A stretch of DNA of 64,000 nt from Lophium mytilinum (lineage: Eukaryota > Ascomycota > Dothideomycetes > Mytilinidiales > Mytilinidiaceae): positions 1,259,897 through 1,323,896 of the forward strand of contig MU004184.1 in assembly GCA_010093605.1 (NCBI GenBank), given 5' to 3'. Every line of letters begins with the position of its first letter. Positions within the stretch are counted from its first letter, which is position 1. Below the pieces are notes generated by a model. The model made no database searches and was not told the origin of the DNA. It was given only the letters and a program-made list of their open reading frames with translations. The translations under genes were made by a program, and so were the position numbers. Below, piece by piece: positions 1-64,000 of this stretch.

Positions 1-740
1 ACATCGCCCACGAACGCGCTTTTCCCGGTTCCTGGTGGCCCGGAAACGTAGATGCATCCAGACTTGCGGCCCTGGGTACGCGTGGACACGAATTTCTCCA
101 GCTCTTTGCGCTCGGTCTCCCGGCCGAACAGTGCTGGCGGTGCGGATCCTCGAGCAAAAAGCTGGCGAGCGACATTGTAGACGGTAGGGACATTATGACG
201 CGGAGTTATCGGTGTCCGGGGAGTGCGAGGAGTCAAGGGCTTTCCACCAACAAGGACCCGATGCCGAGGAGTGACAGGGACCTTCTTCGAGAGCGCGTCG
301 CGGTGCCGAGGAGTCTGAGGAGTGGCGGCTTGGACAAGTTTTGAGTCTGATCGAACGACGGGCTTAGAGGCCTTAAAGTGTGCATTGATTTTGGCAGGAG
401 ACAGAGCGACACGGCTTTCCGGGGCTCCATGTTTCGCGGGGGTGGATCCGATCTTTCGGACGCGCTTTCCAGACGGCAAGACATCCTGCGCCAGCTCGTC
501 CAATTCCATAGCATCGCCATGACGGACAACCTTCTTGTTCCTCGGGGTGACAAAAGGGTTTTCATTGTCGCCATCATCCAGGATCACGAACTGGGCCTGG
601 CGTTTGGCCCGCGTTGTGACTCTTAAAGCAGCATCTACAAGCACCGAGTCAGTTTGTTGACAGGAGAGAAGGGGCGGATCGTGCCTACCTGGCGAGTCTG
701 TGGAGCTGCGAGTTCTCTTTCCGAGCACGGTGGAAGGCAT
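1..740 (-). CDS. CDC6: Cdc6/Cdc18 replication-licensing AAA+ ATPase, 5' part
   Basis: Loads the MCM helicase onto ORC-bound origins in G1 (family knowledge). Exons on the minus strand: 689-740 and <1-634, with a 54-nt intron (GTAGGC...TTGTAG); the 3' end lies outside the window. The start ATG at 738-740 gives MPSTVLGKRTRSS, a typical fungal Cdc6 N-terminus. The N-terminal tail is disordered and full of minimal CDK sites (SPAK, TPRHR, TPRTPRTPITPRH). The AAA+ domain follows with LFGRETERKELEKF and Walker A GPPGTGKS, encoded at about 21-46. Orc1 is the main alternative, but the short CDK-site-rich N-terminus with no BAH domain favours Cdc6. Walker B and the winged helix are not visible here. 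Confidence 0.88.
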   Translation of the reverse strand, partial: MPSTVLGKRTRSSTDSPGRHDPPLLSCQQTDSVLVDAALRVTTRAKRQAQFVILDDGDNENPFVTPRNKKVVRHGDAMELDELAQDVLPSGKRVRKIGSTPAKHGAPESRVALSPAKINAHFKASKPVVRSDSKLVQAATPQTPRHRDALSKKVPVTPRHRVLVGGKPLTPRTPRTPITPRHNVPTVYNVARQLFARGSAPPALFGRETERKELEKFVSTRTQGRKSGCIYVSGPPGTGKSAFVGD

Positions 741-1378
741 CGTGGACGAGGGCAGCAATTGCAATGAGGAAGTTGTGGGTGGTGGTGGAGTGGGAAGGAG
801 CTACGCGGGTCGAGGTTGAAGATGGGAGGGAAGGCGCGTCGCCGGGACGCTAAACCGCGCCTGCCCAATAAAAGCGGGCCCACGCGTAAAGTGGTACGCC
901 TTGGCATCACGTCCAGCCTCATCTTTCACCTTTCCCTCATTTGGACACCATTCACCTCGACTATGGTTTTCGATACACCTCAAGCAAATCCAGACTCTTG
1001 AATAGCTCAGCCTTCACTGCTGAGGTGACTGTGTACAGAAGCCCGTGTATACCCTTCGGTCACCGTTCGATAATCTGGCAAGCATTTCACGGCATTTGCA
1101 TTCACTCAACATCTTTGGACTTTGGAAGAGGGGTGGTGTTGCCAAAGTGATGATGGCACTCTTTCAACCAGGGTCTCGTTCCAATCATTATCAGATTACC
1201 ACGATACTGCTATATGCCGTGTGCTCATGAGACAACGTACAGCTAACGCAAAACCCTCGCAAGCAATTTCAATTCCTGACTGCACGAGCAGTGCAGCTCG
1301 TAAAGCTCAAACAAACAAAAGGTATCATACCGTGCGTCTCAGCACAACAAAGGAGACGAAGTACAACTCTGCCATCTC
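741..1378. other. intergenic: CDC6 promoter and EIS1 3' flank
   Basis: 638 bp between two minus-strand genes. It holds the CDC6 promoter with the MCB box at 882-887. No coding exon is supported; small reading frames here lack codon bias and homology. Confidence 0.6.
882..887. promoter_or_regulatory. MluI cell-cycle box (MCB) upstream of CDC6
   Basis: Perfect palindromic ACGCGT about 142 bp upstream of the CDC6 start codon. MCB is the binding site of the MBF (Mbp1/Cdc10-Res) G1/S factor, and CDC6/cdc18 is a known MBF target in yeasts. One six-base match is weak alone; the gene context supports it. Confidence 0.5.
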
Positions 1379-4008
1379 TCACAAGATTTCCTGAAACTTG
1401 CTATCCCGGTTCGGGCTTCCTTTACGTGCCGCAGCACCTGCCTCACTCTCGAAAGTCGGCGGTGGCACAAGACCGTCATCGAATGTGTCGCGCGCCTCCT
1501 CAAACTCTTCCTCTCGACTCACACCACTCACGCCGCTGATCCCACTAGTGGTGCGTGCTGGCCTTTGGCGACCTCTAGTTGCAGCTTCCCCGTCGTCGCT
1601 AGACAGCGAAGATATGCTCGGGGATCGGGCACGGGTAGGCGTGGAGACTCCCTCGTGTTGTGTGGCCGACGCAGTGGTTGCCTGCTCTTTGGACCTGGCC
1701 CCTGTGAGGGCAGAGCCTCCTGAGAAAGAAAGTTTCCCAGGCTCGTGTTTAGAGCGGCGGCTCTTGAACTTGCTGAAGATGCCTTTGAGGCCCTTAGAGT
1801 CTGATTTGGTCGGAGACACAGGGGACGTAGGGGATGTAGGAGAAGTTGCCTCCTCCTCCGCAACTGATTTACGCTGAGCGGTTTCAGGTGCCTCTGGAGC
1901 GGCGGTGGGAGCCTCTACCGGCGTCGGGGGTTCATAAAGGTCGGCATCAGCCTCCTCGGCCCCAATGACTGGAGCTGTAGCGGCAGTGGTGGGAGTTTCA
2001 GGCTCAATGGTCTTCGGAGCGTCCCTAGAATTACGTTTCTCCTCCTTCTGGATCCGTTTTTCTTCGGCGCGTTTGGCCTTTTCGGCCTCTTTCTCTGACC
2101 GTGCTGCGGCTTTCTCTTCGCCTGTATTTGTTAGTCAGGGTTTCAACCAATAGTACACAATGACTTACCCTTGGCACGCTTTTCTTCAGCCTTCAGACCT
2201 GCAGATCTTTCCTTCTCAGTGCGGGTTTGGCGCTTCTTCTCTTCATTGTCGAGCCTGATCTCTTCGTCCCTCGCCCTCTGCTTCTCGGTGGCATCGTTGA
2301 TCTCGTCCAAAGTAGGTTGTATCCTCGCGGCAGCGACAGCATCAATCTCTGACTGGTCCATGAACTTTCCACCGCCCACATGCACCCTGCCATGGTTCAC
2401 CATGCGGGCCTCGCTATCAGCTGCTGCTTTCGCACGCGCTTTGTTTTCCCAGTCCTCCATCATGGCTGGTGACATCTTCCCCGTCTCGTTGAAGACCTTG
2501 TCGTCCATACCAAGCATCTGAGCCTTGACCTTTCTTTCTGCAGCCGCCATCAAGTTCTGTCGATCTTGGGTACGTTTCTTTGCGTCAACTTGGGCAACAG
2601 TATTGCTGAACTGGGAGGTCTGGGCGCGGATACGACGAGCCCGGAACTCGTCGTCCGAATCGGCCTCCTCTGGATCGCTGGCAGCCCGCCTTCTCCCGCG
2701 CATGGAAAGTTTAGAGCGTTGCTTATTCTCGTAGCCGTAGTAGTTGCGGTACGCAGCCTCGTTGTCAACTGGGATCCTCGCAAGACGTTCCGCGGCAAGT
2801 CTTTGTGCCGCTTCTTGCACGTGGATGAACTGCATCGCTTGTTCTTTCACGTCCCCATCCGTCGTGGTGGGGGTCTGGCCGTGTGCAAAAGCAGCAGCTG
2901 ATTGTCCATGCGAAGCAGCTCTTCCGGCTTTAGCGTCGTCGATGTGCTTCTGTTGAATATTGTACATTTGCTTCGCCATTGAAATCGCCGAAGCGCGAAG
3001 CGCATTTTGGTGATTCGCCTCATCGGTTTCCATCCTGATGGGAGGATGCTCGGTGTACATTGACCTCGGAATTGACTTATTGTGCTGGATTCGAGCCGCT
3101 TCCATAGCTGGGGACCCCATTCCCTTTGAGCTCCCCAGGGGTGCAGCCTTCGTGGAAGGCCGATGGGCCAGAGTAGCAGCACTAAGCGCATTCCTGGCGG
3201 AATTGGCAGAGTCTGGGTATGATGGGAGTGGGGCAGGTGTAGAGCCAGCTCGCTTTCTACGAGCTGATTCCGATACCGCTCCAGTAGCAGCCATCATTGC
3301 CCTCTTGCTTCCATCCTTTGTATATCCACGATCAAGCTCTGGGCTCAATCCCTTGGTTCGCATCGCGATGTTTGCAGCGGAGTTTCCGTCGGCGCTTGCT
3401 TCTGGCATCCAAAGATCGACCTTTCCTCCTCTATTCGCCGCTAGTAAAGCTGCCTTCGATCCAGCTGCGCTTGCCTCGGGCTGCCATAGAGGTGCCATCT
3501 TGTAGTCCTTCGCGAGAAACGCGGCCTTGCCTGCAGCGTCGGAGCTGTCCGGCTTCCACCACTCGGGCGACTTCGTGTTCGCGTTGGCGAGGGTAGCAGC
3601 AGCGCCTGCGGAGGCTAGAGTATCTATTCCGACGATGGGAAAGCTGGGGAGATCTTGCGGTCGAGCGTGCTTGAGGCTGGTGGCAGCACCTGCGACACCA
3701 CAAGTCAGTCGTCTGTTGTGTTACACATGTAGTCTAAGGTAACAATACATACTTGCAGAAGAGAGCTTGCCGTTGGAATCTAAGAGAGAGCCTTTGGATT
3801 CTCGTGGATTGGACCCGCGCTCCGGGTGGGTCGCGTAGAGGGCAGCGTTGGAAGCCTGGTTCTGCAAGGCCGAGCCCTTCGTGGAGTGAGCCGAGGGATC
3901 CGGGCACTTCATGTCTGGCCCTGCGCCATTCGCCTGAGAGTGTGAATGGTGGTCCCCTGGCAGGGGCGCTTTGGACGCATCATTGGATGTTTGTGTTTGT
4001 GTCGCCAT
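1379..4008 (-). CDS. EIS1: Eisosome protein Eis1
   Basis: Component of eisosomes, the plasma-membrane furrow scaffolds (family knowledge). Three exons: 3753-4008, 2169-3689, 1379-2121 (introns 63 and 47 nt, both in frame), 839 aa. The N-terminal Eis1 signature is clear: THPERGSNPRESKGSLLDS, SLKHARPQDLPSFPIVGID and AKDYKMAPLWQPEASAAG. The middle is a long charged helical or coiled-coil region ending in E/K/R-rich repeats. The C-terminus is a Ser/Pro-rich disordered tail with many SP/TP sites. I chose the ATG at 4006-4008 (MATQTQTSNDASK); an in-frame ATG at 4126-4128 would add 40 non-conserved residues. It shares a divergent promoter with the phosphatase gene at 4590. Confidence 0.88.
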
Positions 4009-4589
4009 GGTGCGCTCGTTAGTCGGACGACTCGAGACAGATATCAGACTCGAGATGCGGGACACGCAGTTATGGAAGGAAGAGGAGGTGAGGTTCAGAG
4101 AATTGGGGACTGGCTCTGCGTAGTTCACTCCGAGCGATCATGGTGGTGTAGTTATGGGATAGTTTGGGGTGGCCTAGACTATTGGAAATGACGTAGTTCG
4201 AGCTGGAGCGCCTCGATAAACGGCGGCTGTCCGAGCGCGATGCGATCATGGCCAGAGTTAGTCCATCACCGGGTTCCTTCTCGGTGCTCACACCACGCTC
4301 TTCGAGAAAGCCGGCCCATCTATTCCCACTGGTGCGCTGCAATAAAACTGTTCCGGTACAGGCACTGCACCAGGAACTGCAGCACACAGCTTGCCTACTC
4401 CACACAACGTGAAGCCGAAGTCATAGGATCGACGCAGGGTACCCGTGGCTACGGCCCTCCAAGTTGGCAGGGCACTATCCGCTATACGGACCTCCGTCAT
4501 CACGGGCATCCTCTTAACAACATACTAACCTTGGAAAAATAACTCTTTGGTCTGTAACGACACATCCTCATGAAATTATCTACATCATC
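4009..4589. promoter_or_regulatory. divergent promoter EIS1 / tyrosine phosphatase
   Basis: 581 bp between the start codons of two divergently transcribed genes. No further exon or clear factor site was recognised. Confidence 0.5.
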
Positions 4590-5636
4590 ATGGAGAACAC
4601 AGCTACCCCGTTCGCTACAATTCCCAACTTTCGAGATGTTGCAGAGATGATAAACACCACTATGGGCACTACGTCAGCAAACCTACCAATGATATATTTC
4701 CACATCTGACTCTGTGACAGCTATATGAAAGCTGGACTGTTGTATCGCGGAGCACGTCTAGGTTGGTAGTGAATCTACTGTCTACTAAAAGAAGTATATT
4801 AACCAGATCTAGACGAAGCTTCCCCTGAGGATCGAAAGCGACTCGTCAACGACTATGGCATCAGAAACGTTATCGACCTCCGTACTAAGTAAAACATCTT
4901 AGCATATCCACACATGGACAAAGTTCTCATAGCCAACAGGACCGAGCACATCCAACAAGCGCAAAAACGGGACGACAAAATCAAGAGCTCCGCCGCAGTA
5001 CCTCAATCCAACAACGAAGTCGCAGAGCCGTTGAAGATCCCCGGAGTGACCTACCACGAGATCAACTTTAACGGCCACGCATTCTCCAAGATGCTCATCA
5101 ACAAGCTCACCTGGAGGGAGTTTGGGCGGCTTGTGTGGCTCATGGCAACAGGCTACCGGCTTGACGCCATCAAGATCCTCAGCCCTCACATGCGTGCCGC
5201 AGGCCTTGTCGGACTCGCTAAAGACTCGCTGGATGTATGTACTAAGGAGGTCTACCAGGTCTTTGCTGTGCTCGCGGAGTCTGGCAACTGGCCGGTCATG
5301 CTGCATTGCACGCAGGGGAAAGACAGGACGGGGCTGACGGTCATGCTGGTGCTGATGTTGCTTGGTGTACCACAAGAAGCGGTCGAGAAGGACTACATGG
5401 TGTCGGAGCCGAATCTGCTGTCTGAAAAGACAGAAAGAATGAAGGAGATTGAGTCGATTGGATTGACGGAGCATTTTGCTTCGTGTCCTCCGGAGTTGGT
5501 ACCAGAAGTCCAAAATCATATCACGGAGAAGTATGGATCAGTGGAGAAATACCTGCTGAAAACAGGCGTCACAAAGGAGATGCAGGAGACGATAAAGACG
5601 AGGCTGCTTAATGTTCCTGATGGAAGCACTTTGTAA
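4590..5636 (+). CDS. Tyrosine/phosphoinositide phosphatase, Y_phosphatase3 family
   Basis: Cysteine-based phosphatase with the P-loop signature HCTQGKDRTG (C-x5-R) in the last exon. Exons 4590-4672, 4721-4761, 4813-4888, 4940-5636 give 298 aa. Exon 1 encodes the conserved opening PNFRDVAEMIN, exon 2 KAGLLYRGARL, exon 3 EASPEDRKRLVNDYGIRNV then IDLRTK, joined in frame to TEHIQQAQKRD. An alternative acceptor six bases upstream (exon 3 from 4807) would insert Leu-Asp; the shorter form matches family spacing better. No signal peptide or membrane segment, so probably cytosolic. Related fungal and bacterial enzymes act on phosphotyrosine or phosphoinositides; the substrate here cannot be told. Confidence 0.82.
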
Positions 5637-8298
5637 CCGTAATACCCGACAATGAGTGTAATATTGAAGCGTTCAAAATGTCACGATGGTTGTAATTGTC
5701 TGTTATTGGCTACTTTTAAAAATGCATCATCTCTTTCTATCTTTCGAACTCTCCTTTGCCATTACAAGCTCATCCGATTTAGCCAACCAGAAACGAGATT
5801 CAAGTCGGCTTTGGGATCAACCTCGCCTCTCGCAAGAAGTATGACAAGGGAGATAACCGGACCGACCAAGAGGACGTTTATATACTACGCGTGTAGAGCG
5901 GTGATGTTCTGGACTAAATACTCAACATTGTGAGAGGAATTTAGGATACAAGAAAATGACCAGTATCTCTGGAGAAGCAAGATATTTTTGAAAGCGGCGC
6001 AAAACAACAGTGAAAAGATAAGGTACCAACACAAAGCGATCAGCAAGAAAGGTCTTTGATCAAGGTCAGAGAAGGTGTCTTCGATAGCGTATATTGACAG
6101 TCCGCTAATTCAGCTCCTTGTCGAGGGGGATCTCTTACCATAGCCCTTGAGATCATTGTCCGTAACGAGTATTCTTGAAACACCACTAAAGCTGTATAGG
6201 GCAGCCCAGAAGTGGTTTGAGAGGACTTGGTCCCACGGATAAAACATCCAGTCTGATTGAGAGCTAGTGGCAAAGTCGTTTGACTAGAGGCCCGAGATCT
6301 GGTCATCGCCAATCGATATCGGAAACGTCCATGAGGTGCTTCGGTGAGTAGTTTGCGTGGTTTAGTTGCTTAAGTCACAATTCGAACTGCGCGATAGATA
6401 TTTTGTTAGACGCGGCGTGGACGCTGCGCCCACCTGACGTAGTCGTTTCTTATGCGATGAACGACAGGGTTGGAATCAGGACACCGTTAAGAGGATGAAG
6501 ACAGCCTATCGACGTGCTTCTAAGAGGGAAAACAGGCATTTGTTACAAGTTTTGACAGATCGAACTGTCTAGACCTTTATTTGGTAGACGCGGAGGTGCA
6601 CGCCATGTGCACCTGGTGTAGTCACTTTTTGTTACAGAAGCAACAGGGTCGGAATCAAAAGGCCGTCAAGAGGATGAGGACAGCTCACGGAGGTGCACTG
6701 GAGAGGAGAAATGGACGTTTTGTTCCAAGTTTCAATAGATCGAACCGTAAGGACTTTTCTTTGCTAGACGCGGGGGTGCACCTAGTGTAGTTCCTTTTTG
6801 CTACACAATCAGCAGAGTTAGAATCGGCCTTCATTCAAGAGGGTGAGGGAAACTAGCTGGAGCACCTCCAACCCGAAAGTATAGCCCTTGGTTACAAGTT
6901 TGCACATATTGAACGGCGTAAGACGTTTTTTAGTAGACTTGGAGGGTATGCAACAGTATACATTGCGTTCGCCTGGCAGTTCCTTCTTGTTAAACAAGCG
7001 ACAGGGTCTAAATTGAGCTTCTCTCAAGAACTTGAGGGAAACCCGCTGGAGCACTTCCATTGAGAAATTAAAGCCGCTGGTAACAAGTCTTCACATTTCG
7101 AACCACTGGGTACAGTTCTTGACAGAGGTTGAGGATACGCAATAGGACATATTGCGTGCCCCTGGGGTTGTCCCTTTCTGAGGCAATAGTGATAGGGCCT
7201 AACGTGTGTCTCCGTCAGGAGGATGAGGAGAAGTTGCTGGGGTACTTCCGAGCTGGACCCGGAGAGTCTGGTTACAAGTTCCGGCATAATGAACTGCGAG
7301 GAACTCATTTTCCCTCAGAGATAGAAGGTACCCGATTTACAGGCTGTGTTCATCGTTACGGTCCCCTTTTGTAGACACACATAGAGTGAATAGAGATATC
7401 TCATTGAGCAAATGGCTAATATAATGACATGAAATGAATAGATTAGCGACTAAAATAGAAGAAGATGCGTGGTCTAGGGGAGGAGAGTGGGAGATTAGCA
7501 ACCAGTGACTCTGTCGCACAATGCAACAGCTCACGAATGTGGGAGCATTTGACAGGCTTACAGCTGGATGGCGGAGTCCAGACATGTTTTAGTGAATTGC
7601 CAAGACCTGGGGCCCCACTTCCGATACTCAGCCTTGGGCCGCCGTACTTACCTAGATCTCTACCAGTGAATTTTGGATGTCGCTGCCTGGATTTGTGTGT
7701 CGAATCATAGTCTGATGCCTGAACCATGAAACTTTCTGACGTGGAGTGACACGTGGGGCCGATGACTCTGAGTGCTTTTCGCAAGAGGCGCACTGGGCGT
7801 TTAATCGCTCATTTGCTGTGGTGTAGAGGTAGACGTCATCGCCATTAATCGTGAGAGACGTGGAATATCCGGTGTTGAGGAAAAGGCGTTGTGAGATTGG
7901 CCTCATTTACGTGCCCGGGAGCGGGTGAAGGGCGAGCACGGAAGGCGACAAGATACACAGGACGGAAGAGGGCAGAAGGTTTCCAAGGTTTCACATGCGC
8001 AGTGTGAATTCTCTACCAGCGGACTCCGTTAGTGCGCTTCTGGAATGACGGGCTGATTGGGCAGCAATTCATGGTTCTCGTGAGGGAGGCCCGCAAGCGA
8101 TGATTCCGGGCTGCGCTGCTATTGTTCTACCGCGCTCTTCCTAATTTCGTCCTCCTTCCCACACACACCCCAAACCCGAAACCTTCCTCTTCACTACACG
8201 ACAAACACCTCCCGCGACACAAAGACCCAGCTACCTACACGACACCCGCAGAACCAACAGCAACCAGTGCGAGCAGCCCGCCCCTCCGAACCATCATC
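5637..8298. other. gene-free block around a degenerate tandem array
   Basis: About 2.7 kb without a supportable gene. 5637-6330 is AT-richer sequence with no recognised element. 6330-7330 is a degenerate tandem repeat, listed separately. 7330-8100 has no convincing coding. 8100-8298 is the C-rich leader of the eIF3j gene. Confidence 0.6.
6330..7330. repeat. degenerate ~180-bp tandem repeat array (5-6 units)
   Basis: The core yGAACyG, flanked by a TAGACGCGG-like box about 25 bp downstream, recurs at 6383, 6561, 6741, 6910, 7099 and 7290, giving spacings of 178, 180, 169, 189 and 191 bp. Other shared unit parts are ACAAGTTTTGACAGATCGAAC, then GTAGTCACTTTTTGTTACA, then CAGGGTCGGAATC, GAGGATGAGGACAG and GGTGCACTGGAGAGG. 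Units are strongly diverged from one another. No terminal repeats or coding capacity. Confidence 0.8.
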
Positions 8299-9398
8299 AT
8301 GGCTCCGTCTAAGTGGGGTACGTCATGCCATCCATTCCCCTGAGCCGCTTTTGTGCGCAGTTGGCAGCCGGCCTCTGTCGCGTTTGACGGACAAATACTG
8401 ACTGTTTCAACTCTGTAGACGATGAAGAGGAAGATAGCACGCCTCCATCCTCCCCGCCCACCGTGCCCCTGGCGCGTCGTGGCAAGTTCGAAGACGAGGA
8501 GGAAGATGACAGCGATGTACGTGAGACCTCATCCCAACCGTCGCGTTTTCACTGTCGCATCGTCCTGTCGCACTCTCACTGCCCTTTATCATTCCTGTCG
8601 ACGCGATTGCATGTGGTTGACTCGTTGCTGACACGTCGCAGGTCCTAGAATCTTGGGATGCCGCCGAGGACTCCGAGGTCGAGCGCGAGAAGCAGAAGAA
8701 GGTCGACGAGGCCAAGGCAAAGGCTGAGGCCGACGCCAAAGCCAACCACAAGTCGAAGTCACAACGTATTGAGGAGAAGCGTCAGGAGACGATGAGGAGG
8801 CGCATGATGGACGATGACTCCACCGAGGAGGAGGAAGACGAGGCTGAGAAGCGCGCCCGGCTACGCAAGACGGAGCAGGACGCGGATCTCGCCCACGCCC
8901 AGGACCTCTTCGGCGAGATCGCCATCTCCAAGAATCGCGCTGTGAAGCCCGTCACGATCCAGGATACTGCTGATCCCATGAAAGCCCTCGATCTCTCTTC
9001 CATCGCTCTCTTCAACCCCAACACCAAGGACCAGTTTTTCAAGCTCCGCGAAACTCTCGTCCCGCTTCTCACGGCCAACGCGAAGAAGGCGCATTACACG
9101 CTCTTCCTTCAGGAGTTCACCAAGCAGATCGCCAAGGAGCTGCCTAGCGACCAGATCAAGAAGATCGCCAGCGGCCTCACCACGCTATCGAACGAGAAGA
9201 TGAAGGAGGAGAAGCTAGCCGAGAAGGGCGGCAAGAAGTCCAAGGCCGCAAAGACGAAGACCAGCCTGGTCGCAACACGAGACACATCACATAAGATTGA
9301 CACGAACGCCTATGATGACTTTGGAGAGTAAGGAAACCTCCCCTTGATCTCGAGATACACAAACGACTAACACTTCCAGCAGTGACGACTTCATGTGA
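8299..9398 (+). CDS. HCR1: Translation initiation factor eIF3 subunit J
   Basis: eIF3j binds the 40S decoding centre and helps mRNA recruitment and rRNA processing (family knowledge). Exons 8299-8317, 8419-8516, 8642-9327, 9380-9398 give 273 aa, close to the usual fungal length. Visible features are the acidic N-terminus after MAPSKWDDEEEDS, the ESWDAAEDSE block, a charged coiled coil, the conserved core (DLFGEIAIS, PMKALDLSSIALFNPNTK) and the lysine-rich stretch before KIDTNAYDDFG. The last 19-nt exon supplies the typical acidic end DSDDFM. The first exon is also only 19 nt. Confidence 0.92.
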
Positions 9399-12300
9399 GG
9401 GTTTCATCCGAAACCCCGCGATTCTGAGGACCTGAGGGCCCCTTGCATGCTATATCAGCTTCCTCCCTCCGTGCGGAGCACACGCTCCGGCGCGATTCCA
9501 CGACCGCAGGCGGCACCATCCTATCCCACCTCCGCCACCCGGGCATCCCGTTTCTCTGATAGACATTCCCCGCGTCGCCGCCAATACTCTTCCCTCTCCC
9601 AGAGGCCTTATATTAGTTTACTGGGATTATTGGCGCTGAGGGCTGCGAGCATGGAATACATGTTGCCATTTTTCTGCGTTGCTTGATTTGATTTGCCTGG
9701 TACTTTCAGTGCCGTTTTCCTTGGTCTTTTCAATTGTTTGGCTGGTCTCATGGGAAAGTGCAATGCAATATGCATTTGGGGCAAGCATAGAGGATAGGTC
9801 CTTTTAATAAGCAGATTGGCAGCCGAGTTGTGCGTATAGTCAATAGTGTGCGAATTCCCACTTTTGAGCTTCATGGGTATCCCTTCAATCGCGTGAGGTC
9901 TCGACCGCCGTGTGACTAGTTTGGCCGACGACAGCCTCACCTTTACACCTCGCGATTCTTACTCAACGAGTCAATGTCTTGGATGTCGAAAGGGGACAAA
10001 GCAATCTCCGAAGCAAACAATAGGTAGCAAAGCCACAGCCCACGCCATCTTTTACCGCCGCATCCATGCCTCTCTCGCGTTGTCAGACAAACGTCTCCTC
10101 TCCAGCCTCTTCAGCGACGTCAGTTGGTACACGATACGTTTCCAGATCCTAGATCCTTGGCAGTTCAGTAGCAAAGCCCCTGCTGACAACGGTAAAAGCT
10201 TGATGTTTTGAAACGGTCCCTGCAGGTGGCTAAAATTAGCCTGTTCGCATTCACGCCTCCATGTGGCTAACAGCTGGAGGTTGCGTCGATATGACATGCA
10301 TCTGATAATAAGATTGGCGTGCAGGCAAGCAAGGGCGGGAAGGGAGGAGGGGTTGCGGTTCGCGCGTTGGGGTCACAGGGTTGGAAGAGTGAATGTCTCC
10401 TAGGACCCACGCTAAGATCCTGCGCCACTCAGCCTCCTGTCAGCACAAAGCTGTCAGGATGTTCGACAGCAGCTGGAGGCATTTGAAACGCCGGAAGGAC
10501 CGGACGGGAACAATAGACGGTGGTTGTGATTGTGCCTGACGATCCAGGTGGCTTTCGCGGTGCAAGGCCCGGGGCAGCTGGCAGGTCGTTCGCTCGCTCG
10601 CTCGGCAAGGCCAGTTGCTACACACATGGGATCGCGAGGACCTTGCTTGGTGGCGTGTGGCTAAGGCTGTCTTACTCACCCCCGGAGTCTGGGGGCGTCG
10701 GATTGATGAGCGCAAGAGGCGACCCTGTCCAACCGATGCGGCGGCGGGTGGCATCGTCATTGCACGGCTGCGATGCGAGGCTGACTTTCTCCTCCACACC
10801 GGTACTGGATCAAGGGGGACAATAGTCTACTGAAGCAGCGGGGCGCGCATTCGGACAGGAGTCGTGTGTCGTGGCCAGCGCTGAGTGCCAGGCCGGCATC
10901 TGCCAGATTGTAGCCACAGCATCGATACAGTATCGGTACGCGCGTCGCGATTGGCCGGCGGGTTCGACATCAGGCTGAAGGGTTGCAGTCGTCAGGGCGC
11001 TGCGTGGCTCTCTCCCAGACGAGAGTAGCAGTGGAGTAGCCTCGAGTAGCTGGGCCTGGCAATTGAGTAGCCTCGAGTAGCCGGGTCTGCGCATTCGGAA
11101 GACAGGCTTGCTGGCCATTCACTGGTTCGCATCCTCATCCGCGGCCACGTCCTCAGCAGCGGCTCCATTCGGCCAGTGGACGGGGCAGCGATGCCTATTC
11201 CGTCGGCCAGCATCTCGATGAAGCCAGCTCCGCCACACGCCTGACGCCGCCGAGGGCCTTGGCCAGCAGTGGGCGAGAATCTTGGATTGTTGGGCCCATC
11301 GCGGGAGTTGAGGTGGTGATGATGCGTGATGCGCGCTGGCCTGCGACCGACGGCGTGACTTGCTAACGCTTCGGGGACTTGTTCGCGCAGGCGGGTTAGA
11401 GGGGAGCAACGCTGCGTGTGGCGTCCGTATTCTTGTCACCAACAGGGCCCCGAGGTGCGAGGATCACTGGGCGCCCCGGCAGAAGAGGTGGAAGGCTGTG
11501 TTCGTTGCCACCCCTCGGATACTCAGCCCATCCATCTCGAAACCACCTGGGCACTCTCTTTCCACGACGAACCACAACACCGGCGCGCCTCGAGCAATCC
11601 ATTGCCCAGCTGTCTGCGGCGCGCGCTCCCACCCTCCAGCTCAGATCCAGCCCGCACTGTGCGCCATCGCCGTGGGCTTTCCCCGAGAGCCGTCTTGTGC
11701 GCCAGCCACCCGACGAATCGCTCTAGCACCCGCCACAGCCTGCCCGTGAAGCGTCATCGTCCAAAGACACGCTCAACGCATTCTACCACCATCCTACCCC
11801 AGCTCCCATCGCGACACGAGCCCAGCGCACACCCAAGTGACAGGACGACACCCGCAGAGCAGACCCGTACCTGCATCCGTCCACTCTGCTGCCGCTGCCC
11901 GCCGCCGCCCGTCGCATCGAGCATCGAAGCATCCCCAGAGCATCGAGGCGACAGCGCCCCAGCCCGCCCGAACCGCACCCACCCCCCCAAGCCGCTTCAC
12001 CAAGCTGCCCAGCGACTCCCGCCGCTGCTCCCGTAGCAAGTGCCCAAGATTGACCTGGTCGAGCAGCATCTGCAACAGCTGCTGGCCTGGCCGCCCACTA
12101 TTCACCGTCCGGTCGAGCTTCGCCTCACCACCACGCCCGCTTCCGCTCGCCGACCCGCGTCGTCTGACGTCCCCCGCCCGTTGCACCTCCATGGCCGTCG
12201 AGATTGCGTGAAATCGGAGGGTCATTCTGCTGCTGCGTCGAGCACACTTGCTGTCAGGCTTGCGTCCCAATCAGGTGCGTAAACGCATGCGCTTCTGCCC

Positions 12301-12456
12301 CATGCAGGGCCAATCATGTTTGCGGAGCCTCTCCATGTCCCCCAGGCACTGCGATTGTTGCGCATTGCGCGGAGCTGAGAGCCATGGCTGACCTGAAGAC
12401 TAGGTTCCCGGTAGATCACCGCCCTTTTGCAACTACCTCCCTTGATCCATTTGTCC
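9399..12456. other. long intergenic region and leader of the C2H2 gene
   Basis: About 3 kb. 9399-9700 is the eIF3j 3' region. 9700-11400 shows no gene; a short direct repeat (GAGTAGCCTCGAGTAGC-like) lies at about 11030-11085. 11500-12456 is strongly C-rich on the plus strand with several short upstream ATG frames, as expected of a long 5' leader of a regulatory gene. The reading frames here are low-complexity Arg/Pro/Ser translations and are not called genes. Confidence 0.55.
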
Positions 12457-14451
12457 ATGGCTGCTTCAACTCGCGCCATCACCCCCACACACACAGGTCA
12501 CTTTGCTGCCGCAAACGCCCCGTCTACACCTACTTCTATATCCTCCGTCGCGCAACCAATTGGTGAGCTCTGACTGACTTCTCCCACTCCTTCACATTCT
12601 GACATGCGCGAAGCAGCCTCCCAAAACCTGGCCACGCGTCTAACGAAGTCCCCTCTGCCGGGACTGTCGCCGCGACTGTCTCCTCAGCCTCTGACCGGGG
12701 CTGCTGCTATGGCAGACGAACGTCGCCACCGGGAACAACAGGCACGAGAAGCCTCTCGGCAGACGAGTCCGAATCCCGCAATGGCCGCGCTCAAGACTCT
12801 AGTCGGCGTCGATTCCTCGCCGGTGAGCCGACCAACAGACGCGCCGCCTGCGCCAACACAGATCAGCGAGCCTTTGGCCAAGGCGATGAAGAGCATCGTC
12901 ATACCAGAACAGGTTACGCATGACAACATGCAAACAAGTCCGGTAAGCTTGTCAAGCTTTGGCTCTGCAGACAGCACCACTGCCCCTACTGCGACCGCAA
13001 CGGAGGCAACATCAGGACCACTGGCGTTGGGGAGCATACCGGTGGATGGTGCGGTGAACTCGAACTCGTCGCACGCGCCTTACAACGGACCGGGCGACAC
13101 CCCGACGGGAAGCAGGGCGTTCACGTACCCCGGCCCTCCTCCAGCAGAACATGATCCCCGCGCGCCACAGCGAGGCATGAGTCTTCCTGGCTATCCCCAG
13201 AACAGTCCGAAATCGCCATCCTCCACGAAGCGTCATAAATGCCCTTATTGCGCCACTGACTTTACGCGCCATCACAACCTCAAAAGCCACTTGCTCACGC
13301 ACAGCCAGGAGAAGCCGTACGAGTGTCCCACGTGCCAAGCTAGGTTCCGTCGGTTACATGATCTGAAACGCCACACTAAGCTGCATACCGGCGAACGACC
13401 GCACACCTGCCCGAAATGTGGACGCCGGTTTGCGCGCGGAGATGCATTGGCGCGGCACAACAAAGGCCAGGGTGGATGCGCGGGGCGAAGATCCAGCTTT
13501 GGAATGGACGACGATATGGACGGGAAGGGCGACGAGAGTATGGACGGTGTCTTGTACCACGGGGACCACGGAGATGAGGAAAATTTGGAAGATGACGACG
13601 ATGCAGGAGGTCGGAGGGTCAGTGAGCCAGCGCGCAAGAGGCAGAATACCGGAAACTCGATGCAGGGACCATATCACCAGCACTCGAGTACATACCCACC
13701 TCCCCCGAGTAGAGTGCCAAACATGGGCAACAACAACGCCAGGCCGATATACGCAAACCCAGGCGTCTCCGGTTCGTCACGAGATCAGTCGACGAACCTT
13801 AGCCCAAAAAACGCGCCCTCCAGTATATCGTCCCTGCATGCATACACCAACCAATCCGGAACGTTTGCAGGAATGACGGAAAGCCCCAAGCCAATTTCGC
13901 CTGGCCATCCAGACGGCCACCACCGCTTGGGTATATCCGAAGCTGGATCTCACCCCGGCGCCCGCTCTCCGAGCTTGTCCCAGCAGATTCATCAACAGAA
14001 CTTCTCTCGCGGCGCTGGACGCGGTTCTTCGCCTATGGGTCTCCCACCGCCACCTCACAACAACTCCAACGCACCTCAACTGCCGTCTTTGCCCGGTCTC
14101 TCCTCAGACATGCGGATCAATCTGCCCAACAAAGGCCCACAAGCAGCCGGCAAGGCAGGCCCCAGTTTGCTCCAGCACCAGCAAGTTCCCGGCCCTGCAG
14201 CTCAGCCCCCGTCGAATCCAGGTAGCATGTCCAGCCACACCACCAACAGTGGTAATAGCATGCGTGATCATATGGGTGGTGCGGATGTATGGGCGCACAT
14301 CCGCGAGATCGAAGGCCGCTTTTCCCGTCAGTCAGAGGAGCAACAGGCGCAGATCGCACGTCTAGAAAACGAAGTAACAACCTTACGCGCACAGCTGGCG
14401 CAAGCGGGTGCGCAGCCTCAAGGCCAGACGCAGCCCACAGGGGCACATTAA
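12457..14451 (+). CDS. C2H2 zinc-finger transcription factor
   Basis: Two exons, 12457-12562 and 12614-14451 (51-nt intron GTGAGC...CGAAG), 647 aa. The first exon adds MAASTRAITPTHTGHFAA and joins in frame to AASQNLATRLTKSPLPG. Three tandem fingers lie at about residues 243-265 (CPYC...HLLTH), 271-293 (CPTC...HTKLH) and 299-321 (CPKC...HNKGQGGC, the last ligand a Cys). Ahead of them is GPGDTPTGSRAFTYPG, a motif I recall from Pezizomycotina homologues. An acidic patch follows the fingers, then a long Pro/Ser/Asn-rich region and a short C-terminal coiled coil (REIEGRFSRQSEEQQAQIAR). Probably nuclear. I do not know a secure gene name or target set. Confidence 0.87.
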
Positions 14452-15851
14452 TCAAGATCGAGCTCGACCCCGAGCAGCATAAGCATGATACTATCTAAGC
14501 AACAAACAAGGAAGAAACAAAAACACCTAATCCAGGCGTGGTGTCCCATCCCCAAGAGTAACGTAAGCCTGTATTATCATGATTGGGTTGGGTTGGGCTG
14601 GGTTGGGATTGGAAAGGAGATTATTTTTGTCGACCCCCTCTTATTATGACAACGAATGGAAAGTGAAGGAGGGCGGATTATCGGATCAGCGTACGGCGTT
14701 GGGACGCGTTTAGATGGGGCAACGATCACACCACATATTGTTTTGAGCTAAAAAATGGCGGGGTCCAGTACACGATAGAGACTCAATTTTGCCGACCGAT
14801 ACAAAATTAGCACACTGGGAAGCGATAGGATGGAATGAATGGGAGAAAGGGAGATATTCATTCTGGCGGCCAAGGAAGGGGTTTGGTGTTTGTTGATCTT
14901 TTTTCGTATGGGGCTAATCGGGATCTTTAAAGCTTTTTACTAGTAGGTAGGTCTTTACGCGATATCAATGTGTCTTCTATGGTGTTTTGATGGGTGGGGA
15001 AGTTCGATTTTTTCCTTTTTCCCCGTTTGATATGAGAGCGAGAGCGAGAGGGAGAGGGGAGAAGATTTGAGGGTGGAAAAGTGTGCCCCTATATCCCCCC
15101 CTTTTTTCCTCTTTTCCTGTTATACTTGATATTCCTTAATGGTCCGACGGATGGCGTGGCTGTGGCTGTGGCGTGGCGTAGCGCAGGTGCGGATTGATAC
15201 ATTACCCTGTATATTATGCGAAGTGATTTTTCTCTGTTCATCTTTACAAACTGCTTGCCATAATTGTCTGTCTACAAATCCCCTGTGCCTGGAATGCGTC
15301 GTGAATTCAGTACCACCTCCCCTTTCCTACACTGTCTCTGAAAGAGCTGTGAGCTCGGAAATCTCGCTGCTTCCGCGCCAGCACCTGCTCTTTCACCGCT
15401 CTTCCTGTGTCTAGCGGTGTCTAGCAACCGTTGAGCGCCCCCTTCTCGACGGCGACGAGATCGCGGTGCTCGTGTGGCGCTGTGGTCCGACGTGGGCTAA
15501 ACGGAAGAAACGGTCACGGCAGAAGGGGGTACGAGAACGGGCGGAGAACGTCCCACAGACGGCTTTGGAGAGGCGCAGTCACAAGCAGGGCGTACAGGAG
15601 GTTGAGGGGGTAAGCTTGTTTATGTAGGAGTGGCAGGGGTGGTTTGGAGGGTTGGAGGGCGGAGAAGATGTTGAGGTCGGGATGAGAGGAGGATTGGGAG
15701 GAGAGTGATGTTGAACTCGAAACGTTTTGATTGTTCAAAGTGTAGTAAGTGGGAGGTCTAGATGCTCGCAAAGTCCTGCATGCCGTACTTTCTAAACCGC
15801 CTGTCTCTTCACCGATCCAAGCTCCTGTCTACAACGTCGCCTCGCATACTC
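14452..15851. other. intergenic: 3' flanks of C2H2 gene and phosphomannomutase
   Basis: 1.4 kb between convergent genes. It contains low-complexity runs (GGTTGGGTTGGGCTGGG near 14585; GAGAGCGAGAGCGAGAGGG near 15035) and T-rich stretches. No gene, RNA gene or mobile element recognised. Confidence 0.55.
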
Positions 15852-16819
15852 TCACGAGAAGAACTCTGCTTTCACCTGCTTCAGCGTGTCGTCCGGATCC
15901 GCGACGCTGTGCCCAATCGTGCGCGGGTCCGAGTAGATCTCGTAGTCGTTGCCGCCGGGCGACGTCTTGTCACCGAAGAAGTGGATGGTGGTGTAGTCGA
16001 CGCCGTCGGGACGCGCTTTCTCGGCCTCGACGTGCTGCAGGCAGTAGCGCTTGTCCCAGCCGGTAGGGAAGACGTCGAAGGATATTTGGCCGCCGATAGA
16101 GTAACTAGATTTCCCCCATACAATTAGCATTGGTGTGGTGGGGCAGGGTGTGCACTGTATATTGAAGGGTGAAAGGAGGGATACTCACGTCAACCCCAAC
16201 TCCACGAACTCTTTTTGAAGTACCGCTACCATCTTCTCGCGCACTTTGTGCTCCGTATCAAACACATTAAACGCGTCCCGCTCCGCATTGGTAGCGTTCC
16301 TGCCCACGGGGCTCACATTGACCATGCCGTTCCTAAACTCGACGAATGTTCCGCGCTTGAACGGCAGGTCGATCTCGCTGATGTACCGCAGTAGGAAGTT
16401 GACAAGCTTCTTGTACTTCTCCTCCCCAAGCCAGCCGATGAAGGATTGCGATGCGAGGGGCACACCGAGCCGGAAGGCTGTGAGCCCGTTTTCGGGGAAG
16501 CAGAAGTCGAAGAGGGATGTGACCTTGATTTCGGAGGTGCCGAGCTGTTCTTGTTGCTTGGCTAGGTCGGAGCCGCCCACGTAGCCGATGGCGACTTTTT
16601 GGCGGAGGGCGGACAGGAGGGTGAGCATTTCGGGCTTGACTTCCTGCATGTTGGGGACTTGGGTTAGCCAACGGATCGACTTATGGGAGGGTATTTGGTC
16701 TCAGGAGATAGGTGCCGCACCTGCCGGGATTTTGTGAGCGTTTCGTCCACATCGAAAAGCACAATGGTGTTCTTGATCGGGCGCTCGTTGAGAGGGGGGA
16801 TCACGGCGGCCGTCTGCAT
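15852..16819 (-). CDS. SEC53: Phosphomannomutase
   Basis: Converts mannose-6-phosphate to mannose-1-phosphate for GDP-mannose, feeding N-glycosylation, O-mannosylation, GPI anchors and wall mannan; cytosolic. Exons 16721-16819, 16189-16643, 15852-16104 give 268 aa, the usual length. HAD motif I reads FDVDETLT, followed by [69 protein letters not shown] and [17 protein letters not shown]. The residue after the second motif-I Asp is Glu, where most family members have Gly. A longer in-frame start at 16936 would add a leader absent from the family and is not chosen. Confidence 0.94.
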
Positions 16820-17951
16820 GGTGGATGTGTGGAAGTAGAGTCGAGGAAATTGGATGGCTTGGTGGGTTAGATGTTCAATTAGTCTTGTCCTAGACTTTGA
16901 GACAGTTGATAGGACCCGAGAGGCAAAAAAGAGCAAAATGGCCAGCGTGGAGTGTATTTTGGGGGACGTGGAGGGGGAGAGCTAAGTGGCAGGGATCTTC
17001 ACCGCTGAATCTTTCACGTGGTGCTAATGTGGGGGATGGACTGTGCTGAGAACCAGTGGACCTCCGCTCTTTAACATCATTTCGACTGCATCAACACCTG
17101 GCATCGGGGACATGGTCAAGGACGTCTCTTTACACATGCGATTCATGATCTAGAAGTGAGAGGAGGAAGGCAATGCTCTGTTATGTTTGCATTCTTTACG
17201 GCATCTACTATTTTACTCCTCTAGACTCCCTCCTTTTCATCCTTCCTCGCGTCTGTTTCCGTGGATTCGTCTACAGGTAGTATAAGGTACCTTTGTTCAG
17301 TCTTATCTCTTCTCTAGTCTTGCTAATTTTCTGTGAAGATAGCAAATCTACCGGGCGACATTCAAGGATGAGCGCTGACCAATGCTTATGCGGAATGCTG
17401 CATCATCCAATATTTTGATGCATCCAGGTTTGTTGCATGTGAGCCAAGCGGAAGCTGTGGGTCTTCGAGTGGCCTTGTTTCTTTATCAACACTAGCTGCG
17501 CCGTGGTTCGCAATACATGGAACGATCAGGATGTATGAAATGACAACAGCACACGAAGCTACTACCGTAAAGTAGCGAATGCTGTTCTCGAGATATACAA
17601 TCCAAGAACAATAGCAAACAGAATCCAGGGGTATAGAACTACGGTTAGTCTCTTCCAATCACAATGTGCAAGTACTCAATCGTTTTCTTTGAGACACTTC
17701 TTTGTTTCAATATTAGGCCCAACTTCTTTGAACACCGCTTTGTTCTACATCACTCATATATTCGGTATACCTTTGATGACGTTGTTGTCATATGAAACTG
17801 TTTCAATTAAGGTTCACATCGTTGCCGTTTCTCCTGCTTTGAAACAAGTCAGTCCTCCGTACCTTTGCTCTACTCTCAACACACTTTTCGATACTCGCCT
17901 CACCATACTAATTCAACGAGCATTACGTTGACAACATCTCATCGTTGAATC
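16820..17951. other. intergenic boundary between core and accessory region
   Basis: 1.1 kb holding the phosphomannomutase promoter (about 16820-17050) and then AT-richer sequence with no recognised gene or repeat. Confidence 0.5.
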
Positions 17952-18377
17952 ATGCCACAAGAACGCTTCTTGGGAGATGGGGAGTTGATTGCTGCATATG
18001 TACTTCCAAGGCCGTTCATACATACACCTATCGGCGCCACTCTTGGCCGACCTGAGTCTAACAGAGAGGCTTTGGGGCTCCCTGTAGATGCTTTTCAAGT
18101 ACCAGCTTTCCTCCGCCAGACCCCATCCGGCGCTACGTTGCTCCCATTTGAGTCTCATGACCAAACGGTGCCCCCAGATCCGCCATCTGTTGCCGAGCCT
18201 CAAGGTACAAAACAGCCTTCGAAGTCGCGAACGGGCTTCCGAGCACGCAGTAAGTTGACAATCAGGAGGATTTGGCAAAGCCTCACGTTTCGCAGCCACA
18301 ACGCGGATCGTGTTGCATGCTCAAGCAGCTCGTCTAAGAGTAATAGCCATGGTCGCCAGGAGTTCGCATTGCCCTAA
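17952..18377 (+). CDS. hypothetical protein (141 aa)
   Basis: Single-exon frame opened by an ATG and ending at 18377; not recognised. The N-terminus MPQERFLGDGELIAAYV is followed by a Pro-rich middle and a basic Ser-rich C-terminus. It has no cysteine cluster and no PPxY, so it is not clearly part of the paralogue array starting 460 bp downstream on the same strand, although it shares orientation and a similar leader layout. It could be chance. Confidence 0.3.
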   Translation: MPQERFLGDGELIAAYVLPRPFIHTPIGATLGRPESNREALGLPVDAFQVPAFLRQTPSGATLLPFESHDQTVPPDPPSVAEPQGTKQPSKSRTGFRARSKLTIRRIWQSLTFRSHNADRVACSSSSSKSNSHGRQEFALP

Positions 18378-18837
18378 AGTATTAGGTCGAGGTCGCTTTG
18401 TCGACAACTCGTTGCGCCTTTATAGGACATGGGAGTAAGCCTTATGCAAGTCTCTATCTCCGAAATTGGGCAGGCAGTATCTCTCCAACACTAGAAGCCT
18501 CCAACATCCTAATAACGAACCATAGTCCCGGTTTGCTGCACTATCCACAGATACTAAGATTAACCGCTCAGTTCTAGCTTTCAGATTGCCGACGTCTTCT
18601 TCCACCAATCAGGCATAGCGTTTCCAAAACACAAAATGACCCCTTTTGCCAATCAAGTTTCATAGTCACTATGTTGTTCATGTACAGTGCTCATCGCTCA
18701 GCTCTTAGTCGCGGAGATAAAAATGCGGCCCTGGTCCCATTCCGGCGTCACTATCTTCGAACTCGGAAAGTACGACTCTTCAAGAGCGTCTTCTAGCCAA
18801 TCTGCGAAGAGACTTCGCTTCGAGCTTTTCTGCCGTA
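18378..18837. other. intergenic, leader of first cysteine-cluster gene
   Basis: 460 bp with no recognised gene or repeat; probably the promoter and leader for the gene at 18838. Confidence 0.4.
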
Positions 18838-19470
18838 ATGCTGAACCGTCTTAAATCTGGCACGAGCCAAAAAACCACTCTGAGCTTAACCGCTAGAGTT
18901 CCCGAAGAGATCAGCCAGCTTGAAGAGCCATCACGCATGCCGCCTCCTTCGTACGAGGAAGCAAAGCAGCCGCGCGTTTTCTCGGTCGCCGAAGCCACTC
19001 GGATGTCATGGGAAGCTTGGCGCGACGGCCATTGGACATGCTGCCGTCTATGTTCAACCGAAAATCCTTTCATCAAGACTTGCTACGAAGCATATTCAAC
19101 TGCAATATGTACAAAATGTAAGCACGTTGCCTGTCCTATGTGTACGTTCAGTTCGGCATTTCAGTCACTGTCAACAGCGATGGCACTATCTATCGTAAGT
19201 ATCTCCCGCGATCTATTCGGTAGCCCCTACCTCCTTGTCTGCCCTGGCTGTGGAAAATCATCTGGCGGTGGTGTGATCCCACCTCCCATCTTTCAGTGTG
19301 CCGCTCTTAACTGGGCGGAACGAAAATCCATCGAACTAATAGGCCTTAATATCCCACAAAGGATCCGCCGAAAGATAGCACTCTGCTTCAAAAGACGCCC
19401 GAAAACACCACTATGTGAATGTAGTCGGCCATTCAGCGCCTACCACTGGAACGCTCTTCGACAAGGCTAA
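18838..19470 (+). CDS. PPxY/cysteine-cluster family protein, copy 1
   Basis: 210-aa single-exon protein, first of five co-oriented paralogues. PPPSYEEA (PPxY at residues 36-39) comes before the cysteine cluster: C69-x2-C72, C91-x2-C94, C99-x2-C102, then C135-x2-C138 in LLVCPGCGKSSGGG. A final C-x-C lies in LCECSRPFSAYHW. The CxxCxHxxCxxC core (CTKCKHVACPMC) resembles zinc-ribbon or treble-clef clusters of small Pezizomycotina proteins with a W(Y/F)CCxC start. No signal peptide or membrane segment. Compared with copies 4 and 5 it lacks the conserved tail after the last cysteine pair. Function unknown; zinc binding is inferred from cysteine spacing. Confidence 0.65.
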   Translation: MLNRLKSGTSQKTTLSLTARVPEEISQLEEPSRMPPPSYEEAKQPRVFSVAEATRMSWEAWRDGHWTCCRLCSTENPFIKTCYEAYSTAICTKCKHVACPMCTFSSAFQSLSTAMALSIVSISRDLFGSPYLLVCPGCGKSSGGGVIPPPIFQCAALNWAERKSIELIGLNIPQRIRRKIALCFKRRPKTPLCECSRPFSAYHWNALRQG

Positions 19471-19708
19471 TCCTAAGACGAGGCCACGATCATATTCACT
19501 GTTGACTCACATTCGCTTCTGTCTCACCTCTGAGACTCTTTTCACACAATAAAAGCGCAGCGGCTTATATTCAGAAAATTGAGGTCTTGTCTCTGGTTCC
19601 GAATGTCAAGCTCACCACCACCACCACCCCCGACCTTGCCCTCAGAGAGTCTGCCCACTCCCTCAGTGTCTGCATGCAACCTCTCGTTCTCTGTTGGACC
19701 CAACAGCC

Positions 19709-20220
19709 ATGCTGCCTTCGCAAGACCAAGACGTTGCTGAAGGCCCGCCGCCAGGCTACTATCATTTCGAGCCGCAGTCTATGGAATACGACTTGGTTTC
19801 ATGGCAGTGCTGCACTTGCTCGAATCAGAATAAGCTCCGCGTGAGCCATGCTACTCCCGCCAAGATGTACCACCCGGCCAACTGCAAGCAATGTCGACAC
19901 TCCGTTTGCCACCAATGTCAATTCGAAAAATCCTTCCAGGCTGTCCCCAAAGAAATCTACGATCAGATCAAGCGAGTCGGACCTCAACGGTTATGTGCAC
20001 GAGAGTTGCCTTCATTGCCTTTTGTTCGCGGTGTGCAACTTGCCACTGGGCTGATACAGTCGAGATTGGGAACCGGAAGCCAAACATCCTAGTTCGTGCC
20101 GCGGCTCACTTGTGGTCGCTTTTGGGGAAAAAGGAGGACCGGGGAAAAGAGGAGTCGAAGTGCAAATGTTGTGACGAACCTTTTAGCGAACAGTGGGCTT
20201 GCTTTCGAAAGAAGCACTAA
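19709..20220 (+). pseudogene. PPxY/cysteine-cluster family, copy 2, frame broken
   Basis: Starts at ATG 19709 (MLPSQDQDVAEGPPPGYYHF, PPxY at residues 14-17). The first cluster reads QCCTCS then NCKQCRHSVCHQCQFEKSF. The opening frame stops at 20092, but the rest of the family pattern continues in another frame up to 20220: FCSRCATCHWA and KCKCCDEPFSEQWACF. A single frame change between about 19975 and 20010 separates the two parts. No intron of normal size explains it without losing the FCSRC pair. It is either a recent pseudogene or a base error in the assembly. Its neighbours on both sides are the paralogues. Confidence 0.6.
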
Positions 20221-20844
20221 GCGGAGCCTATAGGTCGGCATCTTAGAGTCTGAGGCTCATTGAGATGCGATGCACTGATTGATGCCGAGAACTCGGAGAA
20301 CCTCACTGCGCGGCTAATCTTTACAGTCCAACTCTCATTGAATAGCACACATTCAATGTTCGCTGTACGCATCCAATTCATCTGCAATATTCATCCAGCA
20401 CGCTGCGAAACCACCCTCTTCCATTGACGCATAGACTCAGCACGTGTTGTCCTCACACAGTTTATTTCCCCCGGGCACATTGTTCACATTCAATTTCACT
20501 CCATGCTCCGTTCTCACATCACAGTGAATCTAGAACCGGCAGGAATATCTCACTCGTTTCAACTGTTCCTCTTGTTTCAATCATTGTGTATGTACCTATA
20601 CCCCTCTTCATTCTTCGTTGTATGCGAACTATCCCTACAACATAGTGAAATCATATGTCTCACTCTTCACTTCTCGGTATATATAGTTCCCTCTTCAGTC
20701 GGAAGAAACTCCCCTCTCATCTTTCTCCAAAATCAACTCTTGCAATCCACCACACTGTCAAGAGACCACAAACTGAACTCAGTTGCAACTATTTCGGATT
20801 GCATAAACACCAGGATTTTCCCCCTAACATTGGATAACACCAAC
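20221..20844. promoter_or_regulatory. promoter/leader of copy 3
   Basis: 624 bp. The last 150 bp include CTCCCCTCTCATCTTTCTCC (about 20710), also found in near-identical form before copy 5 (about 24460), so part of the leader was duplicated with the gene. An in-frame ATG at 20503 would add 114 residues of leader-like sequence without family resemblance and is not used. Confidence 0.5.
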
Positions 20845-21585
20845 ATGCAGGAACATCCCTGGAGCCGTCCAACCCTTCCAAGCGCTTACGAGTACGAACA
20901 GCTTGAAGCGCTTTCGCAAGCACCCCCGCCATCACCACCGGCAGCACACATTCTCGAGCCACCAGCTCCGCCGCAAACCCCACTACCGGCTTACGTTCGA
21001 TTCGAGCAACTACCGCCAACATATGCTCGTCAAGCCCCTCATCAATACCACGAACGGGCATGGTTTTGTTGCCAGTGCAAGTTCACCACCGGCAATGTCC
21101 TCCTGGAGAGCACCAACGGCTTCGTGGGTGTCGCCCGCTGCGAGACGTGCCGCCATAACGCCTGCCCTCGTTGCCTGTGGGACAAAATTCTTCAATCCAC
21201 TTCACTATCAACGATGCGGGCGATCACATCTCTCACAGAATCTTGTGCGCCCATAAGCACGTTCTGTGAACACTGTGGCAAGCACCATGGCGCGGAAATC
21301 GGCGAGACCGATGCACGGCGACCATTGCTCAAACGTGCCAAGACGGCCACTAAAGTCATTGGCACAGCTCTGGTGAATTGGGCGACGACTAAGTCGCTGG
21401 AACTACCTATGGAGGGATTGCCGACGCCGCGAACGAAGCCAATGGCTTGCTTCCAGTGCGGCCATAGCTTCACGTCCAATTGGGCTACTTTCCACCGATT
21501 AGATGGAGAGTTTGACCCTGGTGGGACAGCAATGCGGGTGATCCGATTGCGTGAGGAGTTGGCGGAGGTCGTGCAACTACGTTGA
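20845..21585 (+). CDS. PPxY/cysteine-cluster family protein, copy 3
   Basis: 246 aa, single exon, start MQEHPWSRPTLPSAYEYEQL. Proline-rich N-terminus, then TPLPAYVRFEQLPPTYARQ (PPxY at 57-60), then the cluster C75-x2-C78, C99-x2-C102, C107-x2-C110 (CETCRHNACPRC), C141-x2-C144 (FCEHCGKHHGAE) and the last pair in ACFQCGHSFTSNWATF. The tail GEFDPGGTAMRVIRLREE matches the FDP-x3-(S/A)-x-RV tail of copies 4 and 5. No secretion signal. Frame intact, so a good candidate for a functional member. Function unknown. Confidence 0.72.
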   Translation: MQEHPWSRPTLPSAYEYEQLEALSQAPPPSPPAAHILEPPAPPQTPLPAYVRFEQLPPTYARQAPHQYHERAWFCCQCKFTTGNVLLESTNGFVGVARCETCRHNACPRCLWDKILQSTSLSTMRAITSLTESCAPISTFCEHCGKHHGAEIGETDARRPLLKRAKTATKVIGTALVNWATTKSLELPMEGLPTPRTKPMACFQCGHSFTSNWATFHRLDGEFDPGGTAMRVIRLREELAEVVQLR

Positions 21586-22892
21586 TACAGATCATCCGGT
21601 CGGACGAGCAAAGGCGGTTCGATGATCAAATAGAAATGTTTCGTAGTTCAAATCAGTAAGCTATCATATTCGAACCCACTCACGTTCCTCTGCCCTTCTA
21701 AACATCCACCGATTCTCTATCCAACATAGTTATCATAGCAAAGTTTGTGTCATTTGACACAAAATCTCCTCACTATAGTTTTTCATCCAACATAACCGTG
21801 GAGATGTTTTACAGGCCGCCATTGCGCCTCCCGAATGGAGAAATGCCACGTTTCAAAAGGTGTTCTGTGAGTTTGCCATATCCCGACCTTCTTCATTAAG
21901 AAAACGTTGTTCACTTACAATCTCTGTCAATCGACGTACACACATTAGCCATGACTGGAGAAATGAAGATTCCCTACTAGGCTCATTGCTACTTGAAACC
22001 AGGACAAGGCGAGTATGATGGGATGGAACGACAACGCGGTTGAATGAGAGGCTGAAGGTAACCTAGAGCCATAGGAATATCTACTATAGGGCGAGGTAGC
22101 CAATAGGTCCTGTCACCTTGGGTCCATAAACCACGGAACAGCATTGGAGAAAAGCGATTCGACGAGGAAATCTGCTGGGAAGTTTCCCAACCAGATTAGG
22201 GCGGCGTCTGACAGCTTAATCGGATTATAATTTAGAGACCCAGCCAAGCGTTTGCAAATTGGGGATCTTCAAGACCTCTGGGAGGTAATTTGTAACCAAA
22301 ATAAGCGAAAGACTGTATGTTCTTGCGTGGCTTTGTCTCGAAGATTTCGTTAGTCTAGTTGTAAGGTTGGCCTTTCATCACCGTGTTAGTTTCTTTCGAC
22401 TTTGGATAGGTATGTCTATTTCGTATCCCACTCAAAACATAAATGCCCTTTCCAATTCCGCGCTTTAGAATGTACTGACCTACTAAATGTGCCTACCGAT
22501 GTATTAATCGCATCTCCACCTGTCTACAACCCACGCTAGTGATTTCTTTCCCCCATCTATCTCTCTCTGTGGCACATTACTTAGTCAAAAGCGTTGTTAT
22601 AGGGCCACCGGCAGCCGACTTGAACGTTGTCCGTGTACGATCGTTGTATTTTTCTCCTGTTCTCCTTTTCATCATTCACTCTCAACGCACTACATGCGCA
22701 GTGAAAGTCAAGGAGGCTCTTTCACTTTCCCTTCCATAGATATATATCTCCTCCAGTAGGCGAATATCCCTTTTCTCATCATTCCCAGAATCTCAACCCG
22801 CACACCACCACTTCTTTCGACCAGGGTCGGTTCGGATCTAACAGCTTGAACCTAAACTCAATTCTACCTTCCTCAACCTGGAACGAATAAAA
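21586..22892. other. intergenic between copies 3 and 4
   Basis: 1.3 kb of moderately AT-rich sequence with no supportable gene. The last 150 bp before the ATG at 22893 are a pyrimidine-rich leader (CTTTTCTCATCATTCCCAG) resembling the leaders of copies 3 and 5. Confidence 0.5.
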
Positions 22893-23774
22893 ATGGACAA
22901 TGTCCCAGGAAGCCCTCCACCCCCCTGCGAGCTTCAATCAGGTCAAATTACACCTCCGCTACCTCCTCCTTCGATTGAGATGGACAACCCCCTAGATCTC
23001 AACCCGTTCCCTCACGGTTACCAGGTCTTTGACTACCAAGCTCCGCCCCCGACACCGACACCGGAACCGGAGCAAGACGAAGACCCCTTCCCATCTCTAG
23101 AAGAATTCTGGCAAATGTTGGAGATACCTCGCGGCCCAACTCCTTTGCCGGCCTATTACCCGTTCGAGTTCAAGCCGCCAGAGTATGATACGCCGCCAGA
23201 TGAGCAAGTTCACCAAGGGTTTTGGTACTGCCACGAGTGCCACTTCACTGTGCCTAACAGCGTGCGCTCTGTATCCTCCCTAGGCATGTACTCTCAGGCG
23301 AGGTGTGCACGCTGCAACCACGTCGCCTGCCGCAAATGCATGTTCGACAACGCTCTGCAGCCCATCCCCTGGTCCGAAGCTCGAAAGTTCAAGTATCTCG
23401 AATTTAGCAAGGGCTCGCCATTCTTGGTGGTGTGCAGCCAGTGTGGCTTCATATGGGGGGCATCCGACGAGCAGGGAGGGCGTCGCCAGTGGGCGAAGAA
23501 CCTTTTGAAGAAAGGAGTCGTGAAGGTGATAGAAGGGATGTTCAGGACGCCTCCCGGAGGCTATAAGGTTGGTCCGGGCCTGATGGGGTGCGGCTGCAAA
23601 GGGATATTCGCAAACGATTGGGCTTGCTTCCGGGTTGTTGGAGATGGTCGCTTCGATCCGAATGCGACATCGATGCGGGTGTTGGAGATGGTCGCTTCGA
23701 TCCGAATGCGACATCGATGCGGGTGTTGGAAGTGTTGGAGAATAGAATGCCAGAAGGGGAGCGGGTCGCCTTAA
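22893..23774 (+). CDS. PPxY/cysteine-cluster family protein, copy 4, altered C-terminus
   Basis: 293 aa. Proline/acid-rich N-terminus, TPLPAYYPFEFKPPEYDTP (PPxY at 95-98), then C113-x2-C116, C138-x2-C141, C146-x2-C149 (CARCNHVACRKC), C181-x2-C184 (LVVCSQCGFIWGA) and GCGCKGIFANDWACFR. Closest relative is copy 5, with the same PLPAY-x2-FEFKPPEYDTP block and VHQG(F/V)WYC. The end is abnormal: a 44-bp tandem duplication (23637-23724) shifts the frame. The annotated protein therefore ends in an unrelated Arg/Cys-rich tail, while the family tail GRFDPNATSMRVLE plus MPEGERVALI is still encoded in another frame ending at 23779. Confidence 0.68.
   Translation: MDNVPGSPPPPCELQSGQITPPLPPPSIEMDNPLDLNPFPHGYQVFDYQAPPPTPTPEPEQDEDPFPSLEEFWQMLEIPRGPTPLPAYYPFEFKPPEYDTPPDEQVHQGFWYCHECHFTVPNSVRSVSSLGMYSQARCARCNHVACRKCMFDNALQPIPWSEARKFKYLEFSKGSPFLVVCSQCGFIWGASDEQGGRRQWAKNLLKKGVVKVIEGMFRTPPGGYKVGPGLMGCGCKGIFANDWACFRVVGDGRFDPNATSMRVLEMVASIRMRHRCGCWKCWRIECQKGSGSP
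23637..23730. repeat. 44-bp perfect tandem duplication inside copy 4
   Basis: Two identical 44-bp units (23637-23680 and 23681-23724, each starting GTTGGAGATGGTCGCTTCGA), followed by GTTGGA. The length is not a multiple of three, so it changes the reading frame at the end of the gene. Perfect identity points to a recent event. Confidence 0.92.
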
Positions 23775-24521
23775 TCTAGAGACTGATCAGGCGTTCAAGA
23801 CAATGGGGCTACTAAAAATTTGGACAATATAGGCTCCACAATCGCCAATATCAGGATGGAAAATGAGCAAGTCGCTTAGAGATGGATCTGGCGTTTATGA
23901 GGCATTCTGGAACGCGCTCATTGGAGGAGCTATATGGTTCCAGCCACGCCGTTGTACTGGGTGTTGATAAGTCTACCGGCTCTGTGATCTCGGTGTATGG
24001 GAAACATCCTGTAAGCTAGGAATTAATGACAAAGATGTTTTTTCGACAGTTGCGAGTCGGCAAGCAGCATTGCGGTGTTTTATTTATCTTGTTGCATATG
24101 AGACAAGCTAACCAGATGATCCTCCCTTGTTTGGGGCTCAGATATAGACTTGTTTCTTTCTACATTTAGCTCTAATACATACTTTTCGTTTTGAAACTCC
24201 ATGCCCGCCATTTCATATCTGTCTCTGCGCACTTGGCAACGATGAGCGCCACGCTCTCGCCGGCACCCCTAACATTGTTTTCAGTGTTCCCTCACACCAT
24301 TCAATGTATATGCACTACCTTCGCTATATATACATACCACTTCCATTGTCTGCATACTACATTCGCTGTGCGCCCACATCCGCGACTTTCATTGAATCAG
24401 AACGTCTCAAATTTCGCATTTTCCTATGCATAAATCTCCTAGAACCCGCAAATTTTCTTCTCCTCTCATCTTTCTCCAAACCAGCATCTGTATTCCACTA
24501 CTGTGAAAAACTCGCTTTTGG
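23775..24521. other. intergenic, promoter/leader of copy 5
   Basis: 747 bp. AT-rich; the last 80 bp carry the TTCTCCTCTCATCTTTCTCC leader motif shared with copy 3. No other gene recognised. Confidence 0.5.
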
Positions 24522-25415
24522 ATGAATACGACTTGGGACCCATCTCGCTTTATTCTCTCGAACCACATCACAGAGAACGTGGAAGAACACCACTCCTCCT
24601 TCTTTCCCATATTTGAAGGCGACGAAATGGAGACTCCGTCATCAACGCTAGAGGTAGGGTATGGCCTTGACCACAATCCGTCTGATCATGAACGATATGT
24701 TAACACTGACATAGTTCCACGATCAACACCTCCCCCGTACGCAGAGCAAGACGACTACCCTTTCCTAGAAGAACTTGCTCTACATCGACAGCAAGAACAA
24801 CCCCCATCCCGGCCAACTACGCCACTTCCAGCGTACGAACCATTTGAATTTAAGCCGCCCGAATACGATACCCCTTCAGGACATTACGTCCACCAGGGTG
24901 TGTGGTATTGCTGTAGGTGCCAGCTCTCCGTAGGCAACAGCCTCCGCGAAACTGAACTTGGTCTTTACGACTACGCAACTTGCGGCTGCGGTCACCGATC
25001 GTGCTCATCATGCATCTGGGATAAAACCGCATTCCAACCCGTTCCCTGGCATATTGCTAAGAAGATCAAGGGTCTCGGCTTCAGCCGTGGGATGCCATAC
25101 GTGGTCATTTGTCCACGTTGTACATTTTTCTGCGGTGCACATTTTTTGCAGCCGCCAATGAGCCGACGCTCACGTCTCAAGAAGGCTGTGCTAGAGGGGC
25201 TTCTGCCGGTATACAATTGGGCATATTACCGGCCGGCCTGGGGGAGGAATCTTCCTTCACGGTATAGGGCGTGTAAGTGCGGCGTAAGATTCACGCACGA
25301 GTGGTTGTGCTTCCGCAATCCGGAAGGCCGGTTCGATCCGGTGGGTACTTCACTGCGCGTCCTAGAGATCTTGGAAGATGGTATGCCTGAGGGGGAGCGG
25401 GTTGCCTTGCTTTGA
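24522..25415 (+). CDS. PPxY/cysteine-cluster family protein, copy 5
   Basis: 297 aa, single exon and intact. Two PPxY motifs: STPPPYAEQ (70-73) and FKPPEYDTP (112-115). The cluster reads WYCCRC (C130-x2-C133), CGCGHRSCSSC (C154, C156, C161, C164; the second pair here is C-x-C), C197-x2-C200 in VVICPRCTFFCGAH and ACKCGVRFTHEWLCFR. The conserved tail GRFDPVGTSLRVLEILEDG then MPEGERVALL ends the protein. Highest similarity is to copy 4, so these two look like the latest duplication. No signal peptide or membrane helix. Role unknown; zinc-binding adaptor is inferred. Confidence 0.74.
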   Translation: MNTTWDPSRFILSNHITENVEEHHSSFFPIFEGDEMETPSSTLEVGYGLDHNPSDHERYVNTDIVPRSTPPPYAEQDDYPFLEELALHRQQEQPPSRPTTPLPAYEPFEFKPPEYDTPSGHYVHQGVWYCCRCQLSVGNSLRETELGLYDYATCGCGHRSCSSCIWDKTAFQPVPWHIAKKIKGLGFSRGMPYVVICPRCTFFCGAHFLQPPMSRRSRLKKAVLEGLLPVYNWAYYRPAWGRNLPSRYRACKCGVRFTHEWLCFRNPEGRFDPVGTSLRVLEILEDGMPEGERVALL

Positions 25416-26047
25416 ATGTCGAGCCGGCATTAAAAGTCAACGAGCGAGAAGACAACCAGCTTTTGAATTACCAAAAAGAGTGAGACAAACGGCGGCTTCG
25501 GACCGCAGAAGAAGAGATCTGTGTAGCAGCATGTTAATTATAGCGTTTAAATCAGGACTTTGTAATCTTTACTGAGATTGTGAGAAAATGAATGTGAACA
25601 CTGTTAGGCGAAATGAGTAGTTTTTCAGTTCATGAATCGACACGATTCGAGATGGTGCAAGTGTACTGCTTTGCCCAATAAGGCTTTGGTTTCCAAAATA
25701 TATTTATTATGTGCTTTTGAATATGAGGGACCGTGAGTTGTTCATGAGCGACTAGCCCTGAAACCAGATATTCATCCATCAATACTTTGCCGAAGGATAT
25801 CATACCACTGCTTTAATTTTAGGAGTGAACCAAAGAGGGTGGTGTTGGTACCTTGCGGACTTTACGACATGTGCGTGACCAAATCTCGAGATCGAAAGGA
25901 GCGCTTCGCCTATAAGATTCCCTAGCTTGGGCCGATAATGTTCTCGCAGGGAGAAGTCCGACGAATGATTGGACAAGAGCAGGAACATAGCGAAGGGCAG
26001 TCGAGCCTAACCACATAGCTGAGGCACTCCACCCCATTTCCGTCCAT
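25416..26047. other. intergenic between copy 5 and a minus-strand orphan gene
   Basis: 632 bp between convergent genes. A minus frame at 25819-26235 overlaps the orphan gene in another frame and has no recognisable domain; it is left out. Confidence 0.45.
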
Positions 26048-26994
26048 CTAGACAAACACACACCCGGGCTGGAACCGCCGAACCATAGCTTCATCGGTAT
26101 TGGATCTAGGTTGCACATGCGGCTGCTGAAAGCGTCGAATAACACGCTCGACATCCTTAGGCTGAAGGCCATATGAATCCTCCTCTTTGGCCTGCGAACA
26201 CAGCCGTGTGACCATCTCCCCCTGCAACGTATCAACGATGACCTTCAGGTCTTTCCCCACATTGTCACCAAACAATCGAGCAAGTAACCACAGTAAGGAG
26301 TCATTCCAGTTCTGTACGTTTTTGTCCGGTTGCGGTGATTCATAGGGATATAGCCGAGTGTGAATGTCAGAGTTCAAGGTCGTAGGCCACATGGAGAAAG
26401 GTAGGATGCTGGTAACCATTTTGCCGTCCAGAGCCGTCCATATGCTTTGGATATACTGGCGACGGCGGGCTTTTCTTGACTGGGAAAGCTGGTCCCAAGG
26501 AAGGTTCACGGGGTCCTCTGGTCCGGGTTCCGTCAGAGAACTCCGTCGACTCTGAACAGAGAGGCTGGGGGTGGAAGTCACGTGCCATTGCTCTAGTGGA
26601 GGTTCACGCGTACGTCCGTGCTCGAGTGGGCGTGGCAGACAGTTCAATAGAGGTGACCGTATAACCTCAGTTGGCATGGGACTCGAAAGGAGCGGGCTTG
26701 GATATGGGACTGCGTTGCTCTGGTATGATAGGACATCCTTGATTGATGGTAGCTCGTTTGCCTTAGGAGTTGGGCAAGTGGGACCTTGGCCTAGGGGAAG
26801 TGTTAATTCAGAAGCTCGAAGAGGTACAAACAAAGATGCTTACTAATAGCATCGAGTAGTTTTGGCTCCTGAGGGCCGAACCAATGAGGATCCGGGTCGG
26901 GAGAGGTCATGTAACCCGTGTGATACATATCGTTATAATAGTTGGCTAAAGACGTATATATATCACCTGTAACCGTCTCAAATCGACCTCGAGT
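26048..26994 (-). CDS. hypothetical protein, 5' end uncertain
   Basis: Two exons are supported: 26844-26994 or further upstream, and 26048-26790, with a 53-nt intron (GTAAGC...CCCTAG) that joins EPKLLDAIS to QGPTCPTPKANELPSI in frame. The upstream exon reads TGDIYTSLANYYNDMYHTG and PDPDPHWFGPQEPKLLDAI. A TCTCAG acceptor-like site at about 26995 suggests one more 5' exon, because no in-frame ATG opens this exon convincingly. The rest is Pro/Ser-rich, then a folded-looking segment (WNDSLLWLLARLFGDNVGKD). No family recognised. Confidence 0.45.
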
Positions 26995-27748
26995 CTGAGA
27001 GACGACAGAAAAGTTGAGACAGAAAGGACTTGACAAGCCACGGAGGGGAATCGGCTTGTTTTTACATAGTGCCCCCGAAACGCAAGTTCCCGTGAGCGGC
27101 AAGTTGAGGTTACACGTAACATGTATCTAGCCAGTTAATCTACAGGCTCAAGTTTCGGAGTCATGCATGGACATGGATAGACCTAAATTCTTGCCGAAAA
27201 ACAAAATAATGTGGCGTACATATCGGACGCGCGAAGTTTGTTTGCCTGATTGCTCGACTTAAGTCGAGCGGAGCCTCTCCCGAATCACGCATAGACTACG
27301 CCCCCCCACAGGCGTCGTACGACGCACAATCTTCAGTGGGAGCAGGGGCAGCGGGTGCGGGACTCGGGACGGTTCTGGCCGTTCCGAGCAAGATCTCATT
27401 GGTGAAATAGCTTGTCGTTATGCTGTGTCTCCTTGGTTAAAACCCGCCCGGGTATAACCAAATGGTACGTGCGACGAAGTCTGCATGGTAGGCGCGTTTG
27501 GATTGCATCGCAGTCGCGTTTGGCTTGTGACAAAAGTCGCATTTGGATGGTAGAGCGCCTTGGAGTTGCCGAAGAAGCTCAAGTGCTAGCAATCGCTCTC
27601 GAAGTTCACTCTTGGCGCATGGCGCATGATCGAGCTGTCGACGGGTAGATTGTGATTTAATTTGCGCGATTGATTCCCAGAACGTCTGATGTGTGCTTGT
27701 GTATGACCGCCACCGTGGGTCTCTTCAAAACTTCTGTCGAATGTCTCT
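26995..27748. other. intergenic
   Basis: About 750 bp. 27480-27570 has three loose copies of a GTCGCGTTTGG-like word spaced about 25-30 bp. Otherwise nothing recognised apart from the 3' flank of the permease. Confidence 0.45.
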
Positions 27749-29844
27749 TTACTGCCACATGACCTTGATCTTGTTAACGATCCCTCCGGGGAGCTCCCTC
27801 TCTGGCTCTTCCTCTGCAAGAACCTGCTCCATGCCCGTGTGTAGGTCGACCTCCTCTGGAGGATGTGCCCATGGGTCGTTCCGTGCATAGATCCTATGAC
27901 CGAAGTAAATGCACAGGAAAATGGGGATACCGATATAAGCAGTCAAAAAGCTGCTCGCGTTCCAGTTCTGAGGCCAGAAAACATTGAAGCCGTTGATAAG
28001 AGTGAGGAAGACGAAGCCCACGATCGCAACCCAGGAGCCCCATGGTTGCAAAAAGGAATGATAGGGCAGGTCTGTTATGTTCTGCACTTTGCATGCCTTG
28101 CGGAAACGGAGATAGACAATGCCGCAGCAGATCCACGAGATGAATCCGGATGTGTTCGTCAGGTTGACGAACCAATTAAAGACCACGGCTCCAGAAGATG
28201 CCACGTTGAGGTAGGCAAGGGCGCAAAAGAGAGAGGACGCAGCTACGGCACGGTATGGTACCCCCTTTTTGGTGCACGCTTTGAAAAAGGCTGGTGCGTT
28301 GCCGGAAAGGGCAAGAGAGTAAAGGGACCGAGACGAGAGGTAGAGAAACGAGTTCCCTGACGACCAGCCCGAAAGGATAATGCCACCATTGATGATGCTG
28401 TCCAAAATGGGAATCCCGGCATTTCTAATGCCAATGGCGAAGGCGGAAGATCCGGCACCGGCACCACCACTGGTGAGCTGTGTGTCGTTAGATGGACAGA
28501 TAACGGAAATCGACAACACACAACCAATGTAGAAGAAGATAAGACGGTAGAAGTATCGACGAGCTGCGATGGGTAAGTTGCGTCTCGGCGATTTCATCTC
28601 ACCTCCAGTTACTACAAGTAGTTCGGGAGCAAAGGTAAAAGGGAACGCAGACAAAACGAGCGTACTAAGCAATGCGAGGAAACGACCCCTGTCCCCGCCT
28701 GCTAAGTATGTGTTTGCTGCTCCGGGATGTTTCCAGTAGCGGAAGCCTAAGCGGTCATGCTTCGGACCACCTCCCCAGAAAAGTATGAACGACATAAGGA
28801 TTAATCCCTAGAATTCACCGAGTTAGTAACCTTGGTTTGAGTATAGGGGGAGTCTAATCAGGGAAGATTGTGTTCGCTGGCATGACGGGTTGAGCACTCA
28901 CCATCATCATCACGACCTTGACAGAGGCAAACCAAAATTCGGTCTCTCCATAAAACCCAACGGGTAAGAAATTTAGTCCTACAATCACGACTATCATAAC
29001 TTAAAGTGGTAACATAAATGTTAGCGGGGTTTCGAGAAGAAGGGAGTGTGGATTGGGACGGATACTAAGTCCTCTAGTTTTGGTTGTCCTTGAGTACCAC
29101 TTGAAACGTGTTTTAAACACCATTTCAGCTTTGAGTTGGTGCTCAAGCGACTAAAATGTGTGCTCAAAAGCGACGTAAATGGGTGTTCGAACACGACATG
29201 AGTCGTTTTACAACACAGTCCCAGGAAAAGTGTTACCAGAGGACTCTGGTATGTGTAATAAGACCTTACGTACTGGAAATCCAAACTGCGATGTTTACAT
29301 CGGAGTGCCAATAGTCAATGACCAGTCCAGAGGCGGTGATTTCGTACGGGACCAAAATGCCGAGGGAGTAAAAGTACAGCCAGCCCATAGCAAAGCCCAA
29401 GGAGCGAGAGACATAGCGGTATCCGAACAGGTTCATTGAGGAGCCCGGAGTGGGTAGGTACGCAGCGACTTCGGTGATGGCAGTCACCACACAGAACACA
29501 AGGAAGCTCATCAAGATATAAGAACCAAGAATGAACGCTGGACCACCCCTGGCGAGCGTTTGACCGGATCCAACGAACAAACCAGTTCCAATTGTGCCGC
29601 CAAGCGCGATCATCTGAGCATGTCTATGAGGCAATGTTAGCATTTGATTCCAATTGGAAGTGGATGGAGTAAGTTCCTGCGCCTACCTAGATTTCAGTCC
29701 ACGCTGGGTACTCTCGAATCTCTCATCGAAGATCTCTCCAGCAAGAATCTCGGGGTTGACGACCGAGCTCTTCCTCCGAGTAGGCTCAGAGGTCCCAACG
29801 CCATAATCAGGACTCTTCTCGTCAATGATTTCAGGCTTCCCCAT
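27749..29844 (-). CDS. Amino-acid permease, yeast amino-acid transporter (YAT/AAT) family
   Basis: Proton-coupled plasma-membrane uptake of amino acids. Exons 29687-29844, 29274-29623, 28902-28999, 27749-28807 give 554 aa with about 12 predicted membrane segments. The cytosolic N-tail ends in KSRHAQMIALGGTIGTGLF, the conserved TM1 motif, followed by GPAFILGSYILMSFLV. Later blocks are EVAAYLPTPGSSMNLFGYRY, PVGFYGETEFWFASVKV, TGGEMKSPRRNLPIAARR and the C-tail with DPWAHPPEEVDL. The GGE...PRRN block and HPGAANTYLAGGDRGRF resemble Dip5-type dicarboxylic amino-acid permeases, but specificity cannot be fixed from sequence. Intron 2 is 274 nt, far longer than the others. Confidence 0.88.
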
Positions 29845-32338
29845 GGTGGGCAGACGGCTGAGAAAGAAAGATTTGAATGAGGTTGCGAGGAAAGATCACC
29901 GTCGACTTGACAGGGCCGGAAGCTGGGTGAACACGGCAGCTTATGTAGTGTACCGTAGCACGTGCCCAACAACTTACTGTCCAGTGAAGGGTGAGAGATG
30001 CTCGGCTGGCAACCAGGAAGAGGTGTTGCCCGCAGCTCCCCATGCGCAGTCCTTCATGAATCTGACCACCTGGCGGATGCAACCAAGCCCACGCAGAATC
30101 ATGCAGTCGAGATAAGGGCAGACGTAGCCGGTGATACTTTTGCTGGGGAGCTGGGTTAGCGGGCGATAAAGCCAGGATCGAATGCCCAGATGGACAATGA
30201 TGTGCGAAACGGCGTCGAACCGGCCCTGCACTGGCATGCACATTGATACGGCCCGCTTGGCTGGGGCAAGAGCTAAGTAATTCGCGGCCTGGTCAAAGTC
30301 GCCACAGAGTGGGATGAGGGGATTGAGGCGTGCTGACGGGGTGTTGGAGGATCGGGGCTGCATATGCGCGTTGCGCGCAGCCTTCTCCGCCTCTGGTAAT
30401 GACAGCTTGACGATGGAGATGTCCGCTCTGAAATCTCTGGTGCACCCAGACTGAATTTCGAGCGCGTGGTGGTGTGGTGGCATAGGTGGTGCGTATAGTT
30501 TCAATGGAGTGTTTGTCCCACGTCAATGGCTGCTGGGCTGACAGCTTCGGTGGTGGTGGTTGGTTTGAAGGCGACACAGGCGATCTCCCCACTCTGGAAA
30601 TCCTCCGGTGACGACGACCTTCTTATCAACACCAATTGCAAGGGCTTGTGATATCAGCCACTGTAATTTACGAGCGTATATAGGCATCAAGTCCTACGAT
30701 CTAAGCCTTTAGCGCAGATAGACCTATCATGGCCCGAGCTGAAGATAATATCTAATGGCGCCTGAATTAGTGAACGTCGCCAGTGAATCGGTGTTCATGC
30801 ACCACCACAGCCGCATCCCAATCTAGGTCCGCGTCATTTAGCACAGTGCGTACTCAACCCCGAGAGCATGTCTAGGGTCTTGAACTTGTCGCATTGAAAC
30901 AACAATAGAGAGAACAGAACGGATGTTTGCAGCATTAAGTCAAGACCAGGAGAAAATCCGCGAGATCGAATAGCCATTCACGGTGGAAAAACCCGCGGTG
31001 CTAATCGCGCAACAGGACTAATGCTAATGACGAACATGTTTCTAGAAGCTCGGGAGAAGGCATGGGGTGCATCCGCCGGAGCCACAACACGAGCATGACT
31101 GCAGGGGACGGGCCTGCGATCGGGAAGGATTGGTTTAAGGATTGGTTTCACGACCTGTGGACCCAGTGCTTGTGCTTGTGCTTAGAACCTGCCGGGTGCT
31201 TTTTGAGTTCTTCTCCGACTACTACAGAATGCCGCTCTGGGACATGAGGGGAGAGGTATGTACAATCAGTTGCAGCATGCTTGTTGACCTCGGATGGGTT
31301 ATCTCGCGATCCTGATAATTTCGATGGTGGCGTGGTCCATCATCGTGTGAGGCGGTTGGCCACCAAAGTGAGAGCGTGGGGTAGACCCTGTGGCATGTAC
31401 CTGAGGCCCTGTCTGTGGAACGATAAATACCTCAATGCTAGGGGCCTGTTGCTACACGGACAACGGTGAGTACTAGCGACAATATGCTCAGATCTTGGGT
31501 TTTATGCTGTTACAAAGGAGTGCAAAGACTCCGACACGTTGGTTCGAGCCTTTAAACTGCATTGATTTGATTTCATAGATCTAGATTGGTAGGGCTCGAC
31601 CCTGATCCTTGAGTTTCGAATGACTGTCCAGTCGGGAAGCAAGATATCTTCAGGGATTGCGATGACACGCGGAACGATACTATCCTTCTAGTATTGTGCG
31701 AGCGCATTTCGCCTTCGGCAGAATCATGTCGGAAATGTTGTCGGCTAATTTATGAGCGCTGGAAGGGAGAATTGAGAAAGGGTGTGGCGCTAGATAGAAA
31801 ATGGACAGTGCTGCGCCACGTCTTGTCAGATTTGCTGCCTGAGGCACCCATGTGTTCTTGATAAACTCGGAGTGAGCTAAGCCGAGGCAGATTCGCGAGT
31901 ATGAAGTGGGGTACTTTAGAATTGAATTGGAAATGCTAGATTTAATTTCCAGAGGCAAAATGCCGGTGAAACTTTGGAGAAAGGGTATTGTAGAATCTGC
32001 CTGTGAATTGAGAGGCAGTGAAATGAGAACAGGTAAAGAAATTGGTTCCGATGATAAACAGAATTCCAAGGGATGATAATTCCTGTATCGACAGCATAAG
32101 TTTGAGAGAGCTAAGACAGAGATAATGCTCATGAATTCGTGATTCATTCATGAAAAAACAGATGCAAAGCAAGCATACCCACCCAATGACCATTGCAAAA
32201 TTGTAGCACTGCAAGCCGCCCGCAATCATTTCATACAACAAGAATCGCTCAGAAAACCAACAACTCCTATCCAATGCACCGTAATACATGCAAACCTTCC
32301 GAAGATTATAACCTTCAGCCTTGAGTCTATCCGCCTAT
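29845..32338. other. long upstream region of the permease
   Basis: 2.5 kb with no supportable gene. GATAA cores (possible AreA-type GATA-factor sites) lie at 30111-30115, 30165-30169 and 30744-30748 on the plus strand and at about 30623 on the minus strand, fitting nitrogen control of an amino-acid permease. 31000-32338 has only unconvincing frames. Confidence 0.45.
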
Positions 32339-32917
32339 TCAGCCTTTGATTCCCAGCCTCTCTTTGACCATAGGCAAGAATTCCTCATACGTGTCCAGGA
32401 GCGGAAACCCATATGCCTTCGCCATCACCTGCACATTGCCCTTGCGCCAGAACGCCCTCGGGCAGCACACGATCAACTTGCCGCTCGTCGCAAACAGTCC
32501 AAGCTCGAGCAGGCTGATAGGACTGACGGTGTTTTCGTCCAAGTACATCGCGATCACGGTCGCCTTGTTCATCGCCTCCAGCTCCCATTCCACTTGCCCG
32601 CGGAACGTAGGGTCGCTGATGTCCGAGACGGTGTTCGGGTCCCAGTTGCCGCATCGCGGGTTGAGCACCGTTACAGGAGCAGGCTTTAGGTGGTCGGTCA
32701 TATTGCTCTGCCACTCAACGGCCTTGCCCATCTCGATGCTACCGGCGAGGAAGACAGACGGCTGCTCCTTCATCAATAGGGGATTTTGTGCGATGATGGT
32801 CTGGAAGTCGGCATGGGGTTTGCTATTGGAGGGCGCCTGGGGAAGAGTGATCTCGACCTTCTCTCGCAGCCATGGCGGAGGAAGGTTGTGGATGTTCTTG
32901 CTGTCTGTAGCGGACAT
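32339..32917 (-). CDS. Nucleoside 2-deoxyribosyltransferase-like protein
   Basis: 192 aa from MSATDSKNIHNLPPPWLREK. Family blocks are SVFLAGSIEMGKAVEWQ, VLNPRCGNWDPNT, GQVEWELEAMNKATVIAMYL, SPISLLELGLFATSGK and CPRAFWRKGNVQVMAK. This matches the nucleoside 2-deoxyribosyltransferase-like Pfam group, a Rossmann-like fold that cleaves N-glycosidic bonds in related enzymes. The Glu of LLELGL sits where the catalytic or substrate-binding Glu is expected. The frame stays open upstream for 120 more codons (to 33298), but that part is unlike the family. A fungal SLATT gene lies 1.6 kb away on the same strand. The actual substrate is unknown. Confidence 0.8.
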   Translation of the reverse strand: MSATDSKNIHNLPPPWLREKVEITLPQAPSNSKPHADFQTIIAQNPLLMKEQPSVFLAGSIEMGKAVEWQSNMTDHLKPAPVTVLNPRCGNWDPNTVSDISDPTFRGQVEWELEAMNKATVIAMYLDENTVSPISLLELGLFATSGKLIVCCPRAFWRKGNVQVMAKAYGFPLLDTYEEFLPMVKERLGIKG

Positions 32918-34544
32918 GGTGCTGATTGTGGATTCGCTTGTAGAAGCGGAGGCAGTAGATAAATGCTGGATTATCTGGAGAGTGCGGGCGTGGGTGCTTG
33001 ATGGATTGGTTGCTACTGAAGGAGCCACCTTTGCAGATAATGGTGTTTGTAAATTTAGACTGTTATGAGGATCAGAACAAAGACGAAGACGGAGGTTCAC
33101 GCGGATAGTTATGTACCTGAAGCCGTCGATGGTGGGGCAGCTGCAGGTCCCTGCGGCGTTGATCGCGTGGGGTATGAGGCCGTGAAAGAAAGATGACAGC
33201 TGAATGCAGTATGTGAGTGGAATGTGTATGTACAGTACGTGAGTCAATCGAGCTGAGCAAAGGCGATGCGATGTTGACTGCTCTCGCGAGATGAGCAATC
33301 TTTATAGCAGGACGCTCACGGCCGTCGCCGATGAAGCTGTGCCTTTCGAGCTGTAGGCGCGGCCGCAGCCTTGTCAGGTGAAGGCGCCAGCGCTTGCAGG
33401 TGTGGCTTCAATTTTTCAAGGCTCCATGGCGGCGCAGCACATCTTTGACCGCCATCTCTCATCACACAGACAGAGAGGAAATCAGTTGCCTGGTCTTTAG
33501 TTCCCGCTACTTAGCGCCGTAGACGATTTTCAGTAAGGCTAGCAGGCCAGGTTGAAAGAAGGCAGCTTTTGATGCCTTCTACCCCTCTTGCGCCCTTTTC
33601 AGCACCTTGTAATCGAAACGTGCGAGTTGAGCCACATGCCCTAGCGAGTCACTTGTTATGGTGCATGTGCGAGCAAACAGATACTTCAAGGGTCACGGTG
33701 TTGAAGCTTAGCACTTGTCAGGTACCAATTTGGTCATGCTAATCAACTCATTGACTTTCACGGCGCTCTGCAAGGCTGAGTCTTCGGAATTGACTTGACC
33801 GATGAACAAACATCATTCAAATTAGAAGGACATAGCAATGCGCTCCTTTTGAATGATAACAGCATCTTATTTGCTAGGGTCATGGAGTCGATCTCTAAGA
33901 AGAGGTCATGCTTTCTCCTTCTTTTGTGTTCGAACGGCATTTTCCACCTGCTGAGTTAGTGTCCAGACAGTCCTCCAAGCTGAGAGTATAGTTGCTGCGT
34001 GCTATCACGTTGATTGACGTGGGAGCCCGTGATCTTAGTGACTGATCATAACGCACTGGGCCCCTCCTGACTGCTGCTAAAGACAGAGTCAGGCCGCAAG
34101 CACAGCCGGTCATCAGAGACTTGACTCTTATAATTATGAGACACGATATGACGTGAGAGAACTATGAGTGACAACAATACCCCCGAGAAACTCGATTTCG
34201 TAGCAGTGTCAAGTCAAGGCCGACGTTGCAACCGCACCTACTTCGGAAACTAACACTCCTTCTCAATATTACGAACTTGAAACTGCAATTGATGGCAGAT
34301 GTTGAACAGTAAAAGAAGAAGGAGAGGAAGAAGAACTACAGGATCTGTCACTATAATGAATGATTCAACGACAGCATAGGACGATCATCAATACTTACTC
34401 TCAGTAGTCGGAGGAACAGCACACAACGAAATGGTATAAAGCGAAAAACACCCCAACACATTGCGTCCGCGTTCTTAGAAATCAGGAACAAATCTTATAA
34501 GCATCAGCCCTCCAGCGTTCCCATCTCCACAAAAGACACCAGCC
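32918..34544. other. intergenic between NDT-like and SLATT genes
   Basis: 1.6 kb, AT-rich in its middle. No supportable gene, RNA or repeat seen. It holds the NDT-like promoter and the SLATT gene 3' flank. Confidence 0.5.
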
Positions 34545-35165
34545 CTAGACAAGGCTACTCCTGCTCGCCGCACCGCCCCCACTAGACGACCCAATAGACC
34601 TACCGCTCGGCGTCCAACTCCCTGGCCTATTCTTCTGCTCATCCTCCCTAATCCTCTCATACAGCTCCTTCAAAGCCACCACTTCTGAATACCTCACCTC
34701 CCTCTTCCCCGTCTCCAACTCCCTCTCCACCCATTCAATCCGCTCTCTCACCCGCCGCAGCCCATCCGAGTACTCCAGCAGCCTCGTCGGCAACCCCTGG
34801 CCCCTCACCAGCGCCAGTATGCCCGTGGCGACGCCATTGAACGCGCTCAGCACGGCGAGCGAGATATGGTGGTCTGAGGGGGTTGCGGCGAGGAGGATGA
34901 GCAGCGCCGAGATGATGAGTTGGCCGATGAGGCCGCCGTAGACGAGGATGTCGTAGGCGCGCGCTTTGCGGCTGCTGCGGTGTTCTTCGCAAATTATGTT
35001 TTCGTAGATGCCGATGTTGTTTTTAGGGTCTTGCGTTACGCGTTCGATGCTAAGAAACCAGCGTGGGAGGCGGTGGGCGGGGGCAGGGAGGGGCTCCGAG
35101 GGGAGGCCGATTAGCTTGCGGAAGTCGTCGAGGGACACGCGGGTGTTGAGGTAGTCTTCCGACAT
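34545..35165 (-). CDS. Fungal SLATT-domain two-TM protein
   Basis: 206 aa, single exon, start MSEDYLNTRVSLDDFRKLIG. A cytosolic N-segment is followed by two hydrophobic helices (DILVYGGLIGQLIISALLIL and AVLSAFNGVATGILALVRG), then GLPTRLLEYSDGLRRVRERI and a charged helical stretch, ending in a Ser/Gly-rich tail. This order (two TMs, then GQGLP, then a helical cytosolic part) is that of the fungal SMODS- and SLOG-associating two-TM (SLATT) family. SLATT proteins were proposed from comparative genomics as pore-forming effectors of nucleotide-triggered conflict systems; the role in fungi is untested as far as I know. Confidence 0.78.
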   Translation of the reverse strand: MSEDYLNTRVSLDDFRKLIGLPSEPLPAPAHRLPRWFLSIERVTQDPKNNIGIYENIICEEHRSSRKARAYDILVYGGLIGQLIISALLILLAATPSDHHISLAVLSAFNGVATGILALVRGQGLPTRLLEYSDGLRRVRERIEWVERELETGKREVRYSEVVALKELYERIREDEQKNRPGSWTPSGRSIGSSSGGGAASRSSLV

Positions 35166-35514
35166 CTTTTCTAGTGGGTTGGGGGGTAATTGGAAGGTCT
35201 GAGAGAGTCATTGCTAGAGTCGAGAGCTTTTTAGATGGCGTGATATTGGAGCTCCTAGGTGTTTGTTGTCACTTCAGCCACTCTCTTGCCACGGTAGATA
35301 GGCCTGTGTCGATCATGGTTGCTCCTCTTCCTGTTTTGTCAACAGCCTCTTTTCTTAACTTCCTGATGTTGATGTCCATGCCTTTGTACTGATGAGTGCA
35401 GATTTGAGGTATGGTATTTGAAAGGCTATTTGGCCAGTTGATTAAAGAAATACAGACATGGTTACATTCACAATACAGGGCATACTAATCGTCAGAGGCA
35501 CAAACTCTTCCGCC
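35166..35514. other. short intergenic region
   Basis: 349 bp: SLATT gene promoter and 3' flank of the DUF7726 gene. Nothing else seen. Confidence 0.45.
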
Positions 35515-36974
35515 CTACATCACGTCCTCACCATAGTCCTCAATTGTCCCATCCAAATGATACATCTTCACCTGGCCGAACCTGTTCACGGTAAACTTCT
35601 CGCCCATCCTCATAGTCATAGCCTTGTTATGTCCTGCTATCTTGATATTGAAACCCCCCTCCTTCGCCCACAACTCCTCCATTTTAAGCCTATCTTTGCT
35701 CTTCGGCTTTCCTTCTTTGATGCGGAGTTTCTCAAAGTAGATGTAGCAAGCATAAAAAGCGTTAGACGTATTGCCGCTGTCATACCCTTTCTTGCTGCGG
35801 AACGACGACAGCTGGGTGCCGCTGAGGGGGATGTGGGTTGCATGTGTGACGGCATGGCAAAACGCAGCGTTCGAAAGACCAGTTTGGCGGAGGTAGGCAT
35901 CGATTTTGTGACGGACCATGTCACAGGTTTCGTAGACGGGAAGTTCTCCAAGACCGGCAGGCTCGACCGGTATATTGACAGAAGTGAGGTCGGGAAGATC
36001 TTCTTCTTTCTTTTTCTTTGGGGGGCTGGACGCATTCGAGGTCTTGCGCTTCTTCGAGGCGTGGCTCTCAGTCCTGGCAGTATCTGGACTAGCGGAGGAA
36101 GGTTTACGCAAGATGTCGTTGTTGATCTCGCCTTCGTGATCCGAAAGTGCAACATCACCTCCCGGAGGCTCCTTCAACCCCAACTCATAAGCTTCCTCCG
36201 CATGCTTCATTTGCGAGCGCGTGCTAGCCGGTACAAGCGCCCACAGGGTATCGAAGATCGCAGAACGTACCTCGGGCTGTCGGTTATGTGGGATGTTGGA
36301 TGTGATCCACTCGCGGACAGTCTGACGGACGTGCTTGTTGTCAACGTCTTCGACCGTTTTCACTGCATAGAATGGGGGGGCGTCTGGGGGAGGAGACGCC
36401 ATTGACGGACGGTTCATCTGTGATAAGACAATCTGGTGCTCGAGATCGGCGAGCTGCCCGTCAGAAAGCTCTGCAGCTTTCTGGACAGCGCCAAGAGTTT
36501 GGCGATTGATTTGTCGCTGGGAGTTGTTAACGGAAAGCATTAGAGTCCGCCAACGGAAATTAGACATACCTCGTCTTCTCTCGCTACCCTGAAGGCTTCA
36601 TCACTCAGTAGGTTCTCGAAAGTTCCCGATCGCGCGGCAAACTGGAGCTCCACGTCTCGTACTAGTGCAGCATGTTTATCAAGGTTGAGGAGCGCACTTC
36701 TAGCTGGAGCCATGATTTCATCCACGCTTGTAGAACGTTTTTCCAGGGCGTCGTCATGTGATCGTTTGGCTCCAGCGGCGATACTCTGGGCGTTGGTAGA
36801 GACCTCCGCGAGCGGTTCTCGACGTCCTTCCTCAGAACCAAACTTCGCGAGACCAGAAGCCACGGTTCCGGAAACCATTGATGGGTCCCTAGGAAGTGAA
36901 GGAGTATTGTAAACATCCTTCTCTTGGGACAATGTAGGAGGTGCAATCCCCTCAGGGTGCGTATTGTTTGACAT
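35515..36974 (-). CDS. DUF7726-type protein
   Basis: Exons 36570-36974 and 35515-36516 (53-nt intron GTATGT...TCCCAG, phase 0) give 468 aa. The N-terminal half is low-complexity with an acidic/Ser-rich segment and a basic KKRKTSNASSPPKKKKE stretch that looks like a nuclear localisation signal. The C-terminal part carries ETCDMVRHKIDAYLRQTG, FCHAVTHATHIPLSGTQLS, FRSKKGYDSGNTSNAFYACY and FEKLRIKEGKPKSKDR, the block I associate with the fungal DUF7726 family. Function unknown; nuclear location inferred from the basic motif. Confidence 0.75.
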
Positions 36975-37903
36975 AGACTGATAATGATGATCAGAAGTTA
37001 TGATGAATGAGGTTGAATTGACAGAAGCACGCCCATGTGACGAGGATAACGCCCTTTAATACCCCATAGGCCGGGGTGGCGTTATGAGCTGACGTGTTGT
37101 TTACCTACCTGGGTAAAACTATTCAAGGGGGATCGTCGACGAGGTGTGACAGTGACATCATGGCGCTTTCACCAAAATATCACGATGTCACGTGATTTAC
37201 GCGTTTGTGATCTCTATGTAAACAGAAACTGGTGTTTTGCATGTTGCAGTCAGAGCTGTCGTGCTATTAAAGGGGAGTGTCAATTGGACCGTCTAGGGAT
37301 GTGAATAGCATCGCATATTTAATCTAGCCGCAAAACGGGGGGTGCTGCTAATGTTGCGATCTAAGCTCGCTCTTGACGTGTTATTGCTCTGATTTGTGAA
37401 TCAAACTACGGAAAAGGCTATAGTTGACACTATTCAGAAGCATAAACGGGAGCCAGTCCGTGCGATCTGCACTCCACTTTGGCATATCATTGGCATGGGC
37501 CCTAGTCTAAGCCTCGAGAAGGAGGTTAATGTTGATGCTTCGAGGAGCCCTGGCAGCCGTGATTCTCGATTTGAATCCCTTGTTCCGAGTTGACGGATTG
37601 GGTTTGCGAGTTACCATATATTTGACTCCATACTTGATGAAGACTCTACCAATTACTGTACACATCTCTCCAAGTGTCGATCGAGTGTCCCCTTCATTAG
37701 CAGCTCTGCAGGACTGAAACCATGCTGCCAAAGATATCTAGCGATTGATGATGCCTAACGCCGCGCTTATACCTATGTGGGAAACAGACCAGAATCGAAA
37801 GCGTGATTACCAACTCCTGGGTATCGTCGGGAGGGTTGGATTGTATGCAAAATGTGCCACCGCACGATCGCGAAAGCGTGCTTGAAGGGTTTGAGAGTAA
37901 GAA
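36975..37903. other. intergenic
   Basis: 929 bp. DUF7726 promoter and 3' flank of the Rad60-like gene. Frames at 37396-37731 are short and unconvincing. Confidence 0.45.
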
Positions 37904-39359
37904 TCACTTGATGTGCACCTCAATGGCATCCATGTCCTCGATGTCGGAGCTCTTGATCATATCCTGTGGTTCTAGGAGATCGCCGTCGAAGAAGAGAGTT
38001 ATTTGCTTGGTATCGGGAATTTTGCTATTGCGGCGAACTGCATTTGCAATTTCCTTGAATGTTGATTCCTGTGCACAGATTTTTAGTAAGTGTCGTGGGG
38101 TTCTCAATGTTTTAGAGAAACGTACAGGATTCACAACCAGCTTGAAATCCTCCATTCCTTTAGCCTTTAGTATCAATCTACATCTGGGCCGCGCTTTGTC
38201 AACTTCTTCCTCGTCATCTACCAAGCCTTCTACGGGCGCCCTTTCATGTATTCCTAGTTCGGCTCTTCTCTTCATTTCCGCGAGGATCTCCTCCGTGACT
38301 GCCACCAAGTGCACCCTGTCTTCCATATCATCTTCGAAATCGTCCTGCTCATGCTTCTGCCGTAGATTCCCGTGAGCATCTACCTCCAGTCCAAGGCTAC
38401 TCTTACACGTGGCGATGTCGAATAGTCGACGGTTCCGGTAGGTGAGGAAAACCATGGCAGGCGTAATGCCCGGGGGGAAGGTTTGCTTGGCACACCAGAC
38501 CGAGCGAACCTCTCCGAGTGGTTGCAATAGCTTCCGCGTGGCTATCAGGGGTTTCGTGCCCTCTATCGGAGATGTAATGAAGAGTTTTACAATGGGATTT
38601 GGTTTCTTTGGAGAGCTAGCGGTAGGGGTCACACTGGTGGGTGGATTGGGAGAGTGCGCCGCGTGTGGTCCACGGTCTCGCATTTGGAGGGTTATAGGCT
38701 CGGCAACCAACTCCACATCGTCGTCATCGTCTTCAAGTGTTATCGGCGTGGGCTGCCTGGGCAAGACTGGCTGTATCGAGGAATCGTCGGAGTCGTCTAT
38801 GTCACCAAGATCGATTATATGGCTGGTGACAACGTCATCGCGGGGTAATGAGGATCTGAGTGCTTCTTCGTAGCGCGCGGAAAGAGAATTGGAATCCGTA
38901 TTCGAGCGAGTGGATTTGCGAGGACTGGTGAGGTGAGGAGTCCTACCTGAGCTACACGAAAGTCGGAGCATCAGCTACACTAGATTCGCAGGCATTCGCA
39001 GGCATAGAACGAGGCAATACTACATACCCTTTTCTTGGGCTCCTGAAAGCAGGGCTCTCGCTCCCCTCTCCCTCTCTACTGGCCCGCCGCCGTTTTGCAT
39101 GCCTCTCGCTCTCGTCACTCCTGCGTTTCTTGCGTCTTTCTTCTTTCTCCTTCTGCCTCGCCTTCTCTTCATCTTTCTTCTTTTGCTCCTCAACTATCTC
39201 GGCAAACACTCTGTTTGAGTGCCTGAAAGATTCCGGCTCTGTCTGTGGCGTCTCCGACTTGGTCTCCTCCGCCGTCGCCCAGGCTGGTCTCTTGAAGAAC
39301 GATCGTTTCGCGGGTTTGGGGGTTTGCGCAGAGGGCGGGGGAACTACTGCGTCCGCCAT
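37904..39359 (-). CDS. Rad60/Esc2/NIP45-like SUMO-like-domain protein
   Basis: Exons 39028-39359, 38126-38951, 37904-38068 give 440 aa. Disordered charged N-terminus (SFFKRPAWATAEE; EEKARQKEKEERRKKRR), then RSPRKGSGRTPHL across the first splice. A first SUMO-like segment lies around VKLFITSPIEGTKPLIATRK. The C-terminal ubiquitin-like domain contains CRLILKAKGMEDFKLVVNP, STFKEIANAVRRN and KQITLFFDGDLLEPQDMIK, ending IEDMDAIEVHIK. That LxPxDT-like pattern is typical of Rad60-SLD. Family members work with Smc5/6 and SUMO in recombination repair. The 57-nt second intron has no stop and is a multiple of three, so its retention would insert 19 residues inside the domain. Confidence 0.83.
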
Positions 39360-39640
39360 GGATGCTTCTATTACAGCTGCGCGAGGGCGCTGAGGCTGTA
39401 GTGGTGGAGTGCCCAGTGGTTGACGATGTGCGGGCAGGGTTCGCGAGTTGACAATCGCGAAAGTAAAGTGAACCGCGAACAATTAGTGGTCCGTGCGCCA
39501 GCATCGATATCTTTCGTCGACCTCATGTAATATCAATCACTCAATTACTTGACTTGCCGCACTACCACTTTCTTGATCCCCCTTCCCACCAAGTTGAGAA
39601 CTCGAGTACTGCAGCGGAAACAGCTCCTCGAACAGACAAC
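39360..39640. promoter_or_regulatory. divergent promoter Rad60-like / LSM6
   Basis: 281 bp between the two start codons; the compact spacing implies a shared promoter. No specific site claimed. Confidence 0.5.
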
Positions 39641-40142
39641 ATGGAAAACGGCGCGGAAGACACGAAAGACCCGTCCGGTTTCCTAACCAACATCATCGGC
39701 AAGAATGTCCTCGTAAAGCTCAACTCTGGGGTGATCTACAAAGGTTAGTCATCTGCTGAGCATGATTTTACCCCTGATTTCTCTTTTCTAGTCTCTGTTT
39801 CCTGGTCTTCCTCATATAAGTCTCACTCATTTTCCCGCTCTTCCCCGCATTCCTCTGCGGATATTCACGTCTCTCTTTGTCTCACCTCTAGCTCTGGATA
39901 TTCACTCATATTTTCAATTTTAGGCCGGCTCCAATCCGTTGATGGTTACATGAACATCGCGCTGGACGACTGCAACGAGTGGTCTGAGGGTCAAGAAGTC
40001 CGCAAGTATGGCGAAGCCTTTGTGCGGGGGAACAACGGTAGGACTTGCTCTTTCCCCCATTCTCAACATCCGAGTGCTCTCATTCTTCGCAATAGCACAG
40101 CTACTGATGTTAATAGTGCAATACATTTCCGCCGACACATGA
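39641..40142 (+). CDS. LSM6: U6 snRNA-associated Sm-like protein LSm6
   Basis: Subunit of the LSm2-8 (U6 snRNP, nuclear) and LSm1-7 (mRNA decapping, cytoplasmic) rings. Exons 39641-39743, 39924-40037, 40117-40142 give 80 aa. Sm1 is FLTNIIGKNVLVKLNSGV, spliced to GRLQSVDGYMNIALDDC. Sm2 is EVRKYGEAFVRGNN, spliced to VQYISADT. The DGYMNIAL and RGNN motifs and the length fit LSm6. Intron 1 is 180 nt and pyrimidine-rich. Confidence 0.95.
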
Positions 40143-40850
40143 GCCAGGATGCAGCAGGGGGGTGAAAACGGAACGGCATAGGCAAAGGCGTATGTCTGGT
40201 GGGTGGGTTTAGGCTATGATTTCAGATGGGAACGCGGGTGAACCCATTTGCATTTGACTGTCTCATGCGAGTTCAAGCCTGCATATCAAAATACCCCGGA
40301 CAACAGTACCCAATTCGCAAGACCTAATCGTAGTTGACTTAATCTTCTGACTCCAAAGAAGGGGTATTCAACGTTTTCGTTCACTGAAAGTATCATCCGA
40401 AAATTTCATCAAGCACCACAAACTAGGTTGTATACAGCCGACGACCTCATAAACGTGTGAGTGTCGAAATCGGATTACAGTTTCGCTATTTCAAACATGA
40501 GTGTTATACACGCTGTGATCAGCTCATTCCTGCTTCATCCTAGTTTGCCAGTTGCGTGTGTAGTGCATTGGGATAGTGTGACAGGCCCGGTCAGTAGAGA
40601 ATTTCGCAGTAGCGCAAGCCGTCCTCCAGGCGAATTTGATCGCGCTTCGATCGATGTCGAAGCCGTCCAGGCGAACGATATCCGTTCTATGACAATCGTG
40701 GAAGCAAAAGATCCCGCTACATCGGAGACTATATATGGTCAACCGGTCGAGCGCATTTGAACGCTCAGTCCATAGCAAAGCTGGACCAGCCTCTCTCCAT
40801 CATGTGAGAAAATCCAGGGCTGATCGACGACCAGGTTCAAGCCTGTTCCC
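40143..40850. other. intergenic between convergent genes
   Basis: 708 bp. A plus frame at 40461-40760 starts from GTG and shows no domain; not called. Nothing else seen. Confidence 0.45.
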
Positions 40851-41433
40851 CTACGCCTTCTCTGCTTGCTTCTTTTCCGTCAACGCCCGCAGCTCGTCCT
40901 CGAGTTTCGATATTTCTGCTAAGGGCGAAGGTCAGCCGGGTGCTCCTTGAAGCCGTCCTAACTCTCCCAATAGAGTCATTCCGTAGCAATATATCACGCA
41001 CCACTCTTTTCATCCTTGATATCCAAGCTCTCCAACTTCATCCACCCCCAGTAGATCAATTGATACGTGAAGAGCGCGCCGAGAAAGGTTTTTAGGATCG
41101 GGGAGCCGAAGGTAGAATAGAAAGCACGCTATTATTCGCAGAACCATTAGCCAACGTATCGATATACACTAATCATCTACAACATGCAAGCTCATGAGAC
41201 GGATACAAATGACGAAGTGATATGTGAATTTTCAAGAATATCCATCCCAGACAACAACGTACATGCGCATTCCTCTCTGTCTGACTCTTTCCCTCCGGTT
41301 TATTTGGCGGCTGATACTCTACGTATCCCCTCCTTCCACCTAGCCCCGCTGCCCTCCGCAGCCCCATAAGCTGCGGCGCAATCCCTAACCGCATCGCACT
41401 CGCGCCAGTGACGGCGACTCGGGAATGCAACAT
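40851..41433 (-). CDS. small mitochondrial single-TM protein (hypothetical)
   Basis: Exons 41263-41433, 41002-41128, 40851-40918 give 121 aa. The N-terminus MLHSRVAVTGASAMRLGIAP is Arg/Ala-rich with no acids, as in a mitochondrial presequence. A membrane helix follows (ILKTFLGALFTYQLIYWGWM). The C-terminus is a charged coiled coil (DIKDEKSAEISKLEDELRAL). All three exons join in phase, and the last brings the heptad-like tail. I have the impression of a conserved Pezizomycotina inner-membrane protein but cannot name it. It shares a divergent promoter with YSY6 (363 bp between starts). Confidence 0.7.
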
Positions 41434-41796
41434 CGCCAGCGCACTCAGGCAACAGGAATTACTCTCCTAACAGCTGGCAATAGAAGTCGATGGCAAGCAG
41501 CAGAGCTCGCTAAAGGGTGAGCGCTGGGAAATCGCAACGTGGTCTTTGGGGGTGGTCTCCAAGGTAGATGGAGCTAGGAGCGGACATAAAGTTTGGGGAG
41601 AGGTGTCGTTTCCGAAGTTAAGCATCACCGAGCCAGAACACGCCCATCCTTCCACAAAACCACCGCAATAGAGTACCACCTTCAGACATTCCACACTCTT
41701 AAAAGGTCGCTTGGATTACTCACTTGCTCCATCAAACTTCAAACCTCTATCCAAGCTACACCCTACGTCGAACAGGCCTCTCGATCCTCCTCCGCA

Positions 41797-42315
41797 ATGG
41801 TATGCCCCCTCCTCCGCTCCCCGTCGCCACCATCCGCATACCCACTCTTCTCTAACACATAGATAGGCCCAAACACCCCAGCAGCGCGCGGCGAACGCCA
41901 AGTTCGCAAAATCCGAGGCGGCGAAGCGCGGCAAGCCCCAGAGTGCCATTAAGCATAAGCAAGACTATAAAAGCCCAATTGGCAAGGGGGCCATAAGTAA
42001 GCCACATGAACATTCACATACCTACAAGATATCAGGAGAGAAGAGGAACACGCCAGCAGAAGCTTCTTAAGGGGCCCTTTGAACCAGGAGGAGAAGCTGG
42101 CTTATTAGGCTTGCCTAGAGAGAGGTGGAATACTTGCGCCGACGTTGCGCAAAGTTCAGACCTCGCTACGATTCAGTTCCTTGGAATCAGTACAGCGCAG
42201 AATCGAGAAGCCGCTGAAAGGATGCTTTGCTAATGCGACTGCGTCTTTAGTTGTCCTGCTCTTCGCCCTCGCCGGCGGTGCCATCTTCGAGATCGCCCGT
42301 CTATTAAACTTCTAA
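41797..42315 (+). CDS. YSY6: Ysy6/RAMP4/SERP stress-associated ER protein
   Basis: Small tail-anchored protein of the ER translocon. Exons 41797-41799 (only the ATG), 41867-41996 and 42251-42315 give 65 aa. The cytosolic part starts MAQTPQQRAANAKFAKSE and runs through GKPQSAIKHKQDYKSPIG; the C-terminal anchor is IIVLLFALAGGAIFEIARLL. Length and layout match RAMP4. Intron 2 (254 nt) is several times longer than the local average. The microexon holding only the start codon is unusual but is required to begin this reading frame. Confidence 0.88.
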
Positions 42316-42788
42316 ACTCCGCGCTTCCTCCATATCACCGTCACAACACACACTGGAATCAAATCAAGAGGGGATACAACTAGTTGCGGATCTTTGATTA
42401 AGTTACACTGTGCAATTGGTTCCAAAACTCGATTGGGTCTTCTCGAGCGGATAGAGTGGTCTAAAAGGTGGATTCTTCAACTTCATTATCAGGGAGTGGA
42501 CGTGTATTCTTGTGCTTGGGAACGGCGTTTGGGTCACGGATTCTCTGGGTAGGGATGTGGGTTTGAGTTTCTACATTCGCGAAGCATATACCAATCCTAA
42601 GTCTTGCCCAACTCGGAAGTGCAGAATGAGATTCTATGCAATGTGCTTTAAAAGGTCTTCATGGGGAACGGCGATCTGAACGATATCTGAGATGGGGGGG
42701 TTACTCATTTCATGCTTGTATGCCGTCCCGATGCACCTAGACCACCCTTAACATGCATACCAACGCCTCACATGCATCCAAAGGACCG
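42316..42788. other. intergenic between convergent genes
   Basis: 473 bp of 3' flanks of YSY6 and the AP-3 delta gene. Nothing recognised. Confidence 0.45.
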
Positions 42789-45700
42789 CTAAACGATGTC
42801 TCGACTTCCGGTCTCCGCGACAGGCTCATCAGGAAGCGCTTGCCTCTTCTTCTTCCGCTTTTTCGGCTTGACCACACCCTCTGCGCCATCCCCTGGCGCG
42901 TCGCCACCTGCATTTTCCTCGGACTTTGCCTTGTTCTTTTTCTTCTTCTTCACAGCTAGGCCCTCTTCATGATCACCCTCGGGCAAGCTACCCATGTCAA
43001 CCTCCCTTGTCTCCTCCGGTGCCTCCATAACCGCCTTCCTAGCTTTCTTCTTCTTCCTTTTAACCAGCGTCCCATCTGGAGGCGCATCTCGCGCCTGGAT
43101 TCTCTCCGCTGCCCTCTGCATCTCCAGCCGCAGCCTCTCTACCTCCTTCAACGCCTTCGCCATCTCCGCCTCCTCCTGTTCTCTCCTCTCGATATCCAGC
43201 TTACTCGTTCCAGCCCCATCATCCTCCAAGCTCAGCGAGCCAAGACCCGAGGAATCAACTTCGAGTAAGCTCTTCTTGCCCTTCGCTTGGGCAGAGCGCA
43301 CGAGGTCAGGGCGGGAGCCATCGCGAGAGGAGGTGGCTTCATCGGGTCCAAGGGTCTCATCGACAATGATCTCGACGTTGCGGCGGGGTTTGCGCTTGGG
43401 TTGGCGATGCGCCTCATCCCGTTCCCGCCCACGCTCCTGTTTTTCGAGGTCGAGATCCATGATGGGGATCGCGTCAATGTCGAGCTCTTCGCCATTGCTG
43501 TTTTTGAGGATGTTGTGGAGCGGAGTGGAGACGCCGGAGTCACGATCGCGATCCGGGTCGATGTAAAACGGGTCGTCTTTGTAACGTTCGCGCCGTTCAG
43601 CTTTCCGGCGGGCGAGAATATCGGAGTCCAGGTATTCATCCTCGGTGGCATTTTGATAGGATGAGGGTTGTTCGGCTTTCGGAGTATCGAGGCGGTCGGC
43701 AGCGGAGATAGAGATAGAAGGTTCGGAATGGGTGCCTATGCGCTCATTGTACGCTTGGTATACGTCGTCTTCGTCGGCGTCAGAGATGGTTTCTAACTCC
43801 GCTTGCTGGAGGATGTGTTGAAGATTCGCGTTGATGGGGGTATCGAGATCCAGGTCATCCGGGAACGGAACCTTCCGTTGTGCTCCAGGAGCAACAGGAT
43901 TGATCTCCAGTCCTGTGAAAAGGGCCGGTATCGCTTGAGTGAGGAGTAGCGGTGGATCTACAAAATCTCCATTGTCATTTCCGGTCTCCGTGCCCGAGGC
44001 AGCTTCGGAGGCAAGCCGCATCAGCTCCAAGTACTCCACTGCCCGCTCTTGGACTTCGAGGCTAGGATGCATGGCGAGCGGCTCGAGAAAGTGAACAACT
44101 CTTGCCATTAGTAACGTCAAAAGGGTTCTCCGCTGCGGTGTCCAGGATATCTGATCGTTCCCAGCCATGCTTGCGAAAACCTTTGGAATAGCCTGGAGAT
44201 AAACCGCGAGTGTTCTAGAAGGGAGGTGTGATGCCGAAGTATGAAGTAGCGACGTCATGACACCATCTGGTCTCGTAAGCAAGTCTGCATACTCTCCTAC
44301 CATCCAACCTGCACACTCCAGTACTCCTTGGCCGCCATTCCCAGTGATAGGGAACATCTGGTCTCGTTGTTCAACAAGGACAAGTGATTGCGCTGCTTCC
44401 AACGCTTCAGGACGTACACTCCTGACTCTAACTGCCACATTCCGTAGCTCTTGGCCGATCTCATACGATATGTCGCCGTGGTTGCCAGATGTCGAGAAAT
44501 CGGCGTCCTCAGTGCCGTCCAAGTTCGCGCTCGTTTTAGTCGCAGGACACACTCTGATAAGTTGGACTAAGACATCGACATACCAGTCGAAGTCGCTGAT
44601 GTTAGTGTATGTGTCCCTCGAGCACATCCCTAATATTTTCTGTATGACACTAATCCGATAATCCGCAGGTAATGGCGGGGCTTGATTTGACTTCTTCTCA
44701 ACTCGGAGTGACTCTTCTGCATCCGAATCGTCAGAGTCTGCCACTGGGATGACGCCGGTCTCTCTTGCTCTGTCGTTTACTGGAACGTCCGTCGCAGATG
44801 CTATTGGCGAGTTTCGGAGCTGTCGCATGAGCCGTCCAACGATTGCTGTGAGATTGTCGTTATTTACCATCCCCACGACGAGATTGAGAGCACCCGTCCG
44901 AATGGAAATATCGGCATCGTCTATGCACTCCAGAATCACATCTTGGTGAACCGCGACAATGTGTGGATGAGACTGTACAATCTTGTCGAACGCTAGTAAC
45001 GCCACGTATTTTACTAATCACATATGAGACTTTGCACCAATGTGTTCTCAGGACGAGGTGCTTACGATTTGCGTCACCTTCTATCACCATCATCCCGCGT
45101 AGCTTGCCCACGCATAAATGAGCGATGTCTTCCCCTTCGGCTGTTCCCTCGACAGCTTCAAGTATCCCACCTTGTATTATGCCATTTATACACTCGTACA
45201 GGAGACTCATGGCCGCTGTCTCTTTTATAATCTTGGTTAGCGGAGGGAGTAGTTTCTTTATGAGCCGTGGCTCCAGGGGTGTCAAAGTTGCGAACTAAGA
45301 CTGAGTGAGTAAAAGATTCAACAAGAAAGTGGTGTATATCCCTACAAGTTTGATAATCTTGATTGCCATCCAATTATTCCCTCCTTCTACAAGCAGATCA
45401 AAAAGCCTGGGAGCCAGAGGCAGAAAGTCTTGAGGTCTCCGCCAGCCCAGTTCACAGACCACGTTTACTATGGCCGCGGTGACACTGGGGTCTTCGTTGT
45501 CGTCCAGTAACCGCTCCTTAATCTTTGGCCAGGCAGGTCGTAGGGTTTCTGGGTAGACTAGTGCCAGTCGATAGAGTGTCACGATGGTTTTCTTCCGTAT
45601 TGATGCTTGAGAGTGCGTGAGGCGTGGAATTAGGTCCGACAAGACCGAGTTGGCCATTGAAGGGTTGATGACATGTGGAATAGCGATTAGAGGCAATGAT

Positions 45701-46206
45701 ATGACCGTGGGTGTTGACGACGAGATGTCCTAAGCCAGTATCAGCGATTATTCCTCTCCTCTCTCTCAGCCTCGCGTACCTTCTTCAACTGGTTCTCCGC
45801 AAGCATCAACACCTCGGTGTCCCTTCGAAAGCTCTGGACTGCAGCCAAATACCCAGTGCGCTTGTGTCGGTACTTCTGAGATGACATGACCTCTAGAACG
45901 TTGAATGAGGCCCAGGACATGTCGTGTCCGAACATCTCGAGGTAGGTGAGCTTCATGAGGGCAGTGGATTTGAGATCTATATTTTATTCAGCTTTACAAT
46001 CCTGTTTATGCCTGCCCAGCTCGCGTACCCATATCATTGCTCCGGATCTCTTTCCTGCATTCCTTAATGCTCTCCTGTATATATTCCCGCTCGTTGCCCT
46101 TGTGGTTTCGCAAACCTCGAATGAGGTCGTACAGCGATTTCTCGAACCTATAAGAACTGTCAGCTATATGCTACACGTTTGCGAGAAATAGGACTATATC
46201 CTACAT
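42789..46206 (-). CDS. APL5: AP-3 adaptor complex subunit delta
   Basis: Large subunit of AP-3, which carries cargo from Golgi/endosome to vacuole. Six exons: 46205-46206, 46029-46147, 45780-45976, 45346-45729, 45066-45294, 42789-45013, 1051 aa, all junctions in phase. Adaptin trunk: MFEKSLYDLIRGLRNHKGNE, MKLTYLEMFGHDMSWASFNV, LIAIPHVINPSMANSVLSDL, LTPLEPRLIKKLLPPLTK, then NLKYVALLAFDKIVQSHP and DVILECIDDADISIRTGALN. The C-terminal half is acidic then lysine-rich (KRKKKKARKA; KPKKRKKKR), as in fungal delta-adaptins. The start codon is split by the first intron: AT at 46205-46206, G at 46147. Divergent with EMC2. Confidence 0.92.
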
Positions 46207-46594
46207 GGCGGCGGTATTACTAGAGCTCCTCCAGTATCAAAAAGCTAGAACACAGTTCGTGGAGGGGTACGTCGGTCGTAGCGGGGATAGCCAAGAGGCA
46301 TGTTCACCGGCTGTGGGAGGTCATGGAGGGAAATTAAGGTGAACAAGTCATGAGCTTCCGTCTGGGCTCTTGATTGTGAAACCGGTAGAGCTCTAGTGCG
46401 TCTACCAGCGTTGTCCCAGTGAATGATGTCGTCGTCAGATCACGGGCCCACGGCCGTGTTTCCTCCGAGAGCTCTCTAAAATCAAACACCATGCCAAGCA
46501 TCTCGACAAGCAACGTCGCATAGCTTCACCTAATTCCAATTCGCCCATACCGACCCCTCATAATTGCTATACCATCATTTCAACGCCAGAAACC
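46207..46594. promoter_or_regulatory. divergent promoter APL5 / EMC2
   Basis: 388 bp between start codons of the two divergent genes. No specific site claimed. Confidence 0.5.
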
Positions 46595-47630
46595 ATGTCC
46601 GCAACTCTCCTGGACCCCCCGCCGCACATCTCCCCGCCGACTGCCCTCCATCTCTCCCAACAAGCTCCCCTCGTTCTCGCATCCTCTCCCGCCAGCTCGC
46701 TACCCTGGCCCATTTCGCTCCTCACATCCTCCGAGACACCAGAAACATGGTCGATCCACGAAAATCTGCTCCTCGCATGCCTACGGACGGGCGACGACAG
46801 GTCCGCGCGACAGGTGCTAGACCGCATGGTCGCGCGATTCGGGGACGAGAACGAGCGCGTAATGGCTCTGCGGGGATTATATGAGGAGGCAGTCGCAAGG
46901 GACAAGGGCTCTTTGGAAAAGGTGTTGAAGGAGTACGAGACTACTATTAAGGACGACCCGACGAATATGCCCATCCGCAAACGCCATATCGCCCTCCTCC
47001 GGTCCCTCGGCCGCCCCACGGATGCCATCGCAGCACTGACGTACCTCGTCGACTCGTCCCCGACCGATGCCGAGGCCTGGGCCGAACTCGCAGATCTCTA
47101 CGCCTCCCAGAATCTCCTTCCACAGGCAATATACTCTCTTGAAGAAGTTCTCTTGATCACGCCGAACGCATGGAACATTCACGCGCGCATAGGGGAGCTG
47201 CTGTACCTCTCTGCTATCTCAAATGGAGAGGGAGGAGCATCCTATAAGGGGCTTGCGGAAGCGATGCGCCGATTCTGCAGGAGCGTGGAGCTAAACGACG
47301 GATACTTGAGGGGATTCTATGGGTTGAAGCTTGTAAGTTTACCTAGTGTTGAATGGAGGCTTTGATACATGCGGCATACTAATCGCAAAATAGACCACTA
47401 GCCGCCTCCTTACCCTCCAAGTACCCAAGCGCAACGACAGTTCCGCCGAAGACCTTCCCCTGCCCCCGGTCACCACCATTGAGAAGCTGAACGAGCTCGC
47501 GACGACCAAGCTAGCGGAGATAGTGCGGCGGGGGTCGGCGAAGGAGTCCGGATGGGGTGGATATGAAGAGGCGGAACTCATCGCGGCGCGCGAGCTCTTA
47601 AATCGAGACGGTGCGAATGTGGTGCGGTGA
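46595..47630 (+). CDS. EMC2: ER membrane protein complex subunit 2 (TPR protein)
   Basis: Cytosolic TPR scaffold of the EMC, which inserts tail-anchored and multi-pass membrane proteins. Exons 46595-47332 and 47394-47630 (61-nt intron) give 324 aa. TPR-type helices are visible: SARQVLDRMVARFGDENERV, KVLKEYETTIKDDPTNMPIR, RHIALLRSLGRPTDAIAALT, AEAWAELADLYASQNLLPQA and YSLEEVLLITPNAWNIHARI, ending with FCRSVELNDGYLRGFYGLKL. The C-terminus with KLNELATTKLAEIVRRG and AARELLNRD fits fungal EMC2. Confidence 0.9.
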
Positions 47631-47859
47631 GTCTGCATTGTAGGAGTCTGGGGTCAGCTTCACGGTATTGTACATGCGCAGTTTTCTTGCATATCAAAGA
47701 AACTATTTCAGAGGGTCTTGGTCTTTACATCACGATAGATGAATGCTCCTGAGGCCGGGGGCGCCTTAGATGGCTATGCGCTGCCCCAGCCGCGTTGTAC
47801 ATCTTCAATCTATGGTGGGAGATGAACTTGTTGGACTAACCGCGTGGTGAAATATAGAG

Positions 47860-48240
47860 TGCTGATTCACAGTATCAGTACCTTTACATCAATGATTCAA
47901 CCAAGTTCAATAGATCGGGGGTGTCTTACAAAGCTAAACACTACCCTAGCCGCTGAGTAAAATCTGTTCAGTCTAGAGTTAGAGGTGATTTCATAGGCTC
48001 ATCGCATGGCCAAACGATGGATTCCGATTCGCAGCGTTATAGCTTTAATATTGATGAAGGGATACAGCTCGATAGGCCTGGCGTGCTTCGCAACGGTATA
48101 CAATGCCCCAGCAGCTACAACACGGACAGCTGATCTCGAAGTACGTGCAAAACTTAGGGGCCAATAGCTTGTAGACATGACTGCCTGATTCACAGCGTGC
48201 TAACTATGGCATTGATAAGCCGTTGGCGCTGCCACCCTAG
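47860..48240. repeat. degenerate ~160-bp tandem array, segment A
   Basis: The box GATTCACAG (or GATTCGCAG) recurs at 47874, 48026 and 48187 (152 and 161 bp apart), followed in each unit by a CTTTACATCAATGAT- or CTTTAATATTGATG-like stretch and then variants of GGCGTGCTTCGCAACGGTA and TACCCTAGCCGC. Copies are strongly diverged. The same consensus reappears in segment B. Confidence 0.65.
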
Positions 48241-48313
48241 GACTGAGGTGTGCTCGACAAGAATGTGCTTAGGGAAATGAAGAAGTGAATGAAAGTCGAC
48301 GCCGATCATGGAG

Positions 48314-48390
48314 CTGATGCAGTCCGAGCCCGTGTTGATGCTGATGCAGTCCGAGCCCGTGTTGGCGCTGATGCAGTCGGAGCCCGCGAT
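48314..48390. repeat. 27-bp minisatellite, about 2.8 copies
   Basis: CTGATGCAGTCCGAGCCCGT begins at 48314, 48341 and 48368; the third copy carries a substitution. Period 27 bp. Confidence 0.9.
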
Positions 48391-48490
48391 AGGCCAGAAT
48401 CAGCCAGAGGTGTGGCGCCCTGGGGTGTGGCATCCTGAGGTGGAGATTCCTTGGCTGCAGTACCTTGACGTGAAGGAAGCGGAGGTGGGG

Positions 48491-48580
48491 ACCCTGAGGT
48501 GGAGGACCCTGAGGTGGAGGACCCTGAGGTGGAGGACCCTGAGGTGGAGGACCCTGAGGTGGAGGACCCTGAGGTGGAGG
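48491..48580. repeat. 15-bp minisatellite, six perfect copies
   Basis: Six perfect head-to-tail copies of ACCCTGAGGTGGAGG, with degenerate flanks on both sides. Period divisible by three and no stop inside, so long low-complexity frames appear on both strands (for example PPPQG or DPEVE repeats). No evidence that any is translated. Confidence 0.93.
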
Positions 48581-48816
48581 ACCCCCCCTGAGACAGAGCG
48601 CCCTGAGGCGGAGCACCAGACTTGCTTCGCATGGGCTACCACTACCGCAGCCGCGAAGTGTCTCGCTGCTAATTTAGACCGAGAGGAATCTTCTTAGGCT
48701 AGATGGGATGTGAATGTTAGGGTTCTAATTTACCGTGAGCCGACTTTGACGTCAAACTCGGCGTTCCCGAGGTTTTTTCCGTCAACAGTTTGAAGAAGTT
48801 CGGTTGCGATGCTGTT

Positions 48817-49062
48817 TGCTTTCCTTTTCCGCTTGTATAATCGTGCAGCAAGTACAGAAATAGCTCTTAAGATATTTGTAGAAGCCATTCCCCTTAAGAT
48901 TATATTTATAGCGGAGTTCCATTTCTTGCACGGCTGGCTTGCTTTCCTTTTCCGCTTGTATAATTATGCAGCAAGTACAGAAATAGCTCTTAAGATAGTT
49001 GTAGAAGCCATTCCCCTTAAAACTATATTTACGGCGGAGTTCCGTTTCTTGCACGGCTGGCT
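48817..49062. repeat. 123-bp tandem duplication
   Basis: Two adjacent 123-bp copies (48817-48939, 48940-49062) starting TGCTTTCCTTTTCCGCTTGT and ending TTGCACGGCTGGCT, with under ten differences. Both strands stay open across the copies, but the differences change the amino acid in nearly every minus-strand codon they hit, arguing against a conserved protein. Confidence 0.9.
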
Positions 49063-49267
49063 GCGCCGCTAATCGAGGGACATGAGTTTTGGGCGCAGGA
49101 TCAGTTAACGCGGATAAGTGGACGCAGTTTGCCCAAACTAGCCTAGAGATGATCCGCTCAACGCATCGTTCTTCACCAACAGCGAGCATGCCATTCCAAA
49201 ATGACGCCGCCAAAGTACCGAAGGAAGCAGTTTGCGATCTGGCCTCCAGGAGACCCCTCAACCTCAT

Positions 49268-49690
49268 CGCCCACACGCTCCCAATGCGCTGGCCTTACAA
49301 ATCTATAAACTTTGCAACCCCTAGACGTGCTTCGCACGTGCGAACAGTACCCCACCCGCAATCTCCTATACTTCTGATTTAAAGCGGAGCGAGATTGTAT
49401 GTCATTTAGGGTGTAGAAAGTCGAGTGTCCAATTCACAATGTTCTGGCTTTGACATCCTTGATGCATTGTTTCCGAAACCCCTGAACGTGCTTCATACTT
49501 GTCAACACTACCCCAGAGGCAATGCAACTTGCTGCTCAAATCGAAGTAGGGGAAAATCTTATGGTGCGGACGACATATACATGGCATGGTTTTGAATCAC
49601 GGTGCTCGAACTTTGACATCGTCGGTTTAATAATCTTGCAACCCCAAGACGTGCTTCACGCGGTGTAGCGAACGTGCAGGAGTGATATTC
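49268..49690. repeat. degenerate ~160-bp tandem array, segment B
   Basis: Units with AATTCACAATG or GAATCACGGTG near 49430 and 49594 (164 bp apart) and a weaker one near 49268. Each contains CTTTGACATC-like and ACCCCTGAACGTGCTTC-like boxes: CAACCCCTAGACGTGCTTCG at about 49315, then near 49478 and 49637. Same consensus as segment A. Confidence 0.65.
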
Positions 49691-50372
49691 TTGATTGTTC
49701 TAAATACACTCGACGGAAAAAACATCCATGTTAACACATTTTTGCATTATCATGGAGGCTGTTGAAGGTATAGAAACATCTAAAAAAATAGCGACCCGAA
49801 ATACGCTTCTCCAAACTTAACATCCCCCTCGAATTTTCTTGGACAACGAGGGCACCCCTGACGGCGTCAGGAGCCCGACAAAGCTTGAGTCCAGCGGAAC
49901 AGATCTAGACATCAATCACAAAGCAGGCAGAGGAGGCTTCAGGCAGATGAGCGGCGGAGAAAACGGTCTTCATTACGGCCCCAATCAGGGCACCGAGCAC
50001 AACACGAACGCAAAACAAACAAAAAAAACAAGTCTAAAAAGTCAACCCCCGGACACCACCCCGCAAATCAAACCAAGAACTTTTCGAAAACAACAGACAG
50101 CGCGAATCGGGCGGCGAGAGCGGCGAAATTTCCAGGTCGAAAAAGGTGGCGGCCGGCTCCGGGACGAACTGCAATAGGGGTATTAGCATGGGAAACGAAG
50201 TGTGATTTGGAGGGCAGAAGACCTACACAGCAGACAGACGACGCGAACCAGGCGGACACCACAACCAGACGCCGGCAACCACCCCGGAAGCTGTGAGAAG
50301 ATGGAATTCAGCAAGAGATCATGTTGTGATTTGGACTGGTTGGAAATGGGAAAAGAACTTACTCTTCACCCC

Positions 50373-50846
50373 TCACTGGAACCCCCAGAGCGGCACAACA
50401 ACTCTCCAGGGCAACACGACCAGCCACGCCGCGCGCCAATCTTCCGAATGTTCAATCCGCCAGACGGCGGCCTCGAAGGGCACACCGAGCTCCCGCGCCG
50501 TGCCTTTTGTTCACATTAGCACCAGAAGCAACAAGGGAGAGGCGTGTAATGGGAGAAGAAGTCACATACAGTTCAGGCACCGGTTGACCCCAACCGAGCC
50601 CCGGAAGCCGTAATCCCCAACCGGGGTGCGGCAGTAGTGGTCCATTCGGACCACGAAACGGTGCACTTCGTGGCCACATGGGGCCCAGGCCATGTGCCAC
50701 TGTTGGACGTGGTCTTCGAGCGACTCGGCCTCGATGAGGGCGAGGCGGCGTTGCTGGCGGCGGAGGCGGCGGGGCGACGTTGGGCGGGCACGGGGGCGGA
50801 AGTTGGCCACGATCTCGGCGATTCTGGCGGCGGATGGGGCAGACAT
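50373..50846 (-). CDS. hypothetical small Cys/His protein
   Basis: Two exons, 50570-50846 and 50373-50503, 135 aa, with a 66-nt intron (GTATGT donor, TGCTAATG branch-like site, AAAAG acceptor). The start MSAPSAARIAEIVANFRPR is followed by a basic/Arg-rich helix, then WAPCGHEVHRFVVRMDHYC, RTPVGDYGFRGSVGVNRCL and, after splicing, ARELGVPFEAAVWRIEHSED. The Cys/His pairs (PCGHEVH; RCLNC) hint at a metal site. Without splicing the frame would end at RCLNCM. Not recognised. Divergent from the gene at 51467. Confidence 0.5.
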
Positions 50847-51466
50847 GGTGGTTGTTTGGGAGCTTTTGTGAGAAGAAGTGGCGGAAGCGTGGTTGTTTTG
50901 ACGGGTCTTGGGAGAAAGAGGAGCGAAATCGGGCAGAGACTGTGCAGAAAAAACGGAAGATTGCGCGGAAGAGGGTGTCTGTGGTGGTCTGTGGGCTTTG
51001 GCTGCTGAGGAACGAAGAGCGGGGGCGAGGGGGCGAGGGGGCTTTATAGAAGATTTTGCAGCAGTTTCCCCAACGATTGCGTGATCCACTCCTGAAACTG
51101 TTGGTATCAGTGGCAGTAATGGTGGCCCCTGAGTGGCTACGATACATAGGCAGCGTGGGAACATGGGGAGAAACCGGGGGTGCTAGCCTAATAGGGGTAA
51201 ACTGCAAGACATATCGCCCCACCAGTTCGCAGTCTGCAGGTACGGGAACTGGCAGTGACGGCCAGCGACGGTCAGTTGGGTCCGGGGTAGCTCGATAGGG
51301 TGACCATGTCCGCAGGGAGCAAGTGCCTAGTCCTTCAATTGAAGGGCCATCAGCTTGTCTTGTCTTGAGATGAGCGTAACTGGGATCGCCAGGTACGTGG
51401 CCCTGATTCACCGGCCACCCCCTCAGCTGCTGGTGTTGAGCCCATTCACTCATCGAGGAGGCAGAT
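50847..51466. promoter_or_regulatory. divergent intergenic region
   Basis: 620 bp between two divergent orphan genes. A 445-codon minus frame spans it and both neighbours, but is a low-complexity shadow. Nothing else claimed. Confidence 0.4.
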
Positions 51467-53157
51467 ATGCCAGCCATGGCGCAGGAAGCGCGATGCCCTT
51501 CCTCTCCAGATCTACGTCCGCCTCTTGCGATCGCCCTCCACACTCCAAACACCACCCATCTCACCAACGGCATCATGCACCTTTTCAAAGCGGCGAAGGT
51601 CTTCGACGGCGCTGAGACGCTCGTGGAGGAGGGCAGCGTGCTCCGGGCTTGCGGCTCTGATGCCACGCTTGTTGAGAAGGCTCGCCGGGTTCCGTGCCTG
51701 GCGCCAGGGCATGCGGAGAAGGGCGGCAGCTCGCTGAAGCTCGAAACGTTCGACGTTGAGGCTTCCTCACCGTCAACCCAAGCTGGCATCCATGCCGTCG
51801 TTGAGAGGCTTCAGGGGCAGCTCGATGCATGGAAGAAGGACCCAAATCGAAAGGCTACACAGGTCAGTTTAGAACCTTGAGCAGTATTGATCCAACAGCG
51901 AGTACTAACCTTCACTAGGCTATATCCAAGGCCCAGAAGAAGCCTCGCGCTGCTCAGGTGCCTGTCCAGGAATTCGGCCACCTCGAACCCATAGTGGACA
52001 CTGCGCACCATCAAATCCTCCCATTCACACCCCCTACCCATAAGCATGCCTGGAAGGACATCGACCGCCTCGCTTCAGGGGATAACGCAGAGCGTGAAAG
52101 CAAGGACGTAACCCAGAAGAGGAAGATTGCCCAGGACGAGGACAAATGCTGTGGGGCCGCGGAATACCAGACAGAGCGTGACGCCAAAGACACGACTCAG
52201 AAGGATAGGGCCGCAGGGAAAAGCGTCAGCCGCCTCGAAGCCGCAAAAGACGAAGCAGAGCATGACGTTGAAGACACGACTCAGAACAAGAAGAGCATCA
52301 AGAATAACGCCTACCGTCTGGAAGTCGCAGCAGATCAAGCAGAGCATAGCGCCAAAGCCCCTGCGCCTACCTTGAATGCACCACTGGACCCTTCGACTCG
52401 TGATCCTGATCCTGACCCAAGGCGTGGTGTCTCCTTAGGTCCTTCCATCACTGCTCCAAAGCCTGCCCAAAGGAGCCAGAGTCATAAAGGCGGCCATGGA
52501 GAGCAGAAGCTCAGCCTCCTCAGTGTGGCACTTCAGTCAAGCGGAGGTCGTATGAAAGATGCAGCACAGAGACCACGAGCAGCTCCAGCGGCAGCTCCAG
52601 AGCTCCAGGCAAACGCAGCACCGAATCCTTGCCCTGAGGCGCGAGCGCTCGAACCGACCTGCCACCCTGACACAGCGCGATCCAAGCTCAAGATTCCCCA
52701 CATCGAGTACCAGTACGACGAGGAAGGTATGGTGGTAGGCTCGGAGCTTCTGGACAAAGTTGTCGAGGTATACATGCGCTTAAAGCCGGATTGGGGCATT
52801 GAAGACACGCCGCCGCCGCACTCATGGAAGCAGATGGTCTCCAAGCTCTTCGTGCCTACTCGTAAGTTAGCTTACGCACCCCTGCTAGACATGCTCTGAT
52901 ACTGACTCTTGGCAGGAATCTGGGAGGCCGAGGCGGCGGAGCGCCAGAGGATGTGGAAACTCCAGTGGCAAACCCAAATCGTGATGATGGATCAATCGAA
53001 CCGCAACGTCCTTGCTTTCGAGGCCTGTAAGGAAATATACAAGGACAATGTGAGGGAGGAAGAAGAGCTTTGTCAATACAAAGCGGAGCACGAAGCCAGA
53101 CTCCGACACATCATATTCGTCGAGGCTCCGAAGTTCTGGGAGCAGCTTGGGCTTTGA
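51467..53157 (+). CDS. hypothetical protein with internal degenerate repeats
   Basis: Exons 51467-51862, 51919-52861, 52916-53157 (56- and 54-nt introns, in phase) give 526 aa. The N-terminal third includes GIHAVVERLQGQLDAWKKD. The middle has at least three diverged repeats of about 25-30 residues built on AERESKDVTQKRK / TERDAKDTTQKDR / AEHDVEDTTQNKK, each followed by an RLEAA-like block. The C-terminal part appears folded: IPHIEYQYDEEGMVVGSELL, KVVEVYMRLKPDWGIEDTPP, then a charged coiled coil (RQRMWKLQWQTQIVMMDQ). No family recognised; possibly lineage-specific. Confidence 0.6.
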
Positions 53158-54091
53158 GCTCTCCGGCTATATCTTACCCCTATACCACGTCAGCGCCATT
53201 CGGCTGTACAAGGTGTCCCTCAGCAACCGTCAACCGAGTGTATGCGACGACGCTTCGGCCATGGTACCAACTGGCATCTGGCGGCTCTATCAAAGACACC
53301 ATGAGGGACTCACAAGTGGTTTGAGTTTCATCCTCGAACTTTAGGTCACCACTGTCCGCTTTCACCCTACTCTAACTTCCACTTTCACCACTACCCACTT
53401 CATACACCTACCACCTCCCATACACGCTCATCACACACACACTACTAACCTTTTACATAACATCCACCTTCTTACACAAGCCCCTAGGCACGGCAGCTAT
53501 TCCAGTGCATAGACATCCCCAGGGTAGCGTAATATGGCAACTTGAAGGATAGCACAAATTCGATATAACAATGGGTAGACGCATCCTCGGGGGCCATGTT
53601 GGACATACATTCGAGCATCTTGCAAACATGTCGAGTACCAAGGAGAGCTGTCTGATTTTTTTCCAATTAGGGGCGTTCTGGGCCGTTCTTGGGCGTTCAT
53701 AATTGGCCATGACCTTCAATGAAGCTCCTTTAGAGGAAGTGCCTGCCTTTGCCTTGCAACATGTCACATTGGCGTTCGAGTTTGGGTGTTTTAATTTGGC
53801 GTTTAGTTGTCAATGGCGGTTACTGGAGCTCCTTGGAGAGAAACCTGCCTTGTACTTAAATAATTGCCCTTTTCCCACTTTTCAAGCAGTTGGACGTAAT
53901 GGGCGGCAGTGGTAGATACGCTGAGGTTGTTCACTCGTTAATGAGGTAGTTGCCTGTTGTTGATTTCAGGGCGTTTGGGCACTGCTTGTTCCTGAATGAG
54001 CCCCTTAGGATGGATGGCAAGACCACATCATCTAGGGGCGAACATGGATAATTGGCTAGATACTTTCCGAATACAACCCCGTGTTTTGATT
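53158..54091. other. intergenic between convergent genes
   Basis: 934 bp, partly C-rich (53360-53450). No gene or mobile element recognised. Confidence 0.45.
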
Positions 54092-57065
54092 TTATTCTGG
54101 TATCTTGCTCGTCCAAGCCATGAAAGTGACCCCGTGGACGGGAATCTCCCCCTTTTCGTTGGTCTCGACGTCGTCCCCGTTGACGATCTCGGTAAAGGTC
54201 CGCTTCGTGTTCTGCACAACACCGTCGTCAGCACAACTTTGAGCAACGCATTAAACAACAACAACGGCTATCGAAGACGATACGTCGGCGCCATGACCTG
54301 GCGTCAAATAAATTCACTGATACTCCAGGTCCTTTCCGGAATGCGTGCAGCCATTTTCCCTCGGCGAGTACCAGGGCGAGGTTTTATGCAGCCAGGAAAC
54401 CGCGTCAACGAACAACGCATCGAGCAGCGACCTCAGCGACGTCCTTATGGCATACACCGCCTCTCCGATGGTTTCCGTGCCACGGTAGAGAATGGCATGC
54501 GGTAGAGACCGACTGCTATGCGTGCTTGGCTACGCTGGCATCGGCCAAAGAGGGCTCTCCACCAGTACAGCGCCCTCGACGACACAACACCAGCAACTCC
54601 AGTCCGTGGGACTTTGTGAACACCAGTACCTCTACGAGCTCAGCAGCATTGTGAGATACTGGGATAGGCCATATGCCTCTATGCCTCAGCGTTGCTGAGG
54701 TCGGCAATCCACGCCCTGCTCCCGAACTTCTCCGCTAGCTCATCCTACATCCCACCCCGACAGCTACAGCAACGTGCATTGCAGTGCATTTAGGGCCGTC
54801 TGCTAGGTTGAATCAAACTAACAAAACTCCATTAACCATGAGCAGATAGGTCCCCTCCTCATAGCATTGGCCAGGCAGCGTCCAGACGAGATGCGGTCGG
54901 CGGCGGTCTTCATCTTCCACTTCTTCCTCCTCTTCCGCAGCACAACACCACACCACCCCATCATCGGGACACAAGCCCTAGACGACATGGCCAGCTCGTC
55001 CACGGAATAGCTTTCTGCGTGAACGAAGGTAGGTCGATGAATCGGCCATAGGTCACAACAACTGGGACGCGTCGTACCCGGCCCCCTCTGCGTCCACACT
55101 TGATGTTCTCTCTAAGATCGAGCTTGTGCTCCATGCCACGGTCCATGAATAATTGGGCGGGTTCTATACTGGTTGATGGCCGTCTAGGAAATGAATGAGG
55201 GGATGAAACAACGCTTCGTGAGAGCGGCCAAAGCTCGAGCCTTCATGGCATAGACTGAAGCTTGCTCTTCAGCTGGAATAAAGACACACATCGAGGCACC
55301 CGAAGACGTATGTTGTGAAGCATTCGGCATCGGTGTCGATGCCTGGAGACATGGCGTGATTGAGCACTCATCTCGTAAGGAGCCCAGGTCCTGGCGCCAG
55401 TGTCTCCATTTTTTCTCGCATACTTCGATACATAACGTTTCGTTTCTTTTCCTCAAGTCTTCTCTTCCTCAAGTCTTCCCTTCCTCAAGTTCATTGATGT
55501 CTGGGGTCATCTATCTCTTTCGGCTCTTCTCTTTTTAGTCTTCTTTCCAAGCTTTCCAAACTCTTTCCAGTTCAATTCACTGCGAGCGTTGCTCTACTCC
55601 CAGGATGGTGGTGGTCCATAGATTTGATTGCTTCTTGCTTGGGCGGTCTGCTAGCCAGCAGGCTACTCTGGCATCGCCATCCCAGTTTATGGCAGACTAG
55701 CGAAGGCTTCGCACGGAAGCTCCAGAGAACATCATGCGGAAAGGAAATGAAATTACTGACCTCGAGTTCTTCTCCTTCGAGAACGGCAATCTGGCTCAGG
55801 GTGCTGTAGCGACTCCATAGCGATTCTTTAGACAGCCAAGTCGTGAACTTGACTTCCACCTCGCCCAAGGGCAAGGAAAATAAGGGGTTTGCAGACGTCA
55901 AGATGGTCAAGGGCGTTGACTTGATCTGATTGTCGAAAACTTGCTTCCACTTTTCATGCCGGAATCGAGGCTCATTGTCATCGAACGTCCACGTCAGGTC
56001 GTGCAGTTTGCTTTCCCAGGTCGTAGTCATGGTCGCGGACTTTGTTTGGTTGTCTGAGTAGGGGCAAACATCATCAGAAATGTCGCAAGATTTGAAGTAG
56101 TAAAGTCAGGGGCTATTGCAGCTGACAAACTCAGGGGTCGCGTCATGATTCCACGCAGAAACGAGGTTGAGCTCGGCTTTACTGACAGTCTTCAATGTTC
56201 CATATCATCCCAAGCACACCGCCAGGTTTCAAGACTCGATGGATTTCGCGCAAGGATTCCTGGTTGGCGAACCAATGGAAGGCCTGCGGGTATATACGTG
56301 TCAGCAATGACGCTGTCCCCGGAAATCCCAATATTGAGGCCGCAGGTATGCAAGATCCATGCCGGAAGATCTATAGCTGCATGACTGTTCAAGAAAGATG
56401 GAACATGCTGGGTTGAACTGGACACAAAGCGTGGAGAAGATTACGAGAGGTGTTTGAGAGAGATGACGCGGCCGGAAGCAATGAAAAGAGGGGTTGCAGT
56501 GCAGAGTTTAAGTATCGGAGAAGAACGACTTGATTTGAAGAGGCAGGATCGGGCGGCGTAATCTTGCTGCTGTGTGAGGCATGCTGCATCCCGAAGGGAG
56601 GGGTTTGCGTCTACCCAGGAACAGGATCGGGATCGCACGGCTGCTACCCGCAATTACCCAGAGGAAAACTCCATAGACGGTTCAGAAAGAAGATGGAAGC
56701 GAATGGATATGTACCTGCGCGGCAAAAACAGCATCGATTGTCCCATCCGCTGCGGGAATGGCGGTGGAGGATCCGTCACGGCTGTCGACGCGGGGGAGGT
56801 GCTTCCTTTCCAATCCGCTCCGCATACCTGCATGAGGCTCAACCGCCAAGATGTCGAAGGCCTCCTCTCGGGCAGCAAGCAGCTCCGTGAATTTGCCAGT
56901 CCCAGAGGCCAGATCCACCATGCGAGCATCGCGGACACCGCGCACTCCAGCCGAGTCCAGCAGCTTAGTCACCGCGTTCGCCGGGTAGGAGGGCCGATGC
57001 TGGTCATACAGGAGGCCTTTCGCGAAGCCGGTTCGCGCTCGTTCGGACAGCTTCGTGGTCGCCAT
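54092..57065 (-). CDS. SAM-dependent methyltransferase (type 11, Tam/Crg1-like)
   Basis: Exons 56715-57065, 56187-56283, 55761-56053 and 54092-54211 give 286 aa, all phases consistent. Start MATTKLSERARTGFAKGLL; SAM motif I is VDLASGTGKFTELL, followed by DILAVEPHAGM and DGTIDAVFAAQ. Exon 2 is AFHWFANQESLREIHRVLKP then GGVLGMIWNIED; exon 3 holds WESKLHDLTWTFDDNEPRFR, FSLPLGEVEVKFTTWLSKES and QIAVLEGEELE. The last exon, NTKRTFTEIVNGDDVETNEK then GEIPVHGVTFMAWTSKIPE, is the usual C-terminus of this fungal family but sits 1549 nt away. Intron 1 is also long (431 nt). Substrate unknown; likely cytosolic small-molecule methylation. Confidence 0.8.
54212..55760 (-). other. 1549-nt intron, probable insertion
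   Basis: Between donor GTCAGT (55760) and acceptor GTTGTGCAG (54212). Introns elsewhere in the window are mostly 47-85 nt. The interior has no intact gene; a 16-bp tandem repeat (CCTCAAGTCTTCTCTT, about 2.6 copies) lies at 55451-55490. I found no clear terminal inverted repeats or transposase signature, so the origin is open. Confidence 0.6.
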
Positions 57066-58569
57066 GGTGGTATGCCGTCTTGCGTGCGGAACGCGTCGTC
57101 TGGGGATGCGGAGAAGTGGTGTCGATGCCAACTGCAGGCTGCGGGCTGGCGTTGAGGAGGCCTAGCAATAGAGGAATCGCATCATGGAAGGCTAACGTGG
57201 CGTCTGCTTGTGGCGGTAGCGGAGCGGTGCCAAAGACAGCGATGTGCCCCTGTCCCACAATTCTTTTCGGTGCCCCTGTCTGCGATTCTCCAGCTGCCAG
57301 CCAATCGAAGGCCCACCGTGGGGTCCCAGCTCGACGCCGACGGGCGCCAGGGCGGCGGTATCCTGGCATGGTGCATATATAGAAACAGATGGTGGTGCGG
57401 GAGCTCGAGCTCACTGTGCGGCTTCTCGAGGCATGTGGTTCAGGAGGACAGCGCTCCCAGCAGATGCTGCGCTGGGAAACGGGGTCATGGCCCATGGCGC
57501 GCAAATACTGCTCTCAGCTGGCAGTGCAGTGCAAGACAGCGAATGCTGGAGAGGGCTGTGAGGGACCCGGACGCTGACTGCTGAAGAAGCCTCGACCCGT
57601 GGCTGCTCCTGGTGCATCCGCATCCGCAACCGTGGGTAGGCAGGCTCAACCACGGATCGTCTTCGCCTCCTAAAGCATTTGGGTGCCGCCGTTATACTCC
57701 TGCACGAAGCCCTGTCCGGGGCAGACACACCACCTATAGCCATTCTCACACTACATTGTTGTAATACCCTTTTTCTACCAAGCCTGCGATCTACCAGACG
57801 GCGTCATTGCCCGCCGACCCGCTCGAAAGCTAAACACCAGAGCCCAGCCGAGACCCTTCTTCGACGTCGTCGTCCATTGCAACCAGCTCTACGCTTGCTT
57901 CTGCTTCTCCGAGCAGGTTCCTCTCGTTCTTCTCCTGCAACCGTGCCGGCTTTCTTCGAGTCTGGTGAGTGCTGTCCGTTTCTCCTGACCGCGCCGAGAG
58001 CTTTGGCCGCCGACGTCCGTCAAAAAAACTCCACAACAACACCTCGCCCTCGACATCTCCACCCCCCTACAACAACCACACCATCGACATCTCCACCAGT
58101 CGCTCTCCGGGCTGTGTCTCCTACATCACCGTACATCTCTCCCAGCGTGTCTGCCTACGATTTACGCTTCAACGAGATCTCATTCGAGACCTCAGCGATC
58201 CGTCATCGAGGCAGCGCGACAACAGCTTCGCGTCCCAGCTGTGCCTACGCCCGATCCACATTTCCGCTCTCTAGAATCTTCGCCATTCGCTCCCGGATAC
58301 ACAGTCAAAACACGACGCTAACACCATTGCGCGGTTCCGCAGAAACTTCACAGATTCGCCAAACCCTCTCCTTCAACCCTGACGTCTTACGAGATCACGA
58401 CCAAAACCTCCCTGCATTCTCTCGCTCGCATATGTGCCCACCTGGACCGCGGCAATCTCTCATGATCCTTTCCCTTTGGTTGTCATGAGCATTGGATAAT
58501 TCCTTACCGGGCATTTCCTCTTGTCAGCGGTGCATAAGTTAGCGTCGGAAAAGCATTGCATTACACACC
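57066..58569. promoter_or_regulatory. divergent region with long C-rich leader
   Basis: 1.5 kb between the methyltransferase and the disordered-protein gene. 57690-58569 is pyrimidine-rich on the plus strand and looks like a long 5' leader; the 269-codon frame inside it is low-complexity and does not start at the gene. Confidence 0.5.
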
Positions 58570-61500
58570 ATGCCTGTCACCAGTTTCCTGCGTCGGAAGT
58601 CCACCGGCAATGAGTTGGAGACAAGCACCGATCCGGGTGCCTCGTCTCATGGAACGTTCCGCACATTAGATCGAGCAGAGGTCGAGGCACAAGCTGCGGC
58701 TAGAGCAGCAGAGCAAGAGAAGTCACAATCTAAGAAGGGACTCTTCAGCAGATTCAGCGGTGGCAGCAACAAGCCTCCTGGCGGCGCGAATCGTCGACAG
58801 CACTCCTTCGAAGACGAATCCCCCGGTGGTCAGAGGTACGCTTGGCAATCTCCCCCTCATTATCTTTCTACTAATTCTGACTTAGGGGTAGCAATGGAAG
58901 TAGTGCTGCAAATTCAGCGCTTTCTCGCGTCTACGACACCTCATCCCAATCCGCTCGTCATAGCTCCAGTTCAACCCTTCCCTCCGCAGACGACGACAAT
59001 ATGTTCGCCAATTCTCACCCGCACTCATCACCAAATCATTCTGCACTGCGATCAACACATACGTGGGGAGGTCAGGGAGGCCCTCAAGTCCCTCAGAAGT
59101 CCAATACGGAGCGCCCAAATGCGCAGTTCCGCGAGAGATCTCAGACTCAGTCAAGCTATGCCAGTACAGCTATCGCCCCGCGTGTTGAGGCCAGCTTACC
59201 ACCCGCGACCAGCAGCTTTTCGAGCGAGTTTGATAACATGTTCGAATCCTTAGAGACGCAAGCAAAACCTGTGAGTGTACATGCTAGCATTCCGCACGTA
59301 CCATGGGAAATCATGGACGCTAATGTTTGCCCAGAGCAATGCTAGACTGGCAGCACCAACAGCACAAGAGTCAACTCTTACTACGCCTGGCCGATCCCTG
59401 CTCGCCGGTAGACAGCGGTTTCAGCACGACCCTCTGAACGTAGAGAGATCTCTCCACGTCGACCCAGCCCCAGCGTCTTGGGATAGTAGGGACTCGGGCG
59501 AACATCTGATCATCTCTCCTACCGATTCAGAGATGGCGCCGCCTCCCGTACCTCCGCACGCCCATCTAAGGACGCCATCACCATCTCAACAGGCTCCCGC
59601 ATCCCGTGAGTCAGACACCACGGAGGCCCTCTATGGAGGAGTGTCCAACGGCGGAGGTACTAGATATTACAGTGCGGTGGGATCAACCAACCAATTTTCC
59701 AAAGGAAAGGGCAAAGCCCCAATGCCCGCGGCTTCATCCACTGCCCGCGAACCGCTCCGTGAATCGCTTTCGACTTCCGCAGCTACCCGACAGCCGCTCT
59801 CGACGTCACTCCCTCCACGCCAAACCATTTCCTCGGTCTCTTCCACAAGCACCCTACAGACGCCTTCTTCATCTCAGTCCGCCTCGAACAACGCGACACC
59901 ACGTGCAAAAGGTCATTCGCTCGTGGATGGTGCTCGCATGGAGTCTGTCCCTCTAAACTCTTCACCTGCAGTCGGCACCGATGCTGAAGACACACCCTTG
60001 TTCGATGCAGCAACTATATCCTCCGTCAACGCAGCCCGACGATTTGCGGAAAGCGACCCACCTAGGCGCGTGATGCGAGCTGACGACTTTCGGAGGGAGC
60101 AGATGCTCGCAAACTCCAGGCCTCCCCCGCAAGATGACAGCAGTGAGGAGGAGAACGAGTATGAAGATGAAGACGAGGAAGAACGTCATCAGGCCCAACG
60201 AGAACTTCGCCGTCGTCAAGAAGCACAGCTTGCGGCGAGTCGTGAGGTTATGAGACGCACGGTTGGCAACGACAGCGCGCGCCCAGCGAGCCAGGCTGGT
60301 ACAATCCCGTCTTCGGGTTTCCCTGCGCACATGTCTCTCTATGACGACTGGGATGAGAACGCAGATATGCCTCTCGGTATTCTCAAAGCTCACGGATTTC
60401 CTACACATGGTCGCCCGCCGACCCAACCAGCAAACTACACACCATCCTACACTGGCATCGCAGAGCGTCCAGCTTCCGCTGGTCCTTTGGGCGGCAACGG
60501 AGCAGCTCGATCTAGCGTACCAGTCTTCGCTCGAAACTTGCCTTTGGATCCTTTCCGCGTCGAAATTCCCACGGACCGTCAGTCATTCCACCTTGGCGGG
60601 GGCATGCAACCAGGCCCACGCTCGTCAACGGGTCCACCTTCTGCTTACGGGGGAAGTACCAACATGAGCTACATGGATGTGATCCAGGCCGAGGAGCGAG
60701 CTAAGGCCATTCGGAGAGGAAGTCCTGGACAGAGGCACTTCGGGTATGGTGAAACGCTCCACAACCAGATGCCCCGCACGCAAACCATGTCGTCCATGAT
60801 GCAACCGCCATGGGGATCTCAGCAATTCCAGCAACCTCAAATCCCGCAGCAGCAATTTCAGCCTCAACAGCCGTTTCCTATGATGCCTCAGATGCCAATG
60901 GGAGGGCAGCCCGGCGGCGGCGCAGAGTTCCAAATGGCGTTCATGATGGCGCAGCAGATGTTGATGCAGCAGCAGCAGCAAGCAGCCATGGCAGGCCAAA
61001 TGGGGCAGATGAACATAGGCGGGCACCCACAGCCTTCAAACCCGTACGCATTCCAGACGAACGGATTTCTGGCTCCAAATCGGGCTCAAAACCCCAATCA
61101 ACTGCGCCCACCGTCAGTGGCTTCTAACGTCTCCGGCGCGAGGCCGTACGGGCCAAACCGCACGATCTCGACCCCCAATCCGCAGGCTCGAGCACCGCAA
61201 ATAGGTAATGTATCACTTGACAGCGGATTCACCTCCCCTTTCCTTGGCATTTCTTCACAAAACGGCGGTGGCTATGCCCCGTCTATCGCTCCGTCTGAAA
61301 GATCTAACATTGGCTTAGCTTCACGGTACCGACCCGTCGTGGCCCCGCCGCCACCGGAGGCTACGTCGACTGGGTCGTCTTTGACGGCCCAGGCGACCGC
61401 TGGCGCTCCGGGGGCGGCGGGTGCGGCGAACCGGGCGGCGGCGCCCCCTGCGGGTGGCGAGGCAGAGGACGCGGCGTGGAAGAGCCTGGGGGAGAGGCGG

Positions 61501-61575
61501 AAGAAGTGGGGAAAGAAGGGGAAGAAGGGGAAGAAGGGGGAGGGGTTGGGGGAGTTGTGGGCGGGGGAGGAGTAG
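58570..61575 (+). CDS. large intrinsically disordered protein (hypothetical)
   Basis: Exons 58570-58835, 58886-59270 and 59335-61575 (50- and 64-nt introns, in phase) give 963 aa. Start MPVTSFLRRKSTGNELETST. Ser/Pro/Ala/Gln-rich almost throughout. Likely conserved islands are the N-terminal KKGLFSRFSGGSNKPPGG, ATISSVNAARRFAESDPPRR, the acidic SSEEENEYEDEDEEERHQ leading into a charged helix, DDWDENADMPLGILKAHGFP, and MSYMDVIQAEERAKAIRRGS. A Met/Gln-rich segment and a lysine/glycine-rich end (GKKGKKGKKGEGLGELW) follow. No enzymatic domain or membrane segment. I do not recognise a named family. Confidence 0.72.
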
Positions 61576-63004
61576 GGGGCGTGGGGGGTTTGGGGAAGTT
61601 AGGTGATTAATGGGAACGAATACGTGGGCCTACGGGCCTTTAATACGGCGGAAGCGGCCAAGGCGGCCAAAACTTCTTGTAATAATAGACTTTCTCTTCC
61701 TTGATTTTGTTGTCCCTAATGCGTGAGCCTACTCATGCCGCTAACGACCTATGTTCTACTTTTAGACCTACACGAAGGCCCCTAATGTCTGATAAAGTGC
61801 GCATAACGTACCCTCTTTTACTCCTTGTTTAAACCTATGCGCCCCTAAATTTTCACGCCAAGGCACCCTAATCGTCCCTTGTACTTCCGTTTTCGTGCCG
61901 CTCTATCGCCTAATAAAGTACCAAAATCAACCACGCTTTCGCTCTCTTTTCAGGCCTATCCGTAGTTACTTCCACAAAACGCTTCTCTTATAACTTCCTA
62001 CATTTCTCCCCCACACTATTTCCTTACCGACACCACTTGAACCGCACTATTTCTACCTAGGCTTTGCGAGTATAGTAACATGCTTGCAGACCCGCACACC
62101 CTTTCATTCTCAGAAAATAACGATGTAAAGTTCTGCACACTCAGGATTAGACCCTAGTTGGTTGATAGACTGTGGATAGAGTAAATCCCTACGCCTTCCG
62201 AACTACACCACCTTTGCTACCACTCTGCCAGGACAGTAGCACCTTTGTAGACCCTCACACCCATATATAGTCTAAAACCCCGGATGTAAACTTCGATACC
62301 CTTGAAAGTAGACTGGCGAAAGAAGAACGCGAAAGAGAGGGGATTTTTCTAAGCGTCGTGAACCATCTCTTTCGCGTGTTCGGTTCGCGAGGACGGTGGG
62401 GTCTTGGAGGGTGGTCTAGGGGATGCAGGTTAAGGGGGAGAAAATGTAAAGCTCTAGACACTTGAAATCAGATTCTAGGAAAGCTGGATTACGACGTTGA
62501 GTTCGCGCGGGTGGTGCTTAGTGGCTGCGAGGGTAGTAGGTGTGTTGGAGGACCTCTGGCCTATACAGCCTTCAAAGGAGCGGATGTAAGGATTGCAAGA
62601 CTTTAAATTAGACTATGCTCGCGTGGATATCGTGAATGACTACATCATCCAATTCATAACAAGTTACAGATGCAAACTGCGGGGTTGGCAAGGCTGTTGG
62701 AGAACCTCAGGCCCATTGTTTATGAAATGGGAAGGATGTCGAGGCCCACGGACTCCAAACCAGACCATCCTCACATGATAATCCTGCGTGACCACACTGT
62801 TCAATTCACATTAAGTACCACTTCAGATTTGCGGGGTTGGAAAAGATACCAAAGACTCTCCTGCCTATCCATTAACAGATACATAGGATGTAAAGATTGA
62901 CACGCTCGAAACCAGACTACGCGCATGACATGTCCCAAAACGCCGCCAGAACGCTCCAATGCATGATCCCAAACCGAAATCCAAACAATATTAGCAGCAG
63001 ATAC
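61576..63004. other. gene-free block with degenerate array
   Basis: 1.4 kb. 61576-62060 is AT-rich 3' flank without recognised features; 62060-62930 is a degenerate tandem array, listed separately. Confidence 0.55.
62060..62930. repeat. degenerate ~150-bp tandem array (about six units)
   Basis: GATGTAAAG-like boxes at 62122, 62283, 62443, 62583, 62735 and 62887 (spacings 161, 160, 140, 152, 152 bp), each followed within about 25 bp by CTCGAAATCAGAC-like sequence and preceded by an ACCTC-GCC-AT stretch. Units are strongly diverged. The consensus does not resemble the arrays at 6.3 or 47.9 kb. Confidence 0.72.
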
Positions 63005-64000
63005 TCAGTGTCCATTCCTTCTCTTTGCTTCCTCCAGCGCCGCCTTGAGCCTAGCAGCCTTTATTGCCTCTTCGTTCAACGGCGGCGCAGCCCCCGGGGT
63101 ACCACCTTGTGAGCCAACCCCTGCTAAGGTCTGCTTGATAAGAGCCTCTCCCTCCCTGAGATCCTCTTCTAGCACACCCAGCCTGCGCACTAGTTCGCCC
63201 TTCAACCGCTCCTCGCCCTCCTTCAGCTCTTTCTCCAATCCAGCTACTGTAGGCTTCTCCTTCTCAGCACCTAGATTCTCTGCCTTGGCTGCAGCAATTT
63301 CAGCCTCAATAACCGCCCCATTAAGCACAAGCTCCACCTCATTAAACCTCGTCATTAGATCCTTAGAACTCCGCTCCAGCGCCTTAAGCACCTGATCCGC
63401 GAGCCTCACAGCCTCCACTCCATTCTCCGCCTGCACCTCCCTCGGCGAGATCTTCCCTAAGACAGCCACAATCTCATCCCTAAACCCCTGATTCGCACCA
63501 ACCGACCTCACAACCGCCTCCTCAATATCTCTCACCAAATCCGCGACCCTATCCGCGCGCTCACTCTTCGCCCTCAACACAGCCTGCCTCTCCGCATTCT
63601 CAAAATGCCGCTCCACACTCTTCATCTTCGCGATATTCCCCGCCGCATACAGCGGCTGAATCTCCGTCCGCTTATAACGCTTATCCCGCTCCGCGACCAA
63701 CATCGTAATGCGTCCATGCCGTAGCTCCACCGCCTCATGGAACCTGCCCAGCATCTCAATCACCATCACTGTCGGCGGCGGCGCGCCCTCCCTCGCCTCC
63801 AGCGCCTCGACGCCCGCTACGCTCGTCTCAAGCAGCTTCTCGCACTCCCCGAGCCCGCCCATGAGCCCGCGCACGCCCTCTTGCAGCTGCTCGTACCCCT
63901 TGTCGAAGACGCCCTCAACGAAGCGTGCGTACTCCTCGCGGTCTTCCTTGGCTTTCCGCCGCGCTTCCTCGGCTTTGAACTCGTCTTCCAGCGAGCCGAT
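63005..64000 (-). CDS. coiled-coil protein, C-terminal part (5' end outside window)
   Basis: Open from the window edge to a stop at 63005, 331 codons. Mostly long charged helices: SLEDEFKAEEARRKAKEDRE, FVEGVFDKGYEQLQEGVRG, MLVAERDKRYKRTEIQPLY, then KMKSVERHFENAERQAVLRA and ADLVRDIEEAVVRSVGANQG. It ends with LNEEAIKAARLKAALEEAK then RRNGH. Heptad-like patterns suggest a coiled coil. No signal peptide or TM in the visible part. Family not recognised. Confidence 0.7.
   Translation of the reverse strand: MGSLEDEFKAEEARRKAKEDREEYARFVEGVFDKGYEQLQEGVRGLMGGLGECEKLLETSVAGVEALEAREGAPPPTVMVIEMLGRFHEAVELRHGRITMLVAERDKRYKRTEIQPLYAAGNIAKMKSVERHFENAERQAVLRAKSERADRVADLVRDIEEAVVRSVGANQGFRDEIVAVLGKISPREVQAENGVEAVRLADQVLKALERSSKDLMTRFNEVELVLNGAVIEAEIAAAKAENLGAEKEKPTVAGLEKELKEGEERLKGELVRRLGVLEEDLREGEALIKQTLAGVGSQGGTPGAAPPLNEEAIKAARLKAALEEAKRRNGH

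Follow-up and report, generated by a model that had tools for sequence, protein, structure and literature searches.

An old tandem array of five PY-motif, cysteine-rich paralogues in Lophium mytilinum with a possible link to an Rsp5/HulA-type ubiquitin ligase

The window analyzed here is a stretch of 64,000 nucleotides from Lophium mytilinum (contig C4, positions 1259897 to 1323896, in a 43.2-Mb assembly of 24 contigs). An earlier, sequence-only reading of this DNA had described five co-oriented paralogues, and we recovered all five on the plus strand between positions 18838 and 25415, each reading frame beginning where that reading had placed it. In whole-genome protein searches, the copies matched one another with E values down to 3.6e-53, so their relatedness is beyond chance; identity to copy 5 ranged from 31 to 43%. 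The neighboring genes are of an ordinary fungal type: a phosphomannomutase gene lies upstream of the array, and downstream of it come an open frame that matched no family and then an amino-acid permease. The components of the array are as follows, with positions in the window.

18838..19470, plus strand: copy 1, 210 aa; PPSY, WTCCRLC, CTKCKHVACPMC, CPGC, CEC; without the FDP tail
19709..20092, plus strand: first half of copy 2, in frame, 127 aa; PPGY, WQCCTC, CKQCRHSVCHQC
19987..20220, plus strand: second half of copy 2, in another frame, to a stop; FCSRC, CKCC, WACF; listed separately
20678..20685, plus strand: TATATATA, at -167 from the ATG of copy 3
20845..21585, plus strand: copy 3, 246 aa, open; LPAY, PPTY, WFCCQC, CETCRHNACPRC, CEHCG, CFQCG, FDPGGTAMRV
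22741..22748, plus strand: TATATATC, at -152 from the ATG of copy 4
22893..23774, plus strand: copy 4, 293 aa, final residues frame-altered; LPAY, PPEY, WYCHEC, CARCNHVACRKC, CSQCG, CGC, FDPNATSMRV
23636..23730, plus strand: perfect 44-bp tandem duplication in copy 4, shifting the frame of the tail
24325..24332, plus strand: TATATATA, at -197 from the ATG of copy 5
24522..25415, plus strand: copy 5, 297 aa, open; PPPY, LPAY, PPEY, WYCCRC, CGCGHRSCSSC, CPRC, CKC, FDPVGTSLRV

The octamers in this list are TATA-like and common to copies 3 to 5, standing 152 to 197 bases 5' of the ATG; none was found within 320 bases upstream of copies 1 and 2. TATATATA occurs three times in the window (0.11 expected), and two of these occurrences precede copies 3 and 5.

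All five copies share one architecture, as the earlier reading had proposed, although several of its details required correction. An N-terminal arm with at least one PY motif is followed by W-x-C(C)xxC or a near variant, by CxxC-x-H-xx-C-xx-C, by a short hydrophobic stretch with CxxC, and by a final cysteine pair and aromatic residues; in copy 2, the hydrophobic CxxC stretch and the final pair sit in another frame. The first knuckle had been given as W(Y/F)CxxC, which holds for copies 3 to 5 but not for copy 1 (WTCCRLC) or copy 2 (WQCCTC). CxxCxHxxCxxC is present in copies 1 to 4, whereas copy 5 has CxCxHxxCxxC. The last cysteine pair before the aromatic is CxC in copies 1, 4, and 5 and CxxC in copy 3. 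The FDPxxT/S-RV tail, attributed to the later copies, is indeed confined to copies 3 to 5. PPxY or LPxY occurs outside the folded domain in five of five copies: PPSY in copy 1, PPGY in copy 2, LPAY and PPTY in copy 3, LPAY and PPEY in copy 4, and PPPY, LPAY, and PPEY in copy 5, which has an additional LPVY within its cysteine region. In copies 3, 4, and 5, the distance from PPxY to the tryptophan of the first knuckle is constant at 16 residues. No transmembrane-like stretch was detected (largest 19-residue Kyte-Doolittle mean, 1.30), and the N termini, judged by eye, are unlike signal peptides, in agreement with the proposed absence of secretion signals.

To the extent that present searches reach, the family is narrowly distributed. 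Protein searches of the 43.2-Mb assembly, with the best candidates scored, yielded no convincing further copy and found the family in the array alone. A candidate at C1:3140583 (E = 0.0115) was rejected because its frame is antisense to a 538-codon open frame; other weak matches outside the array (E = 0.77, 3.05, and 6.31) were dismissed on E value alone. Searches of 5.8 billion proteins found, besides copies 1 and 5 themselves, just two proteins, both of Mytilinidion resinicola (P0006 and P0007); homologue searches of this kind work from 5-residue words in common, and absence from other organisms is accordingly weak evidence. In bacterial and archaeal genomes, 20 stretches fit the pattern sought for relatives of copy 3, and none was confirmed. 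P0006 and P0007 are each located on a contig of 1,960,146 bases and therefore probably lie on the same one. P0007 is nearest to copy 4 (62%) and, as annotated, is without the first cysteine block. P0006, which is nearest to copy 5 (55% over the last 87 residues of P0006), has no PY motifs and is missing the N-terminal half of the shared architecture. Because the two proteins pair with different copies, the split between copies 4 and 5 probably predates the split from M. resinicola.

The array was also said to hold both broken and intact members, and this proved correct: the reading frame stays open throughout copies 1, 3, and 5, is broken in copy 2, and in copy 4 is shifted at the tail by a duplication. 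In copy 2, a single frame change lies near 19985 to 20003, where likeness to the other copies ends, and the second half runs on in another frame to 20220. The first half is the weakest member of the family, matched to copy 4 at E = 7.5e-4 and, when used as the query, matching copies 4 and 3 at E = 0.0037 to 0.0038. The second half found only itself in a genome search at E ≤ 10 and was assigned to the family by its motifs and by MAFFT alignment. In copy 4, a perfect 44-bp tandem repeat lies within 23636 to 23730; the tail beyond it is unlike that of its relatives, and the expected tail was found in another open frame (matches at E = 4.8e-6 and 1.7e-8). Since P0007 of M. resinicola keeps the ordinary tail, the duplication most likely arose within the lineage of the window. 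A spliceosomal intron was considered as an explanation of the duplication; GT-AG pairs that would keep a readable tail exist, but by eye the donor sequence, the length, or the residues lost were unconvincing.

To date the array, we compared copies 1, 3, 4, and 5 in six pairs, excluding copy 2 because of its frame break and trimming copy 4 ahead of its altered tail. The proportion of synonymous differences was high (pS = 0.72 to 0.89), and the corrected dS was infinite in five pairs and 2.39 in the sixth. With synonymous sites saturated or nearly so, the array did not arise by recent expansion, and the earlier notion of local expansion is not supported in that sense; for the same reason, dN/dS between copies is unusable. 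Nonsynonymous differences were lower (pN = 0.39 to 0.54), and in all six pairs the second codon position was the best conserved and the third the worst. The duplications are therefore old, and the protein sequence has been under past constraint.

We assessed the PY motifs in two ways. Shuffling each N-terminal arm 20,000 times gave mixed results for [LP]PxY (copy 5, P = 0.0004; copy 1, P = 0.013; copy 3, P = 0.043; copy 4, P = 0.066; copy 2, P = 0.093), and PPxY alone was not significant in copy 2 (P = 0.064), copy 3 (P = 0.24), or copy 4 (P = 0.32). Proline makes up 24 to 27% of the arms in copies 3 and 4. Conservation is the stronger evidence. Across copies 3, 4, and 5 and P0007 (without copies 1 and 2 or P0006), six of six PY core columns are invariant, versus 9 of the 57 remaining columns of the N-terminal region (hypergeometric P = 7e-5, for related rows and a motif chosen beforehand). 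The x residue varies within these invariant cores (LPAY/LPKY; PPEY/PPSY/PPTY).

These observations bear on the proposal that the array is a decaying, dispensable family with little present function, its PY motifs being remnants of proline-rich sequence. The frame break in copy 2, the changed tail of copy 4, the parts missing from the M. resinicola models, and the narrow distribution would all fit such decay. However, the invariant PY cores, the better conservation of the second codon position in six of six pairs (a sign of past rather than present constraint), and the survival of three fully open copies despite saturated synonymous change argue against it, and we regard this explanation as rather unlikely.

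A candidate binding partner is encoded in the same genome. WW and HECT searches located on contig C16 a single open frame with three WW repeats, which we take to be group I, and, after these, the first part of a Nedd4-type HECT domain; the HECT matches continue in three pieces, the first with internal stops, as expected of unspliced exons. We read this WW-HECT ligase gene as a putative Rsp5/HulA orthologue. With 15 WW and 10 HECT matches in total, the genome may also offer other partners. In yeast, according to one network study, Rsp5 WW domains are tied to both PPxY and LPxY, and LPxY is a determinant of Rsp5 specificity, with 24 of 38 LPxY proteins in the network interacting with Rsp5 (PMC1557994). 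The same study describes both motifs as common, PPxY in about 4% and LPxY in about 7% of yeast proteins (PMC1557994).

The cysteine-rich region was examined through structure models and family profiles. The models are poor overall; in the second, the first cysteine block is the best region (10-residue means of 62 to 87 over residues 1 to 50). VIA-align of this poor model gave nine rows at very low Z, eight of which cover the first cysteine block and none of which is a RING. We take these eight to be zinc-ribbon proteins, namely, MCM proteins, the small L subunit of RNA polymerase, HypA, and the pirh2 C-terminal domain. The structural evidence thus weakly favors a zinc ribbon. In the profile scan, no family scored above its curated cut-off. 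The earlier view that the combination has no functional description needs amending for copy 1 (P0001), which bears the database Pfam label PF26652.1, named "probable double zinc ribbon"; copy 5, P0006, and P0007 have no Pfam label in the database. To our knowledge, PF26652 is named but functionally uncharacterized, and our literature searches found no mention of it or of "probable double zinc ribbon." Papers pairing "double zinc ribbon" with "fungal" concern, by their titles, other proteins, as do those pairing "PPxY" with "zinc ribbon," LITAF among them. No arrestin domain was found at E ≤ 10 in the five proteins, copy 2 being represented by its first half.

The same data speak to two other accounts of the cysteine region. 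The presence of RNA polymerase and MCM subunits among the structural rows would suit nuclear zinc ribbons acting in transcription or RNA work, with PY motifs serving only for turnover through Rsp5/HulA; no DNA- or RNA-binding family exceeded its cut-off in the scan, and we think this account improbable. Alternatively, the block could be a RING-type (C3HC4) cross-brace, making each protein a small RING E3 or a RING-like regulator with PPxY that works with NEDD4-family ligases as RNF11 does. The C-x-H-x2-C-x2-C spacing, followed by CxxC, is present in five of five copies, and RNF11 is described as an adaptor that binds NEDD4-family ligases via WW/PPxY (PMC7697665). Weak matches were obtained to zf-C3HC4_2 in two copies (best E = 0.014), with one each to zf-RING_UBOX and IBR. 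The two zf-C3HC4_2 scores (14.6 and 14.0 bits) fall far below the curated cut-off of 27, the proteins have more cysteines and histidines than a C3HC4 set, and the structural rows, at very low Z, are, as we read them, of the zinc-ribbon type and include no RING, all of which leaves a RING distinctly improbable.

The interpretation that we tentatively prefer, giving it somewhat less than an even chance, is that the array encodes soluble zinc-ribbon proteins whose PY motifs let them dock, either as adaptors or as substrates, on the Rsp5/HulA ligase of the same organism. On this proposal, the proteins would be soluble and intracellular, with a flexible, proline-rich N-terminal arm bearing one to three PY motifs (PPxY or LPxY) and a C-terminal cysteine-rich region that may bind zinc and fold as zinc-ribbon-type domains. 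The PY motifs would bind the WW domains of the HECT ligase, and the zinc domain would hold a cargo or a regulator, so that each protein would act either as an adaptor of the ligase or as its regulated substrate. The copies may differ in cargo surface or in the conditions of their expression. A more specific version, in which they are lineage-restricted, anciently diversified soluble adaptors that supply one fungal lineage with private Rsp5/HulA targets and parallel the ART adaptor network without being arrestins, seems doubtful to us. If docking is real, a soluble, arrayed zinc-ribbon set of one lineage would mean that the HECT ligase network is able to gain new branches; should the PY motifs prove idle, the array would amount to an orphan family of the ordinary kind.

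PY-motif adaptors select the proteins acted on by the main fungal HECT ligase, and the best known of them are arrestin-like or membrane proteins. Among the known systems that most resemble the array, PF26652 is the database label of copy 1 and, like the array proteins, would have two cysteine-knuckle regions. The yeast adaptor Hua1 has a DnaJ-like zinc finger, an apparent point of difference. Like other non-arrestin adaptors of yeast, it reaches Rsp5 through a PY motif, as the array proteins are proposed to do (PMC9105457). LITAF/SIMPLE likewise has a flexible, proline-rich arm followed by a zinc domain, described as zinc-ribbon or rubredoxin-like, and its PPSY binds NEDD4 WW domains (PMC5142333). 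The LITAF domain, however, contains a hydrophobic helical region between its zinc knuckles, a stretch that the array proteins do not have (Kyte-Doolittle maximum as above), and no LITAF family match was listed in our profile scan. RNF11 also combines PPxY with a Cys/His zinc domain and a NEDD4-family partner (PMC7697665); the array proteins differ in their extra cysteine pairs and in a RING match far below the cut-off. LITAF and RNF11 show that a PPxY arm joined to a zinc domain serves ligase docking elsewhere; by the features examined, the array family belongs to neither.

Protein database searches returned copies 1 and 5 of the five-paralogue array, and copies 2, 3, and 4 were absent from the results; public gene models may lack these three copies. 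The following features were located within or upstream of the later copies:

20678, 22741, and 24325: mutually similar TATA-like octamers, 5′ of copies 3, 4, and 5, respectively
23636-23730: perfect 44-bp tandem duplication, within copy 4

The similarity of the octamers hints at a promoter type common to copies 3, 4, and 5. The length of the duplication in copy 4 is not a multiple of three, and the duplication is missing from the related protein in Mytilinidion resinicola. As annotated, the M. resinicola relative P0007, which is closest to copy 4, has no first cysteine block, and P0006, which is closest to copy 5, is missing the N-terminal half of the shared architecture; these gaps may reflect mis-annotation or decay.

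Beyond the array, the following features were detected:

27749-28807, minus strand: amino-acid permease gene (PF00324)
32339-33301, minus strand: Nuc_deoxyri_tr2 gene (PF15891, E = 4e-34)
34545-35207, minus strand: SLATT_fungal gene (PF18142, E = 2e-25)
37904-38974, minus strand: open frame ending in a Rad60-SLD SUMO-like domain (PF11976, E = 1e-12)

Permeases are typically among the cargo of Rsp5, the type of HECT ubiquitin ligase on which the array proteins are proposed to dock. The permease gene lies close to the array, although closeness alone is no proof of connection. The Nuc_deoxyri_tr2 and SLATT_fungal genes share a strand and are separated by ~1.2 kb; both families are found in immunity-type signalling modules.
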